Source: Streptomyces dangxiongensis (GTDB taxonomy: Bacteria > Actinomycetota > Actinomycetes > Streptomycetales > Streptomycetaceae). From it: DNA of 64,000 nt. The notes below the pieces were generated by a model. The model was not told where the DNA came from. It saw nothing but the letters and a program-made list of their open reading frames with translations, and did no database searches. The stretch is taken from assembly GCF_003675325.1 (NCBI RefSeq), contig NZ_CP033073.1, positions 5,580,001 through 5,644,000 of the forward strand, written 5' to 3'. This document shows positions 1 to 64,000 of the stretch, piece after piece (the first letter of the stretch is position 1; each line of letters starts with the position of its first letter). The position numbers were made by a program, and so were the translations under genes.

Positions 1-29
1 GACGCCAGACATCTCGCGATGTCAACGTG

Positions 30-615
30 TCAAGCGGCAGTGGCGAGGTCGGTTGGGAAGGCGGTGCATTCGTCGAACAACTCGCGCCTCTGCAGACAGC
101 GATAGAGCTGTCCGAGCATGTGGTTGAACAGGTTCCGCAGGGCGGCCGCGTTCCAGTCACCATGGTCGTCGCGGCGTCGCCGGTACTGAGCTTTGGCCCC
201 GGGTGATCCGTTCGGAGCGGCGAAGGCCCACAGGTAGCCGGCGTGGTTGGGCCCATCGTTCTTCATCCAGCGGCGCGTGATGCTCGACTTCTTGCCGGAG
301 GCGCGGGTGATGGGCGAGGAGCCCGCCTATGCCTTCAGCCCCCGGGCGTCGGCAAAGCGGATGCGGTCGTCGCCGAACTCGGCCAGGATCCGGCGGCGAG
401 CTGGATGCCGAGCCCAGGGAAGCTCAGCATCTCAGCGTCCGGATGCTGAGGGAACGCGTCCTCCACCGCCTCGGCGAGTTGGTCGGCGGCGATGAACTCC
501 TCCAGCTCAACACGCACCTCCTGGAGCTTGCTGGCTCAACTTCTCTGGCTGCAACTCCAGTTCCTCCTTGCGGGCCGTGATCAGCTCACGAAGGTGCACT
601 TCCGCATCCCTGGCC
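30..615 (-). pseudogene. IS110-family transposase, degenerate C-terminal part
   Basis: The minus strand encodes the C-terminal (transposase_20-like) half of an IS110-type transposase: a FPGLGIQLAA stretch, then FGDDRIRFADARGLKA, ASGKKSSITRRWMKND, and a final LRNLFNHMLGQLYRCL segment. The reading frame is broken by a one-base shift near 395 and by an in-frame TAG near 335 where the family normally has GLKAYAG. The RuvC-like DEDD half is missing. It cannot make an active transposase and is a relic of an earlier insertion. Similarity is recognised from memory of the family, so the boundary near 615 is approximate. Confidence 0.75.
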
Positions 616-738
616 ATCTGACGAATTAACAGGTCTTCGCTCCCGCCGGGGAATCCATGGATCCGTGATCACCGAAATGTCAGACGATCTCGAACTCTGA
701 CAACCGCCCGCGACCACCGCGAGCACACGATCAACGAC

Positions 739-989
739 TCACACCAGCCCCGTGACTGGTGTCCGGCGTCCCCGGGGCTGGCTTGCCCCGGCCGCTCGTA
801 CCCAGTTCCGCAGCGTCTCCGGGTTGACTCCCAGATCAGCGGCGACCGACCTGATCGCAGCTCCGGGCCGCGACTGGTACAGCGCGACCGTCTCCGCCTT
901 GGACTCCGGCGGGTAGTGCTTCATGACCACGTGATGTCCGTTCTCAGATCCTCAAGATCCACGTCTCAAGTGTCCAAAATCCGGGGTCA
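739..989 (-). mobile_element. IS3-family end with truncated orfA
   Basis: Starting at 930 on the minus strand is the first ~57 residues of an IS3-type OrfA (helix-turn-helix, KHYPPESKAETVALY and DLGVNPETLRNWVRAAGAS), after which the reading frame runs into unrelated codons and stops at 739. No orfB, leucine zipper or DDE domain follows, so only one end of the element remains. Upstream of the start, 971-989 reads as the terminal repeat typical of this IS group. The remnant lies directly between the IS110 relic and a cut-off plus-strand gene, so at least two insertion/deletion events are recorded here. Confidence 0.75.
971..989 (-). repeat. IS3-type terminal inverted repeat
   Basis: On the minus strand this reads TGACCCCGGATTTTGGACA, the outer end expected about 60 bases upstream of an IS3 orfA start. 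The partner repeat at the other end is absent because the element is truncated. Confidence 0.6.
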
Positions 990-990
990 A

Positions 991-1087
991 GGCCCAAGGC
1001 CCGATCGCGAGCCGTACGGAGGCAGCACTGTTCGCGTACGCCCACTACATGGACCTGAGTCAGGACAACGGCGGAGGGTCTTTCTGA
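991..1087 (+). pseudogene. 3' fragment of an unidentified gene
   Basis: A short open frame begins directly after the IS3 terminal repeat and ends at TGA 1085-1087. Its last residues are EAALFAYAHYMDLSQD followed by a glycine-rich tail, and an intrinsic terminator follows eight bases later. A codon-biased tail with a terminator but no start suggests the 3' end of a real gene whose remainder was replaced by the IS3 fragment. I do not recognise the protein family. Confidence 0.35.
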
Positions 1088-1094
1088 CGTAGCA

Positions 1095-1130
1095 CAGCGG
1101 GCCGCCCCCGGCGGGTCGGCCCGCTGCTTT
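1095..1130 (+). terminator. intrinsic terminator
   Basis: Perfect 10-bp stem CAGCGGGCCG (1095-1104) / CGGCCCGCTG (1117-1126) with a 12-base loop, then CTTT. It follows the truncated plus-strand gene and lies just beyond the stop of the minus-strand ABC permease, so it may serve both. Confidence 0.6.
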
Positions 1131-1142
1131 CAGGAGGGCTGC

Positions 1143-2012
1143 TCAGCCGTGGCGGCGCCGGTAGAGGGCGAAGCCCGCGCAGGCGGCGAGCGCGGTCCAC
1201 GCCATGAACACCAGCGCGGCGACGGGCGCGGACAAGTCGCTGCCGACAAGAACTGAGGTGAACAGCCGTTGGTCCTCCGGCAGGGAGGAGACGTCCACGA
1301 GCATGGCGCGGCCTGCGGCGAACGGCAGCCAGCCGGCGATGTGGTCCAGAGCCTTCCAGGGCATCTGCCCGATGAGGACGGCCAGGAGGCGCTCGGCGAG
1401 GAGGGGGCCGAGGATGAGGATGAGGATGGGGCCGACACGGTTGCGCATCAGGGAGGCGACGGCGGTGCACAGGACCATCCAGCATGCGGACCACAGCATC
1501 AGCCGGCCAATCGGCATGAGCAGGTCGGTGAAGCCGGTCCAGTGGGCGCGGCGGATCAGGACGCCGACGCCGACGGTGAGCAGCTCGGCGGCGGAGGCGG
1601 CCCAGGCGATGACCGCACCGAGGACGGCGCCCGTTGCACACTTTGCCCAGTAGGCGATTTCCCGGCCGCCGACGGTCAGCCAGGTGGTGCGGGCGGTTCC
1701 CCGGATGAGTTCCGTGGAGACAGGCCCGGTGGCCAGGACCATCAGGTAGAAGCCGAGCGTGGAGATCTGGGCGACCTGCGGGGTCCACAGAATGGTGGAC
1801 AGAAGGTCGTCGGTGGTGACCTTGTCGCCGGGGTGCAGAATGAACAGCGAGGCTACGCCGGGATAGGCGGACAGGGCGGCGATGAGAGCGAGCACGATCC
1901 AGGTGGAGCGCAGCCCGGTGAGGTGCCGCAGCTCGAACAGGCAGGCGCGGCGCAGTGCTTCGGTGCGGCTGATGTCTGCGGGCTGGGCGTCAGGGGTGGC
2001 GATGGGGGTCAT
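1143..2012 (-). CDS. ABC-2 type transporter permease
   Basis: The 289-residue protein has about six hydrophobic segments, for example at roughly residues 38-60, 85-105, 125-155, 165-185, 190-212 and 265-285, and a short hydrophilic N-terminus. That layout fits the membrane subunit of an ABC-2 exporter. Its start overlaps the stop of the ATPase gene by 4 bp (ATGA), so the two are translationally coupled and probably form one transporter. The substrate is not readable. The pair faces away from the cationic-peptide locus starting at 3306, and export or self-protection for those peptides is one inferred role. A pigment, drug or lantibiotic-immunity type exporter is an alternative. Confidence 0.8.
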   Translation of the reverse strand: MTPIATPDAQPADISRTEALRRACLFELRHLTGLRSTWIVLALIAALSAYPGVASLFILHPGDKVTTDDLLSTILWTPQVAQISTLGFYLMVLATGPVSTELIRGTARTTWLTVGGREIAYWAKCATGAVLGAVIAWAASAAELLTVGVGVLIRRAHWTGFTDLLMPIGRLMLWSACWMVLCTAVASLMRNRVGPILILILGPLLAERLLAVLIGQMPWKALDHIAGWLPFAAGRAMLVDVSSLPEDQRLFTSVLVGSDLSAPVAALVFMAWTALAACAGFALYRRRHG

Positions 2013-2917
2013 CGGGCGCGGTATTCCTCTTCGGCGATGGTGAGGTAGAAGTCCTCCAGGGTGGTGGCGTTCTCGCTCAGCTGGTACAGCACGATGCTGT
2101 TGTCGGCGGCGAGGTGGCCGACCTTGCGGCGCGGTATTCCGGTGATGCGGCCGGTGTGGTCGGGGTTGATCTGGAGGCGGCCGCCGTGGGCCTGGACAAT
2201 GGCGGCGAGTTCGGTCATCTGGGGGGTTTCGACGGTGATGGCGGAACGGGAGTCGGCATAGGAGAGCAGGTCACGCATGGGGCCTTCGCTGACTATGCGG
2301 CCCTTGGACAGCACAGCCACGCGGTCGGCGAACTGCTCCATCTCGGCGAGGAGGTGACTGGAGACGAGGACCGCGCATCCTTCGTCGGCGCGGGCGCGCA
2401 GGAAGTCCCGAAGCCAGTGGATAGAGTGCGGATCGAGGCCGTTGGCTGGCTCGTCCAGGATGAGGATACGCGGGTTTGCGATCATGGCCTGGGCAATGCC
2501 GACACGCTGTGCCATGCCGAGGGAGAGCTTGGCGAGGGAGGTGCGGGCGGCCTCGCGCATGCCGATGAGATCGATCAGGTCGTCGGCGCGCCGGTCGGTG
2601 TGTCCTGCGCCTGCGGCGACCATGCACAGGTGAGCGCGGACGGAGTGGCGGGGGTGGCCTGCGACGCCGCCGAAGACGGAGCCGACGATCGCGGCAGGCG
2701 CTTTCCAGGCACTGAGAGGGCGTCCGCAGAACAGGGTGGTGCCCTGGCCGGGCAGGAGACCGAGCATCAGCCGCAGGGCGGTGGTCTTGCCGGCTCCGTT
2801 GGCGCCGACGAACCCGGTGATCGTTCCTCCGTGGAGGGTCAAAGAGACGTCATGGAGGACGGTTTTCTTCCCGAAAGTGCGAGACAACTTCTGTGCCTCA
2901 GCGAGTACATGTGACAT
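2009..2917 (-). CDS. ABC transporter ATP-binding protein
   Basis: A 302-residue ATPase. Walker A is GANGAGKTT (about residues 37-45), the signature is LSLGM rather than LSGGQ (about 135), Walker B is ILILDEPANGLDP, and the switch is SSHLL. The C-terminal ~80 residues are the extension seen in BcrA/DrrA-like ATPases that pair with ABC-2 permeases. ATG at 2917 has GGGAG about nine bases upstream. It is the first gene of a two-gene minus-strand operon; the 523 bp upstream separate it from the divergent exported-peptide genes. Confidence 0.9.
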   Translation of the reverse strand: MSHVLAEAQKLSRTFGKKTVLHDVSLTLHGGTITGFVGANGAGKTTALRLMLGLLPGQGTTLFCGRPLSAWKAPAAIVGSVFGGVAGHPRHSVRAHLCMVAAGAGHTDRRADDLIDLIGMREAARTSLAKLSLGMAQRVGIAQAMIANPRILILDEPANGLDPHSIHWLRDFLRARADEGCAVLVSSHLLAEMEQFADRVAVLSKGRIVSEGPMRDLLSYADSRSAITVETPQMTELAAIVQAHGGRLQINPDHTGRITGIPRRKVGHLAADNSIVLYQLSENATTLEDFYLTIAEEEYRAR

Positions 2918-3440
2918 GAGCGGTGTGACTCCCGTGTGTAGAAGCCCATTTGATGCGCGCCCAGCACACTAGACGCATGAAGCGGCGGGGGCGTTGAGTT
3001 GTTCTGGCTTCGACGTCGGCAATCGGCCCCACAAATTGGCCATCACTGGCGCCGGCAGGCGTTCGATGAAGGCCTGCGGTGGCCCCACTCCGTGGCCATA
3101 CCCGCAGGCAAGCGGCAGTGGGGCCGCTTGGAGACGTCCGGCGCCGCAGGCTGGCCAGGTGGGGCCAGGTGGCCAATATCGAGGGGCCGCTGAACGACGT
3201 CAGAGCCATTGTTCCTCGGGGTGAAACAACCCGCGAGCCGTGAGCGTCGTATCGGAGGTTGGGGGATCGTGGGTGGTGTGCGACTTTCGGGCGTCGCACC
3301 TGCGTCTGATGCCCGAAGATCTGATGGCGGCACAGATGTTCGCAACGTGAGGATTCTTCCGCGCGGCCAGTTCGGCCGCGTCGCCTCTCTTCTCCCTTTC
3401 ATGAGGGGTGAGGTGTCCTGTCTTCCACTGGAGTTGTGCT
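2918..3440. other. non-coding interval between divergent units
   Basis: About 520 bp with no convincing gene: the open frames here lack codon bias, ribosome sites and family resemblance. It must hold the promoters of the minus-strand ABC operon and of the plus-strand peptide gene at 3441. The one element I can support is the 20-bp motif at 3306-3325 that recurs upstream of the second peptide gene. Confidence 0.5.
3306..3325 (+). promoter_or_regulatory. shared upstream element, copy 1
   Basis: CTGATGCCCGAAGATCTGAT lies 135 bp before the GTG of the first exported peptide and matches 18 of 20 positions of the element at 4330-4349. TGATG recurs 15 bp later (3307 and 3322), as phased half-sites would. 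Its role as activator or repressor site is inferred. Confidence 0.45.
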
Positions 3441-3932
3441 GTGAACAACAAACTCCGCATGACGGCCGCCTCGCTGGCGGCGGCTGTCGCTCTGGGGGTT
3501 GCCGGTCCTGCCGCCCACGCCGCGACCGAGTCCGCTCCGAAGCCGGTGGCCGCCTCGCAGACGGTTCAGCTTGCCAACACGCAGCAGGCGCGGATCCTGA
3601 CGCAGTCGCTGGCCAGCGAGGGCATCAGCGCCCAGGTCGCCGGCAACGGCTCCGCGGTGACGTACGACGCTTCGGCGGTCGCCAAGGCCCCCAACTGGGG
3701 CTGGATCATCAAGGCCCTGAAGAGGGTTCCGGGGGCCTGGACCTGGTCGAAGAACCTCATCAAGAAGGCCGTCTCCCTGGGCAAGACCAAGGGCCTGGCC
3801 TACATCAAGAAGGCCATCAACGAGCTTTCTTCCTGGAGCCCGAAGAAGTGGGTGTGGAAGAGCATCGTGGCCGTCACCGGCTGGGGCACCCAGCTATGGG
3901 ACGCGATCACCTGGATCTACCACCACATGTAA
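3441..3932 (+). CDS. exported cationic Trp-rich helical peptide precursor
   Basis: From GTG 3441 this encodes 163 residues. Residues 1-27 form a clear Sec signal (NNKLRM, then an Ala/Leu core ending AAHA). A polar ~50-residue stretch follows, then a C-terminal ~80 residues with about 13 Lys/Arg against 2 acidic residues, five or more Trp, and amphipathic segments such as GWIIKALKRVPGAWTW and KKWVWKSIV. There is no cysteine. The family is not recognised. Composition resembles membrane-active proteins such as aureocin A53-type bacteriocins, but those are shorter and leaderless, so this is analogy only. GTG 3441 is chosen because an upstream ATG (3408) would spoil the signal peptide. Confidence 0.75.
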   Translation: MNNKLRMTAASLAAAVALGVAGPAAHAATESAPKPVAASQTVQLANTQQARILTQSLASEGISAQVAGNGSAVTYDASAVAKAPNWGWIIKALKRVPGAWTWSKNLIKKAVSLGKTKGLAYIKKAINELSSWSPKKWVWKSIVAVTGWGTQLWDAITWIYHHM

Positions 3933-3952
3933 ACCGACCGAGTGGTCTACCC

Positions 3953-3983
3953 TGGCCCCCGTTGCCGCCCGCAGCGGGGGCCA
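3953..3983 (+). other. hairpin between peptide 1 and its membrane partner
   Basis: A 9-bp perfect stem, TGGCCCCCG (3953-3961) / CGGGGGCCA (3975-3983), starts 20 bases after the peptide stop. No T-run follows, so partial termination or mRNA protection is more likely than full termination. It could lower expression of the downstream gene. Confidence 0.45.
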
Positions 3984-4012
3984 TTGGCATGCACTTGAAG
4001 GAGTCAACTACC

Positions 4013-4318
4013 TTGACAGTTCAGGAACATGGGCGTGCGAAGAAGGATCAGGAAGCGCCGTGGCGCAGCGGCTGGTGGGTTGTGGCGATGGGCTGTGGGC
4101 TCGCGGGGACGGTGCTGTCGATCGTGGGCGGTGCGGGTCCGGTGAAGGCCGCGTGGGCGGCTCTGGCGGTGGCGTGGGTGGCAGCGCTGGGCGGTGGCGT
4201 GTGGTACTGGCGCAAGGGCAACCGTAAGCAGCTGAAGGAGGGCCGGTGGCTGCTGCTCGTCTTGGTGGTGGCGGTGGTCAACCTGGCGGCCAGGCACCCG
4301 GGTTCGTTCCCGCTTTGA
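4013..4318 (+). CDS. small three-span membrane protein
   Basis: From TTG 4013, preceded by a good GAAGGAG site, this gives 101 residues. The N-terminus is charged, then come three hydrophobic segments (WWVVAMGCGLAG, VKAAWAALAVAWVAALGGG, WLLLVLVVAVVNLAA) separated by short basic loops (WRKGNRKQLKEGR). ATG 3989 is in frame but has a poorer ribosome site. No family is recognised. It sits just behind an exported cationic peptide, where immunity proteins of membrane-active peptides are commonly encoded; that role is an inference. The stop TGA at 4316 forms the first bases of a TGATGCCC repeat. Confidence 0.65.
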   Translation: MTVQEHGRAKKDQEAPWRSGWWVVAMGCGLAGTVLSIVGGAGPVKAAWAALAVAWVAALGGGVWYWRKGNRKQLKEGRWLLLVLVVAVVNLAARHPGSFPL

Positions 4319-4329
4319 TGCCCTAAAGG

Positions 4330-4349
4330 CTGATGCCCAAAGATCCGAT
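4330..4349 (+). promoter_or_regulatory. shared upstream element, copy 2
   Basis: CTGATGCCCAAAGATCCGAT matches 3306-3325 at 18 of 20 positions and lies 154 bp before the second peptide GTG. TGATGCCC also occurs 15 bp earlier at 4316, giving direct repeats with a 15-bp period. Confidence 0.45.
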
Positions 4350-4412
4350 ACCGCCGAGGCGGGGTGTGACGGAAGACTTCAGGTGATCGATCGGGCCACT
4401 TCCGGTCAGGCC

Positions 4413-4454
4413 GCCACCGTGCCGCGTGTGGGATGTATCCCGCGGCGCGGTGGC
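4413..4454 (+). other. long leader hairpin before peptide 2
   Basis: A 14-bp stem, GCCACCGTGCCGCG (4413-4426) / CGCGGCGCGGTGGC (4441-4454), with one G-T pair and a 14-base loop, ends 29 bases before GTG 4484. Without a T-run directly after it, it may act as an attenuator or stabiliser in the leader of the second peptide mRNA. Confidence 0.45.
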
Positions 4455-4483
4455 GGTGACAAACCCCCTTTGAGGAGTCTTTC

Positions 4484-4918
4484 GTGAACACGAAACTGCG
4501 CATAGCCGCTGCCACCGCGACCGCCGCTATCGCTCTGGGTGTGGCGGCTCCGCTCGCGTCGGCGTCCGAGGCCGCCCGTACGCCGACTGTCGCCGCGGTG
4601 CAGGCCCAGGCCGTCAAGGACGCCGGTGCGGTCAACGCCTTCACCGTCGTCACCTCCGGCCGCGTGGACGCCCCTCCGGCCGGTGTGACGGCCAAGGGCC
4701 AGATCAACGATGACCTGCGCGAACTCGCCAAGGACATCGTGGACTACCTGAAGAAGAAGGCGAAGGCGGACTACAACAAGGCGAAGGCGGCGGCGAAGAA
4801 GGGCTACGCCGCGTTCGTGAAGTGGGTGAAGTCCCTCAAGCCGAACAACCCCGTCCGGATCATCCTGGAGATCGGCGGGAAGAAGCTGATCGACGTCGTG
4901 ATCACCTTCCTGCGCTGA
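4484..4918 (+). CDS. second exported cationic helical peptide precursor
   Basis: 144 residues from GTG 4484, with GAGGAG about six bases upstream. The signal peptide (NTKLRIAAATATAAIALGVAAPLASAS) is plainly related to that of the first peptide (NNKLRMTAASLAAAVALGVAGPAAHAA). The C-terminal ~70 residues are strongly basic (about 17 Lys/Arg, 8 acidic), lack Cys, and contain Lys-Ala rich helices (YLKKKAKADYNKAKAAAKKG) followed by hydrophobic ends (IILEIGGKKLIDVVITFL). The mature parts of the two peptides are not obviously alignable, so this looks like a paralogous signal with a diverged effector, or a two-component peptide. Function is unknown. Confidence 0.75.
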   Translation: MNTKLRIAAATATAAIALGVAAPLASASEAARTPTVAAVQAQAVKDAGAVNAFTVVTSGRVDAPPAGVTAKGQINDDLRELAKDIVDYLKKKAKADYNKAKAAAKKGYAAFVKWVKSLKPNNPVRIILEIGGKKLIDVVITFLR

Positions 4919-4956
4919 ACCAGCGCAGGCGGTAGCCGGGGATGAGGGGACTCGTG

Positions 4957-5106
4957 ATGGAGCCTGCGATGTGGCGTGTGGTGTGCGTGCTGGGCGCCGC
5001 GCTGGCTGGGCTGGCCGTCTCCGTCGTCCTCTTGCCCGACCGTACCGAGCGCAGGACGGGGCGCACGCGCAAGCCGCGACGTGATCGGTCTGCGTCCTCT
5101 GACTGA
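4957..5106 (+). CDS. 49-residue single-span membrane protein
   Basis: ATG 4957, six bases after AGGGGA, gives 49 residues: MEPAMWRVVCVLGAALAGLA continues into one transmembrane helix, followed by a very basic tail (RTERRTGRTRKPRRDR). It begins 38 bp after the second peptide stop, mirroring the membrane gene that follows the first peptide. Size, topology and position suggest a dedicated partner or immunity factor for the peptide, but no family is recognised. GTG 4954 is an alternative start. The unit then ends at the terminator at 5207. Confidence 0.55.
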   Translation: MEPAMWRVVCVLGAALAGLAVSVVLLPDRTERRTGRTRKPRRDRSASSD

Positions 5107-5206
5107 ACGGTGCCCGGGGATCACCCCCCTCCAGCCTTGGTCAGGCTCATCGGCCCTCGTCTTTGCCCGCGCACTGCAGGGCCGGGCCGGGCACTGTTCA
5201 CCCCCT

Positions 5207-5252
5207 GCGGCTCTCCACCGTGTCCCCCGTGCATGGTGGAGAGCCGCTTTTG
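5207..5252 (+). terminator. strong bidirectional intrinsic terminator
   Basis: A perfect 13-bp stem, GCGGCTCTCCACC (5207-5219) / GGTGGAGAGCCGC (5235-5247), with a 15-base loop, is followed by TTTTGT. It closes the peptide locus and lies before the convergent minus-strand gene ending at 5368. Confidence 0.85.
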
Positions 5253-5367
5253 TGTCCTCCCAGCGTGCCAAGTTGTCTCGTAGCGCATCAGGGCGAGGAC
5301 CAAGACGACGCAGAACGTCGGCGACGCGTGAACTCCGCTGCCCGCGTCCGCCTGATGCGCGAGGAGT

Positions 5368-5997
5368 TCAGGACTGGTCTTGATCAGCCGCGCCTGGGAG
5401 CACGACTCCCGGCACTCCAAGATCTGGCAACGCCGGCTCCGTGCGTGGCGGGATGCCGAGCGCCGCCACGCACCGGGTGTCGATGATCTGGTTGAAGTGC
5501 TTCATCCGCCGTGTCGATGCTGTCGAGATACGCGCTTCACGGGTCCGTGCCCAGAACGAGCGGCCGATCTCGCCCGCGAAGATCTCGTCGCACATCGACG
5601 CCAGCCAGTGGTCCGTGAGGTCGCCGAGTTCGAACCACATCTCCCAGTGCGACACCACCAGGTTGACGTACATGTGCTGCCGCCGGAGGAGGACGGTCCG
5701 GGAGGCGTCGGGGCCGCCCCAGCAGTCGAGGTACTCGGGGTTCTCGATGGCCAGCCTGCTGAACTCCATATGCATGGTACGGGTGTTCTGCACCCGGGCA
5801 GCCTTGGCTTCACGGGCCTGAAGTACCAGCGAAACCACCACGCCGACGACGGCCAAGCCGGAGAGGAGCGCGGACACGGCCCCGTATGCCTGGGCGATGT
5901 TGCCAATCCGCTCCCAGTTCTCCCCGTTGCCGTCCAGTGCGGGAAGAGCGAGGGGAGATACAACGACAAGGCCCATCGAGCACGTGACGGCGAGCAA
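5368..5997 (-). CDS. DUF6082-family membrane-anchored protein
   Basis: 209 residues with two N-terminal hydrophobic segments (LAVTCSMGLVVVSPLALPA and AVSALLSGLAVVGVVVSLVL) and a soluble C-terminal domain starting MHMEFSRLAIENPEYLDCWGG, the pattern I associate with DUF6082 proteins of streptomycetes, whose function is unknown. The start is uncertain: TTG 5997 and ATG 5976 are candidates and no clear ribosome site is visible. Such genes are often found as scattered accessory copies, in keeping with the surrounding IS-rich region. It stands alone, convergent with the peptide locus. Confidence 0.6.
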   Translation of the reverse strand: MLAVTCSMGLVVVSPLALPALDGNGENWERIGNIAQAYGAVSALLSGLAVVGVVVSLVLQAREAKAARVQNTRTMHMEFSRLAIENPEYLDCWGGPDASRTVLLRRQHMYVNLVVSHWEMWFELGDLTDHWLASMCDEIFAGEIGRSFWARTREARISTASTRRMKHFNQIIDTRCVAALGIPPRTEPALPDLGVPGVVLPGAADQDQS

Positions 5998-6082
5998 GGA
6001 CAGCGCCAGTGTCGCTGCACGCGAGCGGTACCGGAGTCAGGCTCGCCGGCCGAGAGGCGGGGGCTGTGGTGCGGGTTCGCGG

Positions 6083-6484
6083 TCAGGCCGCAGTGCTCGC
6101 GGTCTTCGGCCGGGAGGCGTTCACCTGGCCCATGGCCCGGTCGATCGTGATCTCGATGACCACGCGCTCCGGATCCGGAGCCGGCATTCGCCCGTACCGG
6201 TCCGCGTGGCGGGCCACGGCGTTGTCGACCGCTGATGCGTCGGTCAGCACTTCGGCAGTGCCTTCCAGGGTGGCCCAACGGCCTCCCTCGACCTGGCAGA
6301 CGGCCGCGCGGGCTTCGCCGGGGCGGAACGTCTGGATATTGGCGACTTTCTTGCTTGATTTGCGAGTGATAATTCGGGCGACTCTCGCGTCGACATCAAG
6401 AGTCACACCGACGGGCACTGCATGCGGGCTTCCGTCGGGACGAAGAGTGGTCAGCGTGCACAGGTCGTACTCACTCCAGAACTC
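6083..6484 (-). pseudogene. F420-dependent PPOX-class oxidoreductase lacking its N-terminus
   Basis: The frame reads EFWSEYDLCTLTTLRPDGSP, then VPVGVTLDVDARVARIITR and RWATLEGTAEVL, which matches the split-barrel PPOX family that uses F420 or flavin as cofactor. Family members usually begin about ten residues earlier. Here a TAA at 6485-6487 sits directly before EFWSEY and no usable ATG/GTG precedes it. The first in-frame GTG (6418) would remove the first beta strand. The break lies next to the IS5-type element, which probably removed the start. Confidence 0.65.
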
Positions 6485-6543
6485 TTAGTACTCAGGCGTC
6501 GGGCTGAATATGTCGCTAGAGGTTGTCCCGTATGGGGTGTGAG

Positions 6544-7342
6544 TTATCGGATGAGGGCCATGTTGTGCAGCCGGGCGATGCCGAGCATGGCCTGGTGAAC
6601 TCCGTCGCCCTTGAGTCGGCAGTCTCGCAGGATCTTCCAGTTCTTCAGCCGCGACAAGGCGTGTTCGACCCGTGCACGGGCCCGGCGATGGACGGCGTTC
6701 TCTGCTTCCTGCTGTGGGCTGAGGCGGCTCTGACCTCGTCGTTTGCGGTGCGGGATGAGGAGACCGGTGCCTTGGTAGCCGCCATCGGCGATGGTCGGGG
6801 CTCCGCGGCAAGCCCGGTCGACGCCGGACTCCGTGAAGGCCCGGCAGTCGTTGCGGCTGCCGGGCAGCGGGAGGCCGATGGCCACGACCAGGCGGCTGTT
6901 GGCGTCGATGACAACCTGCAGGTTGGTCGAGTACCGGTAGTTCTTGCTCGAGGACGCGATGGTGCGGTCACGGGTGGGCACCAGGGTGCCGTCGACGATG
7001 TAGACGGTGTCCTTGCGTGGCCGGCGGGCCGGGGAGACCGCCAGCAGCGGTGCGAGGTGGTCGAGGATCCTGTCAGCCGCGGACTTCGAGACTCCGAACA
7101 ACGGCGCCACCTGCCGCAACGTGAGGTTCGTGCGCCAGTACGTCGCGCAACACCCGATCTTCAAGCGACAGCCGCCACGGCCGGCCACGCTGAACATCGC
7201 CACCGCGACGCCGTACGAGTGCCACCAGCCTGGCGAACTGCACCTCGGTCAGACCCGCAAACGGCTCGATCCACTTCGGATCACCGGCCTCCACGCCCAG
7301 AGGTGCCGAGACTATGCGGCTTTGGTATTCATATGCCCGCAT
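6544..7342 (-). mobile_element. IS5-family (DDE_Tnp_4) transposase, two frames
   Basis: The N-terminal frame (from about 7342) carries WIEPFAGLTEVQFARLVALV and GRPWRLSLEDRVL. The C-terminal frame (ending 6544) continues with ATYWRTNLTLRQVAPLFGVSKSAADRIL and the DDE domain, including IVDGTLVP, ADGGYQG and an ARVEHALSRLK helix. The switch falls near 7150-7160, where about five bases of the expected LLVATYW coding sequence appear to be missing. This is probably a disabling deletion, although some IS5 groups use programmed frameshifting. AGAGGTTGTCCCGTA near 6511 is a possible left terminus; I could not find its inverted partner on the right. Confidence 0.75.
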
Positions 7343-7641
7343 TAGGTTCTGGAGGAATATCTCAGACTGGTAACAGAACTGTGCGCCGACCATGTGCGTG
7401 CGACCAAAATGACCATAAGTGAATCAGCAGTTCAGGGCCATGATCCCAACCTCGGAATGGGGGGTTTAGCGCGTTTTATTGGGACCGCTGAGGCTGGCGT
7501 GCGCCCTTCGGTCGGTGCTGGTCTACGGCGTCCGTGATCACTTTCAGAGCGCCGTCTCGGGACCCGAACATCGTTGACCCGTGGTGGCCGCCCCCGGCTC
7601 CGAGCATGAGGCCCGATCGGCCGGTACGAAGGGATTGCCCA

Positions 7642-7880
7642 ATGTCTCCGGGAGAAAGTCGTCGCGGCGCTCCGGAATCTCCGGTACCTGCGCAGGAGCG
7701 AGCGAGCCGCCGGCGGTTGGGGCGGTGGCGTCGCGCGGAGAGGCGGACCGTGGAGCGTGACCTCCACTGCCGACTGCGGCAAGAGCTGCGCGACCTCGGC
7801 ATTCACCCGCCTCTGGACCTGGAGGAGCTGGTACGGGCGTACAGCCCGACTCGTCTGCCCCTCCGGGCACTTGACAAGCA
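7642..7880 (+). pseudogene. possible remnant of an ImmA/IrrE-like metallopeptidase gene
   Basis: From ATG 7642 the frame has an Arg-rich start, then RLRQELRDLGIHPPLDLEEL, which resembles the N-terminal helix of the Streptomyces proteins that normally continue into an HExxH (ImmA/IrrE-type) domain, often called a toxin component. No HExxH follows: after about residue 75 the frame loses any likeness. It may be a truncated relic. Similarity is weak and from memory. The 7343-7641 stretch before it holds nothing I can assign. Confidence 0.25.
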
Positions 7881-8004
7881 TAATTGCAGGTCATGGGTCA
7901 TTTTTCGTGGAGCGGTGGGCCTCGTCTCACCCCGTTCCGCACCGGCTCGAACCGGACCTCACGGCAGCGAAAGTAGCCAGCGAGGTAGCCACGCCTCGTA
8001 GGGG

Positions 8005-8301
8005 CTATCGCGGGGCCTGAGGCCTCCGACGTCTGCCGGTCCCTGGACCGAGCCTCGGCGCTGCCTCCGGGGCCGGGGCGGCCTCGGTCCGGGGAAACAG
8101 GAGGCGCCGCGCCTCCGCGAGATTCGCCGCGAAGCCGTGCGGCTCCCACATGTGCCCGTTCCACCGCTGGATCGCCCGCGGAGCGCCGGGGTTCAGATGT
8201 GATCCCCTCGGACCGTCACCGCTCAGGAGAGGTACGGCGCGGAGCTGCCCGATCCTCGCGTCACGGCGCTCGGCCCACTGGGACAGGGGTTCATCGTCCA
8301 T
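8005..8301 (-). CDS. DUF6087-family small protein
   Basis: 98 residues beginning MDDEPLSQWAERRDARIGQL, with PRGSHLNPGAPRAIQRWNGHMW and ANLAEARRLLFP. This pattern fits DUF6087, a small soluble family found in streptomycetes without a known role. ATG 8301 follows AGGA. The preceding minus-strand small ORF stops 18 bases upstream, so the two probably share a transcript. The last ~25 residues are Pro/Arg rich and likely disordered. Confidence 0.55.
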   Translation of the reverse strand: MDDEPLSQWAERRDARIGQLRAVPLLSGDGPRGSHLNPGAPRAIQRWNGHMWEPHGFAANLAEARRLLFPRTEAAPAPEAAPRLGPGTGRRRRPQAPR

Positions 8302-8319
8302 TCCTCGGAGGGTAGTGGC

Positions 8320-8466
8320 TCAGGAGAGCCGGTGTTCCCAGCGCAGTGACGGGCTCTGGTCGATCCAGTACCGGTGGGACGCGGTCGTCGCGCGAAGGCG
8401 AATGGCGTCGATGTCCGGTTCCCCGGCGTTCTGCCAGGCGACAAGGGACCGCTCGACAACTGTCAC
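8320..8466 (-). CDS. 48-residue hypothetical protein upstream of DUF6087
   Basis: From GTG 8466 the frame gives 48 residues including ERSLVAWQNAGEPDIDAIRL and SHRYWIDQSPSLRWEHRL, an ordinary soluble composition with good third-position GC. It stops 18 bases before the DUF6087 start, an operon-like spacing. A GGAGG lies almost adjacent to the GTG, which is too close to be ideal, so the start is uncertain. I do not recognise it. Confidence 0.35.
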   Translation of the reverse strand: MTVVERSLVAWQNAGEPDIDAIRLRATTASHRYWIDQSPSLRWEHRLS

Positions 8467-8734
8467 ACCTCCGCGCTCACGGGACGGTCCTGGCGTAACT
8501 GCTTCCCCCGGCGGGGTGCGATGCCGCACACCCCAGGATCGGAAGGGGGATATTCCCCCACGGACGTCCAGTCGGAGCGGCCTGCGACTACAGTCGAGCG
8601 AGCGGCACTTCCGGTCCGTCAGGGGCCGCAGGGTGAGGCCGCGTCGGCCCCTGCTGCCGGCGCGTGGCATGACACCGTGGCGATGGTGGCAGGGAGGGGC
8701 AGCGCGGCCGATGCGTGAGGGAACGGGGAAGCCG

Positions 8735-9928
8735 ATGGACTCCGGCCGAACGGGGCAGTCGGCGGCCGGCATCCTGTACCGGTTCCTCACTGTCGAGCGC
8801 GCACACCGCGAGGCTCTCGCGCCGCGGGTGGTCGCCGCCGTCGGGCGTGAGCGGCTCGACCAGATCATGGACGGTACCCGCGAACGCGTCGGCGAGATCA
8901 CCGGCGTACGGGACAACCCCGACGGGCTGGTGATCGAAGGCACCAAGGGACGCGCCCTCGCCTTCGCCACCACCAGCGACGGCCATGTGCTCGATGGACT
9001 CCTGATCGCACCGGGCGCGTACCGCGCGCCGCGCCTGCGCATCCCTCTCGGGGCGCGCGCCGCCCTCGCGTGGACCGTGTGGGTGCTGCTCCTCGCCGCG
9101 CGGATCGACGCGTGCTGGCAGGCCCCCTCCCGCATCGCCTGGTGCGGCCGCCTGCTCATCGTCGCGGCCGGGTACCTGATCGTGGAGGGCTGGCGCACCC
9201 CGGCCCGGCTGCCGTGGTGGATACGCCGCGCCGTGGAGGCGGGCGCGCTCGTGGGCCTTGCCTCCGCGTGCCGACTGCCGGGACTGCCCAGGTCGGGCGG
9301 CGGGGACGCCGATCTGTTCCTGGGCGTGGCCCTGATCGCCGTCTTCGGATGCTTCCTGGTCCGGGCGCGGCGCCATCGCTGGGGGACCGCCGTGTCGCGG
9401 CCTCTCACCTTCCCTCTGCAGGGCGGGAACTGGTACATCGCACAAGGCGGCGGGCGAGGCCTGAACCATCACACGGCCTTCCCCGAGCAGCGTGGCGCCC
9501 TGGACGTGATCCAGGTCGGCCCGGGCGGTGCGCGAGCACGCGGTGCGGGCACCCGCGGAGGAAGCGAGAGCCATCTCGTGTACGGGCAGGTTCTGCACGC
9601 ACCGTGCGACGGCACGGTCGTCTCCGCCGCCGGTCACATCGACGACCAGGAACCCGGCACCATCCGGTACCAACCCCCTTACGGCAACCACGTGTTCATC
9701 GACACAGGCACCGAAATCGTCAAGCTCGCCCACCTGCGCCGCGGCACCGTGACGGTGACGACGGGCGATCCCGTGCGCGCCGGGCAGGTGCTCGGTGAAG
9801 TGGGCAACTCCGGCAACAGCACGGAGCCCCACCTGCACATCCACGCCGAACGTGACGGCGTCGGGCTGGATCTGGAATTCACCGGGATCACGGGGCCACT
9901 GTGCCGGGGGCGGACCGTCCGCACGTAG
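8735..9928 (+). CDS. membrane-anchored M23 (LytM) metallopeptidase
   Basis: About 397 residues. Residues ~1-95 are a soluble N-terminal region, followed by hydrophobic spans (ARAALAWTVWVLLLAARI, LLIVAAGYLIVEGW, LFLGVALIAVFGCFLV) and a C-terminal LytM domain. Zinc ligands are readable as NHHTAFPEQRGALD (H and D) and PHLHIH (HxH), so the domain looks catalytically complete and would cut peptidoglycan crosslinks outside the membrane. ATG 8735 has GGGGAA five bases upstream; ATG 8711 is an in-frame alternative. The gene is single and convergent with the SDR gene 13 bp downstream. Confidence 0.8.
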   Translation: MDSGRTGQSAAGILYRFLTVERAHREALAPRVVAAVGRERLDQIMDGTRERVGEITGVRDNPDGLVIEGTKGRALAFATTSDGHVLDGLLIAPGAYRAPRLRIPLGARAALAWTVWVLLLAARIDACWQAPSRIAWCGRLLIVAAGYLIVEGWRTPARLPWWIRRAVEAGALVGLASACRLPGLPRSGGGDADLFLGVALIAVFGCFLVRARRHRWGTAVSRPLTFPLQGGNWYIAQGGGRGLNHHTAFPEQRGALDVIQVGPGGARARGAGTRGGSESHLVYGQVLHAPCDGTVVSAAGHIDDQEPGTIRYQPPYGNHVFIDTGTEIVKLAHLRRGTVTVTTGDPVRAGQVLGEVGNSGNSTEPHLHIHAERDGVGLDLEFTGITGPLCRGRTVRT

Positions 9929-9941
9929 GCCTCGGCCTGCT

Positions 9942-10781
9942 TCAGGAGCCCCCGTCGGCGGGACCGGGGGCGTCGGTGCCGCGGGGCGCCATGTGGAAGT
10001 CGAACGCCAGCGTTCCCGGGTCGAGGGCCGTCGTGCCGCCGTCGACGGTGAGCACCGCGCCATTGACGTAGGACGCCGCCGGGGAGAGCAGCCAGTCGAT
10101 CGCCTCCGCGACCTCGCGCGGCTCGCCCGGCCGTCCCGGGGGCAGCGGCCTGGTCGCCTCCTCGTAGGCGGCCTCCGTCCCACCGCGCAGACCGGCCTCC
10201 TCGGCGAAGCGCGCCATGCGCCGGTCGGCCATCTCGGTCCGTACCCAGCCGGGGCACACGATGTTGGCACGTACCCCGTGACGCCCGTAGTCGACGGCCA
10301 CGGAACGGCAGAGCTGGAGCAGTGCCGCCTTGGAGGTGGCGTACGGGGCGTTGCTCGCGCCGTTGCGGAGCGCGGAGACCGAAGCGACGGCGACCACCGC
10401 TCCCCTGGACTCCAGCAGATGCGGGACCGCCGCGCGCAGCAGCAGAAGGGGACCGGTGACGTTGGTGCGCATCACGTCCTCCCAGTCCCGCAACGTCAGG
10501 TCTCCCACAGCGCCACCGCGTCCGATCCCCGCGTTCAGCACCAGTCCGTCGATCCGGCCGTGCTCGGCCAGGGCCGCCCGGACGAGCCCCTCGGCCGCGT
10601 CGGGCTCACCGACATCGGACGGGTACGCCAGCGCCCCGATCTCCTCCGCGAGGCGTCGCAGGGGTTCGGGCCGGCGGCCGGAGACGACCACGTGGTGGCC
10701 TCCCTCGCGCAACAGCCGGGCCGTGGCCTCACCGATGCCCGTGGCTCCGCCGGTCACGACGACAACCCGCTTGTCCGCCAA
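9942..10781 (-). CDS. SDR-family NAD(P)-dependent oxidoreductase
   Basis: 279 residues with the classical SDR layout: TGGATGIG cofactor loop (residues 10-17), NAGIG near 88, catalytic Ser in ASVSAL and YATSK near 150-154, then PGWVRTEM and a C-terminal GAVLTVDGGTTAL. It should reduce or oxidise a carbonyl/alcohol, but the substrate cannot be read. A ~25-residue C-terminal extension beyond the usual end is present. No operon partner is apparent. Confidence 0.85.
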   Translation of the reverse strand: MADKRVVVVTGGATGIGEATARLLREGGHHVVVSGRRPEPLRRLAEEIGALAYPSDVGEPDAAEGLVRAALAEHGRIDGLVLNAGIGRGGAVGDLTLRDWEDVMRTNVTGPLLLLRAAVPHLLESRGAVVAVASVSALRNGASNAPYATSKAALLQLCRSVAVDYGRHGVRANIVCPGWVRTEMADRRMARFAEEAGLRGGTEAAYEEATRPLPPGRPGEPREVAEAIDWLLSPAASYVNGAVLTVDGGTTALDPGTLAFDFHMAPRGTDAPGPADGGS

Positions 10782-10985
10782 CGCAGTCGCACCCCTTCAC
10801 CGAGATCATCTGGCGCATCCGACTCTAGAACCGGGGGCTCGGCCATCGGCGATTTCCGGCCAGGGACCTCGGACACGGATGGGGGAGCGGCCTTGGCGTC
10901 CTCCCCCACACCGACAGGGACCGGGGGCCCGCACGGCCTGATCACCGTGCGGGTGCCGCACCCGTTCCCTGCGTGCCCGGTGTGG

Positions 10986-12062
10986 TCAGGACGCGTCCAG
11001 GCCGGAGAGGTCGCTCTCCGCGAAGCCGGAGTCGTTCGTCGGCGCGCCGGCGAAGAAGCCCTGCATGAGCTCCTTCATGTCCAGCTTCGTGGCGCCGGCC
11101 GGGGCGGTGGGCCTGGTGCCCTTGCCCACCCGCAGTGTCAGACCCAGCTTCTTGACCTCGGCGGACTCGGCCAGCTTGGCGAGGTCCACGTCCACCTCGC
11201 TCAGCTCACCGTTCCTGAGCGTGAAGTCCGCCGTCACCTTGGCGTCGGGGGCGTCCTTCAGGTCCTTGGCGGTGGGCAGCTCCATGCCCGGCGGCAGGTC
11301 CTTGACCAGCGGGCGGATCTTGCCGAACAGCTCGGTGACCAGCGTGCGGAAGGGGGCCGTGGCGATGACGTGCTCGGTGCCGTCCCCGCCGCCGGCCGTC
11401 TTGAGCCGCACCTTGTGGGCGACGACCTCGCGGAGGGCCTTCACGAGCTTCTTCTGCGTCCTGGCGTCGAGGGACGGGCCGGGCGCGGGAGTGTCCTGGG
11501 AGCCCTGGCCCTCGGCGGCGGCCTCCCGCGTCTCCTTGGTGCTGAACTTCACCCACTTGCCCTCGAAGACGTTCTTGATCGCCCCGGCCTCCGGCGGCAG
11601 GTCTCCGGCGGCCGGTACGGGGCTGCCCGTCACCTTGCCGATGGTGTCGATGTCGGCACGCAGGTAGGCGTAGTCGCCGATCACCCGGTACTCGGCGAGG
11701 TCGCCGTCCGGGCTGCTGATCTTCATGGCCATGCCGACGAGGTCCTTCTCACCGGATTCGTCGATCGGCTTCTTCGACTGCACGGTGACCGTGATCTTCA
11801 CGCCGCTGATCAGCTTGGCGGCGTCCTCCGGGATCTCGTCGCCGGGCGCGGGGTCGGACTTGGCGTCCAGCGCCTTCAGGGACGCGACGTCGGTGTCCAG
11901 GTCGAGCTCGAAGGAGAGCGTGTCCTTCTTGCCGAGCTTGTCGAAGGCGCGGTCGAGCTTCTTGCCGGCGGAGAGCTGCTCCACCGTTCCGCAGGCGGCG
12001 GAGCCCGCGAGCACGGCACCGACGACGGCGGTGGCGGTCAGGGTCTTGCGTATGGCGCTGAT
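10986..12062 (-). CDS. secreted lipoprotein with non-canonical (ATC) start
   Basis: The frame encodes a lipoprotein: (M)ISAIRKTLTATAVVGAV, then LAGSAAC with the lipidated Cys near residue 24, followed by ~335 mostly polar residues with repeated beta-type segments (KVTADFTLRNGELSEVDVDL), like the LppX/LprG-type fold seen in actinobacterial lipoproteins. No ATG, GTG or TTG gives a complete signal peptide. GAGGAG (12069-12074) sits six bases before ATC 12062, and GTG 12014 would leave only seven residues before Cys. ATC initiation, or a mutated ATG, is the simplest reading. Function is unknown. Confidence 0.7.
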   Translation of the reverse strand: MSAIRKTLTATAVVGAVLAGSAACGTVEQLSAGKKLDRAFDKLGKKDTLSFELDLDTDVASLKALDAKSDPAPGDEIPEDAAKLISGVKITVTVQSKKPIDESGEKDLVGMAMKISSPDGDLAEYRVIGDYAYLRADIDTIGKVTGSPVPAAGDLPPEAGAIKNVFEGKWVKFSTKETREAAAEGQGSQDTPAPGPSLDARTQKKLVKALREVVAHKVRLKTAGGGDGTEHVIATAPFRTLVTELFGKIRPLVKDLPPGMELPTAKDLKDAPDAKVTADFTLRNGELSEVDVDLAKLAESAEVKKLGLTLRVGKGTRPTAPAGATKLDMKELMQGFFAGAPTNDSGFAESDLSGLDAS

Positions 12063-12544
12063 GATGGTCTCCTCGTGAGTCCGACCACGGCGTGGTCGAT
12101 CACAAGACTCATCACCGGCTCAGAAGGTTGCCCCGCCCTTCCCGCCGCCCTTCCCGCGATGCCGGAACACCCGGCGGGCAGCCGGAACCCGCGCCGGGAC
12201 CGGGCGTCAGGCCGGCCGGTCGAGTGGGCGGGCGCCGACCTTCCGGAGGTGGTGTTCGAAGACCTGCGGGCGTCCGGTGTCAGGGTGCGCAGTGCCACCA
12301 AGGACGTGATCGCCACGTCGCACAGTTCCGCCTGTACGTCCTCCCAGGTGTGGGTGACGCCCTTGCGCGGGTTCTGGCCGGTGGCGCCGATGACCGCCTC
12401 GGCGACCTCGCCGACCTCCTCGGACAGTTTGAGGATGCGCAGCAGGACGCCGTCCTGGCCGCCCTGGGCGCGGGTGGCCTCCAGGCGGGCCCACAGGGAG
12501 TCGACGGCGGGCCAGAGCCCGGCGGCGGAGTCTTGATCGCTCAT
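12038..12544 (-). CDS. MazG-like nucleotide pyrophosphohydrolase, C-terminus frameshifted
   Basis: ATG 12544. Residues ~10-90 hold the MazG-like helical core, with LRILKLSEEVGEVAEAVIGA (the EExxE metal-binding pattern), GVTHTWEDVQAELCDVAIT and LVALRTLTPDAR. Such proteins hydrolyse non-canonical nucleoside triphosphates. After TPDAR the frame turns into low-complexity residues ending at 12038. The neighbouring frame supplies VFEHHLRKVGARPLDRPA and stops at 12207, the expected end. One missing base near 12272 explains both. The core is intact, so activity may survive with a wrong tail that overlaps the lipoprotein start by 25 bp. Confidence 0.7.
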   Translation of the reverse strand: MSDQDSAAGLWPAVDSLWARLEATRAQGGQDGVLLRILKLSEEVGEVAEAVIGATGQNPRKGVTHTWEDVQAELCDVAITSLVALRTLTPDARRSSNTTSGRSAPAHSTGRPDARSRRGFRLPAGCSGIAGRAAGRAGQPSEPVMSLVIDHAVVGLTRRPSSAPYARP

Positions 12545-12597
12545 GTCCGCAGCCTGCCATGCCCGCAAGGCGGTGCCCGGCCGTTCCCGGGCGCCGT

Positions 12598-13155
12598 TCA
12601 CTCCTCGAACAGGGTGTCCTGTTCGTCGACCGCCTGTGCCCGGACCCGCTTGTTCCGGAGTCCGATCACCACGGCCGTCGCCGCCGCCGTCACGCCGAGC
12701 GCGGCCGGCACCATCCAGCCGCGGTTGAGGACGTGTCCCAGGGCGTGGTCGAGGGAGAGGCGGCCGGGTCCGGTGACGGCGAGGCCGGCCCCGACGAGAC
12801 CCAGGCTCACCGCGTGCTCGTAGCCGCCCTCCTGGGCGAAGAAGCCGTTGGGCAGGTGGACGGCCGCCGCTCCCGCCATCGCCCCGGCCGCCGCGGCGCC
12901 CGCCGCCGGGGTCGCGAGGCCCAGCGCCAGCAGGACGCCGCCGCCCGTCTCCGCCAGGCCCGACGCCGTGGCGCTGGCCTTGCCGGGCGCGTAGCCGACG
13001 GACTCCATGAACTGGCCGGTGCCCTCCAGGCCGTGTCCGCCGAACCAGCCGAACAGCTTCTGCGTGCCGTGGGCGGCCAGTACCCCGCCGGTGCCCAGCC
13101 GGAGCAGCAGCAGGCCCAGATCACGTCGGTCGTAACAGCTCACGGTGACTCCCAT
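12598..13155 (-). CDS. DoxX-family membrane protein
   Basis: 185 residues with four hydrophobic helices and the DoxX hallmarks: LLLLRLGTGGVLAAHGTQKLFGWFGG near the N-terminus and GGGVLLALGL. In mycobacteria DoxX-like proteins associate with superoxide dismutase and redox defence; here no such partner is adjacent, so only the family is claimed. The C-terminal ~60 residues (LNRGWMVPAALGVTAAATAVVIGL) add another span and an acidic tail. It starts at ATG 13155, divergent from the NTF2-like gene. Confidence 0.8.
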   Translation of the reverse strand: MGVTVSCYDRRDLGLLLLRLGTGGVLAAHGTQKLFGWFGGHGLEGTGQFMESVGYAPGKASATASGLAETGGGVLLALGLATPAAGAAAAGAMAGAAAVHLPNGFFAQEGGYEHAVSLGLVGAGLAVTGPGRLSLDHALGHVLNRGWMVPAALGVTAAATAVVIGLRNKRVRAQAVDEQDTLFEE

Positions 13156-13273
13156 GCAGACAGGCGGACAGATCCCCTCCCGCGTGTGTCAGCCTGGCAC
13201 CCCCGACACCGTCCGGCCCCCGCTGGCTGCCGTTCGGGTGGCGGGCCCGGGGGAGCGGTGTGAGCCTGACGCC

Positions 13274-13600
13274 ATGACGATTCAGCCGTCCCGGCTCAGT
13301 GATCCGGCCGTCAGGGCCTTCGTGTACGCCGTCAACTCCCACGACCTGGAGGGCTTCATGTCACTCCTGGCGCCCGGCGCGACCATGTGCGACGACGGCT
13401 CCGACCGTGACCTCGCCGAGTGGACCGACCGGGAGATCTTCTCCTCCCACGGGCACCTGGAGGTCGACAACGAGTCGGACGGCGGCCGTACCGTCCTCGC
13501 CCGCTACCGCAACGACACCTGGGGCGAGATGCGCACCAAGTGGGTCTTCACGGTCGAGGACGACGGGCGGATCTCGCGGTTCGAGACCGGGCAGGCCTGA
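13274..13600 (+). CDS. nuclear transport factor 2-like (SnoaL-type fold) protein
   Basis: 108 residues from ATG 13274: helix DPAVRAFVYAVNSHDLEGFM, then SLLAPGATMCDDGSDRDLAEW and strands RTVLARYRNDTWGEMRTKWVFTVEDDGRISRFETGQA. The helix-plus-curved-sheet order and length fit the NTF2-like superfamily. These can be enzymes, ligand carriers or simple binding domains, and nothing here fixes which. It lies between the divergent DoxX gene and the DD-carboxypeptidase gene and may be a single-gene unit. Confidence 0.65.
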   Translation: MTIQPSRLSDPAVRAFVYAVNSHDLEGFMSLLAPGATMCDDGSDRDLAEWTDREIFSSHGHLEVDNESDGGRTVLARYRNDTWGEMRTKWVFTVEDDGRISRFETGQA

Positions 13601-13720
13601 CAGGCACCCGCACGCCGAAAACGGCGCCGGTGGACCGGACTTGGCTCCGCCGGCGCGTTCCCCGGCCCCGCGCCCCACCCGTGCACCGGACCCGCGTCCG
13701 GCTCGGTGTACGGTCCCCGG

Positions 13721-14974
13721 GTGCGTGAAAGTTCCCGGCTCAGCCGGCGTGCCGTCCTCGGGCTGACGGCCGCCGCCCTCCCCCTCTCCACGGCCACCGG
13801 GGCCGCCGCCGCGACCGCGGTCGTCGGCGGCGGGCGGCTGGCCCGTCCAGGTGTCCAGGTGAGCGGTGCCACCGGACTGCCCAAGAAGCTCACCGCCCGC
13901 TCGTGGCTGGTCGCCGACCTCGACAGCGGGGAGGTCCTCGCCTCGTTCGGCGCGCACCGGCGCCTCCCGCCCGCGTCCACACTGAAGATGCTCTTCGCGG
14001 ACACCGTGCTGAAGCGGCTGGACCCCGCCGAGCGGTACCGGGTCACCGACGCCGACCTCGCCGACGTCCCGGCCGGCTCCAGCCTCGTCGGCGTCAAGCC
14101 CGGCATCACCTACACCGTCGAGCAGTTGTGGCAGGGCGTGTTCCTGCGCTCCGGCAACGACGCCGTGCACGTCCTCTCCCACCTGAACGGCGGCATCGCC
14201 CGGACGGTCGCCCAGATGCAGGCCGGAGCCGCGGACCTCCAGGCCCTGGACACCCATGTGGTCAGCCCCGACGGCTTCGACCACAAGGGACAGCTCTCCT
14301 CGGCGTACGACCTCACGCTCTTCGCCCGCCACGGCCTGAAGGACGCCGCGTTCCGCCGTTACTGCGGCACCCGGACCGCCGACTTCCCGGCGGGCGGCAA
14401 GAAGACCTTCCAGATCCAGAACACCGACCGCCTGCTGACCGGGGCGTGGGGCCTGAAGACTTACGACGGGCTGATCGGCGTCAAGAACGGCTACACCAGC
14501 CACGCCGGCAACACCTTCACCGGTGCCGCCACCCGCGGTGGGCGCACCCTGCTGGTCACCGTGATGCACCCCGGGGCCGGCGGCAACGCCGTCTACGAGG
14601 AGACCGCCGCGCTGCTCGACTGGGGCTTCGGGCACGGGCGTTCGGCGCAGGCGGTGGGCCTGCTGGTCGCGCCGCTCAGCGAGGGCGGGGTGAAGGCGAG
14701 TCCGCCGCCCATGCGGAAGCCGGCACGTCCGGCGGCCGGCGCGCCCGGTACCGGGTCCGGGAGCGGCTCGGGGTGGGGGCTGGCGGAGGCCTCGGCCGGG
14801 ACGGCCGCCCTGCTGGGCGCCGGAGCCTGGGCCCTGCGCCGACGCCGGTCACGGACGCCGGTGACCGGCGGGGGCGGCGGGGGCCGGAAGGGCAGCGAGA
14901 CCCGCGAGGGCGGCGTCGCTGGCGAAGGCGGCGTGGCCCGCGAGGGCGGCCCGAGAGGCCGTCACCGGAACTGA
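13721..14974 (+). CDS. serine-type D-Ala-D-Ala carboxypeptidase (S11)
   Basis: From GTG 13721 (alternative GTG 13706), about 417 residues. The N-terminus SRRAVLGLTAAALPLSTATG is Tat-like, with twin Arg. Penicillin-binding motifs follow in order: STLK (SxxK nucleophile), SGN (SxN), and GVKNGYT where the third motif is usually KTG. It should trim the stem-peptide terminal D-Ala outside the membrane. The C-terminus has a Pro/Gly-rich linker, one hydrophobic span (GTAALLGAGAWAL), basic residues and a Gly/Glu/Arg-rich tail with repeated REGGVA-like units, suggesting C-terminal membrane anchoring. Confidence 0.85.
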   Translation: MRESSRLSRRAVLGLTAAALPLSTATGAAAATAVVGGGRLARPGVQVSGATGLPKKLTARSWLVADLDSGEVLASFGAHRRLPPASTLKMLFADTVLKRLDPAERYRVTDADLADVPAGSSLVGVKPGITYTVEQLWQGVFLRSGNDAVHVLSHLNGGIARTVAQMQAGAADLQALDTHVVSPDGFDHKGQLSSAYDLTLFARHGLKDAAFRRYCGTRTADFPAGGKKTFQIQNTDRLLTGAWGLKTYDGLIGVKNGYTSHAGNTFTGAATRGGRTLLVTVMHPGAGGNAVYEETAALLDWGFGHGRSAQAVGLLVAPLSEGGVKASPPPMRKPARPAAGAPGTGSGSGSGWGLAEASAGTAALLGAGAWALRRRRSRTPVTGGGGGGRKGSETREGGVAGEGGVAREGGPRGRHRN

Positions 14975-15103
14975 GCGGCGCGTGCGGCCGTCACCGGAGC
15001 CGCGCGGTGTGTGCGGCGGTCGTTCCATCCATCGGTGCGTCAACTGTGCAGAGCTGGCGAAAAGTTGAGCACGCGGGCGCGGGATTGAATCGGCGTCGCG
15101 GGC

Positions 15104-15865
15104 TCAGCCCCGCCCGATGTACGGCATCCCGGTCGCCAGCACCGTCGCGAACTGCACGTTCGCCTCCAGCGGCAGCTCGGCCATGTGCCGCACCGTGCGC
15201 GCCACGTCGGCCACGTCCATGACCGGTTCCGGGGCCACCTCCCCGTTCGCCTGGAGCGCACCGGTCCGCATCCGTGCCGTCATGTCGGTCGCCGCGTTGC
15301 CGATGTCGATCTGCCCCACCGCGATGCGGTACGGCCGCCCGTCCAGCGACAGCGACCTGGTCAGCCCGGTCAGCGCGTGCTTCGTCGCGGTGTAGGCGAC
15401 CGAGTGCGGGCGGGGCGTGTGGGCCGAGACGGAACCGTTGTTGATGATCCGGCCGCCCTGCGGGTCCTGCTCCTTCATCCGCCGGTAGGCCGCCTGCGCG
15501 CACAGGAACGCGCCGTCGAGGTTGGTGTCCACCACGTGCCGCCAGGCGTCGTACGGCAGGTCCTCCTCGACCGGGACCCCGCCGGGCCCGAAGGTCCCCG
15601 CGTTGTTGAACAGCAGGTCCACCCGTCCGAACCGCTCCACCACCGCCGCGAACAACGCGTCCACGTCCTCGGGCCGGGACACGTCGGTGCGCACGGCGAG
15701 CGCGGTGCCCTCCGGCACCAGCGCCGCCGTCTCCTCCAGCGTCCCGGCGCGACGGCCGGCGAGCGCCACCGACCAGCCGTGGCGCAGCAGCTCCACGGCG
15801 ACGGCCCGTCCGATGCCGGAGCCCGCCCCGGTCACCACCGCGATCTTCGATCGTCTGTCGGTCAT
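15104..15865 (-). CDS. SDR-family oxidoreductase
   Basis: 253 residues: TGAGSGIG at the N-terminus, [10 protein letters not shown] near residue 87, [11 protein letters not shown] and [16 protein letters not shown] carrying the catalytic Ser, Tyr and Lys, and a C-terminal MPYIGRG. This is a complete classical SDR. The C-terminal portion ([23 protein letters not shown]) is typical of carbonyl reductases of the YdfG/clavulanate-reductase group. It is a lone minus-strand gene ending about 130 bp beyond the DD-carboxypeptidase stop; the Gfo/Idh gene lies 113 bp upstream on the same strand. Confidence 0.85.
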
Positions 15866-15978
15866 GGCTCCGCAGCCTAGGCGGCAAGTCCGTCATACGG
15901 AATCGGATGTCCGCCATACGGTTATCCGACGTCGGCGGCCACCTCTCGCCCCGGCTGCCGCACCCCGTATTCCCCGGG

Positions 15979-17055
15979 CTACGGCACCCCGGATCCCCCA
16001 GACTGCCGCGCCCCGGTCTCCCCCGGATACCGCACCCCGGTCCGCTCCCGCACCGCGTCCAGCGTGCGCATCACCGCGAGCGTGCCCTCCAGCGGCACCA
16101 GCGGCGACTCCTTCTCGCCCGCCCGCAGCGCCCGCATGACCTCCCTCGCCTCGTGCCGCATGCTGCCGCGCGGCCCGTCGGCCGGGTCCGCGGCGAACTC
16201 CTCGGGGTCACGGCCGTCCCGGTGCAGCACGAACCGGTCCGGGTGGAAGAAGCCGGACGGGACGTCGATCCGGCCGCGCGAGCCGGTGACCGAGGCGGTG
16301 GCCGCCGTAGCGCCGTCGATGGAGCAGTGCAGCGAGGCCAGCGCGCCGCTGTCCCAGGACAGCACGGCCCCCGTCTGGAGGTCCACGCCCTCCGGGGACA
16401 GCACCGCGCTCGCGGCGACGCCGTCCGGCTCACCCAGCAGCAACTGTGCGAAGGACACCGGGTACACGCCCAGGTCCAGCAGTGCCCCGCCGCCCAGCGC
16501 CGGGTCCCGCAGCCGGTGCTCCGCGGCGAAGGGCCCGGCCAGCCCGAAGTCGGCCTGCACCGTGCGCACCTCGCCGATCGCCCCGTCGTCCACCAGCGCC
16601 TTCAGCCGCCGCACCAGCGGGTCGCAGTACATCCACATCGCCTCCATCAGGAAGCGGTCGTGTTCCCGGGCCAGCGCGACGAGTTCCTCCGCCTCGCGCA
16701 GGTTCAGCGTGAAAGGCTTCTCGCACAGCACGTTCCGACCCGCCGTCAGGCACAGCCCGGCCGCCGTCCGGTGCGCGGTGTGCGGGGTGGCGACGTAGAC
16801 GACGTCGACGTCCTCGTCCGCCGCCAGCGACTCCCAGTCGCCGTACGCCCGCGCCACCCCGAACCGCTCGGCGAACGCCCGCGCCGACTCGGGCCGGCGC
16901 GACGCCACCGCCACGATCTCCGCCGCCGGCCCCGCCGCGGAGCCGGCGCCCGACGTGGCCACCAGGTCCGCCGCGAACGCCGCCGCGATCCCGCCGGTCG
17001 CCAGGATCCCCCACCGCACGCCCCGCTCCGCCATCCCGGCCCCACCCTCGCTCAT
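15979..17055 (-). CDS. Gfo/Idh/MocA-family oxidoreductase
   Basis: 358 residues from ATG 17055 (ATG 17034 also possible). The N-terminal Rossmann domain has GILATGGIAAAFA and VASRRPESARAFAERFG, with VDVVYVATPHTAH and the family lysine motif CEKPFTLN near residue 105. The C-terminal domain (from about residue 130) holds the substrate site, including MEAMWMYCDP and GGALLDLGVYPVSF. The family comprises NAD(P)-dependent sugar or trans-dihydrodiol dehydrogenases; EAMW with the YCDP loop suggests a dihydrodiol or xylose dehydrogenase-like member. It is divergent from the exporter at 17122 across 66 bp. Confidence 0.85.
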   Translation of the reverse strand: MSEGGAGMAERGVRWGILATGGIAAAFAADLVATSGAGSAAGPAAEIVAVASRRPESARAFAERFGVARAYGDWESLAADEDVDVVYVATPHTAHRTAAGLCLTAGRNVLCEKPFTLNLREAEELVALAREHDRFLMEAMWMYCDPLVRRLKALVDDGAIGEVRTVQADFGLAGPFAAEHRLRDPALGGGALLDLGVYPVSFAQLLLGEPDGVAASAVLSPEGVDLQTGAVLSWDSGALASLHCSIDGATAATASVTGSRGRIDVPSGFFHPDRFVLHRDGRDPEEFAADPADGPRGSMRHEAREVMRALRAGEKESPLVPLEGTLAVMRTLDAVRERTGVRYPGETGARQSGGSGVP

Positions 17056-17121
17056 GTGTACCTCGGCAGTGTGTACGAGCTGAGAGCATAGGTGCCGGTC
17101 CAGTACGAGAGGGAGGGACAC

Positions 17122-18411
17122 ATGCCCGAGCACGCGGCGGCACAGACACCCGGGACGGAGTGCTCGTCCACCGCGCCGGGCCCGCCCGCCGACCGCCGGA
17201 CCGGCCTGCTCGTCACCCTCGTCCTCGGCGGCCTCACCGCCACACCCCCGCTCGCCATGGACATGTACCTCCCGTCCCTGCCGGAGGTCACCCGCTCCCT
17301 GCACGCCCCCGCCGCCACCGTCCAGCTCACCCTCACCGCCTGCCTGGCCGGCATGGCGCTCGGCCAGCTAATCGTGGGTCCGATGAGCGACCGCTGGGGC
17401 CGCCGCCGCCCGCTCCTGGCCGGCCTCGCCGTCTACGTCCTCGCCACCGCCCTGTGCGCCTTCGCCCCGAACGTCGAGACCCTGGTCGCCTTCCGGCTGG
17501 TCCAGGGCCTCGCGGGCGCGGCCGGCATCGTCATCGCGCGGGCCGTCGTACGCGACCTGTACGACGGTGTGGCCATGGCCCGCTTCTTCTCCACCCTGAT
17601 GCTGATCTCCGGGGTCGCCCCGATCGTGGCGCCGCTGATCGGCGGGCAGATCCTGCGGGTGACGGACTGGCAGGGCGTGTTCGCCGTCCTCACGGTCGTG
17701 GGCGTCCTGCTCGCCGTCGTCGTCCGGTGGAGGCTGCCCGAGACGCTGCCGCCCGCCGACCGCCACGGCGGCGGGATCGGCCAGGCCCTGCGCGCGATGC
17801 GCGGCCTCCTCGCCGACCTGCCCTTCACCGGCTACACGCTGGCCGGCGGCTTCGCCTTCGCCGCGCTGTTCGCCTACATATCCGCCTCGCCGTTCGTCAT
17901 CCAGGAGATCTACGGCGCCTCCCCGCAGACGTTCAGCCTGCTGTTCGGCGTCAACTCGGTCGGCCTGATGATCGCGGGCCAGCTCAACGGCAAGGTGCTG
18001 GTGGGCCGGGTCAGCCTGGACAAGGTCCTCGCGACCGGCCTCGCGGTCATCGTGCTCGCCGCCACCGCCCTGCTCCTCATGGCCGCGGGCGTCTTCGGCG
18101 AGGTCGGCCTGGCGCCCGTCTCCGCCGCCCTGTTCGTCCTCATGTCGGCCATGGGCATCACCCTGCCCAACGCCCAGTCCCTCGCCCTGCTGCGCACCCG
18201 GCACGCCGCCGGCTCCGCCTCCGCACTGCTCGGCACCACCTCCTTCCTCGTCGGCGCGGTCGCCTCCCCGCTCGTCGGCGTCGCCGGCGAGCACACCGCC
18301 GTCCCCATGGCGATCGTCCAACTGGCGGGCGCGCTGGTCGCGGCGGCCTGCTTCGTGGGAATGTGCCGTCCCTGGAACACCCGTACGGCGCCGGAGGGAG
18401 AGGACAACTGA
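17122..18411 (+). CDS. Bcr/CflA-family drug efflux MFS transporter
   Basis: 429 residues with twelve hydrophobic spans. The first helix region contains ATPPLAMDMYLPSLPEV, the Bcr/CflA signature, and loop 2-3 has GPMSDRWGRRRPLL (MFS motif A). Members export bicyclomycin, chloramphenicol or sulfonamides by proton antiport. ATG 17122 follows GGAGGGA. The next gene starts within the last bases of this one, so both are made from the same mRNA, linking an exporter with a beta-lactamase-fold hydrolase. Confidence 0.85.
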   Translation: MPEHAAAQTPGTECSSTAPGPPADRRTGLLVTLVLGGLTATPPLAMDMYLPSLPEVTRSLHAPAATVQLTLTACLAGMALGQLIVGPMSDRWGRRRPLLAGLAVYVLATALCAFAPNVETLVAFRLVQGLAGAAGIVIARAVVRDLYDGVAMARFFSTLMLISGVAPIVAPLIGGQILRVTDWQGVFAVLTVVGVLLAVVVRWRLPETLPPADRHGGGIGQALRAMRGLLADLPFTGYTLAGGFAFAALFAYISASPFVIQEIYGASPQTFSLLFGVNSVGLMIAGQLNGKVLVGRVSLDKVLATGLAVIVLAATALLLMAAGVFGEVGLAPVSAALFVLMSAMGITLPNAQSLALLRTRHAAGSASALLGTTSFLVGAVASPLVGVAGEHTAVPMAIVQLAGALVAAACFVGMCRPWNTRTAPEGEDN

Positions 18412-19532
18412 GCGCACCGAGACTGCGTACCGGCACGCCCGAGCGCGCCGGGCTCGACCCCACGGAACTCGAGCGTCTGACCGACGACGTGCACGCCCTC
18501 ACCACCGGCGTCCGCCCCTGGGCGGCCGGCGCCGTCGTGCTGGCCGGACGCGGACCCGTGGTCGCCGTGGCCGAGGCCGCGGGCTGGGCGGTGCGCTACA
18601 GCGCCTACGACCCCAAGACCGACAACGCTGTCGCGCTGCCGCCCGACTCCCGGGTCCCGGCCACCGTCGACACCCCCTTCGACCTGGCCTCCCTCACCAA
18701 GCTGTTCACCTCCGTCGCCGCCGTGCAGCAGATCGAGCGCGGCACCCTCGGCATGGACGCCCGGGTCGGCGCCTACCTGCCCGAGTTCAGCGGTGCCGCC
18801 GCATACGGCGTCACCGTGCGCCAACTGCTCACCCACACCTCCGGGCTGCGCCCCGAACTCCCGCTGTACGACTGCCCGGACCAGCGCTCCCGCCTCGCCC
18901 TCCTGCGGAACACGGCCCCGACGGCGGAACCGGGCACCTACCGGTACTCCGACCTGAACATGCTCCTGCTCCAGTTCGTCCTGGAGCGCATCACCGGCCG
19001 CACCCTCGACGTCCTCGTCCACGAGGGCATCACCCGTCCGCTCGGCATGACCGCCACCGCCTTCGGGCCCTGTCCCGGCGCCGCGGCCACCGAGGACCAG
19101 CGGCGGCCCTGGGCCAAGGTGGACCGGGGCATGCTGCGCGGTGTGGTCCACGACGAGAACGCCTGGGCGCTCGGCGGGGTCGCCGGCCACGCGGGCCTCT
19201 TCTCCACCGCGCCCGACCTGGCCGTCTTCTGCCGCGCCCTGCTCGCCGGCGGCTCCTACGGCCCCGCGCGCATCCTCGGCCCCGACTTCGTGGAGCTGCT
19301 GTTCACCCCGCCCGGGCTGGGCTTCGCCCTGGACCAGCCGTGGTTCATGGGCGAGCTGTCGGGTCACGGCGCGGCGGGCCACACCGGCTTCACCGGCACC
19401 TCCCTCGTCCTGGACCCGGAGAGGGACACGTTCCTGGTGCTGCTGGCGAACACCGTCCACCCACGGCGACGGCCGGCGGACAGCGGCCCGAGGGCGGCCC
19501 TGGCGACGCGGCTGGCGCGCGCGGTGGTCTGA
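18408..19532 (+). CDS. serine hydrolase of the beta-lactamase/class C family, CTG start
   Basis: 374 residues. The fold motifs are ASLTKLFTSV (SxxK, about residue 94), YRYSDLNMLL (Tyr of YxN, about 182) and AAGHTGFTGTS (HTG, near the C-terminus), so the site is complete for an esterase, peptidase or beta-lactamase. The frame opens with CTG AGC GCA CCG overlapping the upstream stop in CTGA, preceded by GGAGGGAGAGG. No ATG/GTG lies near; the first in-frame GTG would remove ~26 residues. CTG initiation is therefore proposed. No signal peptide is seen, so it probably acts in the cytoplasm. Confidence 0.8.
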   Translation: MSAPRLRTGTPERAGLDPTELERLTDDVHALTTGVRPWAAGAVVLAGRGPVVAVAEAAGWAVRYSAYDPKTDNAVALPPDSRVPATVDTPFDLASLTKLFTSVAAVQQIERGTLGMDARVGAYLPEFSGAAAYGVTVRQLLTHTSGLRPELPLYDCPDQRSRLALLRNTAPTAEPGTYRYSDLNMLLLQFVLERITGRTLDVLVHEGITRPLGMTATAFGPCPGAAATEDQRRPWAKVDRGMLRGVVHDENAWALGGVAGHAGLFSTAPDLAVFCRALLAGGSYGPARILGPDFVELLFTPPGLGFALDQPWFMGELSGHGAAGHTGFTGTSLVLDPERDTFLVLLANTVHPRRRPADSGPRAALATRLARAVV

Positions 19533-19555
19533 GCGCGGCCTCGTACAATCGGCTG

Positions 19556-20557
19556 GTGAACCACCCCGTATCCCCGTCCCCGGCCGAGACTCTGCGTGGG
19601 GCCCTTGCCGGGCTGCTGGCCGGGTTGCCGCCCTCGCGGGCCGCCGGAGCCGTGGAGCGGCTGATCGCCAACTACCGCGGCGACACCCCCACCCACGCGC
19701 CGATCCTCCGCGACCGCGCCGACGTCGCCGCCTACGCCGCCTACCGGATGCCGGCCACCTTCGAGGCGGTCCGCTCGGCGCTGACGGCGTTCGCCGACGC
19801 CGTGCCCGGCTGGACGCCCGCCGGACACGTGGACGTCGGCGGCGGCACCGGCGCCGCGACCTGGGCGGTCACCGCCACCTGGGACGGCACCCGCCCGGTG
19901 ACCGTGCTGGACTGGGCCGAGCCCGCGCTCGCCCTCGGCCGGGAGCTGGCCGCCGCGAACCCGGCCCTCGCGGACGCCCGCTGGCAGCGCGCCCGGATCG
20001 GCGCCGACCTCGCCCTGGACGCCACCGACCTGGTCACGGTGTCGTACGTCCTCAACGAACTCGCCGCGGCCGACCGGGCCGCACTCGTCGACGCCGCCGC
20101 GCACGCCGCGCAGGCCGTCGTGATCGTCGAGGCGGGCACCCCGGCCGGCTACGAGCGGATCATCGAGGCCCGCGACCGGCTCGTCCGGGCCGGGTTCCGT
20201 GTCGCCGCGCCCTGCCCGCACAGCGCCGCCTGCCCGATCGCCCCCGGCACCGACTGGTGCCACTTCTCCGCCCGGGTGGGCCGTTCCTCCCTGCACCGCC
20301 AGGTCAAGGGCGGCTCGCTGGCGTACGAGGACGAGAAGTTCTCCTACGTCGCCGCCACCCGGCTGCCCGCCGCACCGGCCCCCGCCCGCGTGGTCCGGCG
20401 CCCGCAGATCCGCAAGGGCCAGGTGCTGCTCGACCTGTGCGAGGCCGACGAGCGGCTGAGCCGTACGACGGTCACCAAACGCCACGGCGCCCTGTACCGG
20501 GCGGCCCGGGACACCGACTGGGGCGATGCGTGGCCGCCGGACGGCTCCGGGTCGTAG
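19556..20557 (+). CDS. Rsm22-like small-subunit ribosome methyltransferase
   Basis: 333 residues from GTG 19556. A methyltransferase motif I (HVDVGGGTGAATWA, near residue 98) and DLVTVSYVLNEL are followed by a cysteine cluster, CPHSAACPIAPGTDWCHF, and the basic KGGSLAYEDEKFSYVA. This is the Rsm22/Mettl17 family, in which the cysteines bind an iron-sulfur cluster and the protein acts on or with the small ribosomal subunit. The gene begins 23 bp after the hydrolase stop and could be read through from it. Confidence 0.8.
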   Translation: MNHPVSPSPAETLRGALAGLLAGLPPSRAAGAVERLIANYRGDTPTHAPILRDRADVAAYAAYRMPATFEAVRSALTAFADAVPGWTPAGHVDVGGGTGAATWAVTATWDGTRPVTVLDWAEPALALGRELAAANPALADARWQRARIGADLALDATDLVTVSYVLNELAAADRAALVDAAAHAAQAVVIVEAGTPAGYERIIEARDRLVRAGFRVAAPCPHSAACPIAPGTDWCHFSARVGRSSLHRQVKGGSLAYEDEKFSYVAATRLPAAPAPARVVRRPQIRKGQVLLDLCEADERLSRTTVTKRHGALYRAARDTDWGDAWPPDGSGS

Positions 20558-20588
20558 TCCGCCGCCGCCCCTTGTTACGTTCGGTCCC

Positions 20589-21203
20589 ATGGTCGACAAG
20601 TCCGCCCCCGACGCCGCCCGCCGCAGCGAGAAGTCCCGCCGGGCGATCCATGCCGCCGCCCTCGCCCTGGTCGGGGAGGTCGGCTACCCGAGGACCACCG
20701 TCGAGGCGATCGCCGCCCGCGCGGGGGTCGGCAAACAGACCATCTACCGGTGGTGGCCGTCCAAGGCGGACGTCCTGCTGGAGGCGTTCCTGGACCTCGC
20801 CGGGCAGCCGGCCCCGGGGGCGGCGGAACAGCCGTACGCGATCCCCGACACCGGTGACCTGGCCGCCGACCTCAAGGCGGTGCTCCGGGCCACGGTGGAC
20901 GAGCTGCTCGACCCGCGCTTCGAGGCGCCGTCGCGTGCGCTGGCCGCGGAGGGGCTGATCAACGAGCAGCTCGGCCGCGAGTTCGTGACGAAGCTCCTCG
21001 AACCCCAGCTCCGGTTGTACGCCGACCGGCTGCGCTCGGCGCAGGACGCCGGGGCGGTCCGGGCCGACGTCGATCCGCGCATCGCCCTGGAGCTGTTCGT
21101 CTCGCCGCTGGCGCAGCGCTGGCTCCAGCGGACCGGTCCGCTCTCGTACGCGTACACGGACACGCTGGTCGAGTACGCGCTGCACGGCATCGCACCCCGC
21201 TGA
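20589..21203 (+). CDS. TetR/AcrR-family regulator
   Basis: 204 residues. The N-terminal HTH runs through RAIHAAALALVGEVGYPRTT and ARAGVGKQTIYRWWPSKADVLLEAF, the classical TetR recognition helix with YRWW. The C-terminal ligand domain resembles the TetR_C_11-type members that end in ALELFVSPLAQRWLQRTGPL. ATG 20589 follows the Rsm22-like stop by 31 bp. The target is not evident; the exporter/hydrolase pair upstream is possible. A closely similar HTH occurs in the regulator at 43734. Confidence 0.85.
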   Translation: MVDKSAPDAARRSEKSRRAIHAAALALVGEVGYPRTTVEAIAARAGVGKQTIYRWWPSKADVLLEAFLDLAGQPAPGAAEQPYAIPDTGDLAADLKAVLRATVDELLDPRFEAPSRALAAEGLINEQLGREFVTKLLEPQLRLYADRLRSAQDAGAVRADVDPRIALELFVSPLAQRWLQRTGPLSYAYTDTLVEYALHGIAPR

Positions 21204-21406
21204 GCCCCGGCCCCCGCCCCGCCGGACCGGTGTCCGGGCGGCTGAGAGGACGGCTGGTCCGGGCGGCGGAGAGGGTGGCTGGAGGGGCGGCTGTGAGGGT
21301 TGTCTCGCCCGGTTGGGCCCGAACCGTCCCCCGGGCCCCCGGGGCGGAGGGAAGATAGGAAGGGCGATGAGGCATGCTGTCCGCACACAGCGAGGCGAGG
21401 GGACAG

Positions 21407-22144
21407 ATGAGCGCGACGTTCGGCGGCCGGACCGGTCTCCAGGGCAAACTCTCCCGGTGGCTGCCGGGGCGCCGCCCGAAGGGAGCCGCGGCCGGCGACG
21501 ACGGCCGTGAGGCCCTGCTGCTCGCCGCCGCCGGGGCGGGCCTGCCGCTGGCCCCGGCCGCGCACCCCGCCCCCGGCTACCGCTGTTCCTGTGACCGCGT
21601 CGGCTGTCCCACCCCGGCCCGGCACCCGGTGTCGTTCGCCTGGCAGACCCAGTCCACCACCGAGCCCGGCCAGATCGAGCAGTGGGCCCGGCACCAGCCG
21701 CAGGCCAACTTCATCACCGCCACCGGTATGGTGCACGACGTCCTGGACGTGCCGCTGGAGGCAGGCCGCGAGGCCGTGGAGCGGCTGCTCGGCGCGGGTG
21801 TCGAGGTCGGTCCGGTCGCCGAGAGCGACGACGGCCGCATGCTGTTCTTCACCCTCACCCGCGGCACCCCCGAGGACGAGGACGAGTGGTGGCCCTGCGA
21901 GCTGGACTGCCACCCCGAGACCATGGACGAGCACCCGGGTCTGCGCTGGCACTGCCGCGGCTCCTACGTCCTCGTGCCGCCCGCCCGGCTCCCCGGTGAC
22001 GACCGGCGGGTGCGCTGGGTACGGGGCCCGGAGCAGCCGCTGCCCGACCCGCTGACCCTGCTGGAGGTCCTCACCGACGCGTGCGCCCGGTACGCGGCCG
22101 AGGAGCCCGCACACCCGGCCGCGGCCTGGCCCCCGCGCCACTGA
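21407..22144 (+). CDS. bifunctional DNA primase/polymerase N-terminal (prim-pol) protein
   Basis: 245 residues from ATG 21407 with GAGGGGA six bases upstream. Features of the prim-pol domain are GYRCSCDRVGCPTPARHPV, WQTQSTTEPGQIEQWARHQPQANFITATG and HCRGSYVLVPPA. In mobile elements this domain is fused to helicases; here it stands alone, as in a chromosomal family common in streptomycetes. The catalytic acidic residues are not clearly placed, so enzymatic activity is uncertain. It is convergent with the lipoprotein gene ending at 22172. Confidence 0.75.
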   Translation: MSATFGGRTGLQGKLSRWLPGRRPKGAAAGDDGREALLLAAAGAGLPLAPAAHPAPGYRCSCDRVGCPTPARHPVSFAWQTQSTTEPGQIEQWARHQPQANFITATGMVHDVLDVPLEAGREAVERLLGAGVEVGPVAESDDGRMLFFTLTRGTPEDEDEWWPCELDCHPETMDEHPGLRWHCRGSYVLVPPARLPGDDRRVRWVRGPEQPLPDPLTLLEVLTDACARYAAEEPAHPAAAWPPRH

Positions 22145-22171
22145 TCCCGTCGGCCGGGTCCCGCGCCGGGG

Positions 22172-23164
22172 TCATGAGCCCTGTCCGGCCGTCAGGCCCT
22201 GGACGCGGCCCAGGATCCGCACCGGGCCGCCGGCGGGCGGGTCCAGTGCGGCCTCGCCGGCCATCGACTCCAGCGTCAGGGACTGCTTCACGTCGCCCTT
22301 GACGAGGGCCTGGACGTCCTTGCCGGGGATCGGCACGGTCGCACCCGGGTAGGCGGTCCGCTTCTCGAAGTGGTGCGTGGTGAAGAACACCAGCGCCCCG
22401 CCGTCCGCCGTGCGCAGCGCGAGCGGCGCGTAGTCGCCGCGGGTGAGCGGCTCGTCGATGAACTGGCGGACCAGGCCGGGCTTCTCGGCCGCCTTCTTGC
22501 GGTCCGCGCGCAGCACGCTGGTGTCGCGCCCGTCCGCGAACGTCCTGCCGCCGCTCTTGAGGTACGACGTGTACGACGCGCTCAACGCGTCCGGCCGGAC
22601 GGCCAGTCCCGCGGAGCCTGCCGGTACGGCCTCGGCCCAGCCGTCCCCGTCCGTCCGGAACTCCGGCACGGCACCGGGCGCCATGAGCGTCAGATACGCC
22701 ACCTGCCAGCGCTCACCCTGGCCGTGGCGGGTGAACACCAGCACCCAGCGGACGTCACCGCCCTTGTTGCTCCTGGCGTCGGCGACGAACCAGCGCGGCC
22801 AGCCGGCCTTCTTCGGGATCGTGTACGTGACGTCCGTCAGCGCCAGCGGGACGTGACGGGCGTTCCCGGAGGGGCTGTTGGTGTGCCCGGCCTTCAGCCG
22901 GGCGGAGTCGATGTCGGCGACGGCGCCGGTGACGTAGGGCGCGTCCAGGGAGCTGTCGTAGGCCTTGTCGGCCTTGTTGTACGCGTCCGTGAACGCGGTC
23001 AGCGCCCTGGCGGCCTCGGTACGGGTGGCGGCCGGGAGCACCACACGCTCCCCGTGCACCACCACACAGCCGCTCGCCGTCACCGACATAGCGGTCAGCG
23101 ACGCCGCTATGAGTGCGTTCCGGTCACGCCTGCGAAGCCGTCGACGGCTGCGTTCCCTGGTCAT
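22172..23164 (-). CDS. lipoprotein downstream of efeU
   Basis: 330 residues: a very basic N-terminus (RERSRRRLRRRDR), a hydrophobic stretch and a lipobox VTASGC with Cys33. The mature part has two similar-looking halves with TDVTYTIPKKAGWPRWFVADAR, GERWQVAYLTLM and GALVFFTTHHFEKR, resembling tandem NTF2/cystatin-like folds. It starts inside the efeU gene (41-bp overlap), so it is made from the efe transcript and may be a fourth, surface-exposed component of that system. I do not recognise a named family. Confidence 0.7.
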   Translation of the reverse strand: MTRERSRRRLRRRDRNALIAASLTAMSVTASGCVVVHGERVVLPAATRTEAARALTAFTDAYNKADKAYDSSLDAPYVTGAVADIDSARLKAGHTNSPSGNARHVPLALTDVTYTIPKKAGWPRWFVADARSNKGGDVRWVLVFTRHGQGERWQVAYLTLMAPGAVPEFRTDGDGWAEAVPAGSAGLAVRPDALSASYTSYLKSGGRTFADGRDTSVLRADRKKAAEKPGLVRQFIDEPLTRGDYAPLALRTADGGALVFFTTHHFEKRTAYPGATVPIPGKDVQALVKGDVKQSLTLESMAGEAALDPPAGGPVRILGRVQGLTAGQGS

Positions 23165-23996
23165 CCGGCTGCTTCACCTTCCCCTTTCCGGAGGCGAACC
23201 CTACCGGGGAGAGGAACAGCGCGAGCACCGGGACCAGATACAGCGCCCACACCGTGACCTGGACGACCGTCGGGTCCGGCTGGAAGTTGAACACGCCCTT
23301 GAGCAGGGTGCCGTACCAGCTATCCGGAGGGATGGTGTCGCTGATGTCGAAGGCCAGGTGGGTCAGGCCCGGCACCCAGTCGGCCTCCTGAAGGTCGTGG
23401 AAGCCGTACGCCAGCACGCCCGCCGCGACGACGACGAGCATGCCGCCGGTCCAGGTGAAGAACTTCGCCAGGTTGATCTTCAGGGCGCCGCGGTAGAACA
23501 GCCAGCCCAGGAGGACGGCCGTGGCGAGGCCGAGGGCGACGCCGACCAGCGGGCGCGGGGTGCCGTCGGAGGCCGCGTGCACCGACGCCCACACGAACAG
23601 CGCGGTCTCCAGGCCCTCCCGGCCGACCGCGAGGAACGCGGTGGCGACGAGCGCGCCCGTACCGAGGGCGAGGGCCGCGTCCAGCCTGCCGTGCAGCTCC
23701 GACCTGAGGTGCCGGGCGGTGCGCCGCATCCAGAACACCATCCAGGTCACCAGGCCCACCGCGACGATCGACAGGGAGCCGCCGAGCGCCTCCTGCGCCT
23801 GGAACGTCAGCTCCTGGGAGCCGAACTCCAGGGCGAAGCCGAAGCCCATGGCGATGGCGATCGCGATGCCGATGCCGATCCAGATGGGCTTCAGGGCGTC
23901 CCTGCGGCCGGTCTTGACCAGGTAGGCGATCAGGATGCAGACGACGAGCGACGCCTCCAGTCCCTCGCGCAGGCCGATCAGGTAGTTGGAGAACAC
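23124..23996 (-). CDS. efeU: EfeU/FTR1-type ferrous/ferric iron permease
   Basis: 290 residues, seven hydrophobic spans and the two hallmark REGLE motifs: LREGLEASLV at residues 9-18 and GREGLETALF near 125. These glutamates coordinate iron in the membrane channel. It lies 3 bp downstream of efeB and is the third gene of the efeOBU operon (minus strand). With EfeO and EfeB it imports iron, favoured in acidic or low-iron conditions. The C-terminal tail is Lys/Gly rich and overlaps the next lipoprotein gene. Confidence 0.92.
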   Translation of the reverse strand: MFSNYLIGLREGLEASLVVCILIAYLVKTGRRDALKPIWIGIGIAIAIAMGFGFALEFGSQELTFQAQEALGGSLSIVAVGLVTWMVFWMRRTARHLRSELHGRLDAALALGTGALVATAFLAVGREGLETALFVWASVHAASDGTPRPLVGVALGLATAVLLGWLFYRGALKINLAKFFTWTGGMLVVVAAGVLAYGFHDLQEADWVPGLTHLAFDISDTIPPDSWYGTLLKGVFNFQPDPTVVQVTVWALYLVPVLALFLSPVGFASGKGKVKQPDDQGTQPSTASQA

Positions 23997-23999
23997 GGG

Positions 24000-25259
24000 C
24001 TACGCCTCCTTCGAGAACAGCGTGCGGCCCCACCAGTCGCCGGAGTCCCGGACGCCGGGGGGCACCGCGAAGACCGCCGAACCCACGTGCTGGATGTACT
24101 CGTTGAGCGCGTCGTGCGCCGACAGCTTGCGCTGGAGCGGGATGAAGCCCTTGCGCACGTCCCGCTGGTAGGCCAGGAAGAACAGGCCCGCGTCGAGCCG
24201 GCCGAGGCCGTCGGTGCCGTCGGTGAACGAGTAGCCCCGGCGCAGGATGGTGACCCCGTTGTTGGAGTCGGGGTGGGCGAGCCGCACGTGCGCGTCCGGC
24301 TTCATCGCCTTCAGGAACGGCTCGTCGTGCTCGTGGGCCTTGCCGACGGGGGCGCCCTCGCGCTTGTCCCGGCCGAACACGTCCTCCTGCTCCTGCAGGG
24401 AGCTGCGGTCCCAGGTCTCGATGTTCATGCGGATGCGCCGGGCGACCAGGTAGGAGCCGCCGGTCATCCAGTCCGTCCGCGCGTCCCCGTCGCCGTCGCC
24501 GACCCACACGAACTTCTTCAGCCGGTCGGTCTCGCCGCCCGCGATGTTGCGGGTGCCGTCCTTGAAGCCCATCAGGTTGCGGGGGGTCTGCGCGCCCGGG
24601 GTGGTCGAGGACGTCTTGCCGAAGCCGAGCTGCGACCAGCGGATGGCGACCTTGCCGAAGCCGATGCGGGCGAGGTTGCGGATCGCGTGCACGGCGACCT
24701 GCGGGTCGTCGGCGCACGCCTGGACGCACAGGTCGCCGCCGGTGCGGGACCGGTCCAGGTTGTCGCCGGGGAACGCGGGCAGGTCGGCCAGGGCCTCCGG
24801 GCGCCGGTCCTTCAGCCCGAACCGGTCGAAGAAGGAGGGCCCGAACCCGATGGTCAGCGTCAGCCGGGACGGCTTGAGCCCGAGTGCCTCACCGGTGTCG
24901 TCCGGCGGGGCCTCGGCGAGCCCGCCGTAGGCGCCCTCGCCGACCGGCTTGCCCGCGGTCATCCGCCGGGCCGCCGCCGTCCAGTCCTTCAGCATCTGCA
25001 CGAACGCGTCGCGGTCGTCGGTCTTCACGTCGAACGCGGCGAAGTGCAGCCGGTCCTGGACCGGTGTGGCGATGCCGGCCTGGTGGGCGCCGTGGAACTC
25101 CACCGCGCCGCCGGTCTCGGCGGCCACCGGGTCCACGTCGTCGCCCGTCCTGGTCATCGCCACCGCACCGCCGGCCGCGGCGGCCCCGAGCGCGAGCCCG
25201 GCCCCGCCCCAGCCGATCAGCGCGCGACGCGACGGAGTGCTGCTCTGGGTCTCGGTCAT
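24000..25259 (-). CDS. efeB: EfeB deferrochelatase/DyP-type peroxidase
   Basis: 419 residues. The N-terminus SRRALIGWGGAGLALGAAAAGG is a Tat signal, as required for a protein exported with bound haem. DyP features include NLMGFKDGTRN (GxxDG distal motif), SYLVARRIRMNIETWDR, and the C-terminal FFLAYQRDVRKGFIPLQRKL region. It oxidises Fe(II) or releases iron from haem at the cell surface and hands it to EfeU. ATG 25259 lies 16 bp after the efeO stop. Confidence 0.92.
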   Translation of the reverse strand: MTETQSSTPSRRALIGWGGAGLALGAAAAGGAVAMTRTGDDVDPVAAETGGAVEFHGAHQAGIATPVQDRLHFAAFDVKTDDRDAFVQMLKDWTAAARRMTAGKPVGEGAYGGLAEAPPDDTGEALGLKPSRLTLTIGFGPSFFDRFGLKDRRPEALADLPAFPGDNLDRSRTGGDLCVQACADDPQVAVHAIRNLARIGFGKVAIRWSQLGFGKTSSTTPGAQTPRNLMGFKDGTRNIAGGETDRLKKFVWVGDGDGDARTDWMTGGSYLVARRIRMNIETWDRSSLQEQEDVFGRDKREGAPVGKAHEHDEPFLKAMKPDAHVRLAHPDSNNGVTILRRGYSFTDGTDGLGRLDAGLFFLAYQRDVRKGFIPLQRKLSAHDALNEYIQHVGSAVFAVPPGVRDSGDWWGRTLFSKEA

Positions 25260-25275
25260 CGCCCTGCCCCTCTGC

Positions 25276-26421
25276 TTACTTCACGACCGCGGCGGCGAGC
25301 TTGGACAGCGGCTCCGCGAGCGCGTTGACCGCGTCCGACAGCTCCTTGCGGCGGTCCTTGCCGACCTTCTCGTAGGAGATGAAGTCGTACCCCGTCCTGT
25401 CCGCCGGGTCCGTGCGGTAGGTGTCCAGCAGCGCGTCCAGGGTCCTGAACTGCTTGTCCAGTTCCCGGGTCAGCGCCGGGTCGTTGTGCGCGGCGACCGG
25501 CTTCAGCAGCTCGTACGCCTTCTGGGCGCCCTCGACGTTGCCCTTGAAGTCGACGAGGTCGGTGTGCGCGTAGCGGTCCTCCTCGCCGGTGACCTTGCCG
25601 GTGGCGACCTCGTCCAGCAGTTCCTTGGCGCCGTTGGCCATGGACGTCGGGGTGATCTCGGCCTTGCCGACCCGGCTCTGCCAGTCCTTCAGGTCCGTCA
25701 CCAGCCGGTCGGCGAGGGCCTTCTCCTCGGCGCCGATCTTCTTGTCGTGCCAGAGGGCCTTCTCCAGCCGGTGCCAGCCGGTCCACTTCTGGCCGTCCTC
25801 CAGGCCGTCCTCGCGGACGTCGACCTTCGGGTCGATGTCGCCGAAGGACTCGGCGACCGGCTCGGTGCGCTCCCAGCCGAGGCGGGAGAGGGCGTAGGCC
25901 TTCTTCGCGCCGTCCAGGTCGCCGGCCTTGACCGCCTTCACGAACGCCTCGGTCCGCGGCAGCGTCTCGTCGGCCTGGTCCTGGGCGTACCGGCGGTACT
26001 CGGCGACCGCCGTGTCCAGCTTCGGGTCGCGCTCGGCGCTGCCGCCGCCGCCGGTGACGGTGAGCTTCTGCCGGATGCCGTGGCCCTTCATGCCGGGCCG
26101 GCAGGCGACCTCGTACGATCCGGCCTTCACCTCGGCGGTGAGCGTGTACCGGGTGCCCGGCCCGATGTTCTCCTTCTCGGAGACGATGCGGTCGTCGGGG
26201 AAGAGGATCTCGACCTCGGTCGCCTGGGAGCCCTTGTTCTCGATCTTCAGCGTCACCTGGCCGGCCGGCACGGACTTGGTGGAGGTCTCGCACCTGGAGT
26301 CGGCGGCCGTGACCCGGACGGCGTCCCCGTCCTTGGCGTCGCTCTTCGCGGTGCAGGCCGAGAGGGCGGTCAGAGCGGCCGCGGTGGCGGCGGCGGTGAC
26401 GGTCAGTCGGACGGCTCGCAT
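25276..26421 (-). CDS. efeO: EfeO iron-binding lipoprotein (cupredoxin + M75)
   Basis: 381 residues with a lipobox TALSAC (Cys23), a cupredoxin-like domain at about 30-125 (VPAGQVTLKIENKGSQATEVEILF) and an M75 imelysin-type domain with the iron-binding HxxE motif WHRLEKALW near 235. The lipid anchor suits a Gram-positive surface iron receptor. It is the first gene of the operon and two iron-box-like sites lie directly upstream, so expression should rise when iron is scarce. Confidence 0.92.
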   Translation of the reverse strand: MRAVRLTVTAAATAAALTALSACTAKSDAKDGDAVRVTAADSRCETSTKSVPAGQVTLKIENKGSQATEVEILFPDDRIVSEKENIGPGTRYTLTAEVKAGSYEVACRPGMKGHGIRQKLTVTGGGGSAERDPKLDTAVAEYRRYAQDQADETLPRTEAFVKAVKAGDLDGAKKAYALSRLGWERTEPVAESFGDIDPKVDVREDGLEDGQKWTGWHRLEKALWHDKKIGAEEKALADRLVTDLKDWQSRVGKAEITPTSMANGAKELLDEVATGKVTGEEDRYAHTDLVDFKGNVEGAQKAYELLKPVAAHNDPALTRELDKQFRTLDALLDTYRTDPADRTGYDFISYEKVGKDRRKELSDAVNALAEPLSKLAAAVVK

Positions 26422-26441
26422 GCGGGCTCCCAGCGGATCTG

Positions 26442-26460
26442 ATTGGTGAGGCTGCCCTAA
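26442..26460 (-). promoter_or_regulatory. IdeR/DmdR-type iron box, proximal
   Basis: On the minus strand TTAGGGCAGCCTCACCAAT agrees with the iron-box consensus TTAGGTTAGGCTCACCTAA at 14 of 19 positions. It ends 20 bp before the efeO start, where a bound repressor would block transcription. Confidence 0.7.
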
Positions 26461-26461
26461 C

Positions 26462-26480
26462 TTACATGAGGCTTACCTCA
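26462..26480 (-). promoter_or_regulatory. IdeR/DmdR-type iron box, distal
   Basis: On the minus strand TGAGGTAAGCCTCATGTAA agrees with the iron-box consensus at 14 of 19 positions and lies one base from the proximal site. Adjacent boxes allow two repressor dimers to bind side by side. Confidence 0.65.
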
Positions 26481-26641
26481 CTCATAACCGTGCGGGTCGT
26501 GATTCAGCTCTCATCGGAGGATCACCGCCACGGCCCGGTCTCGTCGGTCCCCATGCCCCGCCACGAGGGGGTCAACGGACGGTCATGCACCGAAGCGGGC
26601 GTGGGACGCGGCCGACGCGGATGCGGTGATTCAATCTCCCG

Positions 26642-27289
26642 GTGACTGCATACGACGTACTCCGGGTCTTCTGCGGGCCGTACGGCGGGTACGGCAAGGA
26701 GCTGGGTGTCGTCCGCGACGGCTCCCGGATGCCGGAGCGCGACGAGCGGCAGGCCTTCGCCGCCAAGCTCGGCTTCGGCACCACCGTGTTCGTGGACGAT
26801 CCCGAGCGCGGCGTGCTCGACCTCTACACCCCTGTGCGGCGCGTGCCCTTCGCCGTGCACGCCTGCGTCGGCACGGCCTGGCTGCTCGACGTGCCGGAGC
26901 TGGTCACACCGGCCGGGGCCGTCGGGGCGCGGCTGGACGGCGAGTTCAACTGGATCGAGGCCCGCGCCGAGTGGGCGCCGCCACGCACCCTGCGCCGGTA
27001 CACCGGCGCCGCCGGGGTGGACGCGCTGGGCGCCCAGGAGCCACCGGAGGCGGGCCTCTACGCCTGGGCCTGGGAGGACGAGGCGGCCGGCCGCGTGCGC
27101 GCCCGCGCCTTCCCGGGCGGCGAGGAGGGCACCGGGGAGGACGAGGCGACGGGCGCCGCCGCGCTGCTGCTCACCGACCGGCTGGGCCGGGCCCTGAACA
27201 TCGCCCAGGGCGCGGGCTCCCAGCTCCTCACCGCCCCGCAGCCGCACGGCTGGACCGAGATCGGCGGACGGGTGCACCTGGAGCGCTGA
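26642..27289 (+). CDS. PhzF-like family protein (short form)
   Basis: 215 residues from GTG 26642. Segments such as YDVLRVFCGPYGGYGKELGVV, ERDERQAFAAKLGFGTTVFVDD and VPFAVHACVGTAWLL correspond to the N-terminal half of PhzF-type isomerases (the HPCVGTAW pattern), with a second, diverged half ending in IAQGAGSQLLTAP. The usual family length is 260-300, so this is a compact variant. The reaction is unknown. It is divergent from the efe operon across about 220 bp and convergent with the aminopeptidase gene. Confidence 0.7.
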   Translation: MTAYDVLRVFCGPYGGYGKELGVVRDGSRMPERDERQAFAAKLGFGTTVFVDDPERGVLDLYTPVRRVPFAVHACVGTAWLLDVPELVTPAGAVGARLDGEFNWIEARAEWAPPRTLRRYTGAAGVDALGAQEPPEAGLYAWAWEDEAAGRVRARAFPGGEEGTGEDEATGAAALLLTDRLGRALNIAQGAGSQLLTAPQPHGWTEIGGRVHLER

Positions 27290-27306
27290 CCCGTGCGCGC
27301 GCGGCG

Positions 27307-28164
27307 TCAGGGCAGGGTCAGGATGTCCGCGCCGGTGTCCGTCACCACCAGCGTGTGCTCGAACTGCGCGGTCCGCTCGCGGTCCTTGGTCACGACCGTC
27401 CAGCCGTCGTCCCACATGTCGTACTCGTGGGTCCCCAGCGTCAGCATCGGCTCGATCGTGAAGGTCATCCCGGGCCGCATGACCGTCGTCGCGTGCGGGC
27501 TGTCGTAGTGCGGGACGATCAGGCCGGAGTGGAAGGCGGAGCTGATGCCGTGCCCGGTGAAGTCCCGGACGACGCCGTAGCCGAAGCGCTTGGCGTACGA
27601 CTCGATGACCCGGCCGATGATGTTGATCTGCCGGCCGGGCCTGACGGCCTTGATCGCGCGCTCCAGGGACTCCCGCGTCCGCTCCACCAGCAGCCGTGAC
27701 TCCTCGTCCACGTCACCGACCAGGTAGGTGGCGTTGTTGTCGCCGTGCACCCCGCCGATGTACGCCGTCACGTCCAGGTTGACGATGTCGCCGTCCCTGA
27801 GGACCGTCGAGTCCGGGATGCCGTGGCAGATGACCTCGTTGACCGAGGTGCACAGCGACTTGGGGAAACCGCGGTAGCCCAGCGTGGACGGGTAGGCGCC
27901 GTGGTCGCACATGTACTCGTGGGCGACCTTGTCGAGCCGGTCCGTGGTGACCCCGGGAGCGATGATCTTCGCGGCCTCCGCCATCGCCCGCGCGGCGATC
28001 CGGCCCGCGGTCCGCATGGCCTCGACGGTCTCCGGCGTCTGCACCTCCGGCCCCGTGTACGGGGCCGGCGCGGGCTTGCCGACGTACTCGGGGCGGCGGA
28101 TGTTTCCGGGGACCGGACGGATGGGGGACAGCTCCCCTGGTACGAGCAGCGACTGGCCAGACAT
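27307..28164 (-). CDS. map: type I methionine aminopeptidase
   Basis: 285 residues from ATG 28164. After a ~45-residue N-terminal extension ([21 protein letters not shown], shared by actinobacterial MetAPs) comes the pita-bread fold with [37 protein letters not shown] (metal-binding Asp residues), [13 protein letters not shown] (His), FTIEPML (Glu) and AQFEHTLVV (Glu). It removes the initiator Met from nascent proteins. Streptomycetes usually carry more than one copy; this is the SH3-motif-type with an extension. Confidence 0.9.
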
Positions 28165-28222
28165 ACCGGCGAGTCTATCCAGCGGACATGGGGGAACATG
28201 ACGGTGGCGAGAGGAGCTGTCG

Positions 28223-28456
28223 ATGGCCCTGTTCAAGAAGCACACCGCCGGCAAGCCGGGCGAGTGGTACTACTGCCTGGAGCACCAGAAGGTCGAGGAG
28301 GGCCCGGACTGCCCGGGCAAGGACCGCTTCGGTCCCTACGCGTCCGCCCAGGAGGCCGGGCACGCGATGGAGGCCGCCCGCGAGCGCAACCTCCAGTGGG
28401 AGAACGACCCGCGCTGGCACGACACGCCGGCGGCCGGAGACCCCCAGAACGACTGA
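28223..28456 (+). CDS. 77-residue conserved actinobacterial protein
   Basis: Starts at ATG 28223 behind GAGGAG. The sequence includes [20 protein letters not shown] and [24 protein letters not shown], with a CLxH...C pair that could bind metal, and ends in an acidic, disordered tail. It is a small soluble protein widely seen in streptomycetes (SPOR-like compact fold is possible), with no known function. It is divergent from map, sharing a 58-bp promoter interval. Confidence 0.65.
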
Positions 28457-28595
28457 CCCGCCCCGCACCGGCCCCGCGTCGCACCCGGCCGGCCTCGGTC
28501 CCGCGCCCGCCCGGCCCCGGTTCCGCGCCCGTCCGGTCCCGCCCCGCGTCCGGACCGGCCCCGGCCCGCACCGCAGCCGGCCGGCCGGGCCGGGG

Positions 28596-29198
28596 TCACC
28601 AGGGGGCCGGTGGGGGTGCCGTCAACGCCTCGGCCAGCCTCGACAGACGGTCCCGGAGATGACGCCGGGCCCGCGGGCGGTCACCGGCCGCGTTCTCCCC
28701 GGCCGCCGCGCTGACCAGGTGCTGCACGCTGTCCAGGTCCAGCTCCGCCCCCTCGGGCACGGCCAGCGTGTCGTGCGCCAGCGCGGCCAGCTCGTCCCCG
28801 CCCGCGCCCAGCGCCAGCACCGTCACCCCGGCCCGCCGGGCGTCGTGCACCCGCTCCAGCAGCGGCGCGGGCTCCTCGGGCGCCACGACCAGCAGGGTGT
28901 CGCCGCGCCGCGCCGCCGCGATCCGGCCCGGCCCGACGGCCAGGTGCGCGGGATCACCCGGGCGCACGTGATGCCGTACGAGCGTCGGGGCCAGCTCCGG
29001 TGTGCCCGACCACGCGGCCTCGTCCACCAGATGCGCGGCCAGATGCCACGGCTCGTACGCCGGCGTGCCCACCAGCAGCAGCCCGCCCCCGTGCGCCACC
29101 ACCGACCCGCGCAGCGCCCCCGCGAACCTGCGGGTGGCGCCCAGCCACTCGGTCCCGGCGAGCACATCCCGCAGCAACGCGACCCGTACGGCGTCCAT
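28596..29198 (-). CDS. SIS-like (phosphosugar isomerase fold) protein
   Basis: 200 residues. GGGLLLVGTPAYEPWHLAAHL, then RRGDTLLVVAPEEPAPLLERVHDARRAGVTVLALGAG and LAHDTLAVP follow the strand-helix order of SIS domains, which bind phosphosugars. The usual Ser/Thr-rich phosphate loop (GxSGxT) is replaced by VVAPEEP, so catalytic isomerase activity is doubtful; a binding or regulatory role is more likely. A single gene between a small plus-strand gene and the sialidase. The call rests on pattern only. Confidence 0.5.
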   Translation of the reverse strand: MDAVRVALLRDVLAGTEWLGATRRFAGALRGSVVAHGGGLLLVGTPAYEPWHLAAHLVDEAAWSGTPELAPTLVRHHVRPGDPAHLAVGPGRIAAARRGDTLLVVAPEEPAPLLERVHDARRAGVTVLALGAGGDELAALAHDTLAVPEGAELDLDSVQHLVSAAAGENAAGDRPRARRHLRDRLSRLAEALTAPPPAPW

Positions 29199-29306
29199 GC
29201 GACCGCATCCTGCCGGAACCGGTCGTTCGTGACACGGAGTTCACCCGGAATTCGCCCGACCGGGGAAGGGGACGGGCCCCGTTCCGTCAGACATGAGGAG
29301 CCGTCC

Positions 29307-30380
29307 ATGACCGACGCGACCGTCCCCTTCCGCGCGGGCCACGACGGATACGCCGCCTTCCGCATCCCGGCCGTCGTCGCCACCGGGGCCGGCACCCTGC
29401 TCGCGTTCTGTGAGGGCCGGGCCGACTCCTCGGCCGACCACGGGCGCATCGACATCGTGCTGAAACGGTCCACGGACGGCGGCCGGACCTGGGGGCCGCT
29501 CCTGGTCGCGGCGAGCAACGGCAAGAACCTCGCCGGCAACCCCGCGCCCGTCGTGCTCGACACCGGCCGGATCCTGCTCGTGCACATACGCGCCGCGGCC
29601 CGGGCCACCGAGGCCGACATCCTGCGCGGCCGGGTCAAGGACGCCGACGGGCGCCGCGTGTGGGTGCGGCACAGCGACGACGACGGCCTCACCTGGTCCA
29701 CGCCGACGGAGATCACCGCGCGGGTGAAGAAGCCCGGCTGGCGCTGGTACGCCACCACCCCCGGGCACGCCCTCCAGCTAAGCGGCGGGCGCGTCCTCGT
29801 CCCCGCCAACCACACGCTGCCGCCCACCGGCACCGACACCGGCGCCGAGGCCCGGTACAACAGCGGCCACTGCCTGCTCAGCGACGACCGCGGCGCGAGC
29901 TGGTACCTCGGCTACGTGGACGAGAACACCGACGGCTACGTCAACGTCAACGAGACCACCGCCGCCGAACTCCCCGACGGCCGCGTCTACCTCAACACCC
30001 GCAACGACTCGCCCTCGCCCGGCAACCGGGCCGACGCCCACTCCGAGGACGGCGGCCGGACCCTCGTGAAGCCCTTCCGCCCGCAGGCCGGGCTGCCCGC
30101 ACCGGTCTGCCAGGCCTCCGTCCTCCAGCTCCGCGACCCCGACCTGCTCCTCTGCTCCGGCCCGGCCGACCCGGCCGCCCGCGCCCTGATGACGATCCGC
30201 GCCTCCGCCGACGGCGGCACCACCTGGCACACGGCGTTCACCGTCGACGGGCTGCCCGCCGCCTACTCCGACCTGGTCCGCATCGACCGGCACACGGTCG
30301 GGCTGCTGTACGAGACCGGTGACTTCGGCGCCTACGAGACGATCACCTTCCGCCGGGTGCCCGTGCAGCGGCTGACCTGA
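29307..30380 (+). CDS. sialidase/neuraminidase-family protein without signal peptide
   Basis: 357 residues from ATG 29307. The FRIP motif (residues 18-21, catalytic Arg) is followed by five Asp-box repeats: STDGGRTW, SDDDGLTW, SDDRGASW, SEDGGRT and SADGGTTW, marking a six-bladed propeller of exo-alpha-sialidase type. Catalytic Tyr/Glu candidates lie in LLYETGDFGAYE. No signal or membrane segment is present, unusual for enzymes that act on extracellular glycans; a cytoplasmic or non-classically released role, or a non-sialic substrate, is possible. The gene has no carbohydrate-uptake neighbours. Confidence 0.8.
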   Translation: MTDATVPFRAGHDGYAAFRIPAVVATGAGTLLAFCEGRADSSADHGRIDIVLKRSTDGGRTWGPLLVAASNGKNLAGNPAPVVLDTGRILLVHIRAAARATEADILRGRVKDADGRRVWVRHSDDDGLTWSTPTEITARVKKPGWRWYATTPGHALQLSGGRVLVPANHTLPPTGTDTGAEARYNSGHCLLSDDRGASWYLGYVDENTDGYVNVNETTAAELPDGRVYLNTRNDSPSPGNRADAHSEDGGRTLVKPFRPQAGLPAPVCQASVLQLRDPDLLLCSGPADPAARALMTIRASADGGTTWHTAFTVDGLPAAYSDLVRIDRHTVGLLYETGDFGAYETITFRRVPVQRLT

Positions 30381-30417
30381 TCCGGTACGGGCCCGCAGGC
30401 GGACGTAGAGTCGGGCC

Positions 30418-31122
30418 ATGACCTCTACCGACAGCGCACAGAAGGCCCCCGCCAAGGACCCCTGGGACCTGCCCGACGTCTCCGGGTACGTCGTCGGCGT
30501 GCTCGGCGGCACCGGACCGCAGGGCAAGGGCCTCGCCCACCGGCTCGCCCGGGCCGGCCAGAAGGTGATCATCGGCTCCCGGTCCGCCGAGCGCGCCCAG
30601 GCCGCCGCCGCGGAACTCGGCGACGGCGTCGAGGGCGCGGACAACGCCGAGACCGCGCGCCGCAGCGACATCGTGATCGTCGCCGTACCTTGGGACGGCC
30701 ACGGCGACACGCTGAAGGCCCTGCGCGAGGAACTGGCCGGCAAGCTCGTCGTGGACTGCGTCAACCCGCTCGGCTTCGACAAGAAGGGCGCCTACGCCCT
30801 CAGGCCCGAGGAGGGCAGCGCCGCCGAGCAGGCCGCCGCCCTGCTGCCGGACTCCCGGGTCACCGCCGCCTTCCACCACCTCTCGGCCGTCCTGCTCCAG
30901 GACCCCGAGGTCGAGCAGATCGACACCGATGTGATGGTGCTCGGCGAGGAGCGCGCCGACGTGGAGATCGTGCAGGCGCTGGCCGGGCGCGTCCCCGGCA
31001 TGCGCGGCGTCTTCGCCGGCCGGCTCCGCAATGCTCACCAGGTCGAGTCGCTCGTCGCGAACCTGATCTCCGTCAACCGCCGGTACAAGGCGCACGCCGG
31101 GCTCCGCGTCACCGACGTGTGA
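30418..31122 (+). CDS. npdG: F420:NADPH oxidoreductase
   Basis: 234 residues. The Rossmann start VGVLGGTGPQGKGLAHRLA (about residues 25-43) and the phosphate-binding IIGSRSAERA are followed by VVDCVNPLGFDKKG and AAFHHLSAVLLQDP, matching archaeal and actinobacterial Fno/NpdG. The enzyme moves hydride between NADPH and coenzyme F420, which in Streptomyces feeds F420-dependent oxidoreductases such as the PPOX family (a broken copy lies at 6083). It begins 37 bp after the sialidase stop. Confidence 0.85.
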   Translation: MTSTDSAQKAPAKDPWDLPDVSGYVVGVLGGTGPQGKGLAHRLARAGQKVIIGSRSAERAQAAAAELGDGVEGADNAETARRSDIVIVAVPWDGHGDTLKALREELAGKLVVDCVNPLGFDKKGAYALRPEEGSAAEQAAALLPDSRVTAAFHHLSAVLLQDPEVEQIDTDVMVLGEERADVEIVQALAGRVPGMRGVFAGRLRNAHQVESLVANLISVNRRYKAHAGLRVTDV

Positions 31123-31186
31123 GACCGGGCGGGCCATGGGGGACACTGGTCGTCGAAGCAGTGTCCCCCGCAAGGAGCCGAGCCCC

Positions 31187-31405
31187 ATGCCCCTCTTGCC
31201 CCCGCCCAGCCCGTCCCGGCGACTCGCCCTCTACACCCTGACCGTCTGCCTCCTCGCCGTGGCCGCCGCTGTCGTCTCCTTCGTCCAGGGGAGCTGGCTG
31301 GGCGTCGTCTGGGTGCTGCTGGCCGGTGTGACGTCCAACATGACCTGGTACTACCTCAAGCGCGGCCGGCCCGCCGGGGGCGACGGCACGTCCGTCACGA
31401 GCTGA
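31187..31405 (+). CDS. 72-residue two-span membrane protein
   Basis: ATG 31187 with AAGGAG about ten bases upstream. Two hydrophobic segments, LALYTLTVCLLAVAAAVVSFV and LGVVWVLLAGVTSNMTWYYL, flank a short loop; both ends are polar and the C-terminus is basic. No family is recognised. Its last codons overlap the end of the convergent M50 protease gene by 11 bp. Confidence 0.55.
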   Translation: MPLLPPPSPSRRLALYTLTVCLLAVAAAVVSFVQGSWLGVVWVLLAGVTSNMTWYYLKRGRPAGGDGTSVTS

Positions 31406-32195
31406 GCGAGCAGATCTCCGGGCTGTCCTCCCAGAAGCGGTAGACCGCCTCGCCGCAGTACCGGGAGAAGCCGTCCACGCCCAGGCCGCCCAGGATCGTG
31501 TCGACCACGTCGAAGAACGCGCCGTTGACCGACGGCAGCCACAGCACCGCGAACACGAACAGCAGCCCGAACGGCGCGAACGGCTCCACCTGCCGCTTCA
31601 CGTCGTACGACAGCCACGGCTCGATGACGCCGTAGCCGTCCAGGCCCGGCACCGGCAGGAAGTTCAGGATCGCCGCCGTCACCTGGAGCAGCGCCAGGAA
31701 CGCCAGCGCGTTCCGGAACAGGCTGGGCACGCCGTCCAGGGCGTGCAGCCAGAACGGGGCCGTGCACACGGCCGCGAACAGCACGTTGGTCAGCGGCCCG
31801 GCCGCCGAGATCAGGCTGTGCCGCCAGCGGCCCTTGATCCGGTCCCGCTCGATGAACACGGCGCCGCCCGGCAGACCGATCCCGCCCATGATCACGAACA
31901 CCACGGGCAGCACGATGCTGAGCAGCGCGTGCGTGTACTTCAGCGGGTTGAGCGTCAGATAGCCCTTGGCGCCGACCGTGATGTCCCCGCTGTGCAGGGC
32001 GGTGCGGGCGTGCGCGTACTCGTGCAGGCACAGGGAGACGATCCAGGCCGCGGTCACGAACAGGAACACCGCTATGCCCGGCTGCGCGGCGAACCCGGTC
32101 CAGGTGGCCCAGCCGGTCACCGCCGTCACGGCCAGGATCCCGACGAACACGGGACTGACCCTGCGGTCGCCGTGGCGGGTGGTGACGGTGGTCAT
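31395..32195 (-). CDS. site-2 protease-family (M50) membrane metallopeptidase
   Basis: 266 residues, about six hydrophobic spans. The zinc site is HEYAH at residues 58-62 with the distal NFLPVPGLDGYG providing the Asp ligand. Relatives cut transmembrane substrates, for example anti-sigma factors. No PDZ or CBS domain is present. ATG 32195. The short N-terminus and the KGYLTLNPLKYTH loop fit the family that lacks regulatory domains. Partner substrates are not visible nearby. Confidence 0.85.
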   Translation of the reverse strand: MTTVTTRHGDRRVSPVFVGILAVTAVTGWATWTGFAAQPGIAVFLFVTAAWIVSLCLHEYAHARTALHSGDITVGAKGYLTLNPLKYTHALLSIVLPVVFVIMGGIGLPGGAVFIERDRIKGRWRHSLISAAGPLTNVLFAAVCTAPFWLHALDGVPSLFRNALAFLALLQVTAAILNFLPVPGLDGYGVIEPWLSYDVKRQVEPFAPFGLLFVFAVLWLPSVNGAFFDVVDTILGGLGVDGFSRYCGEAVYRFWEDSPEICSLSS

Positions 32196-32302
32196 GGGCG
32201 CGCTCCTGGAGTGCGGGGACGGTCGGTCAGGCGACCGTACCGGCCACGGACCCGTGGGGAAAACGTCTCGCGGTGGCCGTCCGGTTCCTTCAAGGTGGGG
32301 GA

Positions 32303-32827
32303 ATGCCACGCACGAGGGTGTTCTACGAGGATTGGCAGATGGAGTGCTGCGGCACGCCGTTCGCGGTCGGGGACGAGGTCGGCTGGCGGCTCGTCGCGGT
32401 CGGCCCGCACGACCGCGAGGGCGACTACCGCGGCGCCGGATGGTGGGTGGAGAACCACGGCGGCCCCGACCACGAGACCGTCGGCCGCGTCCACGCCATC
32501 GAGCTGGTGCACCAGGACTACCTGGTCCACACCGACCCGCGCCTGGGCGAGCAGCTCGACCGTGCCCTGGATCCGGACGCGGAGCCCGGGGAAACGGTCC
32601 TGCTGCCGTCTCCCCACCGCATGGAACAGGTGCCCGGCGCGTGGAGCCTGGAGCCCGTCGACGCCTGCCCGAGGTGGTTTCGCGGCGAGGAACCCGACAC
32701 GGAGCCCGGCCCCCGACGGGTGCGGCGCACCGTGGGCGCCCTGGTCACGCTGGACGTCACGAGGGTCAGGGACGTCGCCCCCGAGGACCCCGGCGCCACG
32801 CCGGACGGACCCGGTGACCGCCGCTGA
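32303..32827 (+). CDS. DUF6578-family protein
   Basis: 174 residues from ATG 32303 with GGGGG just upstream. It begins MPRTRVFYEDWQMECCGTPF, then VGDEVGWRLVAVGP, WWVENHGGPDHETVGRVHAIELVHQDYL. The paired Cys and the beta-rich profile fit the streptomycete DUF6578 family of unknown function. It ends 22 bp before the AfsR-like regulator, so the two may be cotranscribed. Confidence 0.65.
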   Translation: MPRTRVFYEDWQMECCGTPFAVGDEVGWRLVAVGPHDREGDYRGAGWWVENHGGPDHETVGRVHAIELVHQDYLVHTDPRLGEQLDRALDPDAEPGETVLLPSPHRMEQVPGAWSLEPVDACPRWFRGEEPDTEPGPRRVRRTVGALVTLDVTRVRDVAPEDPGATPDGPGDRR

Positions 32828-32849
32828 TCGCCACAGGGACAATGGACCG

Positions 32850-35800
32850 GTGCGCTATCGGCTGCTCGGCACCATCCAGGCCCTCCGCCCCGACGGTACG
32901 TCCGTCCCGGTCGGCGGGGCGCGGCTGCGTGCCCTGCTGAGCGTGCTCGCGCTCCGGGCGGGCCGGGCCGTGCCCGTGGCCGTGCTGGTGGACGAGGTCT
33001 GGGGCGACGACCCGCCCGCCGACGCCGCCGGTGCGCTCCAGGCGCTCGTCGGCAGGCTGCGGCGGGCGCTCGGTGCCGGCGCCGTCGCCTCCGCCGACGG
33101 CGGCTACCGGCTCACCGCCGCGCCCGACGACATCGACCTCACCCGCTTCGACCGGCTGACCGGCGACGGGCTGCGCGCGCTCGCCGACGGCGACCCGGCC
33201 GAGGCCGCCGCCGTCCTCGACGACGCCCTCGCCCTGTGGCGCGGCCCGGCCCTCGCCGACCTGCCCGACCGCAGCGCCGAGGCGGCCCGCTGGGACGCCC
33301 GCCGTCTCGACGCCCTGCGCGCCCGGCACACCGCCGCCCTCGCTCTCGGCCGGGCCGAGCAGTCACTGCCCGAGCTGACCGCCCTGTGCGACGGACACCC
33401 GCTGGACGAGCCGCTCCAGGCGCTGCGGCTGCGCGCCCTGCGCGACACCGGCCGCCCGGCCCGGGCACTGGCCGCCTACGAGGACGTACGACGGCTCCTC
33501 GCGGACCGGCTCGGCTCCGACCCCGGCCCCGAACTGCGCGCCCTGCACACCGAGTTGCTGGACGAGGAGCCGATGGAGGCGCGGCCCGCGGCGGGCCCGG
33601 GCAACCTGCCCGCCCGGCTCACCTCCTTCGTCGGCCGGGAGGCCGACCTCGCGGCCCTCGGCGCCGACCTCGGCAGGCACCGCCTGGTCACCCTGCTCGG
33701 GCCCGGCGGCGCCGGCAAGACCCGGCTGTCCCAGGAGGCCGCGGCGGCGGTTCGGCACACCGTCCGGGACGGGGTCTGGCTCGCCGAACTGGCCCCCGTG
33801 GACGACCCGGACGCCGTGCCGCAGGCCGTGCTCACCGCGATCGGCGCCCGCGAGACCGTGCTGCACGGCGCCGGCGTGGAGACCATGCGCGCGGTCGCCG
33901 ACCGGCACGGCGACCCCCTCGAACGGCTCGTGGAGCACTGCGCCCGGCGCCGCATGCTGATCGTCCTGGACAACTGCGAGCACGTCGTCGACGCCGCCGC
34001 CCGGCTGACCGAACGGCTGCTGGCCCGCTGCCCGGAGCTGACCGTCCTCGCCACCAGCCGGGAACCCCTGGGAGTGCCGGGGGAGTTGGTGCGGCCGGTG
34101 GAGCCGCTGCCCGAGCCGGTCGCGCTGCGGCTGCTCGCCGAGCGCGGCGCGGCGGCCCGCCCCGGGTTCCGGGTCGGTGACGACGCCGAGGCCTGTGCCG
34201 AGATCTGCCGCCGGCTGGACGGGCTGCCCCTCGCCATCGAGCTGGCCGCGGCCCGGTTGCGCATGCTGTCCCCCCGCCAGATAGCGGACCGGCTGGACGA
34301 CCGCTTCCGGCTGCTCACCTCCGGCAGCCGCACCGTACTGCCGCGCCAGCAGACGCTGCGCGCCGTCGTGGACTGGTCCTGGGAGCTGCTGGACGCGGAC
34401 GAACGGGACGTGCTGGCCCGGCTGTCGGTCTTCGCCGGCGGCTGCGACCTGGCCGCCGCGGAGGCCGTGTGCGGGCCCGTCGCTCTGGACGCCCTCGGCT
34501 CCCTGGTCGACAAGTCCCTCGTGGTGGCCGCCCCGTCACCCGGCGGCGGCATGCGCTACCGGCTGCTGGAGACCGTCGCCGAGTACGCCGCGGAACGGCT
34601 CGCCGAGACCGGCCGCCGTACCGAGGCCGACCGCGCCCACCTGACGTACTACCGCGAACTCGCCCGCACCACCGACCCGTTGCTGCGCGGGCCCGAACAG
34701 CGCGCCGCCATCGACCGGTTCGAGCTGGAGTACGAGAACCTGCGCACCGCCCTGCGGTCCGCGGTCGCCCTGGGCGACGAGCAGGAGGGGCTGTGCCTGG
34801 TGCTGTCCCTGGTCTGGTTCTGGCAGATGCGCGACCAGCGCATCGAGACCCGCACCTGGTGCCAGGAGGTCATGGCGCTCGGCCCCGACCCGTTCGCCGA
34901 ACCGGTGCGCCGCGCCCGTCCGGTGTGGCGGCGCTGCACCGACACCCCGCCCCCGTACACCGGCGAGAACCTCGCCGAGGCCCGGCGCGGTGTCCATCTG
35001 GCCCACCTGGCCTGTATGGACACCGAAATCGACACCTGGCAGACGCCCGAGGCGCAGGCGAAGCTGCGCGCGGTCACCCGGGCCTACGAACCAGGCCTGC
35101 CGCAGGCCTGCCGGGCCCCCGGCATGCTGTGGTTCTTCGCCGAGCTGCTGACCGGCCGCGCGGAGCGGCTGTACACCATCATCGACGCCTGCGTGCGGAC
35201 CTGCCGGGACACCCCGGGCTACGAGTGGGAGCTGGCCGGCGCGCTGCAGATGCGCGCGGGCCTCCTCGCCAACCGCACCGCCTGGGCCGGTGACGCCGCC
35301 CGCGACGCCGACGAGTCCCTGGAGATCTACCGCCGTCTCGGCGACGCCTGGGGCACCACCGAGGCCCTGTCGGCCCGCGGCGAGGCCCGGCGAACGCAAG
35401 GGCGCCTACCGCGAGGCCGCCGCCGACTACCGGGCGGCCATCGAGCACGCCGAACGCCTCGGTGCCCGCGCCCAGATGGCCGTGCTCCGCGCCCGGCTGG
35501 GCGGCGTGCTCGTGGAGTCGGGGGACGCCGAACGCGGCGAGCGGCTGCTCCGGGAGGTCATCGACAGCCAGGACGGCACCCTGCACGAGGCGATGCCCGC
35601 CGCCCGGCTGTGCCTCGCCGCCTGGCTCGGCCTGACCGACCGCACCGCCGAGGCGCGCGAACAGCTACGGCTGCTGCGCGAGGAGCTGCCGGTCGCGCAC
35701 TTCGTCGTGTTCGACGCCATGATCGTCGGCCAGCAGGCCTGGCTGGACGCCCTGGACGGGCGCACCGAGGAGGCCCTCGCCCAGGCCCGCAGGGCCTTGC

Positions 35801-36108
35801 GCCTCGCCGCCGACCCGCTGTCCCAAGCCATCGCCCCGCACCAGCACTCCCTCTGCCTGACGGTCGCCGCGATGGCCCTCGCGGGCGCCGGTGGGGACGC
35901 CGGCGGAGGCCGCCGCACCTCGGACGCGGCCCGCTGTCTGGCCGCCGCCCGGGCGCTGCTGCCGCCCGGCCATGTCGCCTCCCGGGTGGAGCAGCGGGCG
36001 TACGACATGACCGAGGCCCGCGTCCGCGAGACGCTCGGCCCCGGGTACGAGGCCGCGTACGCCGAGGGCGGTGGCCTCTCCCTCGCGGAGGCCACCGCCC
36101 TGGTGTGA
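32850..36108 (+). pseudogene. AfsR/SARP-type regulator (BTAD + NB-ARC + TPR), frameshifted
   Basis: From GTG 32850. Residues ~1-92 are an OmpR-like winged helix (RYRLLGTIQALRPDG ... LVDEVWGDD), ~93-245 the bacterial transcriptional activation domain, then an NB-ARC ATPase with GPGGAGKTRLSQ (P-loop, ~287) and LIVLDNCEHVVDAA (Walker B), followed by TPR-like helices. At about 35385-35400 the frame moves by one base: ALSARGEAR continues in the next frame as GAYREAAADYRAAIEHAERL through 36108. An extra base in the GCCCGGCGAACG stretch explains it. DNA binding, BTAD and ATPase parts remain in the first frame, so a truncated regulator of ~850 residues may still be made. Confidence 0.85.
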
Positions 36109-36121
36109 GCGAACGCGAACG

Positions 36122-36943
36122 TCAGCTCTTCGTCCGGAACTTGTGGATCGCGACCGGCGCCATGACCGCGGTGAGCCCCACCGACCAGATCAGCGTCACC
36201 CACAGATGGTGGGCGACCGGGCCGCCCTCCATCAGGCCGCGGGCGGTGTCGGCCAGCGCGGAGAGCGGGTTGTAGTCGGTGAACGACTGGAGCCAGCCCG
36301 GCATGGAGGCGGTCGGCGCGAAGATCGACGAGCCGAACTGCAGGGGCATCAGCACCAGGAAGCCCATGGCCTGCACGGACTGGGCGCTCTTCATCATCAC
36401 GCCGAGCGTGAGGAACACCCACATCAGCGCGGAGCCGAACAGCGCGGACAGCGCCACGGAGGCGAGCAGGCCGCTCCAGTGCTTGATGTCGTAGCCCACC
36501 AGCACGGCGACCACCATCAGGACCGCCGTCGCCAACAGCATCCGCATCAGCTCGACCGCGATCTTCGCGAAGAGCACGGAGCCGCGGCCGATGGGCAGCG
36601 AGCGGAAGCGGTCCATGACACCGGAGTTGAAGTCCTGGTTGAAGCCGGTGCCCACGCCCTGGGCCATGTTCATGCCCATCATGGCCATGAGTCCGGGCAC
36701 CACGTACTGGACGTACTGGTCCTGGCCGCCGCCCAGCGACTGTCCGATGGAACCGCCGAAGACGTACACGAACAGCAGCGTGAAGACGACCGGGAACAGG
36801 ATGGCGTCGAACATCGACTCCGGGTCCTGCCGGATCCACAGCAGGTTGCGGCGGATCAGCGCGCCGGTGTGGCGCAGATGGGCGCGGAGCGAGATGGGCG
36901 TGTCGGCCGCGTGCGGGGCCGGCGCGAGAGTGGCGGCGCTCAT
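36122..36943 (-). CDS. DrrB-type ABC-2 permease
   Basis: 273 residues with six hydrophobic spans. FDAILFPVVFTLLFVYVFGGSIG, QYVVPGLMAMMGMNM and DRFRSLPIGRGSVLFAK are typical of daunorubicin-resistance type (DrrB) permeases, and the C-terminal NPLSALADTARGLMEGGP fits too. Its start overlaps the ATPase stop by 4 bp. It would export a hydrophobic compound together with the ATPase. The gene ends 13 bp from the convergent AfsR-like regulator. Confidence 0.88.
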   Translation of the reverse strand: MSAATLAPAPHAADTPISLRAHLRHTGALIRRNLLWIRQDPESMFDAILFPVVFTLLFVYVFGGSIGQSLGGGQDQYVQYVVPGLMAMMGMNMAQGVGTGFNQDFNSGVMDRFRSLPIGRGSVLFAKIAVELMRMLLATAVLMVVAVLVGYDIKHWSGLLASVALSALFGSALMWVFLTLGVMMKSAQSVQAMGFLVLMPLQFGSSIFAPTASMPGWLQSFTDYNPLSALADTARGLMEGGPVAHHLWVTLIWSVGLTAVMAPVAIHKFRTKS

Positions 36944-37965
36944 ACGGCGACCTCCTGACGGTCATCGGCGGGGACGGCGTCCTGCGGGGCACTGGCACGG
37001 TGGCCGGTGAGGGACAGGAACACCTCGTCCAGGCTGGGAAGTTCGGTGGTGATGGCGGAGATCGTGATGCCGCGCGCGGTGACGGCGCCGACCACCGCGG
37101 TCAGTTGCTCGTCGCTCAGGATCGGCACCAGCAGGGTGCCGGTCTGGTGGTCCACGGTGGTGGACGCGAGGCCGGTGATGCCCAGCTCGTCCAGCATGAC
37201 GGCGAGGGGCCGCAGTTGGAGCGGGTCCAGCGGGCGGACCCGCAGGGTGCGTCCGCCGACCCGGGCCTTCAGCTCCTCGATGCCGCCGCCCGCGATGACC
37301 CGGCCGCGGTCCACGACGGTCAGCTCGGAGGCGAGCTGCTCGGCCTCCTCCATGTACTGGGTGGTGAGCAGCACGGTGACGCCCTCGCCGACCATCGCCT
37401 TCACCTCGTCCCACACCTCGTTGCGGGTGCGGGGGTCGAGGCCGGTCGTCGGCTCGTCCAGGTACAGCACGGCCGGGCGGCCGATCATCGAGGCGGCGAG
37501 GTCCAGCCGGCGCCGCATGCCCCCGGAGTACGTGCTCGCCGGACGCCGGGCCGCCTCCGTCAGCGAGAACCGCTCCAGCAGCTCGTCGGCGCGGGTGCGG
37601 GCGTCCTTGCGGGACAGGTCGAGCAGCCGGCCGATCAGGTAGAGGTTCTCCCAGCCGGGGAGCTTCTCGTCCACCGAGGCGTACTGGCCGGTGAGGCCTA
37701 TGACCCGGCGTAGCTGCCGGGGCTGGCGGACGACGTCGTAGCCGGCCACGGTGGCCCGTCCGGCGTCGGGGGTGATCAGGGTGGACAGGATGCGTACGAG
37801 GGTGGTCTTGCCGGCGCCGTTCGGCCCGAGCACACCCATCACGGTGCCCTCGCGCACGTCCAGGTCGACACCGTCCAGCGCTTTGGTCTCGCCGTAGTGC
37901 TTGACCAGTCCCCGTACGGTCACGGCGTGGGCCACGCCGGCGGGGTTGTCGTCGATGCGTGTCAT
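36940..37965 (-). CDS. DrrA-type ABC transporter ATP-binding protein
   Basis: 341 residues from ATG 37965. Walker A GPNGAGKTTLVR, signature YSGGMRRRLDLA, Walker B VLYLDEPTTGLDP, switch TTQYMEEAEQL, and the ~100-residue C-terminal extension (GGRTLRVRPLDPLQLRPL) of DrrA/CcmA-like drug-export ATPases. It is the first gene of the pair; a set of paired inverted repeats lies 35-87 bp upstream and is a candidate operator. The nearby AfsR-like regulator could control it, but this is only proximity. Confidence 0.9.
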   Translation of the reverse strand: MTRIDDNPAGVAHAVTVRGLVKHYGETKALDGVDLDVREGTVMGVLGPNGAGKTTLVRILSTLITPDAGRATVAGYDVVRQPRQLRRVIGLTGQYASVDEKLPGWENLYLIGRLLDLSRKDARTRADELLERFSLTEAARRPASTYSGGMRRRLDLAASMIGRPAVLYLDEPTTGLDPRTRNEVWDEVKAMVGEGVTVLLTTQYMEEAEQLASELTVVDRGRVIAGGGIEELKARVGGRTLRVRPLDPLQLRPLAVMLDELGITGLASTTVDHQTGTLLVPILSDEQLTAVVGAVTARGITISAITTELPSLDEVFLSLTGHRASAPQDAVPADDRQEVAV

Positions 37966-37999
37966 GGGGATGACAGTGCCAGGGCCCACCGACAAACGG

Positions 38000-38052
38000 C
38001 CGACAGAGCGCCTACAGCGCTCGCCCGGCGTCTGTCGGAGACCTGTAGGCGC
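38000..38052 (-). promoter_or_regulatory. interleaved inverted repeats before the DrrAB-type operon
   Basis: CCGACAG (38000-38006) pairs with CTGTCGG (38032-38038), and GCGCCTACAG (38008-38017) with CTGTAGGCGC (38043-38052). The arms are arranged A-B-A'-B', so they cannot nest into one simple hairpin and look more like two operator half-site pairs 30-35 bp apart, or alternative RNA folds. Position fits control of the minus-strand transporter. Confidence 0.5.
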
Positions 38053-38132
38053 CGCGTCGGCCGCCCCGACACCCCCCGCCGGCAGCTACGCGTCCGCCCT
38101 GCCGGCCGCTACGGCGCCCGCCCTGCCGGCCC

Positions 38133-38837
38133 TTACGACACCTCCCGGATGCGGCCGCTGACGATCTCCCCGCCCGCCACCGTGTAGGTGCCCCGGAACT
38201 CGCGCACGCTGCCGTCGTACTGGCTCGCCCGGAGGTCGACGCTCACCTCGCCGTTGCCGTCGTCGGAGGCGGTGACGTCGACGTGCGCCGTGGAGGCGAA
38301 GCCCGTCACCCAGTCCGCGTAGGTGCCCGGGGCGAGGTGGGAGCCGCCCATGTCCCAGGCCGCCGAGTAGTTCCCGGCGTTGAGGTGGTCGTAGTACGTC
38401 ATCACGACCGTGCGCGCGTCCTGGACGCCGGCCGTCGGTTCGGGCGTCCCGGTGTCCGGGGCGCTGCTGTAGTCGGACGGGGAGTCGGCGGCGGGGTAGG
38501 TCTCCGACGTGCCGGTTCCGTCGTCGTAGGGGGACGAGGTGACGTCCGAGCCGTCGTACGAGGGCCCGGGGGAGAGCGGAGCGGTGGGGAGGGCACCCGC
38601 CGAGGGGGTGTCGGGGCGGCCGGCGACGGCCACCCAGAGCGTCACGCCGCCGGCCGCCAGGACGGCCACCAGGGCCCAGGGCAGCCAGCCCGGCAGCCGC
38701 GTGGCGCCCACCCGCAGATACGTGACCCGGTCGGCGGTGCCGGCCGGGTCCCCGGCGGCGCGCGGCGCCCCGCAGTGGGCACAGTCCGTCCGCGCGGTGT
38801 CCTCGACGCGCGCGCCGCAGTGAACACAGAAGTGCAT
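38133..38837 (-). CDS. zinc-ribbon, single-span membrane protein
   Basis: 234 residues. An N-terminal zinc ribbon (FCVHCGARVEDTARTDCAHCG; four Cys) precedes a cytoplasmic linker, one transmembrane helix (WLPWALVAVLAAGGVTLWVAVA, about residues 50-71), a Ser/Thr/Pro/Asp-rich stalk and an extracytoplasmic domain from about 140 (VVMTYYDHLNAGNYSAAWDM ... EFRGTYTVAGGEIVSGRI) that resembles an NTF2-like fold. It is the last of three minus-strand genes, 15 bp after the next, and may sense or assemble something at the membrane. Confidence 0.7.
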   Translation of the reverse strand: MHFCVHCGARVEDTARTDCAHCGAPRAAGDPAGTADRVTYLRVGATRLPGWLPWALVAVLAAGGVTLWVAVAGRPDTPSAGALPTAPLSPGPSYDGSDVTSSPYDDGTGTSETYPAADSPSDYSSAPDTGTPEPTAGVQDARTVVMTYYDHLNAGNYSAAWDMGGSHLAPGTYADWVTGFASTAHVDVTASDDGNGEVSVDLRASQYDGSVREFRGTYTVAGGEIVSGRIREVS

Positions 38838-38852
38838 GGCCCCGTCCTCCGT

Positions 38853-39236
38853 CTACAGGCCCCGGACGGCTTCTTCGATCGTCACCGCGAGGGAGGCCAG
38901 CGCGGTGAAGCCGGGTACGGCCTCCACCAGCGCCCTGGCGACCCGGCGGAGCTTTCCCGTACGGGGTTCCGGTGCGGCCAGCTCCTCGCGCGCGTCCTCG
39001 GCGAACTCCGCCAGGTCCTCCCGCTCCGGGTGGTCCGACCCGCGCAGTTCCCCGATGAACCGGGCCAGCAGCTCGCTGATCTCCTGCGGGGTCGGCGCGG
39101 GGCCGTCTACGCCCTCGGCCGCTGCCCGTTCCGTGACCCGGAAGTCGACGCGCGCGTTGCTGCCGCTCGCGACCACCGCGTTCCTGACCTGAGCGCTCCC
39201 CGTCGCGATGACGCCGTCGTTGCTGCGTCCGTCCAT
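38853..39236 (-). CDS. 127-residue protein with DGVIATGSAxV motif
   Basis: Begins MDGRSNDGVIATGSAQVRNA and continues VVASGSNARVDFRV, then a helical region (TPQEISELLARFIGELRGSD, REDLAEFAEDAREELAAPE, KLRRVARALVEAVPGFTALA). The first 30 residues closely resemble the C-terminal tail of the next protein upstream (NNGIIATAGAKVESSSVASG). Such short repeats may form a beta-rich docking element. No family is recognised with certainty. It lies between two zinc-ribbon genes and probably belongs to the same transcript. Confidence 0.6.
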   Translation of the reverse strand: MDGRSNDGVIATGSAQVRNAVVASGSNARVDFRVTERAAAEGVDGPAPTPQEISELLARFIGELRGSDHPEREDLAEFAEDAREELAAPEPRTGKLRRVARALVEAVPGFTALASLAVTIEEAVRGL

Positions 39237-39273
39237 GCCGCTCCCCGTTCGTCCGTTCGGTGTGCCGTCGCCG

Positions 39274-40809
39274 TCAGTCCGTGTTGGGCCGCGGGATCTT
39301 GCTGAGGATGGTCGAGATACGGGACCTGTCGCCCGAGGCGACCGAGCTGGACTCGACCTTCGCCCCCGCGGTGGCGATGATGCCGTTGTTGATGATGGTC
39401 TCCTGACGCTTGATCAGATCGCCCGCGTCGATGTCGTGTTCCAGGGCGAACTCCACCAGGGCGTCTAGGATGCGCCGTTCCACGGTCTTGAGGACCATGC
39501 CGGAGTCGACCTTCTGGAAGTACCGCCGGTGGTCCGTGGCGGAGGCGAGCTGCCGCACGCTGTCACGCGCCCCGTAGTCGAACATCCCGAGCCGGGTGAT
39601 CTGCCGGTGCTGCTTCTTCAGCCGGCTCCGCAGCCGGAAGTCCGGGAAGAAGCCCATGACCGCGCGCGCCGGCGAGGCGATCAGCACGAACGGCGTGCTG
39701 GCCAGGGTCTGGAACAGCATCGTGAGGAACTCGCGCGGCGAGGGGTACGGCATCAGGCTGTCGATCGTCCGGTAGCGGTCCAGCAGCGGGCACAGCACGG
39801 TGGGCACGGCCTCCACGAACAGGTTGGAGTCCGAGCGCACGAGCCGCAGGAACATCGAGGTGATCAGCTCCCCGCCCCAGCCCGAGGAGTGCGTGACCAG
39901 GTAGACGCGCGCGGTCTCCTCCGGAGCCCGTTTCAGCGCGTCCAGCCGGTCGGGGCCGATCTGGGCGGCGGGGCGGCCGAGCGGGTCCGGCAGGAAGCGG
40001 GTGTCGCCCAGCAGCGCCGCCCCCTCCACGAAGACCCGCTCCTCCAGTTCCAGGCAGGGCAGCGACAGCTCGCCGACCCGTCGGGCGATGTGGGCGTACA
40101 GGTCCGCGACGTCGAACTCCCGCGGCCGCACGCCCTCGCGTCCCGAGGCGGTCACGTCGAAGATCAGCGACCACGAGTCGAGTTCCTGGCCGTAGCCGGT
40201 GAACGGGGAGTAGTCGCTGTAGACGGTGAGGTTGCCGTGCGCGTACTCGTCGATCTGGCGCAGCCGGCGGGCCGCGGACTCGTTGGGCGGCGGGGGTGCC
40301 TGCGCCGGGTCGAACCGGTCCGGCCGCAGCCGCTGCAGGCGCTCGCCGTACTGGCTGGAGAGCGCGAAGACCAGCGTCGTCAACCAGGCGAACAGGAACA
40401 TCAGCACCACGGCCAGGCCGCTGTGCAGCACCAGCAGCCCGATGGCCGCGATCAGGAACTCGGCCGCCAGCAGCAGGTCCCTGGCGTGCCGCCGTGCGTT
40501 GGCCTCGTAGGCGTACCGCAGGACCACCGGTACGTCGCACCCGGGGGCCGGTGCCACGCCCAGATGCGGTTCGGCGGCGATGTCCCTGATCAGCGAGTCG
40601 GCGTAACTCCGGTCCAGGAAGACGGCCGCGCACATGTACCGGGTCAGGTCCCGGCCGCCGGTCCAGCGGGGAACGGCCAGGCCGCGTGCCGGGCGGGCCG
40701 CCGGCGCCGGTCCGGCGACGGCCAGCGTGGCCCCGCACTCCCCGCAGAAGGCCGCCTCCGGCACGGTGGCGGCGGAGCAGTCGGAACAGGTGGTCTGCGG
40801 CTGGGCCAT
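39274..40809 (-). CDS. zinc-ribbon membrane protein with GIIATAGAKV tail
   Basis: 511 residues from ATG 40809. An N-terminal zinc ribbon (CSDCSAATVPEAAFCGECG) leads to a linker, a soluble stretch (TRYMCAAVFLDRSYADSLIRD), a hydrophobic pair (FLIAAIGLLVLHSGLAVVLMFLFAWLTTLVF, about residues 135-170), and a large domain with GYGQELDSWSLIFDVTASG and VYLVTHSSGWGGELITSMFLR. The C-terminus has SSVASGDRSRISTIL after NNGIIATAGAKV. It is not recognised. Shared motifs with both downstream genes argue for one functional unit. Confidence 0.6.
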   Translation of the reverse strand: MAQPQTTCSDCSAATVPEAAFCGECGATLAVAGPAPAARPARGLAVPRWTGGRDLTRYMCAAVFLDRSYADSLIRDIAAEPHLGVAPAPGCDVPVVLRYAYEANARRHARDLLLAAEFLIAAIGLLVLHSGLAVVLMFLFAWLTTLVFALSSQYGERLQRLRPDRFDPAQAPPPPNESAARRLRQIDEYAHGNLTVYSDYSPFTGYGQELDSWSLIFDVTASGREGVRPREFDVADLYAHIARRVGELSLPCLELEERVFVEGAALLGDTRFLPDPLGRPAAQIGPDRLDALKRAPEETARVYLVTHSSGWGGELITSMFLRLVRSDSNLFVEAVPTVLCPLLDRYRTIDSLMPYPSPREFLTMLFQTLASTPFVLIASPARAVMGFFPDFRLRSRLKKQHRQITRLGMFDYGARDSVRQLASATDHRRYFQKVDSGMVLKTVERRILDALVEFALEHDIDAGDLIKRQETIINNGIIATAGAKVESSSVASGDRSRISTILSKIPRPNTD

Positions 40810-41034
40810 CGTCGCTCCCCCGGGTATGAGACGTCCCACATCACCCAGTGCACCACTCACGGAGGACCGGGAGGCCCCAGGAGCGTTTTCGAGGCCACTC
40901 CGTTACGTGGAGTTCGACAATTCCCTTTACGTACGCGGAAGTTGAGGCCAGAGCTTCACCGGTTCCGGCCGGAAAAGGGGGCAGCCCGCCGACGGGGGAT
41001 GATCGGCGGGCTGCCCGGGGTGGTGCCGCAGTGG

Positions 41035-41901
41035 CTAGTGGACGGAGTGCTCGTCCAGCGGGAACGTTCCGCCGACGACGTCCTCCGCGAACGCCTTCAC
41101 CGCGGTGCCCATGACCTCACGCAGGTCGGCGTACTTCTTGACGAACTTCGGCACCCGGCCGGACGTCAGACCCAGCATGTCGGTCCACACCAGCACCTGC
41201 GCGTCCGTCTCCGGGCCGGCCCCGATGCCCACGGTCGGGATGTGCAGCACCCGGGTCACCTCGGCTGCCAGCTCCGCCGGGACCAGCTCCAGCACGACCG
41301 CGAAGGCGCCCGCGTCCTGTACGGCCTTCGCGTCGCGCAGAAGCTGCTGCGCGGCCTCCTCGCCGCGCCCCTGCACGCGGTAGCCCATCGCGTTGACGGA
41401 CTGCGGGGTCAGGCCGATGTGGGCCATGACCGGGATGCCGGACTCCGCCAGCAGCCGGATCTGCTCGTGCGAGCGCTCGCCGCCCTCCAGCTTGACCGCA
41501 CCGACGCCGGCCTCCTTCACCAGCCGGGTCGCCGAGCGCAGCGCCTGCACCGGGCCCTCCTGGTAGGAGCCGAAGGGCAGGTCGCCGACGATCAGGGAGC
41601 GGGTCGTCCCGCGGACGACGGCCGCCGAGAGCATGGTCATCTCGTCGAGGGTGACGGGCACGGTGGTCTCGTACCCGAGGTGACAGTTGCCCGCCGAGTC
41701 GCCGACGAGGATCACCGGGATCCCGGCCTCGTCGAAGACGGACGCGGTCATCGCGTCGTAGGCGGTGAGCATGGGCCACTTCTCGCCCCGCTCCTTGGCG
41801 AGGGCGATGTCGCGGACGGTGATGCGGCGAGTGCCCTTCCCCCCGTACAGCGCCTTGCTGCCGTCGGAGGGCTTGTTCGGGGCAGCCGAAAGCTGCGTCA
41901 T
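41035..41901 (-). CDS. panB: 3-methyl-2-oxobutanoate hydroxymethyltransferase
   Basis: 288 residues from ATG 41901. [76 protein letters not shown] and [26 protein letters not shown] are all PanB hallmarks. It adds a one-carbon unit from methylene-THF to ketoisovalerate in pantothenate synthesis. It is complete with a short N-terminal extension of ~25 residues common in actinobacteria. It is divergent from the exporter at 42071. Confidence 0.95.
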
Positions 41902-42026
41902 GGCAACGGCTCCTTCAGTCATCTCGAGGCGCCCTGACGGCGTCCCCGGATCGTCTCCATGGTGGCACCTCGTGCCAGGCACGGCCAGAGGGGGGGCGGT
42001 GTTTAAGGCCTTGGTAAAGAAAATAA

Positions 42027-42047
42027 GATACGAGACGGTTCCGTATC
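42027..42047 (+). promoter_or_regulatory. palindromic operator-like site before DHA2 exporter
   Basis: GATACG (42027-42032) and CGTATC (42042-42047) flank nine bases in a locally AT-rich stretch (AAGAAAATAAGATACG) 24-44 bp before ATG 42071. The position and symmetry suit a TetR operator over the promoter; the regulator at 43734 is the natural candidate. Confidence 0.45.
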
Positions 42048-42070
42048 GAAATGGTTCTAGGCTCGGACCC

Positions 42071-43657
42071 ATGACAAGTCCCGTCCCTGCCCCCCGGATA
42101 CCGGAGGCGGTGCACCGGCGCCGCTGGGCGATCCTGGGCGTGTTGATGCTGAGCCTGCTCATCGTGGTGCTCGACAACTCGATCCTGAACGTCGCCATCA
42201 AGACCATCTCGACCCCGGCGCCCACCGGCCTCGGCGCCACCCAGAGCCAGATCGAATGGGCGATCAACGCCTACACCCTCGTCTTCGCCGGCCTGCTGTT
42301 CACCGCCGGCCTCGTCGGCGACCGGATCGGCCGCAAGAAGGTGCTGCTCGGCGGCATCGCCGTGTTCGGCATCGGCTCCGCCCTCGCCGCCGAGTCCGGC
42401 TCCCCGGCCCAGCTCATCGCCTTCCGCGCGCTGATGGCCGTCGGCGCCGCCTTCGTCATGCCCGCCACCCTCGCCGTACTGATGAACGTCTTCGAGCGCG
42501 ACGAGCAGCCCAAGGCCATCGGCATGTGGGCCGGCGGCGTCGGCCTCGCCATCGCCATCGGCCCGATCACCGGCGGCGCCCTCCTCGACCACTTCTGGTG
42601 GGGCTCGGTCTTCTTCGTCAACGTGCCGATCGTGATCCTCGCGCTCGTCCTGATGGTGTGGCTGGTGCCCGACTCCCGCGACCCCAGCCCCGGCCGCCTC
42701 GACCCCATCGGCGTGGTCCTGTCCGTCGTCGGCCTGGTCCTGCTGGTCTACGGCATCATCAAGGGCGGCGAGCTGGCCGACTTCACCGACCCGAAGGTGC
42801 TGGCGACCATCATCGCCGGCCTCGTCGTGCTCGCCGGGTTCGTCGTCTTCGAGAAGCGCAGCGACCACCCCTCGCTGGACGTCGGCTACTTCAGGAACAA
42901 GGTCTTCTCGGCCGCCATGAGCGCCATCGCGCTCGTCTTCTTCGCGCTGATGGGCGTCACGTTCTTCGGCGTTTTCTACACCCAGAGCGTCCGCGGCTAC
43001 TCGCCGCTGGAGTCGGGCGCGCTGATGCTGCCGCTCGCCGCCGCCCAGTTGATCTTCGCGCCGCGCGCCCGGCTGGTGGTCGACCGGTTCGGCAACAAGG
43101 CCACCACCACCGGCGGTCTGCTGCTGATCGCGGCGACGCTGGCCGCGTTCGCCGGCTTCGAGGCCGACACCCCGATCTGGCTGCTGGAGGTCGTCTTCTT
43201 CCTGATGGGCACCGGCATGGCGCACATCATGACGCCCACCTCGGTCGTCATCATGCAGGCCCTGCCGCGCGAGAAGGCCGGCTCCGCCTCAGCGCTCAGC
43301 AACACATTCCGCCAGGTCGGCGGCGCCCTCGGCATCGCCGTCCTCGGCTCGGTGCTCGCCACCTCGTACCGCAACGGGATCGAGGGCAAGCTCGGCGCCC
43401 TGCCGCCGGCCCTGCGCGACACCGCGGGCGAGTCCATCGAGGCCACCCTCGGCGTCGCCGCGAAGCTGGGCCCCCAGGGCCGGGCCCTGGTCACCCCCGC
43501 CGACGACGCCTTCCTGCACGCCATGCACGTCACCGCCCTGTGCGGTACGGGCGTCGCGCTGGTCGGAGCCGTGGTGGTGGCCCTGTTCCTGCCGGGCAGG
43601 CCGCCGGCCGGACAGTCGAAGGACCGGGAAGCGGAACTGGTCGGCGCCAAGGACTGA
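42071..43657 (+). CDS. DHA2-family 14-span drug efflux MFS transporter
   Basis: 528 residues, about 14 hydrophobic spans. The first helix holds [18 protein letters not shown] (DHA2 motif D1), loop 2-3 has [12 protein letters not shown], and helix 5 [23 protein letters not shown] is the antiporter motif C region. The family includes EmrB/QacA-type multidrug exporters. It is followed at 43734 by a TetR gene on the same strand, a common self-regulating pair. The C-terminal Lys/Glu-rich tail ends at 43657. Confidence 0.9.
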
Positions 43658-43693
43658 CGGTCCGGCGCGACGTTCACGGGGGAAGGGGGTCGT

Positions 43694-43711
43694 TGCGGGA
43701 CAATTCCCGCA
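43694..43711 (+). promoter_or_regulatory. perfect 7-bp inverted repeat before tetR-like gene
   Basis: TGCGGGA (43694-43700) and TCCCGCA (43705-43711) around CAAT, 23 bp before GTG 43734. It could be the autoregulatory operator of the TetR protein or, less likely without a T-run, a weak terminator of the exporter gene. It does not match the palindrome at 42027. Confidence 0.4.
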
Positions 43712-43733
43712 GTCATCGAGAGGACGGTACGAC

Positions 43734-44369
43734 GTGAGCCTTGCCGACAGCCGGCCGCGGCCGGAGGGACCCGCGCGGGGCCGGCCGCGCAGCGAAGCCG
43801 TGGAAAGCGCCATCCTGGAAGGCGTGATGAAGCTCCTGGAGGAGGGCGTCCCCCTCGCCGAGCTGTCCATCGAGCGCGTCGCGCGCACGGCCGGGGTCGG
43901 CAAGGCCACCATCTACCGCCGCTGGAGCGGCAAGGAAGAGCTGTTCGTCGACGTCGTCCGCGCCGCCGAGCCCCCCGACCCCGAACTCCCCGGCACCTCC
44001 CTGCGCGACGACCTCGTCGTGCTGCTGGAGTCCCTGCGCCGGCGCGGTCTGGCCAGCCGCTCCTCGGCGATCCTGCACAACGTGTACGCGCAGATGAAGA
44101 GCAGTCCGCGGATCTGGGCCGCCTACCACGCCAGCGTCATAGAGCCCCGCCGCGTCATCGGCCTGGACGTGCTGCGCCGCGGGCGGGAGAACGGCGAACT
44201 GCGCGCGGACGTCGACCTGGAACTGGCCAACGACATGTTCGTCGGCCCCATGCTCGTCCGCGCCGTCATGCGCCCGGACGCGGACCTGCCCGAGGGTCTG
44301 GCGGCGCAGATCGTCGACACGGTCCTGGCCGGCCTACGGCCCGTCAGCTCCACGGCCACGTCACGCTGA
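43734..44369 (+). CDS. TetR-family regulator of the adjacent exporter
   Basis: 211 residues from GTG 43734 with AGAGGA upstream. The N-terminal HTH reads SAILEGVMKLL-type helix 1 and RTAGVGKATIYRRWSGKEELF as recognition helix. The C-terminal domain (ANDMFVGPMLVRAVMRPDADLPEGLA) is the ligand-binding TetR_C_16/AefR-like region. Same-strand location 76 bp behind a DHA2 exporter supports local control of efflux. The N-terminal ~20 residues (RPRPEGPARGRPRS) are an unstructured basic arm. Confidence 0.88.
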   Translation: MSLADSRPRPEGPARGRPRSEAVESAILEGVMKLLEEGVPLAELSIERVARTAGVGKATIYRRWSGKEELFVDVVRAAEPPDPELPGTSLRDDLVVLLESLRRRGLASRSSAILHNVYAQMKSSPRIWAAYHASVIEPRRVIGLDVLRRGRENGELRADVDLELANDMFVGPMLVRAVMRPDADLPEGLAAQIVDTVLAGLRPVSSTATSR

Positions 44370-44551
44370 TGTGCGCGTTTCGTCACAGACCCCGCCCGGA
44401 CGGGGACTAACCGGAACCCCTCGTCCCGCCCCGTTCGTCCTCCTCTTCCGTAAGGCCGTCACGGGACGGCGGGAACGGAGCCGATCATCCCCTAGGGTCG
44501 GAAGCGGACGGGGGTCGAACGGTGTGCACGGCAGGCAGTGAGGCAGACGGT

Positions 44552-45589
44552 ATGACGCAGCAGGCGTACATGACGGAGACGGACAACGGAGGCTCGGGGC
44601 CCGAGCGACCGGGATCCCGGCTTCGACGCCTGGCGCACCGCCTGGCCGGCGGCTGGCGGGGCGACCCACGCATCTGGCGCCGTGGCCTCGTGCTCGCCGC
44701 GCTGGCCCTGCTCCTCGGCCTGGTGATGCTGCTGCACTCCCGTATCCCGAACCGGGTGGGCAACCTCGGCAGTCTCACCGAGACCTTCCTGCCCTGGCTG
44801 GGCCTGGCCGTCCCGCTGCTGCTGGTCCTCGGCCTGCTACGCCGGTCGGCGACCGCGCTCGTCGCCGTGCTCCTCCCGGCGGTCGCGTGGCTGAACCTGT
44901 TCGGCGGACTGCTCACCGACCGGTCGGGCGGCGGGGGTGACCTGATGGTGGCCACCCACAACGTCAACGCCGACAACCCCGACCCGGCCGCGACCGCCCG
45001 CGACGTGGCCGCCTCGGGCGCGGACGTCCTGGCCCTGGAGGAGCTGCCCGCCTCCGCCGTCCCCGTCTACGAGAAGGCGCTCGCGACGACGTACAAGTAC
45101 CACGCGGTGGTCGGCACCGTCGGCCTGTGGAGCAGGTACCCCATGGCCGGCGTCGAGGCCGTCGACATCAAGCTCGGCTGGAAGCGGGCGATGCGCGCCA
45201 CGGTCACCACCCCGAAGGGCCCGGTCGCGGTCTACGTCGCCCACCTGCCCTCGGTGCGGGTGAAGCTGAAGGCCGGGTTCACCGCCCGGCAGCGCGACAA
45301 GAGCGCCGACGCGCTAGGTGAGGCCATCGCCGACGAGACGCTCGAGCGCGTGGTGCTGCTCGGCGACCTGAACGGCACGATGAACGACCGTTCGCTCAAC
45401 GCCGTCACCTCCCAGCTCCGCTCCACACAGGGCGCGGCGGGCAGCGGTTTCGGGTTTAGCTGGCCGGCGTCGTTCCCGATGGCGCGGATCGACCAGATCA
45501 TGGTCAAGGGTGTGCAGCCGCAGAGTTCCTGGACGCTGCCCCGCACGAACAGCGACCACCTGCCGGTGGCGGCCCGCGTGAAGGTGTGA
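44552..45589 (+). CDS. membrane-anchored endonuclease/exonuclease/phosphatase-family protein
   Basis: 345 residues from ATG 44552. Three hydrophobic spans (GLVLAALALLLGLVMLL, TFLPWLGLAVPLLLVLGLL, ATALVAVLLPAVAWLNLFGGLL) precede the EEP domain: VATHNVNADNP, LALEELPA (Glu), VAVYVAHLPS (His), VVLLGDLNGTMND (Asp/Asn) and SDHLPVAARV (Asp-His pair). The catalytic set is complete. The domain should face the outside and hydrolyse phosphodiesters or phosphomonoesters, for instance extracellular nucleic acid or phospholipid. It is a lone gene. Confidence 0.85.
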   Translation: MTQQAYMTETDNGGSGPERPGSRLRRLAHRLAGGWRGDPRIWRRGLVLAALALLLGLVMLLHSRIPNRVGNLGSLTETFLPWLGLAVPLLLVLGLLRRSATALVAVLLPAVAWLNLFGGLLTDRSGGGGDLMVATHNVNADNPDPAATARDVAASGADVLALEELPASAVPVYEKALATTYKYHAVVGTVGLWSRYPMAGVEAVDIKLGWKRAMRATVTTPKGPVAVYVAHLPSVRVKLKAGFTARQRDKSADALGEAIADETLERVVLLGDLNGTMNDRSLNAVTSQLRSTQGAAGSGFGFSWPASFPMARIDQIMVKGVQPQSSWTLPRTNSDHLPVAARVKV

Positions 45590-45730
45590 GCCGTCCCACA
45601 GGCGAGGCGGTGACGGCACCCACACCGGCAACCCGGACGTCACCTCCTGGAATACTGGGCCCGAGAGGATTTGTTCCGTACAGGAACATACTGCGGATCT
45701 GTACGGCGTCACCTCTCTGAAAGGCCTTTT

Positions 45731-46945
45731 ATGCCCCTGGCCCTGCTCGCCCTCGCCGTGGGCGCCTTCGGCATCGGTACGACCGAGTTCGTGATGATGG
45801 GCCTGCTGCCCGACGTCGCGGACGACCTGCACATCTCGATCCCCAGCGCCGGACACCTGGTCTCGGCGTACGCGCTGGGCGTCGTCATCGGGGCCCCGCT
45901 GCTGGCCGCCGTGACGGCCCGGATGTCCCGGCGCACGGTCCTCATCGCCCTGATGGCCCTCTTCGTCGCGGGCAACGCGCTCTCCGCGTTCGCCCCCGGC
46001 AACGGCTCCCTGCTCGCCGCCCGCTTCCTCAGCGGACTGCCGCACGGCGCCTTCTTCGGCGTCGGCGCGGTCGTCGCCACGGGGATGGTCCCGCCGGAGC
46101 GCAAGGCCCGCTCGGTGTCCCTGATGTTCCTCGGCCTGACCGTCGCCAACATCGCGGGCGTCCCCGCCGCCACCCTCATGGGCCAGCACCTCGGCTGGCG
46201 GGCCACGTTCCTCGGCGTCAGCGCGATCGGCCTGGTCGCCATAGCCTCGCTCGCCCTGCTGATCCCGCGCGACCACACCCACGCCTCCGGGACCGGCCTG
46301 CGCGGCGAACTGGCGGCACTGAAGTCCCTGCCGGTCTGGCTGGCCCTCGGCACCACGGTGGCCGGCTTCGGCGCGCTGTTCGCCGCCTACAGCTACGTCA
46401 CCCCGATGCTCACGGACACCGCGGGCTTCGCCGAGACGAACGTCACCCTGCTCCTCGCCCTCTTCGGCGTCGGCGCCACCGCCGGCAACCTCCTCGGCGG
46501 CCGGCTCGCCGACCACTCCCTGCGGGGCACCCTCTTCGCCGGCCTGGTCTCCCTGGCCGTGGTGCTCGGACTGTTCCCGCTGCTGATGCGCGCGGAGTGG
46601 AGCGCGGCCCTCGCCGTGACCCTGCTCGGCGCGGCGGCGTTCGTCACCGGCTCCCCGCTCCAGCTCATGGTCATGGAGAAGGCCTCGGCGGCCCCCTCCC
46701 TCGCCTCTTCCGCCAACCAGGCCGCCTTCAACCTGGCCAACGCCGGCGGCGCCTGGATCGGCGGCCTGGCCCTCGCGGCCGGCTTCGGCGCGACGTCCCC
46801 GGCGCTGGCCGGCGCGGCCCTGGCCGTACTGGGCCTGGGCGTCGCGGGCGCCGCCCACGTGGTGGACCGGCGCCGGGCGACCCCGTCGGCGGGCCGCGTG
46901 ATCACCTCCCATGTGCCGGAGGAGTCCGGCGCGTTGCACCGCTGA
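45731..46945 (+). CDS. Cmx/CmrA-type chloramphenicol-like efflux MFS
   Basis: 404 residues from ATG 45731 (GAAAGG six bases upstream), 12 spans. FGIGTTEFVMMGLLPDVADDL in helix 1 and TARMSRRTVL in loop 2-3 are typical of the Cmx/CmrA and AraJ/PbuE group. Members of the group export chloramphenicol or purine/arabinose compounds; without data only efflux is claimed. It ends 80 bp before a frameshifted small membrane gene. Confidence 0.85.
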   Translation: MPLALLALAVGAFGIGTTEFVMMGLLPDVADDLHISIPSAGHLVSAYALGVVIGAPLLAAVTARMSRRTVLIALMALFVAGNALSAFAPGNGSLLAARFLSGLPHGAFFGVGAVVATGMVPPERKARSVSLMFLGLTVANIAGVPAATLMGQHLGWRATFLGVSAIGLVAIASLALLIPRDHTHASGTGLRGELAALKSLPVWLALGTTVAGFGALFAAYSYVTPMLTDTAGFAETNVTLLLALFGVGATAGNLLGGRLADHSLRGTLFAGLVSLAVVLGLFPLLMRAEWSAALAVTLLGAAAFVTGSPLQLMVMEKASAAPSLASSANQAAFNLANAGGAWIGGLALAAGFGATSPALAGAALAVLGLGVAGAAHVVDRRRATPSAGRVITSHVPEESGALHR

Positions 46946-47008
46946 TTACCCTCCGGCGCTACCCTGGACGGGCCCCGGCTCCACACCCGGGGTCCGCGCG
47001 GGGCTCAC

Positions 47009-47021
47009 CCTCCACGGGAGG
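47009..47021 (+). promoter_or_regulatory. Shine-Dalgarno hairpin, copy 1
   Basis: CCTCC (47009-47013), ACG, GGAGG (47017-47021): the ribosome site four bases before GTG 47026 is paired with its complement. The same structure with a different loop precedes the paralogue at 50740. Confidence 0.5.
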
Positions 47022-47025
47022 CACG

Positions 47026-47455
47026 GTGCAACGGACGACGGTCCCGGCCGAGGACCGGCCGGATGCGCGGTGGGGCTGGTTCCTGGCCTGGCCGGCGGTC
47101 GGCGCGTCTTTCGCCCTCGGCCTGGCCGCCCTGCTGTCGGTCGGCGTGGTCCTGCTCGTCCTGGCCGTGGTGGCCGCCGTGTTCCTGCTCCGTCAGGGGC
47201 ACCGGACCGCCGTCGCCGGGAGCCTCGCCGGTCCGGCGCTGCCGCTCTTCCGCCCCGCCTACTCCGACCGGGGCGGCCCGGGCACCGGGTGCCGCACGAC
47301 GGCCGTCGCACAGACCTGCGCCGACGAGTACGCCCCGGGTGCCCTTCCTGGCCGGCGGCGTGCTGCTGTTCGCCGCCGGCGTCCTGGTCCTCCTCCTCGA
47401 CCGCCGGCGCGGGCCGGTGCACCGACCCGCGAGCCGCCCCGGCTTCACCAGGTGA
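47026..47455 (+). pseudogene. frameshifted copy of small two-part membrane protein
   Basis: GTG 47026 begins a copy of the protein at 50740: ARWGWFLAWPAVGASFALGLAALLSVGVVLLVLAVVAAVFLL matches WGWFLAWLAVGGCLALGLAALLSVGVVLIVLAVVAAVFLL. After CADEYAPG the frame leaves the family; the next frame resumes with VPFLAGGVLLFAAGVLVLLLDRRRG to 47455. Dropping one G from GGG at about 47338-47340 restores YAPVPFLAGG, equivalent to YTPVPFLAGG in the intact copy. The shifted product would lose its last transmembrane span and read a Pro/Arg-rich tail. It overlaps the convergent P450 by 11 bp. Confidence 0.75.
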
Positions 47456-48659
47456 CCGGCAGCCGTACCGGGAAGCGGCGGATGGTGCCGGTGTCCCACT
47501 CGAGGTCCTCAGGCGCGACGGCGAGGCGCAGGTGGGGGAAGCGGGTCAGCAGGCCGGTGACCGCGCTCTCCAGCTCCGCCCGCGCGAGCGGCGCGGCGAG
47601 GCAGTGGTGCCCGCCCCACCCGAACGTCATGTGCGGGCGCACCGGCCGTTCGAGGTCCAGCGTGTGCGGATCGGGGAAGACGGCCGGATCACGGTTGGCC
47701 GCCAGGTAGGACACGTGCACGTAGTCGCCGGCCTCGATGGCGGTCCCCTCGACCTCCGCGTCCTCCAGGGCGATCCGCGGGATGCCCACGCCCTTGCGGA
47801 AGGGGATGAACCGCAGCAGCTCCTCCAGCGCGCCGGGGAACCGGCCGGCGTCGCCCGCCAGCGCGGCACGCTCCTCGGACCGGGTCAGCAGCAGGTAGAC
47901 GATGTTGCTGATCTGGCAGGTCGCGGTGTCGTTGCCGCTGAGGATGAGCGTCACGGCCATGACCGCCAACTCGTCGTCCGTCAGCGGCTCCTCGCCCGGC
48001 GCCACCGGGGCGGTGACCATCGCACTGAGCAGGTCCTCGCCCGGCGTGGCGCGCCGGGCCGGGATCAGCCCGGCGAAGTACTCCCGCAGGGCGGCCTTGG
48101 CGTCGGCCGCGCCCTTCCGGGCGGCCGGAGAGGTGGCCAGCAGCCGCATCGTGTACGTACGCAGCCGCTCGCGGTCGGCCTCCGGGACGGCCAGCAGCTC
48201 GCAGATCGTCAGGTGGGGCAGGGGAACCGACAAAGACGTCACCAGGTCCGCCGGCGGCCCCGCCTCGGCCATCGCCGAGAGCAGCTTGGCCACGACCCCG
48301 TCCACCGCGGGCCGCATGGCCACCACCCGCTCCCGGGTGAACGCCTGCGCCGCCGTCTGCCGCAACCGGGTCACGTACGGCGGGTCCGTCACGTTGATCG
48401 ATTCCGGCGACACGATCGGCTCCGGGGTCATCCTCGGATAGTCCCGCCCGATGATCGCCGCCCGGCTGAACCTGGGATCGCACGTCACCTGACGCACTCC
48501 GGCGAAGCTGGTCACCAGCCAGGCCTCGGCCTCACCGTAGGGCAGCCGGATCCGGCTGACCGGGCCGCGCTCTGCCAGCGAGGCCAGTGAGGGGTCATAT
48601 TCCAGCGCGTCGGCGAAGTCGAAGGGGCAGTCGAGCACTGCCGGGTCATGGAACGACAT
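47445..48659 (-). CDS. cytochrome P450
   Basis: 404 residues from ATG 48659. The I-helix reads LILSGNDTATCQISN (acid-alcohol pair D-T), the K-helix ELLRF supplies ExxR, and the haem loop FGWGGHHCLAAPLARAE carries the Cys ligand. The usual Gly two residues after Cys is Ala here, a tolerated variation. It is a soluble bacterial class I P450 that needs ferredoxin partners not seen nearby. Substrate unknown; hydroxylation in secondary metabolism or detoxification is likely. The XRE regulatory trio upstream is separated by about 250 bp. Confidence 0.92.
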   Translation of the reverse strand: MSFHDPAVLDCPFDFADALEYDPSLASLAERGPVSRIRLPYGEAEAWLVTSFAGVRQVTCDPRFSRAAIIGRDYPRMTPEPIVSPESINVTDPPYVTRLRQTAAQAFTRERVVAMRPAVDGVVAKLLSAMAEAGPPADLVTSLSVPLPHLTICELLAVPEADRERLRTYTMRLLATSPAARKGAADAKAALREYFAGLIPARRATPGEDLLSAMVTAPVAPGEEPLTDDELAVMAVTLILSGNDTATCQISNIVYLLLTRSEERAALAGDAGRFPGALEELLRFIPFRKGVGIPRIALEDAEVEGTAIEAGDYVHVSYLAANRDPAVFPDPHTLDLERPVRPHMTFGWGGHHCLAAPLARAELESAVTGLLTRFPHLRLAVAPEDLEWDTGTIRRFPVRLPVTW

Positions 48660-48911
48660 ACAGCCTCCTTGGTGCGCCGCTGGGCGCGTCACTTGCGAGG
48701 GTGCGAGGGGGACGGCCGTGGACCCCGGGGGCGATACGGGAAGGCGCCGACACGGCCGGCCGTCGAACGGACCCGGTCTGTCGGCGCGGCGGCGCCACAG
48801 GGTGCCACCCCGTCCCTGGAAAAGGTCATCACCTGCCAATATGCGACAGTTCGGCGCGCCTCGCAGAACAGGAGCTTCAGGCAATGAAACCGGCTCCGAC
48901 CAGGGCACGGC

Positions 48912-49268
48912 TCAGCTCCCCAGCTCGCACCAGACCGTCTTGCGGTCCGGCTCCCGGTCCACGCCCCACCGCTCGGCGAGCGCGTCGACGAGCGCCAGGC
49001 CACGCCCGGACTCCGCCGTGGTCGCGGCGGACAGCAGTACGGGCAACGCGCGCGGATCGGGGTCGGTCACCTCGACACGGGTACGGCCGCCGGCCGCCGC
49101 ACCCGTGACCCGTACGGTCACCGGGGTGCCCTCGCCCAGGTGGTCGATGACGTTCGTCAGCAGCTCCGTGGCACAGAGCCGGACGTCGAAGCCGTGCTCA
49201 CGCAGGTGGCGGCGGAGTTCCGGCGCGGCCTTGGGCGTGGCTAGCAGACGCAGTTCCAGTGGCGTCAT
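48912..49268 (-). CDS. HATPase_c_2 (anti-sigma-factor-like) ATP-binding protein
   Basis: 118 residues from ATG 49268. RHLREHGFDVRLCATELLTNVIDHLGEG is the N-box with Glu and Asn for Mg-ATP, EVTDPDP a G1-like box, and ESGRGLALVDALAERWGV the G2 box. These short GHKL proteins act as anti-sigma factors or partners of XRE/DUF397 loci in streptomycetes. It overlaps the upstream small gene by 4 bp, and the divergent XRE regulator lies beyond. Confidence 0.85.
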   Translation of the reverse strand: MTPLELRLLATPKAAPELRRHLREHGFDVRLCATELLTNVIDHLGEGTPVTVRVTGAAAGGRTRVEVTDPDPRALPVLLSAATTAESGRGLALVDALAERWGVDREPDRKTVWCELGS

Positions 49269-49489
49269 GCCTCGGCCGCCGTCTTCCGCAGCGCGGCGGC
49301 GAGGGCGCGGGCCGTGGCCGTGTTGCAGTTGCCGAGCGTCACGAGCCCGGCGGGCGGCGAGTACGTACCGGCGAAGCCCGGCAGATCGACGCGGAGGGAC
49401 GGCAGCGTGATGCCGTGCAGGGCGAGGGCGGTGCGGAGTTCCTCGACGCACAGGGTGACGTCGTAGGCGGTGGGGGAGCGGTCGGGCAT
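49265..49489 (-). CDS. 74-residue protein of the XRE/HATPase locus
   Basis: ATG 49489. The sequence (DVTLCVEELRTALALHGITL, then PGFAGTYSPPAGLVTLGNCN and TATARALAAALRK) is a small soluble alpha/beta protein. It is coupled by an ATGA overlap to the HATPase gene and divergent from the XRE regulator across about 110 bp. Similar small genes occur next to HATPase partners in streptomycetes, but I cannot name a function. Confidence 0.6.
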   Translation of the reverse strand: MPDRSPTAYDVTLCVEELRTALALHGITLPSLRVDLPGFAGTYSPPAGLVTLGNCNTATARALAAALRKTAAEA

Positions 49490-49602
49490 GGGGGTGTATT
49501 GACCTTCTGTGCGGTGTGTGACGAACACCTCACAGAGTGTCGCCCGGCTCGCTACCGTGGAAGAGGTTTCGCGTTCGCGACCAGGGCAGCGGAGGAGGGC
49601 GA

Positions 49603-50469
49603 GTGGTGGCTCGCGGCAAGGACATCGACGGCTCGGTCAGCGTCCCGACCTTCTACGGCAAGGAGTTGCGGTGGAAGAGGGAGGCGGCCGGGATGTCGTT
49701 GGAGACGTTCCTCGAAGGCAGCTTCTACGGCAAGACGTACCTCAGCGACATCGAGCACGGGGAACGGAGGATGCCGCTGGATCTGGCCCGGCACGCGGAT
49801 CGGGTGCTGGGGACCGACGGGTTCTTCGAGCGGTGCTGCGAGGATGTGCGGAAGGCGCGGAGGGGGCCGCATGCCGCGTACTTCGAGAAGGCTCTGGAGG
49901 CGGAGAAATACGCGGAGACCATTGAGTTGTGGTCTCCCGTTATCTTTCCCGGGCTGCTCCAGACCGCCGCGTACGCTCGGACGCTGGTCCGGTCGGCTCA
50001 CCCCGCCGCCTCCGACGAATGGGTCGAGGAGAAGGTGACGGCCCGACTCGCCCGCGCCCGCCTGTTCGACGAGGATCGGTCCACACCGGAGTACTGGACG
50101 GTCCTGCATGAGTCGCTGATCGCGGACCCGCTCCTCCCGCCGCTGGAGATGGCCGAACAACTGGACCGGATCGTGGAGCTGGCCGAGAGGCGCCGGATCA
50201 CTCCGCAGATCGTTCCGCGCACGTGCGGGGCGTATCCCCTCATGGCTGCCTCCATCATGGTGATGACCTTCCCGGACGCGCCGCCGCTGGTCTACACCGA
50301 GGCGTCCTACAGCGGTGACACCATCGACGATCCGGCCCTCGTGAAGCAGTACCGCAAGGCATACGATCGGCTCAGGGCCGTCGCGCTGTCCCCAGACACG
50401 TCCCTGGCCATGATCAAGGCAGCGGCAGAGGATCACCGAAATGGCGAGCAGCGGGATCGACTGGAGTGA
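49603..50469 (+). CDS. XRE-family regulator with DUF5753 domain
   Basis: 288 residues from GTG 49603, following GGAGGAGGG. The N-terminal HTH covers FYGKELRWKREAAGMSLETF to SDIEHGERRMPLDLARHAD, though the second half is less canonical. The C-terminal DUF5753 region includes ELWSPVIFPGLLQTAAYARTL, RLARARLFDED and RTCGAYPLMAASIMVMTFPD. Together with a downstream DUF397 gene it makes the WhiJ/AbaA-like module widespread in Streptomyces, in which the DUF397 protein modulates the XRE repressor. Targets are not evident. Confidence 0.88.
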   Translation: MVARGKDIDGSVSVPTFYGKELRWKREAAGMSLETFLEGSFYGKTYLSDIEHGERRMPLDLARHADRVLGTDGFFERCCEDVRKARRGPHAAYFEKALEAEKYAETIELWSPVIFPGLLQTAAYARTLVRSAHPAASDEWVEEKVTARLARARLFDEDRSTPEYWTVLHESLIADPLLPPLEMAEQLDRIVELAERRRITPQIVPRTCGAYPLMAASIMVMTFPDAPPLVYTEASYSGDTIDDPALVKQYRKAYDRLRAVALSPDTSLAMIKAAAEDHRNGEQRDRLE

Positions 50470-50644
50470 CGCGCTCTGGTTCAAGAGCAGTTACAGCAAC
50501 GGCGATGGCGGGGAATGCGTCGAAGTGGCCGGCGGCTTCCCCGGCCTCGTCCCCGTCCGGGACTCCAAGTCCCCCGGCGGCCCCGCCCTCCTCCTCACCC
50601 CCGACGCCTGGGGCCCCTTTATCGCCTCGCTCAAATCCCTTTAG
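50441..50644 (+). CDS. DUF397-family small protein
   Basis: 67 residues from ATG 50441, overlapping the XRE gene end by 29 bp. WFKSSYSNGDGGECVEVAGG followed by VPVRDSKSPGGPALLLTP and WGPFIASLKSL is the classical DUF397 sequence. Family members (BldB-related/WhiJ partner type) interact with the adjacent XRE regulator. It lacks any HTH itself. Confidence 0.92.
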   Translation: MASSGIDWSDALWFKSSYSNGDGGECVEVAGGFPGLVPVRDSKSPGGPALLLTPDAWGPFIASLKSL

Positions 50645-50722
50645 GGACCGTTGACTTGGCCGTCGCCCTGGGGCGGCGGGCGGGGTGTACCGTGATCGCA
50701 TCGGCAGCTCGCGCAGTCTCAC

Positions 50723-50735
50723 CCTCCGTGGGAGG
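50723..50735 (+). promoter_or_regulatory. Shine-Dalgarno hairpin, copy 2
   Basis: CCTCC (50723-50727), GTG, GGAGG (50731-50735), four bases before GTG 50740. Arms and spacing equal those at 47009 while the loop differs (GTG versus ACG), as expected for a conserved structure that gates translation. Confidence 0.5.
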
Positions 50736-50739
50736 CATC

Positions 50740-51141
50740 GTGCACAGCGACATCGTCACAGTCCGGGATCGACGTGGTGCGGAGTGGGGCTGGTTCCTCG
50801 CCTGGCTGGCGGTCGGCGGGTGTCTCGCGCTGGGGCTGGCGGCCCTGTTGTCGGTCGGTGTGGTCCTGATCGTGCTCGCCGTGGTGGCCGCCGTGTTCCT
50901 GCTTCGCAAGGGGCACCGGGCCGCCGTCGCCGGAGGACTCGCGGGCCTGGCCCTGCCCCTGTTCCACCTCGCCTATCTGAACCGGGGCGGCCCCGGGACC
51001 GTGTGCCACTCGACGGCGGGCGGGCAGTCCTGCACCGACGAGTACACGCCCGTGCCGTTCCTGGCCGGCGGTGCGCTGCTGTTCGTCGCCGGCTTCCTGG
51101 TCTTCCTCCTGCTCGACCGCCGGCGCAGGGGAACGGAATGA
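50740..51141 (+). CDS. small membrane protein, intact paralogue
   Basis: 133 residues from GTG 50740. A polar start (VRDRRGAEWGWF) leads to a long hydrophobic pair (LAWLAVGGCLALGLAALLSVGVVLIVLAVVAAVFLL), KGHRAAVAGGLAGLALPLFHLAYLN, an external loop with two Cys (GTVCHSTAGGQSCTDEYT) that could form a disulfide, and a last span (FLAGGALLFVAGFLVFLLLDRRRRG). It has a frameshifted twin at 47026. The family is not recognised by name, but it looks like a common streptomycete membrane protein. It follows the DUF397 gene by about 95 bp. Confidence 0.65.
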   Translation: MHSDIVTVRDRRGAEWGWFLAWLAVGGCLALGLAALLSVGVVLIVLAVVAAVFLLRKGHRAAVAGGLAGLALPLFHLAYLNRGGPGTVCHSTAGGQSCTDEYTPVPFLAGGALLFVAGFLVFLLLDRRRRGTE

Positions 51142-51199
51142 GCTGAGGGCGCCTTTCCGCCTTTCCGCCCGGGCGTGCCGGAAGGCGGAGAAGCGCTCC

Positions 51200-51820
51200 T
51201 CAGTGACTGGACCGGGGGCTGGGTGCGGCCTTGCCCGTCGATGTCGAGGCGGAACCCTTCCGCATGGCCTCGTCGAATCTCGGGAAACACACGTACCATT
51301 TCCCGGAGGTTTTGCAGACCGCCACATGAAAGGCCGGGTCCGAGGTGTCGCGCCGGTGGTTCGTGACGCATTTCTCGTTCTGTCGCGGCTGGACGGTGGC
51401 GCCTTTCGGAATGACACCCGAGCTGCACATCTTCCCGGTCAGTACGACGCTCCCGGAACCGGCCCCGACGTCGACCGCGCCGACGGCGAGGTCCTGGGCC
51501 CGGACGGAGGAGTTGGTCATACCGGTGAACAGCACCTTCAGCACACCCCGCTCACGCGGGAGGACGAAGGAGGAGGCGCGGGTGAACTGGCCGGAGAACA
51601 GCGCCGTCGAGTACTGCACGGCCACCGTGCCCGGGTCCATGCCCTTGGTGTCGGCCGCGGCACCGGGCGTACCGGGCGTACCGGGAGTGCCGGTGGTGCC
51701 GGTGGTGCCGGACGAGCATCCGGTGGCCGCCAGCACCAGCGCTGCCATGAGGGGGGCGGCGCCCCACGCGACCGTCCGGTGAGGACGGAGCGCGTGGGAC
51801 GGCCTGTGGAGCGGGCTCAT
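51200..51820 (-). CDS. secreted lipoprotein coupled to a secreted partner
   Basis: 206 residues from ATG 51820. A basic start and VLAATGC lipobox (Cys35) are followed by a Gly-Thr-Pro repeat linker (GTTGTTGTPGTPGTPG) and a domain with TVAVQYSTALFSGQFTRASSFV, an NTF2/cystatin-like beginning, and four further Cys (KMCSSG, KCVTNH, VCKTSG, YVCFPR) that may pair. The start lies two bases after the stop of the upstream secreted protein (TGAGAATG), so they are translated together. Family unrecognised. Confidence 0.65.
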   Translation of the reverse strand: MSPLHRPSHALRPHRTVAWGAAPLMAALVLAATGCSSGTTGTTGTPGTPGTPGAAADTKGMDPGTVAVQYSTALFSGQFTRASSFVLPRERGVLKVLFTGMTNSSVRAQDLAVGAVDVGAGSGSVVLTGKMCSSGVIPKGATVQPRQNEKCVTNHRRDTSDPAFHVAVCKTSGKWYVCFPRFDEAMRKGSASTSTGKAAPSPRSSH

Positions 51821-51822
51821 TC

Positions 51823-52857
51823 TCAGGAGGTCCATCCGAAGCCGGTCGAGCGGCGGTGGTGCACCAGGTTGGAGCAGCCGCCCGCCTTGGTGTCGTGCCA
51901 GGTGCTGACCTCGTTGCCGTTGCGCTTGCCGTACACGTGCACGTTGTGCTTGAAGACGGCCGTGTCGGTGCTGAAGCCGCAGGCGGCCCAGCCGGACGGT
52001 CCGAGCAGCGCGATCACGATCTTCTCGAAGTCGGTGTTCTTGAAGGTCTCGGCGCCGCCGGTGCCCCAGCCGTCGCTCTGGGTGCTGAACGTCGGCTTCG
52101 GGGTGCCGGACGTCCACCAGCCGTCGTACTTGAACTTGTACGCGTTGTTCCGGGCGCTCAGAGAGCCCCCGTGGCCGTACAGCGGCCAGCGCAGGTTCGT
52201 GGTGAGCGACGTGATGGTGACGTTCACCGGGTCGATCCACGCCGTCTTGGTGTGCGCGTTGCTGTACGGCGTGCTGCTCGCCGCGTCGGCCGCGCCCGTG
52301 TCGCTGAACGGCCCCGAGGCCGGGTCGACGGTGGCGCCGGTGTCACCGGCCGTGGAATCGGCCTGCGGCGTCTCGGGTGTGGCGTTGGTGTCCGCGGGCG
52401 AGACCAGGCTGGCTTCCTGGCTCGCCGAAATGGTGCCGGTGCGGATGCGCTCCTGGCAGGTGGTCGGGTTGTATCCGACCTCCTGCTCGTACGCCGTGCC
52501 GGAAGAGGAGCTGCTGACGGAGCCGTCGAACTGGCAGGTGCCGTCGCTCTGCACCGTGCCGTCGACGGTGCTCACGGTTCCGGTGACACCGAACTTGCTG
52601 GTCGCGTCGTCGTCCGAGTAGGTGATCCACCCGTCGGCGCCGATGTCCACGCCGGGCACGCCCGTGGAGGACGCCGTCGGAGTGGGTGTGGGGGTGGGCG
52701 TACCGCAGCCCGGGGACACCGTGCCGGAGAACTTGCCGACCAGGCCCGTACAGCCGGACGGTACCGCGGCGTGGGCCATGCCCACCGGCCCCCCGACGGC
52801 GAGCAGGGAGGCGGAAAGGGCGAGCGTGACCACGGAACGCGGTCTGAATCGAGACAT
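51823..52857 (-). CDS. large secreted protein of unknown family
   Basis: 344 residues from ATG 52857 with a Sec signal ending GMAHA. After a short N-terminal part with two Cys (SGCTGLVGKFSGTVSPGC) and a Thr-Pro linker, there are two domains: ~50-130 (DGWITYSDDDATSKFGVTGT ... GYNPTTCQERIRTGTI) and a C-terminal Trp-rich beta domain (WIDPVNVTITSLTTNLRWPLYG, YKFKYDGWWTSGTPKPTFST, GWAACGFSTDTAVFKHNVHVYG). No catalytic motif was seen. It is made with the lipoprotein at 51200, which might dock it at the surface. No family recognised. Confidence 0.65.
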   Translation of the reverse strand: MSRFRPRSVVTLALSASLLAVGGPVGMAHAAVPSGCTGLVGKFSGTVSPGCGTPTPTPTPTASSTGVPGVDIGADGWITYSDDDATSKFGVTGTVSTVDGTVQSDGTCQFDGSVSSSSSGTAYEQEVGYNPTTCQERIRTGTISASQEASLVSPADTNATPETPQADSTAGDTGATVDPASGPFSDTGAADAASSTPYSNAHTKTAWIDPVNVTITSLTTNLRWPLYGHGGSLSARNNAYKFKYDGWWTSGTPKPTFSTQSDGWGTGGAETFKNTDFEKIVIALLGPSGWAACGFSTDTAVFKHNVHVYGKRNGNEVSTWHDTKAGGCSNLVHHRRSTGFGWTS

Positions 52858-53164
52858 GGGGTTCCTTCGCTGGTGTTGAGCAATGAATGCGGAACCGTAC
52901 TCATGATTCAGAGCGGATATCAGCGCCCCGCTGTGCGACGTGGACTCCCCCCTGAGCCACTGCAATCGTACGCATGCTCGAATGTGAAGATCAACTCTGG
53001 AATCCTTCATTCCTCCAAAGAAATCTTTCCCTGATGCAGGTGATGTTTTTCCTCTCGGTGTGCCCTGCCTTCGGCGAATCGGCTATTGACGCTGTTTCGG
53101 GACATAGGAAAAGGGGGTGCGGGTTTTTGGACCCACACCCCCTTCCGCTCAGCGGATCAGGACA
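52858..53164. other. interval between secreted protein and S53 protease genes
   Basis: About 300 bp, lower in GC than its surroundings. It contains the promoter/leader of the minus-strand secreted-protein operon and, at its right edge, the terminator of the protease gene. I see no gene in it. Confidence 0.5.
53106..53146 (-). terminator. intrinsic terminator of the S53 protease gene
   Basis: AAGGGGGTGCGGGT (53111-53124) pairs with ACCCACACCCCCTT (53131-53144) with one mismatch and a 6-base loop. On the minus strand it is followed by TTTTCC, about 20 bases after the protease stop. Confidence 0.8.
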
Positions 53165-55108
53165 TCAGTGCCGGCGGTACGACCGCACGTACCAGTGTCC
53201 GGGTGAACCCACGCCGGTCACGTCGTCGTATCCCTTCGCCGCGGACAGCGAGCTGTCCTGGCCGAGGGTGCGGGCCGAGGTCAGCAGGCCGTCTGCGGCG
53301 TCGAGGCCGTTGGCGAAGTCCACACGCGCGACGGCCAGGCCGGAGCCGGTCGGGTTGTCCGTGACGTCGTGGAAGACGCCCCTCTTGCCGTACCTGGCGT
53401 AGATGACCGGGTTGGCGAAGCCGAGCGCCCTGCCGCCGCGTGCCTCCTGGGCCAGGGCCTGGACCGCCGCGATGACGGGAGCGGCCAGCGAGGTGCCGCC
53501 GATGCGGTACTCGCTGTACTGCTGCGAACCGTCCGGGAAGGTCTGGGTCTGGCCGACCAGAAAGCCGGTGTTCGGGTCGGCGACGGCCGCGATGTCCGGG
53601 ACGACACGGTTGCCGGCGGCGTTCTCCGCCTTGGCGAGCGCGTCCGGGACGACGTTCTTCTGGTAGTACGGCTCGGCGACCGTCTTGCTGGTGCCGCCGC
53701 CCGCGCCCGAGGTGAAGGCACCCGGGAAGCCGTCCCAGCTCTTGCCGTCGGCCGACAGGGTCGCCTTCTCGGTGCCCCAGCCGGTCTCCCACTGGTACGT
53801 GTCGCCCTTGCCGACCGCGAGCGAGGTACCGCCGACCGCGGTCACCCAGGCGGAGTTGGCGGGGGAGTCGACCTGCTTCGTACCGGAGTTGGCGACCTCG
53901 TCGCCGTCGTCACCGGAGGAGAAGTAGAAGCCGATGCCCTCGACCGCGCCGAGCTGGAAGACCTGGTCGTAGGCGGCCGCGCGGTCGGGCGTCTGGCTGG
54001 CCTCGGTGTCGCCCCAGGAGTTGGAGACGATGTCGGCAAGATCGTGGTCGACGACCTTGTGGAGGGAGTCCAGCAGGTCGTCGTCGGAGCAGGACGCGGC
54101 ACCGACGTAGGTGACATCGGCGTTCGGCGCGACCGCGTGCACGGCCTCCACGTCGAGGGTCTCCTCGCCGTACCAGCCGGCCGCCCCGCACTCGTCGGTG
54201 CTGTTGTAGGAGTCCGGGAGCACCTGGTGCAACCGGCCGTTCTTCCAGGGTGCGTCGCCGTTCTTCGAGGCGTACCGGCCGGCGTCGGCGGCGATGGTCG
54301 GCGAGGCGTACGCGTCCGTGATGGCGATGCGGACGTGCTTGCCGGTGTACGTGCCGGCGCCGTAGGCGGCGCGAAGCTGCGTGCCGGTGTAGCCCTTGAC
54401 CGCGTACGGGATCTTGTGGCCGTAGGCGTCCGGCAGCGTGCTCGCGGTGTTCGAGCCGTAGTACGAGGAGAACGGCCCGGAGTTCTTGAACACGGCGTCC
54501 GGGGGCGGCAGCTCGTCGTCGTGGGTCGCCTTGTGCGGGGCGTTGTCCAGGCCGGTGACGGTCAGGACGGCGCCCTTCAGGCCGGCCGGCACCGACGCGG
54601 TCCGCGCGGGGGCGCGGTACGTCTTCGACCCCTTGGCGAAGTTGTGAAGCTGGGTGCCGAACGCCTTCTCGGCGGCGGCCACGTCACCGGAGACGGCGAC
54701 GTAGTGCGGAGTGACCCCGGTGACGGTCAGACCGGCCGACCTCAGCCAGGACGTGACCGCGGCCACCTGGGCCTTGGTGGCCCCGAAGCGGGCCTGTGCC
54801 TTCTTGGCGCCGAGGTACTTGCCGTACAGCGGCGAGCCGGGGTCGGACACCGCCTTGGCGTAGGCGGCGAGGCCCGCCGCGTCCCGGCCGGCCAGGTAGA
54901 CCCGGGCCTTGACCTGGGCGCTGTCGGAGGTGGCGCCCTTGTCCGCCTTGGCCGTGGCCCACGCGGGCCTGGAGCCCTTGAGGGTGTCGCGGGCCGGGGA
55001 GCCCGCGGCGTGCGCCGCGGGTATGCCGAGCGCCAGCGCACCGGCGATCATGGGCAGTGTCGCTGCCATGCTCACACCGGCGCGCATGGTGGCACGGTTG
55101 GATCTCAT
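53165..55108 (-). CDS. secreted S53-family (sedolisin/kumamolisin) serine-carboxyl peptidase
   Basis: 647 residues from ATG 55108 with a Sec signal ending AAHA. A pro-domain (about 40-200; SPLYGKYLGAKKAQARFGATKAQVAAV) is typical of S53 zymogens. In the catalytic domain the Glu-Asp pair is in YGEETLDVEAVHAVAPNA, the oxyanion Asp near SNSWGDTEA, and the Ser in GGTSLAAPVIAAV; the calcium site is in the C-terminal YDDVTGVGSPG. It is therefore complete and should work extracellularly, probably at acid pH. A single gene with its own terminator. Confidence 0.92.
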   Translation of the reverse strand: MRSNRATMRAGVSMAATLPMIAGALALGIPAAHAAGSPARDTLKGSRPAWATAKADKGATSDSAQVKARVYLAGRDAAGLAAYAKAVSDPGSPLYGKYLGAKKAQARFGATKAQVAAVTSWLRSAGLTVTGVTPHYVAVSGDVAAAEKAFGTQLHNFAKGSKTYRAPARTASVPAGLKGAVLTVTGLDNAPHKATHDDELPPPDAVFKNSGPFSSYYGSNTASTLPDAYGHKIPYAVKGYTGTQLRAAYGAGTYTGKHVRIAITDAYASPTIAADAGRYASKNGDAPWKNGRLHQVLPDSYNSTDECGAAGWYGEETLDVEAVHAVAPNADVTYVGAASCSDDDLLDSLHKVVDHDLADIVSNSWGDTEASQTPDRAAAYDQVFQLGAVEGIGFYFSSGDDGDEVANSGTKQVDSPANSAWVTAVGGTSLAVGKGDTYQWETGWGTEKATLSADGKSWDGFPGAFTSGAGGGTSKTVAEPYYQKNVVPDALAKAENAAGNRVVPDIAAVADPNTGFLVGQTQTFPDGSQQYSEYRIGGTSLAAPVIAAVQALAQEARGGRALGFANPVIYARYGKRGVFHDVTDNPTGSGLAVARVDFANGLDAADGLLTSARTLGQDSSLSAAKGYDDVTGVGSPGHWYVRSYRRH

Positions 55109-55318
55109 AGAACCCCCTGCGATGCGATTCGCATGCATGTAGTGGCTGGTACGTCGCGGTTCCGCGCGCCGGCCCGCGGCGGTGTCGGCCGGCGAAGGGA
55201 TCACACGATGGGGGCCACTCTTGCGATGAACCGTTCATGTCAGGGGAACGTAAAAGTCAAGAGAAGCCCAAGGAGCCGTCATACGGGGCGCTTTGAGGCT
55301 TTCGTCGTGACCGGGTTA

Positions 55319-55951
55319 TTACGAACGGGCTTGCGCGCCACGCTCCTTGAGCATGTCGGCCATCAGTTGCAGCTCCGACCGCTGGGCCTCCACCATGCCC
55401 TTGGCGAGCCGCTTCTCCACGCCGACGGCGCACTTGGCGACACACCCCTCGGCCATGTGGACACCGCCCTTGTGATGGTCCGTCATCAACTGGAGGTAGA
55501 AGACCTCGGCCTGCTTCCCGCTCAGCGTCCCGAGCTTCCTCAGGTCGGTGTTGGTCGCCATGCCCGGCATCAGCGCGCCGTCCTTGCCGGCGGGCATGTC
55601 CCCCATGCCCATCCACGTCATCGGCGGCCGGGCCGACACCTTCGGCAGCTCCCACAGGTCCAGCCAGCCCAGCAGCATGCCGCGCTGATTGGCCTGGGTC
55701 TGCGCGATGTCGTACGCGAGGCGCCGGACCTCCGCGTTCTTCGTGCGGTCCCGCACGATGTACGACATCTCGACGGCCTGCTGGTGGTGGACGGCCATGT
55801 CCCGGGCGAACCCGGCGTCGGCCGACTCCGCGCCCGGCGTGCTCGTACCCGCCCCGCCCGTGTCCTCCGCGACCGCGTACGTGATCGCGCCGGCCGCGAC
55901 GAGCACCGCCGCCGCGGCCCCCGCGGTCCAGCCGACGTGCCGGCGCCTCAC
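55319..55951 (-). CDS. DUF305-family membrane-anchored metal-binding protein
   Basis: 210 residues from GTG 55951, overlapping the preceding stop by 4 bp (GTGA). An N-terminal anchor (HVGWTAGAAAAVLVAAGAITYAVA) precedes the DUF305 four-helix domain with DMAVHHQQAVEMS and TDHHKGGVHMAEGC, His/Met-rich pairs that could bind copper. It is coupled to the DUF3105 gene, a frequent pairing in actinobacteria; a role in metal handling is inferred from residues only. Confidence 0.85.
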   Translation of the reverse strand: MRRRHVGWTAGAAAAVLVAAGAITYAVAEDTGGAGTSTPGAESADAGFARDMAVHHQQAVEMSYIVRDRTKNAEVRRLAYDIAQTQANQRGMLLGWLDLWELPKVSARPPMTWMGMGDMPAGKDGALMPGMATNTDLRKLGTLSGKQAEVFYLQLMTDHHKGGVHMAEGCVAKCAVGVEKRLAKGMVEAQRSELQLMADMLKERGAQARS

Positions 55952-56625
55952 TTCATGACCCCGCCGGTGCACGAGGCACCCGGCTCGGGCGTCTGCCGGC
56001 CCTGCACATAGGTGGAGAAGAACCTGTCCACCTCGGGGTCGCTCGCGCTCTTCACCGCCACCTGGTGGCCCCACGCCGACAGCACCAGCGGGGCGCCCTG
56101 GTTCTCGTACGGGCTCATCAGCGAGTACGGCGTCTTCTTCACCTTCGCCGCCAGCGCGTCGACGTCCGCCTTCGGCGCCTTGCCCGTGTACGTCACCCAG
56201 ACCGCGCCGTGCTCCAGCGCGTGCACGGCGTTCTCGTCCTGCACGGGCTTGCTGTAGACGTCGCCGTTGCAGTTCAGCCAGACCGGGTTGTGGTTGCCGC
56301 CGACCGGCGGGTGCATCGGGTACGACACCTTGGTCGTCACGTGCGTCCGGGACAGCTTGCCCGACCAGGTCCGCACCCCGTCCTTGCCGGTGGTGAAGTG
56401 CCCGGAGTCCCCGGAACCCTTGGCGTCACCGCTCGCGGCCGGATCCTTGTCCCCGGACTGCTTGTTCACGAGGACCACACCGCCGACGGCGAGACCGGCG
56501 ACGACCACCACACTCGCGGCGATGCTGAGCACCCGGTTGCGGCGCTCGCGGACACGGTCCGCGCGCCGCATCTCCTCGATGCGCGCCTTGCGCGCCGCGG
56601 TGCTGCTGTTCTTGCCGGAACCCAT
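55948..56625 (-). CDS. DUF3105-family membrane-anchored protein
   Basis: 225 residues from ATG 56625. A basic, coiled N-terminus (ARKARIEEMRRADRVRERRN) leads to one span (LSIAASVVVVAGLAVGGVVLV) and an outside domain with YPMHPPVGGNHNPVWLNCNG, ENAVHALEHGAVWVTY and VLSAWGHQVAV: conserved His, Cys and Met residues as in DUF3105. It is the first gene of a coupled pair with DUF305 and might bind copper or participate in redox maturation. Function is unproven. Confidence 0.85.
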   Translation of the reverse strand: MGSGKNSSTAARKARIEEMRRADRVRERRNRVLSIAASVVVVAGLAVGGVVLVNKQSGDKDPAASGDAKGSGDSGHFTTGKDGVRTWSGKLSRTHVTTKVSYPMHPPVGGNHNPVWLNCNGDVYSKPVQDENAVHALEHGAVWVTYTGKAPKADVDALAAKVKKTPYSLMSPYENQGAPLVLSAWGHQVAVKSASDPEVDRFFSTYVQGRQTPEPGASCTGGVMK

Positions 56626-56761
56626 GAGGCGTGTCCTTCTGCGGAAGGGGACGTGGACGGTGGGGCCCGCTGATCGTAATGCGGCGGGGCCGTACTTCCG
56701 TAGGGAGGGCGCGGGAACCGGCTGATTTGGCGCTCGGACGCGCGTTACCTACCCTCGCGGT

Positions 56762-57205
56762 ATGCGGCTGCTGCGCTCCACCGACCTGGCCCTGCGCGTC
56801 CTGATGCGACTCGCGGTCGCCGCCGGCACCACGCCCACCACCCGCCAGGTCGCCGCGGACATGGACGTGCCCTACACGCACGCCGCGAAGGTCGTCGCCG
56901 AACTCCAGCACCTCGGCCTCGTCGACGCCCGCCGCGGCCGGGGCGGCGGCCTTGCCCTGTCCGAACGGGGGCGGACGGCGTCGGTCGGTGCGGTGGTGCG
57001 CGCCTTCGAGGGCGACGGCGACGTGGTCGACTGCGAGGGCACGACCCCGTGCCCCCTGCGCCACGGCTGCCGGCTGCGCGGTGCCCTGCGCCGCGCCCAG
57101 GAGGCGTTCTTCGCCACGCTGGACCCGGTCACGGTCGCCGAGATCGTCGCCGAGCCGACGGGTCCGCTGCTGCTGGGCCTGACCCGGGGGCCGGGACCGG
57201 CCTGA
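56762..57205 (+). CDS. nsrR: NsrR-like Rrf2-family nitric-oxide sensor
   Basis: 147 residues from ATG 56762. The winged helix (RSTDLALRVLMRLAVAAG; VPYTHAAKVVAELQHLGLVDARRGRGGGLAL) is Rrf2-type. The cluster-binding cysteines at 91, 97 and 103 (CEGTTPCPLRHGC) show the C-x5-C-x5-C spacing of NsrR, which holds a [4Fe-4S] cluster and derepresses NO-detoxifying genes when nitrosylated. It is convergent with the flavohemoglobin gene, its most likely target, 47 bp away. Confidence 0.88.
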   Translation: MRLLRSTDLALRVLMRLAVAAGTTPTTRQVAADMDVPYTHAAKVVAELQHLGLVDARRGRGGGLALSERGRTASVGAVVRAFEGDGDVVDCEGTTPCPLRHGCRLRGALRRAQEAFFATLDPVTVAEIVAEPTGPLLLGLTRGPGPA

Positions 57206-57252
57206 ACGCTCGGCGGCCGGCCCGGGGGCGACGAAGCCGACGGCGACGCCGC

Positions 57253-58437
57253 TCAGCCCTGGGCCAGCCACAGGTCGGGGCCGAACACCTCGTAGTGCAC
57301 GTCCGCCGGGGCCACGCCCCGCGAGATCAACTGGGCGCGGACCGCGCGCAGGAAGGGCAGCGGGCCGCACAGGTACGCGCGCGTGCCGGGCGGTACGGCG
57401 ATGCCGGCCAGGTCGACCAGGCCGGTCCGGGTGCCCGGCTCTGCGTCCCGCTCGTAGAAGAGGTGTACGGCCGCCTCCGGCAGCTTCGCGGCGTACGCCG
57501 TCTGGTCGGCGCGCAGGGCGTGGTCGGCGGGGGAGCGGTCGCCGTGCACGACGGTGACCGGGCCGCGGTGGCCCGAGGCGGCGAGGTCGGCCAGCATCGC
57601 GACCATCGGGGTCACGCCGATGCCCGCCGAGGCGAGCAGCAGCGGCGTGTCGGGTCCGCCGGCCAGGACGAGGTCGCCGTACGGCTCGGACAGCTCCAGC
57701 ACGTCACCGGGGCGCACGCGCGCGTGGAGGTGATGGGAGACCTCGCCGTCGGGCGTCGTACCGCCGTGCACCCGCTTGACGCTGATCTGCCGCACCGTCT
57801 CGCCCGGCGCCCCGGACAGGCTGTACTGCCGTATCTGCCGGGCCCCGTCGTCCAGGGTGACGCGGACGGAGACGTACTGCCCGGCGCGGAAGCCGGCCAC
57901 CGGGCCCCCGTCGGCCGGCCGCAGCCGGAAGGTGACGACGTCCGCGGTCTCCGTCACCCGCTCCACGACCTCGAACTCCCGCAAGCCCCGGCCGGCGCTC
58001 TCGTCGTACAGCCGCTTCTCGACGGCGACGAGCGCGTGCGCCATCAGCCAGTACACCTCGTCCCAGGCGGCGGCCACCGCGGGCGTGACGGCATCGCCGA
58101 GCACCTCGGCGATGGCGGCGAAGAGGTGCTCGTGGACGACCTCGTACTGCTCGGCGCTCACCCCTAGGGAGGCGTGCTTGTGCGCGATCCGGGAGAGCAT
58201 CGCGTCGGGCCGCTGGTCCGGGTGGTCCAGCAGGTGCGCGGCGAAGGCGGCGATCGAACCGGCGAGGGCCTGCTTCTGGGTGCCGGCGGCCTGGTTGCCG
58301 CGGTTGAACAGGTCCCGCAGCAGTTCGGGGTGGGCGGCGAACAGGCGGCCGTAGAAGCGCTCGGTGATCTCGCCGATGGCCGCGCCCACGGCGGGGAGGG
58401 TGGCGCGGACGGTGGCTGCGGACTGCTCGGTCAGCAT
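57253..58437 (-). CDS. hmp: flavohemoglobin / nitric oxide dioxygenase
   Basis: 394 residues from ATG 58437, GAGGAG five bases upstream. The globin domain (1-~140) has RFYGRLFAAHPELLRDLFNRG with the distal region and HKHASLGV containing the proximal His. The FAD domain has RQYSLSGAPG and the NAD domain ASAGIGVTPMVAML with a C-terminal HYEVFGPDLW. It converts NO and O2 to nitrate using NADPH. A perfect palindrome 42-64 bp upstream is a likely NsrR operator, and nsrR is encoded next door. Confidence 0.92.
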   Translation of the reverse strand: MLTEQSAATVRATLPAVGAAIGEITERFYGRLFAAHPELLRDLFNRGNQAAGTQKQALAGSIAAFAAHLLDHPDQRPDAMLSRIAHKHASLGVSAEQYEVVHEHLFAAIAEVLGDAVTPAVAAAWDEVYWLMAHALVAVEKRLYDESAGRGLREFEVVERVTETADVVTFRLRPADGGPVAGFRAGQYVSVRVTLDDGARQIRQYSLSGAPGETVRQISVKRVHGGTTPDGEVSHHLHARVRPGDVLELSEPYGDLVLAGGPDTPLLLASAGIGVTPMVAMLADLAASGHRGPVTVVHGDRSPADHALRADQTAYAAKLPEAAVHLFYERDAEPGTRTGLVDLAGIAVPPGTRAYLCGPLPFLRAVRAQLISRGVAPADVHYEVFGPDLWLAQG

Positions 58438-58478
58438 CGGGACTCCTCGGAGGACTCGGCTGACCGGCACGCTATGAA

Positions 58479-58501
58479 AATTTGCATATCGTATGCAAAT
58501 T
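58479..58501 (-). promoter_or_regulatory. perfect palindrome, putative NsrR operator of hmp
   Basis: Ten-base arms AATTTGCATA (58479-58488) and TATGCAAATT (58492-58501) around TCG. The 23-bp size fits known NsrR inverted repeats, its AT-rich content stands out here, and it sits 42 bp before the hmp start. No copy was noticed before nsrR itself. Confidence 0.7.
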
Positions 58502-58766
58502 AAGCGGGCGTGGTGTTGCTCACCGACGGAGCGGACCGGCCACCAGGGCGAAGCGGACCGGCCATTACGGATGACGGCCGGAGCAGGCAAGATGGGCGGC
58601 AGAGCAGTACACCGGCCGTACGAGAGGCGTTCAGTCCCAGGACGCCCGGGCGATCAAGGTCCGCAACGCGCACGAAATGGTGTTGTGGTGGGATGCTCAG
58701 GTGCCCGACCGCCTCCCGCGACACGGGAGACAGGCGGCCTGACCAGCAAGGATGGGGAAGCGGAAG
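58502..58766. other. upstream region of glnA2
   Basis: About 265 bp between the hmp operator and the glnA2 start. It must carry the glnA2 promoter and the leader with GGGGAAGCGGAAG. No other gene was found; open frames here lack codon bias. Confidence 0.45.
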
Positions 58767-60128
58767 ATGGACAAGCAGCAGGAGTTCGTGCTCCGGACGT
58801 TGGAGGAGCGCGACATCCGGTTCGTACGCCTGTGGTTCACGGACGTGCTGGGCTTCCTCAAGTCCGTCGCCGTGGCCCCCGCCGAGCTGGAACAGGCCTT
58901 CGACGAGGGCATCGGCTTCGACGGTTCCGCCATCGAGGGCTTCGCCCGGGTCTACGAGTCCGACATGATCGCCAAGCCAGATCCGTCCACCTTCCAGGTC
59001 CTGCCCTGGCGCGCGGAGACCCCCGGCACGGCCCGCATGTTCTGCGACATCCTCATGCCGGACGGCTCCCCGTCCTTCGCCGACCCGCGCTACGTCCTCA
59101 AGCGCGCCCTCGCCCGCACCTCCGACCTGGGCTTCACCTTCTACACCCACCCGGAGATCGAGTTCTTCCTGCTGAAGGACCGCCCGCTCGACGGCTCCCG
59201 CCCCACCCCCGCCGACAACTCCGGCTACTTCGACCACACGCCCACCAACGTCGGCATGGACTTCCGCCGCCAGGCGATCACCATGCTGGAGTCGATGGGC
59301 ATCTCCGTGGAGTTCTCCCACCACGAGGGCGCCCCGGGCCAGCAGGAGATCGACCTGCGCTACGCCGACGCCCTCTCCACGGCCGACAACATCATGACGT
59401 TCCGCCTGGTCATGAAGCAGGTGGCGCTGGAGCAGGGGGTCCAGGCGACCTTCATGCCCAAGCCGTTCTCCGAGCACCCCGGCTCGGGCATGCACACGCA
59501 CCTCTCCCTCTTCGAGGGCGACCGCAACGCCTTCTACGAGTCCGGCGCCGAGTACCAGCTCTCCAAGGTCGGCCGCTCCTTCATCGCGGGCCTGCTCCGG
59601 CACGCGGCGGAGATCTCCGCGGTCACCAACCAGTGGGTGAACTCCTACAAGCGCATCTGGGGCGGCTCCGAGCGGACCGCCGGCGCCGGCGGTGAGGCCC
59701 CCTCGTACATCTGCTGGGGCCACAACAACCGCAGCGCCCTCGTCCGCGTCCCCATGTACAAGCCCGGCAAGACCGGCTCCGCCCGCGTGGAGGTCCGCTC
59801 CATCGACTCCGGCTCGAACCCCTACCTGGCGTACGCGGTCCTGCTGGCCGCCGGCCTGAAGGGCATCGAGGAGGGCTACGAACTCCCGCCGGGCGCCGAG
59901 GACGACGTCTGGGCCCTGTCCAACGCCGAACGCCGCGCCATGGGCATCGAGCCCCTCCCGCAGAACCTCGGCGAGGCCCTGACCCTCATGGAGAGCAGCG
60001 ACCTGGTCGCCGAGACCCTCGGCGAACACGTCTTCGACTTCTTCCTGCGCAACAAGAAGTCGGAGTGGGAGGAGTACCGCAGCGAGGTCACGGCGTTCGA
60101 GCTGCGCAAGAACCTGCCGGTGCTGTAG
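58767..60128 (+). CDS. glnA2: GlnA2-type gamma-glutamylpolyamine synthetase (glutamine synthetase fold)
   Basis: 453 residues from ATG 58767. FDGSAIEGFARVYESDM is the beta-Grasp active-site loop, MPKPFSEHPGSGMHTHLSL the ATP-site signature, and HNNRSALVRVP the phosphate-binding RxR/NRSA-like region; GGEAPS provides the flap Glu. The overall sequence is the one I know as Streptomyces GlnA2, a GS-like ligase shown to gamma-glutamylate polyamines rather than make glutamine. It ends GYELPP...LRKNLPVL and is followed by a GC-rich hairpin. An amino-acid decarboxylase nearby could supply its amine substrates. Confidence 0.9.
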   Translation: MDKQQEFVLRTLEERDIRFVRLWFTDVLGFLKSVAVAPAELEQAFDEGIGFDGSAIEGFARVYESDMIAKPDPSTFQVLPWRAETPGTARMFCDILMPDGSPSFADPRYVLKRALARTSDLGFTFYTHPEIEFFLLKDRPLDGSRPTPADNSGYFDHTPTNVGMDFRRQAITMLESMGISVEFSHHEGAPGQQEIDLRYADALSTADNIMTFRLVMKQVALEQGVQATFMPKPFSEHPGSGMHTHLSLFEGDRNAFYESGAEYQLSKVGRSFIAGLLRHAAEISAVTNQWVNSYKRIWGGSERTAGAGGEAPSYICWGHNNRSALVRVPMYKPGKTGSARVEVRSIDSGSNPYLAYAVLLAAGLKGIEEGYELPPGAEDDVWALSNAERRAMGIEPLPQNLGEALTLMESSDLVAETLGEHVFDFFLRNKKSEWEEYRSEVTAFELRKNLPVL

Positions 60129-60155
60129 GCCGCTGCTCGGGCGCTGATCGGACGG

Positions 60156-60188
60156 CACCGCCCCGAGGCTCCTCGCCGCGGGGCGGTG
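60156..60188 (+). terminator. GC-rich hairpin after glnA2
   Basis: Perfect 10-bp stem CACCGCCCCG (60156-60165) / CGGGGCGGTG (60179-60188) with a 13-base loop, between the convergent glnA2 and DUF3618 genes. It lacks a clear T-run, so termination may be partial or use Rho. Confidence 0.55.
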
Positions 60189-60216
60189 TCGTAGCAGGCA
60201 GCGACCCGGCCCTTCT

Positions 60217-60870
60217 TCAGGGCGTCTCGTCCGTCAGATGCCGGCCGGAGTCACGTGCCTGGTCGACGACCTGGCCGGTTCGGTCGCGTGCTTCCTCCTG
60301 CGTGGTCCGGGCCGCGCGCGCCGCGCTGTCCTGCACCTCGGCGGCCCCGCTCTGCGCCGCGTCCCGGGCGCCTTCCTTCACGCTCTGCGCGGCCTCGACG
60401 GCGGCCTGCTTGACGGGCTCCAGAGCCTCGCTCTGCAGGAGATCGGACGCCGCCTGCTGCTCGGTCCGCGTGGCGGGCAGCATCGAGGACGCCAGGACAC
60501 CGACGCCGAAGGCGATCAGCCCGGCGGCCAGCGGGTTGCCCCGCGCCTGCTCCCGGGCCAGCTCGGGCGCCCGCTGGACGGCCTGCGCCGCCTCGCCGGC
60601 CGCGTCGCGTGCCGAGCCGGCCGCCTGTCCGGCGCCCTCGTGCAGCGAGCCGGCCGCCGACTGCGCGGTGCCCGTCATACCGTGCGCGGCCTGGGACGCG
60701 GTGCCCATGACCCGGCCCCGGATGCCGGACACCGCGCCACGCATCCGCTGGGTGCGGCGGCGGACCACTCGTCTGGGGCTGGTCCGGTCGGCGAGTTGGT
60801 CCACGTCCGCGGACAGTCGGTCGCGAGTGGCCTCTATATCGGCCCTCACCTGGTCGGGTGACGTGCCCAT
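60217..60870 (-). CDS. DUF3618-domain membrane protein
   Basis: 217 residues from ATG 60870. The start SPDQVRADIEATRDRLSADVDQLADR is the DUF3618 hallmark. A basic segment (SPRRVVRRRTQRMRGAV) is followed by long Ala/Gln-rich helices, a hydrophobic stretch (NPLAAGLIAFGVGVLASSML, about residues 113-132) and another coiled region. It overlaps the preceding holin-like gene by 25 bp. Family members are envelope-stress proteins of unknown mechanism. Confidence 0.85.
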   Translation of the reverse strand: MGTSPDQVRADIEATRDRLSADVDQLADRTSPRRVVRRRTQRMRGAVSGIRGRVMGTASQAAHGMTGTAQSAAGSLHEGAGQAAGSARDAAGEAAQAVQRAPELAREQARGNPLAAGLIAFGVGVLASSMLPATRTEQQAASDLLQSEALEPVKQAAVEAAQSVKEGARDAAQSGAAEVQDSAARAARTTQEEARDRTGQVVDQARDSGRHLTDETP

Positions 60871-61268
60871 TCCGCGTTCTCCTTCATGGTCTCGACGGTT
60901 CGCTCGGGCTTGGGAGAGACGGTGCGCATCCGGCTGCGGCCCTTCTGGTACAGCACGGCCGCGACGACGGCCCACACCGCGGCGACGATCAGGGCGGCCC
61001 AGCCCCCGTCCATCACATTGGCCAGACCGAGCACGGCGGCCAGTGACAGGAACAGCAGGACCATGTAGCCGGCGAACCCGGCTCCGCCGTACATGCCGGC
61101 GGCCTTGCCCGCTCGGGTGCCCTCCTCTCTGATCTCGGCCTTGGCCAGCTCCACCTCCTGACGGAAGAGCGTCTGCAGGTCCGACGTCACCACGGACAGG
61201 AGCTGGCCCACGGAGGCGTCCCGCTCCGGCGGCCTGGGCACACCGGGCGTGGGTGAGGCGGTGGCCAT
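60846..61268 (-). CDS. actinobacterial Holin-X (phage holin-like) membrane protein
   Basis: 140 residues from ATG 61268. SVGQLLSVVTSDLQTLFRQEVELAKAEIREEGTRAGKAAGMYGGA is the Act_Holin-X start, then two spans (GYMVLLFLSLAAVLGLANVM, WAALIVAAVWAVVAAVLY). Despite the name, such genes are chromosomal and not part of a prophage: no lysis or phage genes are near. It sits between a coiled protein and DUF3618, a common streptomycete triplet. Confidence 0.85.
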   Translation of the reverse strand: MATASPTPGVPRPPERDASVGQLLSVVTSDLQTLFRQEVELAKAEIREEGTRAGKAAGMYGGAGFAGYMVLLFLSLAAVLGLANVMDGGWAALIVAAVWAVVAAVLYQKGRSRMRTVSPKPERTVETMKENAEWARHPTR

Positions 61269-61269
61269 C

Positions 61270-62028
61270 TCACACCTCCGGGTAGGTCCGGCCCGGTGTG
61301 CCGTCCGGCGGTGTACCGACGGCCGGCGGGACCTGCGGAGGCGGCGGCACCGGTGCTCCCGCGGCGGGCTCGGCGGGGGGCGCGGGCGGTGTCCGCGGTG
61401 TTCCCGTGGCGGGGGCGGGCTGCGAGGCGGTTCCGGGTGCGGGCTCCGCCGCGGCGAGCGGCACCGGCTGGGGGGCCGGCTCGTCCGTCACCGCGCGGCC
61501 CGGCCCTTCCGCGGCCTGCTCCGGCCCGGATCCGCCGGACCGGGAGGCGGTTCCCGCCGCCTTCGCCATGCGCCCGACCGCGAGTCCGGCCAGCAGTGCG
61601 CCGCCCAGGAAGACGCCGGGACGCCGGCGGGCGAAACCCTGAAGGTCGCAGGCGACGCCCTGCACCCCCTGCTTCTCCAGGTAGTCGGCCGCCCGGTGGC
61701 CCTTGTCGGCCACCTGGGTCGCCAGGCTGCGGGCCGGGGAGTCGTGCTGGGCGTTCCCGGCCAGACCGCCGAGGTCTTCCGCCCACTGCCGCAGGCTGCC
61801 TGCCGCGCGCTTGGCCTGCCCGTCGGCCTCGTCCATCACGCGGCCGCGCACCTGATCGATGACGTTTCCCGCCTGCTGCCGCGCCTCTCCCACGACGGCC
61901 CTGGTCTGTTCCGCCGCGGTCCCGGCGACCTCGGTCGCCGCCTGTCCGGCCTGGCCGGCGGTGGCGGAGGCCTCCGTCATGACCTTCTCACCGGTGGTCC
62001 CGGTGCCGGTCTGTATGGACTCACTCAT
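61270..62028 (-). CDS. Ala-rich coiled protein with Pro-rich tail
   Basis: 252 residues from ATG 62028. An amphipathic Ala/Gln/Glu-rich N-terminus (AGQAGQAATEVAGTAAEQTRAV, then QQAGNVIDQVRGRVMDEADG) resembles LEA/CsbD-type helices; RRPGVFLGGALLAGLAVGRM is a single hydrophobic segment, and the last ~80 residues are Pro/Ala rich and disordered. It is 1 bp from the holin-like gene, giving a three-gene operon likely involved in membrane or desiccation stress. Confidence 0.6.
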   Translation of the reverse strand: MSESIQTGTGTTGEKVMTEASATAGQAGQAATEVAGTAAEQTRAVVGEARQQAGNVIDQVRGRVMDEADGQAKRAAGSLRQWAEDLGGLAGNAQHDSPARSLATQVADKGHRAADYLEKQGVQGVACDLQGFARRRPGVFLGGALLAGLAVGRMAKAAGTASRSGGSGPEQAAEGPGRAVTDEPAPQPVPLAAAEPAPGTASQPAPATGTPRTPPAPPAEPAAGAPVPPPPQVPPAVGTPPDGTPGRTYPEV

Positions 62029-62223
62029 CGGCGACTTCTCCTCATCGGATGGTTCGCGTGCGCTCCCGTGGGTGCGCCGGCCGGCGCGTGCCGCGAGGCC
62101 TCGCGCCGGGCACCGCACGGGACCGTCCGTCCCGCTCCGAGTGGCCATTTGTCCGGGATTGACACTCCCGTGGGGATTCGGGATGTCACGGTCCTGGTGA
62201 GCGGACCGACGAGAACGCCCGGG

Positions 62224-64000
62224 TCACTCCCGGCGCAGGCACTCGATCTCGTAGTCGCCGGTGTCCTCGTCGATCGTCACGCCGTGCGTCTCGCTGCGGA
62301 AGCCCGGGAAGCGGCGGTCGAAGGTCTCCAGGGCGGTGAGGTAGCGCAGCAGGGGACCGTCGTGGGTGCCGGTGGACTCGCCCGGCATGAGGACGGGGAT
62401 GCCGGGCGGCGTCACCGTGACCATCGCCGCCGCCACCCGGTCCGCCGCGTCGGCGATCCGCACCCGTTCCGTGCCGCCCCGCACCAGTCGCTGGTAGCAG
62501 TGCTGCGGCGGGAAGACCGGCTCGGGCAGCCGCTGGAACGCGGTGTCCAGCAGTTCCACCAGGCGTGCCGAGCGCAGCTCTTCGTGCATCTGGCGGCACA
62601 GCTCGCGCAGGGTCATTCCGGCGTAGCGGCGGGGGTGCCCGGCGACCGCCTCGGGCAGCACCCGGTCCAGGGGGGCGTCGCCGTCGTACAGTGCCTTGAA
62701 GTCCATCAGGGCATCCAGCAGCGTGCCCCACTTGCCCTTGGTGATGCCCATGGAGAACAGCACCAGCGTGGTGTAGCTGTCGGTCTTCTCGACCACGATG
62801 TTCCGGGTGGCCAGGTACGCGGTCAGGACGCGTGCCGGGATGCCCTCCTCGGCCATCTCACCGGTCGCGGAGATGCCGGGGCAGGTCAGCGTGACCTTCA
62901 CCGGGTCCAGCATGCAGTGACCCTCGGTCAGCCCCGGGAACCCGTGCCAGTCGGCGTCCGGCTCCAGCAGCCAGCAGGACTGTTCGGTGCGCAGCAGCTC
63001 CGGCGGGGCCGCGTCGAAGGCGAGCCGTTCGCCCGTCGCCGGGTCGGTGACCTCCTCCGGCTGCCAGACGCCGAAGAACCACGGCGGCCGGTCCCCGGCG
63101 CTCTCCACCCGCCGGCGCAGCCGGACCATCTCCTGCCGGAAACGGACCGCCTCCGTCACCGCCTCGTCGATCAGCCACTCGCCCTGCGGCCCGTCCATCA
63201 TCGCGGTCGCCACGTCCAGCGAGGCGATCATCGGGTACAGGGGGGAGGTGGTGCCGTGCATCATCAGGGCCTCGTTGAAGCGGTCGTGCTCCACCGGTGC
63301 CCGGGGCGCCGGCCGCACGTGCACCATCGCGGACTGCGACAGGGCGGCCAGCAGCTTGTGCGTGGACTGGGTCGCGAAGACCGTCGGCCGGTCCGGGCCG
63401 GGGAAGGCCTCCGGGTCCACCGACATGCCGTACCGGCCCGCGTACAGCGGGTGGAACCGGGCGTAGGCGAACCAGGCCTCGTCGAAGTGCACCCGGGGCG
63501 TGCTGGCCGCGAGTGCCCGCGCCGCCGGGACGGCCGCGTAACTGAGGCCGTCGTAGGTGGAGTTGGTGAACACCGCGTACTGGGCGTCCTGGGAGACGGC
63601 GCCCTCGGTGAGCGGGTGGGCGGCGATCCGGGCCGCGACGGAGTCCGCCGCCATCTCGGCCGGGGGCAGCGGGCCGGCGAGGCCGTAGCCGTTGCGGGTG
63701 GGGATGAGCCAGACGGGCCGGGCACCGGAGACGACCAGGCCCTGGAGCACCGACTTGTGGCAGTTGCGGTCCACCAGGGCCAGTTCGTCCCGGGTGACGC
63801 TGAAGTGGCCCACCAGCCGGTTGCAGGTGGAGTCGCCGTGCAGCACGAAGTAGGTCAGCTCGGAGCCGAAGACGCGGGCCGCGTTGCGTTCGGCGTCGCC
63901 GATGGGGCCGGTGTGCTCGAACAGCGAGCCGAGCTGCTCCACGGAGATCGACAGGTCGCTGCGCAGCAGCCGTTCGCCGAAGTAGTCGTGGAAGGCCCGT
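62224..64000 (-). CDS. Orn/Lys/Arg-type PLP decarboxylase, 5' end beyond the window
   Basis: At least 591 residues, open at the right edge (frame reads FHDYFGERLLRSDLSISVEQLG before the first ATG-like position 63942). The fold-type I PLP domain has VLHGDSTCNRLVGHFSV, VHFDEAWFAYARFHPLY (Asp binding the PLP nitrogen) and ATQSTHKLLAALSQSAMVHV with the Schiff-base Lys. The C-terminal domain is typical (PPGIPVLMPGE). It should decarboxylate lysine, ornithine or arginine to a di/polyamine. Two genes upstream of glnA2 on the other side of the stress cluster, it makes a plausible polyamine source. Confidence 0.9.
   Translation of the reverse strand, partial: RAFHDYFGERLLRSDLSISVEQLGSLFEHTGPIGDAERNAARVFGSELTYFVLHGDSTCNRLVGHFSVTRDELALVDRNCHKSVLQGLVVSGARPVWLIPTRNGYGLAGPLPPAEMAADSVAARIAAHPLTEGAVSQDAQYAVFTNSTYDGLSYAAVPAARALAASTPRVHFDEAWFAYARFHPLYAGRYGMSVDPEAFPGPDRPTVFATQSTHKLLAALSQSAMVHVRPAPRAPVEHDRFNEALMMHGTTSPLYPMIASLDVATAMMDGPQGEWLIDEAVTEAVRFRQEMVRLRRRVESAGDRPPWFFGVWQPEEVTDPATGERLAFDAAPPELLRTEQSCWLLEPDADWHGFPGLTEGHCMLDPVKVTLTCPGISATGEMAEEGIPARVLTAYLATRNIVVEKTDSYTTLVLFSMGITKGKWGTLLDALMDFKALYDGDAPLDRVLPEAVAGHPRRYAGMTLRELCRQMHEELRSARLVELLDTAFQRLPEPVFPPQHCYQRLVRGGTERVRIADAADRVAAAMVTVTPPGIPVLMPGESTGTHDGPLLRYLTALETFDRRFPGFRSETHGVTIDEDTGDYEIECLRRE

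Follow-up and report, generated by a model that had tools for sequence, protein, structure and literature searches.

The window analyzed here is a stretch of 64,000 nucleotides from Streptomyces dangxiongensis (contig NZ_CP033073.1). It contains an ABC transporter gene pair on the minus strand and, divergent from it, a set of four small open reading frames (ORFs) referred to as P1 to P4 (Table 1). The four ORFs and the transporter pair all lie where the original prediction, made from the DNA letters, had placed them. The 13-bp terminator said to close the set corresponds to 13-bp perfect arms inside a longer stem, in which G-T pairs are counted. Each peptide gene had also been described as trailed by a small hydrophobic protein, and a hydropathy scan, used in place of a trained topology predictor, gave three hydrophobic segments for P2 and one for P4. 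P2 has AAGGAG ahead of a TTG start, and an alternative ATG at 4942 would make P4 a protein of 54 amino acids.

Table 1. Features of the P1-P4 locus and the adjoining transporter genes, in window coordinates
Feature	Position	Strand	Evidence
ABC transporter membrane subunit, probable self-protection (289 aa)	1143..2012	-	no Pfam match, genome co-occurrence
ABC transporter ATPase (302 aa)	2009..2917	-	PF00005
18-bp motif copy 1, ahead of P1, perhaps an operator or promoter element	3308..3325	+	0 mismatches
P1, precursor of secreted Trp/Lys-rich cationic peptide (163 aa), GTG start	3441..3932	+	translation, family profile, charge/composition
P2, small three-span membrane protein (101 aa), proposed cognate immunity protein	4013..4318	+	translation, hydropathy
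18-bp motif copy 2, upstream of P3	4332..4349	+	0 mismatches
P3, precursor of secreted Lys-rich cationic peptide (144 aa), GTG start	4484..4918	+	translation, family profile, structure model
P4, one-span protein, Arg-rich tail (49 aa), ATG start	4957..5106	+	translation, hydropathy
Terminator-like hairpin at end of set	5207..5247	+	17-pair stem, then T-rich tail

P1, P3, and their family

Read by eye, the N-termini of P1 and P3 are Sec-type signals ending in A-x-A, and the cut site after 27 residues was placed in the same way. Past this signal, the net charge is +11 for P1 and +10 for P3 (about +9 in the earlier estimate) and neither protein has a cysteine, which bears out the related Sec signals and cysteine-free, strongly basic C-terminal domains first described. 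Whereas residues 79 to 163 of P1 hold 10 tryptophans, residues 71 to 144 of P3 hold a single one. The C-terminal domain was modeled as four helices in P3 and as several helices in P1; only 2 of the 9 predicted helices were more amphipathic than their own shuffles at 0.05. Comparison of the modeled domains with solved structures gave no convincing match, and no aureocin-like family entry appeared among the matches listed. Between P3 of the window and the linear plasmid of Streptomyces sp. HUAS 14-6 (the HUAS plasmid), identity is 69% in the C-terminal domain and 38% in the linker, and the family-wide means are 0.29 and 0.24, respectively, which leaves the domain just slightly more conserved.

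Although they have diverged, P1 and P3 belong to a single family of cationic secreted proteins that lack cysteine. A family profile search placed this family in 29 of the 392 Streptomyces genomes sampled, their own included (about 7%). Single-protein searches at an E value of ≤0.01 matched 24 genomes for P1 and 31 for P3, and matches confined to the signal peptide or due to chance were dropped on reading. Loci with similarity mainly in the signal (L037, L041, L043, L044, L049, and L052) were left out of both A1 (24 rows) and A3 (21 rows), and L009, L006, and L015 are in A1 but absent from A3. A Sec-type signal region is common to 24 aligned family members, and the C-terminal domains of all 24 lack cysteine and carry a net charge of +3 to +16. 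No Pfam or NCBIfam model scored above its cutoff against the 24 members, in agreement with the earlier statement that no known family was recognized.

Membrane partners and the ABC transporter

By a permissive count made free of controls, a small hydrophobic ORF lies directly 3' of 30 of the 31 family genes. Under strict criteria, a downstream small membrane ORF accompanies 25 of the 31, compared with 2 of 240 control ORFs, which were drawn from the fetched neighborhoods and the window and include at least three regions twice under two locus identifiers. The strict rule misses six family genes, including P3 of the window and the P1 relative of genome G348. The sole exception to the permissive count is a P3-like gene in genome G194 (C36) that has no membrane partner; orthologs consistently found without the membrane genes had been named at the outset as evidence against the prediction, and with 1 such gene in 31 this check did not refute it. 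Because relatives recur in other species as pairs of a secreted peptide and a membrane protein, the locus is more than a chance arrangement. Peptide distances also correlate with partner distances (Mantel r of 0.68, 0 of 2,000 permutations, 27 pairs), and linkage alone could explain both this codivergence and the pairing. A clustering of the partners was run uncorrected for composition, and it contained the partner of G194 C14 as a sequence cut at 68 residues.

The ATPase matches PF00005 (E value of 2.7e-26), and the permease matched no Pfam model at an E value of ≤1. Relatives of the permease at an E value of ≤1e-20 are present in 10 of 392 genomes, each 1.3 to 1.6 kb from a family gene. With the S. 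dangxiongensis genome excluded, 9 of 9 permease genomes fall within the 28 of 391 genomes that have the family (P = 1.3e-11), and permease relatives on plasmids lie beside a family gene in 6 of 6 cases. The original description of a divergent ABC exporter pair was right as to position and orientation but probably not as to export. Self-protection is the more likely role of the pair, since P1 and P3 each come with a Sec-type signal.

Upstream motif, gene order, and likely function

The motif GATGCCCRAAGATCYGAT stands ahead of both P1 and P3, and a genome scan allowing up to 2 mismatches found those two sites alone. Among 32 scanned upstream regions, the motif was present in 8, from which its matrix was built, and absent from the other 24. 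Judged from sequence, it is a possible operator or promoter element. The cassette itself recurs elsewhere: the HUAS plasmid has it with the P1-P2-P3 order kept, five linear plasmids of S. anulatus carry a single-peptide version with the partner and the ABC pair, and S. spiroverticillatus again has the order peptide-partner-peptide. Two adjacent peptide genes with a common membrane protein gene are thus found in the window, on the HUAS plasmid, and in S. spiroverticillatus. The plasmid copies in other strains support transfer, which had earlier been called plausible. At the place of P4, the HUAS plasmid has a 45-amino-acid ORF of the same design, in frames read by eye.

Judging from gene content, we consider it probable that the locus encodes a Sec-exported, probably two-peptide membrane-active bacteriocin, along with a cognate immunity protein in the membrane and an ABC transporter for self-protection. 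Of what was originally proposed, this combination of bacteriocin and immunity is best supported: the peptides occur together with a membrane partner and an ABC transporter dedicated to them, and plasmids carry the cassette as well. Its extension to P4 as an immunity protein is weakly suggested. P1 and P3 would leave the cell by the Sec pathway, signal peptidase would cleave them at about residue 27, and the variable linker would then be either retained or removed as a pro-region; we identified no dedicated protease for this linker. The cysteine-free, cationic, helical C-terminal domains would then insert into and permeabilize the membranes of competitors, probably Gram-positive ones, and may do so in synergy. 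P2, and perhaps P4 too, would be the immunity protein of the producer, the divergent ABC transporter would remove peptide from the producer's own membrane, and the shared upstream motif would turn on P1-P2 and P3-P4 together.

A credible though rather doubtful alternative is that P1 with P2 and P3 with P4 are two neighboring but independent bacteriocins, each of one peptide that acts by itself. A single family gene is all that most of the 29 genomes contain, so two-peptide action is not general; for example, G348 carries a P1-like gene alone. Within the window, there is one motif copy for P1 and one for P3, and a separate membrane ORF follows each gene. However, P4 differs from the three-span partners, the gene orders on the HUAS plasmid and in S. 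spiroverticillatus keep both peptides with the same partner, and G194 has both P1-type and P3-type genes with the motif ahead of both.

It is improbable that P1 and P3 are extracellular signals that the membrane proteins and the ABC transporter sense or clear. Export, patchy distribution, and the ABC transporter would suit signaling, as would the LuxR-type gene that lies close to two of the relatives (those of the HUAS plasmid and G314). However, a Pfam search of P2, P4, and the permease detected neither a sensor kinase nor a receptor domain, and self-immunity is where a private pump with a small membrane protein is typically seen. Moreover, signals seldom have mature parts as long as 60 to 85 residues and so strongly positive. 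The structural surface peptides offered as the original alternative, or developmental ones, coating the cell wall, hyphae, or spores, are very unlikely: Sec-type signals are present and the cationic, Lys-rich domains could bind wall polymers, but a patchy distribution in just 29 of 392 genomes and on plasmids, the divergence of the sequences, and an ABC pump of their own fit poorly with such a role. That the main targets are eukaryotes, such as fungi or protozoa, is just as hard to credit, for although many membrane types are open to attack by cationic helical peptides, the membrane partner and ABC pump beside the peptides suggest a bacterial producer in need of protection.

Returning to the bacteriocin and its immunity genes, the patchy sets in other Streptomyces and on plasmids suggest a family of bacterial weapons that has yet to be described. 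Tentatively, and somewhat short of an even call, they may form a new bacteriocin class. Its members would be pro-bacteriocins exported by Sec, in which a pro-region is set apart from a killer domain of saposin-like type. Every such peptide would be paired with a small immunity protein in the membrane, and often with an ABC pump reserved for it, and linear plasmids would spread these private weapons among Streptomyces. The two-peptide cassette of the window would be switched on through a private operator for each peptide gene. Streptomyces is a classic antibiotic producer, and unmodified helical bacteriocins from its phylum have hardly been described. Excerpts of a 2024 survey state that all characterized leaderless bacteriocins had come from Bacillota (PMC11580447). 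If the bacteriocin interpretation is true, this partly plasmid-borne family outside Pfam and NCBIfam could be drawn on for new antibacterial peptides and would offer a clean peptide/immunity pair for studying how a small membrane protein recognizes a helical bacteriocin.

Comparison with known bacteriocin systems

In lactic acid bacteria, Sec-dependent and two-peptide class II systems have Sec-exported small cationic peptides, an adjacent immunity gene, and two peptides per shared membrane protein. The locus likewise combines Sec signals and small cationic peptides with adjoining immunity-type genes, immunity being their predicted role. In contrast, its precursors are longer and have a linker, an extra ABC pair is present, and the host belongs to another phylum; no class II model in Pfam or NCBIfam scored above its cutoff against the P1/P3 family. 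The lantibiotic-protection ABC transporters (LanF type) provide the best NCBIfam model for the ATPase (TIGR03740, E value of 3.4e-44), and the pair likewise adjoins an exported peptide, but at 151.2 bits the ATPase falls below the curated cutoff of 309.75 and was not accepted as a member, and no lanthionine genes came to notice in passing beside the pair.

Circular bacteriocins such as enterocin AS-48 are also cationic, cysteine-free, and helical and have a small immunity protein, and according to excerpts of PMC6131525, both immunity and production of AS-48 and of carnocyclin A are increased by an accessory ABC operon. P1 and P3 differ from this type in their Sec-type signal and show no hint of circularization, and a DUF95/SpoIIM-type protein, as expected in a cluster of the AS-48 type, was absent among the six genes of the locus at a Pfam E value of ≤1.

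Aureocin A53 and lacticin Q (PF11758, Bacteriocin_IIi) are likewise small, cysteine-free, and cationic, and they may also resemble P1, which unlike P3 is Trp-rich, and the predicted four-helix domain of P3. However, aureocin A53-like peptides are leaderless, whereas in P1 and P3 the domain of 60 to 85 residues is preceded by a Sec-type signal and a linker. PF11758 matched 0 of 24 family members at an E value of ≤1, with lacticin Q as a positive control at 2e-28, and together with the signal peptides this rules out membership of the leaderless aureocin family. Profile comparison with HHalign gave a probability of 4.6%, a score reached by 1 of 200 shuffles, a hint of homology at most. Aureocin-like core peptides with a mean of 55 amino acids have been predicted in Streptomyces, according to excerpts of PMC11580447, and entries in the reference lists of PMC11580447 and PMC6131525 point to known cases in the aureocin group of immunity conferred by membrane proteins and by ABC transport. 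In the best reading, the bacteriocin of this locus would work like those of the aureocin/AS-48 group.

Cassette genes and the secreted peptide family

Translation and coordinates bear out the four ORFs of the original prediction, with the closing hairpin and the divergent ABC pair, in a host genome of 8.16 Mb on two contigs. As had been proposed, the putative exported peptides P1 and P3 lack cysteine and are strongly basic (net +11 and +10, respectively, beyond residue 27), and the last 85 residues of P1 contain 10 Trp and 13 Lys. Signal peptides were assigned by eye, and membrane spans, three in P2 and one in P4, by hydropathy. The earlier failure to recognize a known family also stood, as none of the curated families scored above cut-off against P1 to P4.

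Cassette features, neighboring ORFs, and regulator genes at related loci
Feature	Coordinates	Strand	Remark
Transposase-related ORF	739-930	-	PF01527
ABC membrane protein (permease)	1143-2012		divergent from P1, just upstream of it
ABC ATPase	2009-2917		divergent from P1, just upstream of it
P1	3441-3932	+	ORF confirmed
P2	4013-4318	+	ORF confirmed, TTG start
P3	4484-4918	+	ORF confirmed
P4	4957-5106	+	ORF confirmed
Strong terminator-like hairpin	5207-5247		after P4
DUF6082 family gene	5368-5997	-	E 3e-46
Transposase-related ORF	6544-7203	-	PF01609
ORF with M23 peptidase domain	8150-9928	+	PF01551, E 1e-13
LuxR-type regulator gene	fetched locus L149, 8787-9101	-	near motif-bearing family locus
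LuxR-type regulator gene	fetched locus L062, 7982-9990	-	near motif-bearing family locus

Sequence comparison places P1 and P3 in one patchy family, as divergent members that a single profile detects. When 392 genomes sampled from the same genus were searched with each protein singly at an E value of ≤0.01, P1 reached 24 genomes and P3 reached 31 (own genome counted); on reading, many of the weaker rows were judged to match by chance or through the signal peptide and were left out. A profile of 21 C-terminal domains, whose 21 source rows match by construction, identified 31 places in 29 of the 392 genomes at an E value of ≤1e-3, both P1 and P3 among them. In a class-level draw, the profile matched 5 of 296 genomes: our own, two of the same genus (E values of 6e-16 and 4e-7), and two outside it, whose weak matches (0.004 and 0.007) were not accepted as family members. 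Among 61 near relatives, the P3 query found G008 alone besides its own genome (E ≤ 1e-6). Family relatives in named records were Streptomyces throughout, and the 12 loci with named hosts, 4 of which repeat genomes already in the 392-genome set, include S. curacoi, S. bicolor, S. toyocaensis, S. rimosus, and S. spiroverticillatus. In the samples searched, the family appears essentially confined to Streptomyces.

All 24 C-terminal domains examined are cysteine-free, with net charges of +3 to +16. Identity, averaged over 276 pairs, is highest for the signal (46%), followed by the C-terminal domain (29%) and the linker (24%). Genome G194 carries two family genes, one P1-like and one P3-like, on separate contigs; the only family gene in G348 is P1-like. 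Five other same-genus loci (L037, L041, L043, L044, and L049), picked up mainly through the signal peptide, encode another set of ~175-amino-acid secreted proteins with a similar signal and a different C-terminal half. A KR pair precedes ALGMGTIVRKLIVAGLRHGG in four of the five, and no Pfam model scored above cut-off for L037 or L044.

Membrane partner and ABC transporter

By a permissive count made without a control, 30 of the 31 family genes are followed on the same strand by a small ORF that has between one and three hydrophobic segments (29 of the 30 loci of one survey, plus the gene on contig C14 of G194). A peptide gene without a membrane gene, a situation whose consistent occurrence the original prediction had treated as evidence against itself, was seen once in 31, at the P3-like gene of G194 on contig C36. 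A strict rule required 80 to 125 amino acids, two or more segments, a purine run serving as ribosome-binding site, and a start within 260 nt. It found a partner at 25 of 31 family genes and, among 240 control ORFs, at 2 (Fisher p = 1.8e-27, with some control regions counted twice); the six misses include the window's P3, because P4 is too short. A clear downstream partner is present at 11 of the 12 named loci, and at the twelfth, in S. spiroverticillatus, a single partner gene sits between two peptide genes. Partners, P2 included, fall into one linkage group in 23 of 30 cases, a grouping favored by the statistics. Peptide and partner distances are correlated (Mantel r = 0.68, 27 pairs, 0 of 2,000 permutations), which fits cognate pairs but plain linkage as well.

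The window's permease has relatives (E ≤ 1e-20) in 10 of the 392 genomes, all of them family genomes, where they lie 1.3 to 1.6 kb from the family gene; with our own genome excluded, all 9 fall within the 28 family genomes out of 391 (P = 1.3e-11). Plasmid records yielded six permease relatives (E ≤ 1e-10), in Streptomyces only, and all six adjoin a family gene together with a gene for a small hydrophobic protein: one from Streptomyces sp. HUAS 14-6 and five from S. anulatus, for two of which the family match was computed, the other three sharing an identical peptide protein accession. An ABC ATPase of the window's kind adjoins the peptide in 12 of 29 family genomes; at 1e-5, no such ATPase was detected in the neighborhoods examined, some of them short, of the others. 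Two of the 12, G104 and G063, have a more distant ATPase (38 to 39% identity) beside the peptide gene. The commonest order in the neighborhoods read is peptide, partner, ATPase, and permease on a single strand, and the divergent arrangement recurs on the HUAS 14-6 plasmid. The predicted divergent ABC pair is present. Its proposed exporter role is less likely, since the peptides themselves bear Sec-type signals; for that reason we read the pump as a putative means of self-protection rather than export.

Plasmid-borne relatives and a shared upstream motif

The HUAS 14-6 linear plasmid (NZ_CP106796.1) carries a divergent permease and ATPase followed by relatives of P1, P2, and P3, all ordered and oriented as in the window, with identities of 45% (permease), 59% (ATPase), 38% (P1), 24% (P2), and 63% (P3). 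At the P4 site, the reading frames reveal an unannotated 45-amino-acid, one-span, Arg-tailed ORF. For P3, the C-terminal domain is 69% identical and the linker 38%; for P1, the values are 40% and 28%, respectively. The suggestion that transfer is plausible gains support from the plasmid copies, and the transposase-related ORFs flanking the window's own cassette are compatible with past transfer. Among 61 near genomes, 6, the own one counted, have relatives (E ≤ 1e-20) of the DUF6082 gene that adjoins the terminator. An M23-domain ORF lies ~3 kb downstream of the cassette, and all five S. anulatus linear plasmids (L152, L153, L154, L155, and L156) have, after the permease, a gene annotated as an M23 family metallopeptidase. 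A tblastn search with the L152 protein gave no match at 1e-5 in 47 further family neighborhoods, including the window's first 11 kb, and the S. anulatus M23 protein did not detect the window's M23 ORF.

The motif GATGCCCRAAGATCYGAT begins 133 nt ahead of P1 and 152 nt ahead of P3, and these are its only sites in the whole genome at up to two mismatches. Similar sites, with 0 to 4 mismatches, lie 138 nt (P1-like) and 151 nt (P3-like) upstream on the HUAS 14-6 plasmid and 101 to 141 nt upstream of both G194 genes and the G314 and G343 genes. Shuffles (50 per tested region, plasmid regions excepted) never fell below 4 mismatches and mostly had at least 5. Of the 32 upstream regions scanned, the remaining 24 lacked the motif. 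It may be an operator or promoter element, and the LuxR-type genes close to family relatives on the HUAS 14-6 plasmid and in G314 are candidates for the regulator.

Predicted structure and known systems

From 13 sequences, AlphaFold2 modeled the P3 C-terminal domain as four helices at residues 72-92, 94-106, 108-117, and 123-143, with block pLDDT of 56 at residues 71-80, 78-89 thereafter, and below 50 at residues 1-74. For P1, it gave a small beta-alpha-beta-beta region at 39-76 followed by helices up to residue 162 (best mean confidence 75; range of five models, 61-75). Structure-library searches returned no convincing match, and two of nine predicted helices were more amphipathic than their own shuffles at 0.05. 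Against a three-sequence lacticin Q/epidermicin/aureocin A53 profile, the family scored 16.0 (HHalign probability, 4.6%), a score attained by 1 of 200 column shuffles (mean, 9.4); we take this as a hint, not as homology.

The most economical account of these sequences is a helical bacteriocin system. P1 and P3 would leave via Sec and act as the bacteriocin, in the window probably as a two-peptide pair; the membrane partner would be the cognate immunity protein, the ABC pump would protect the producer itself, and chromosomes and linear plasmids would bear the cassette as a competitive trait.

No account of this locus was found in open-licence papers, which does not prove it unpublished. Predictions of aureocin-like core peptides without a leader exist for Streptomyces (PMC11580447). 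P1 and P3, by contrast, have a signal. In addition, the 24 family members scanned do not match PF11758 at E ≤ 1, and for both reasons we did not assign them to that family. Many circular and leaderless bacteriocins are described as having a saposin-like helical fold without cysteine (PMC6072434), and for enterocin AS-48 and carnocyclin A, accessory ABC operons are described as increasing both immunity and production (PMC6131525).
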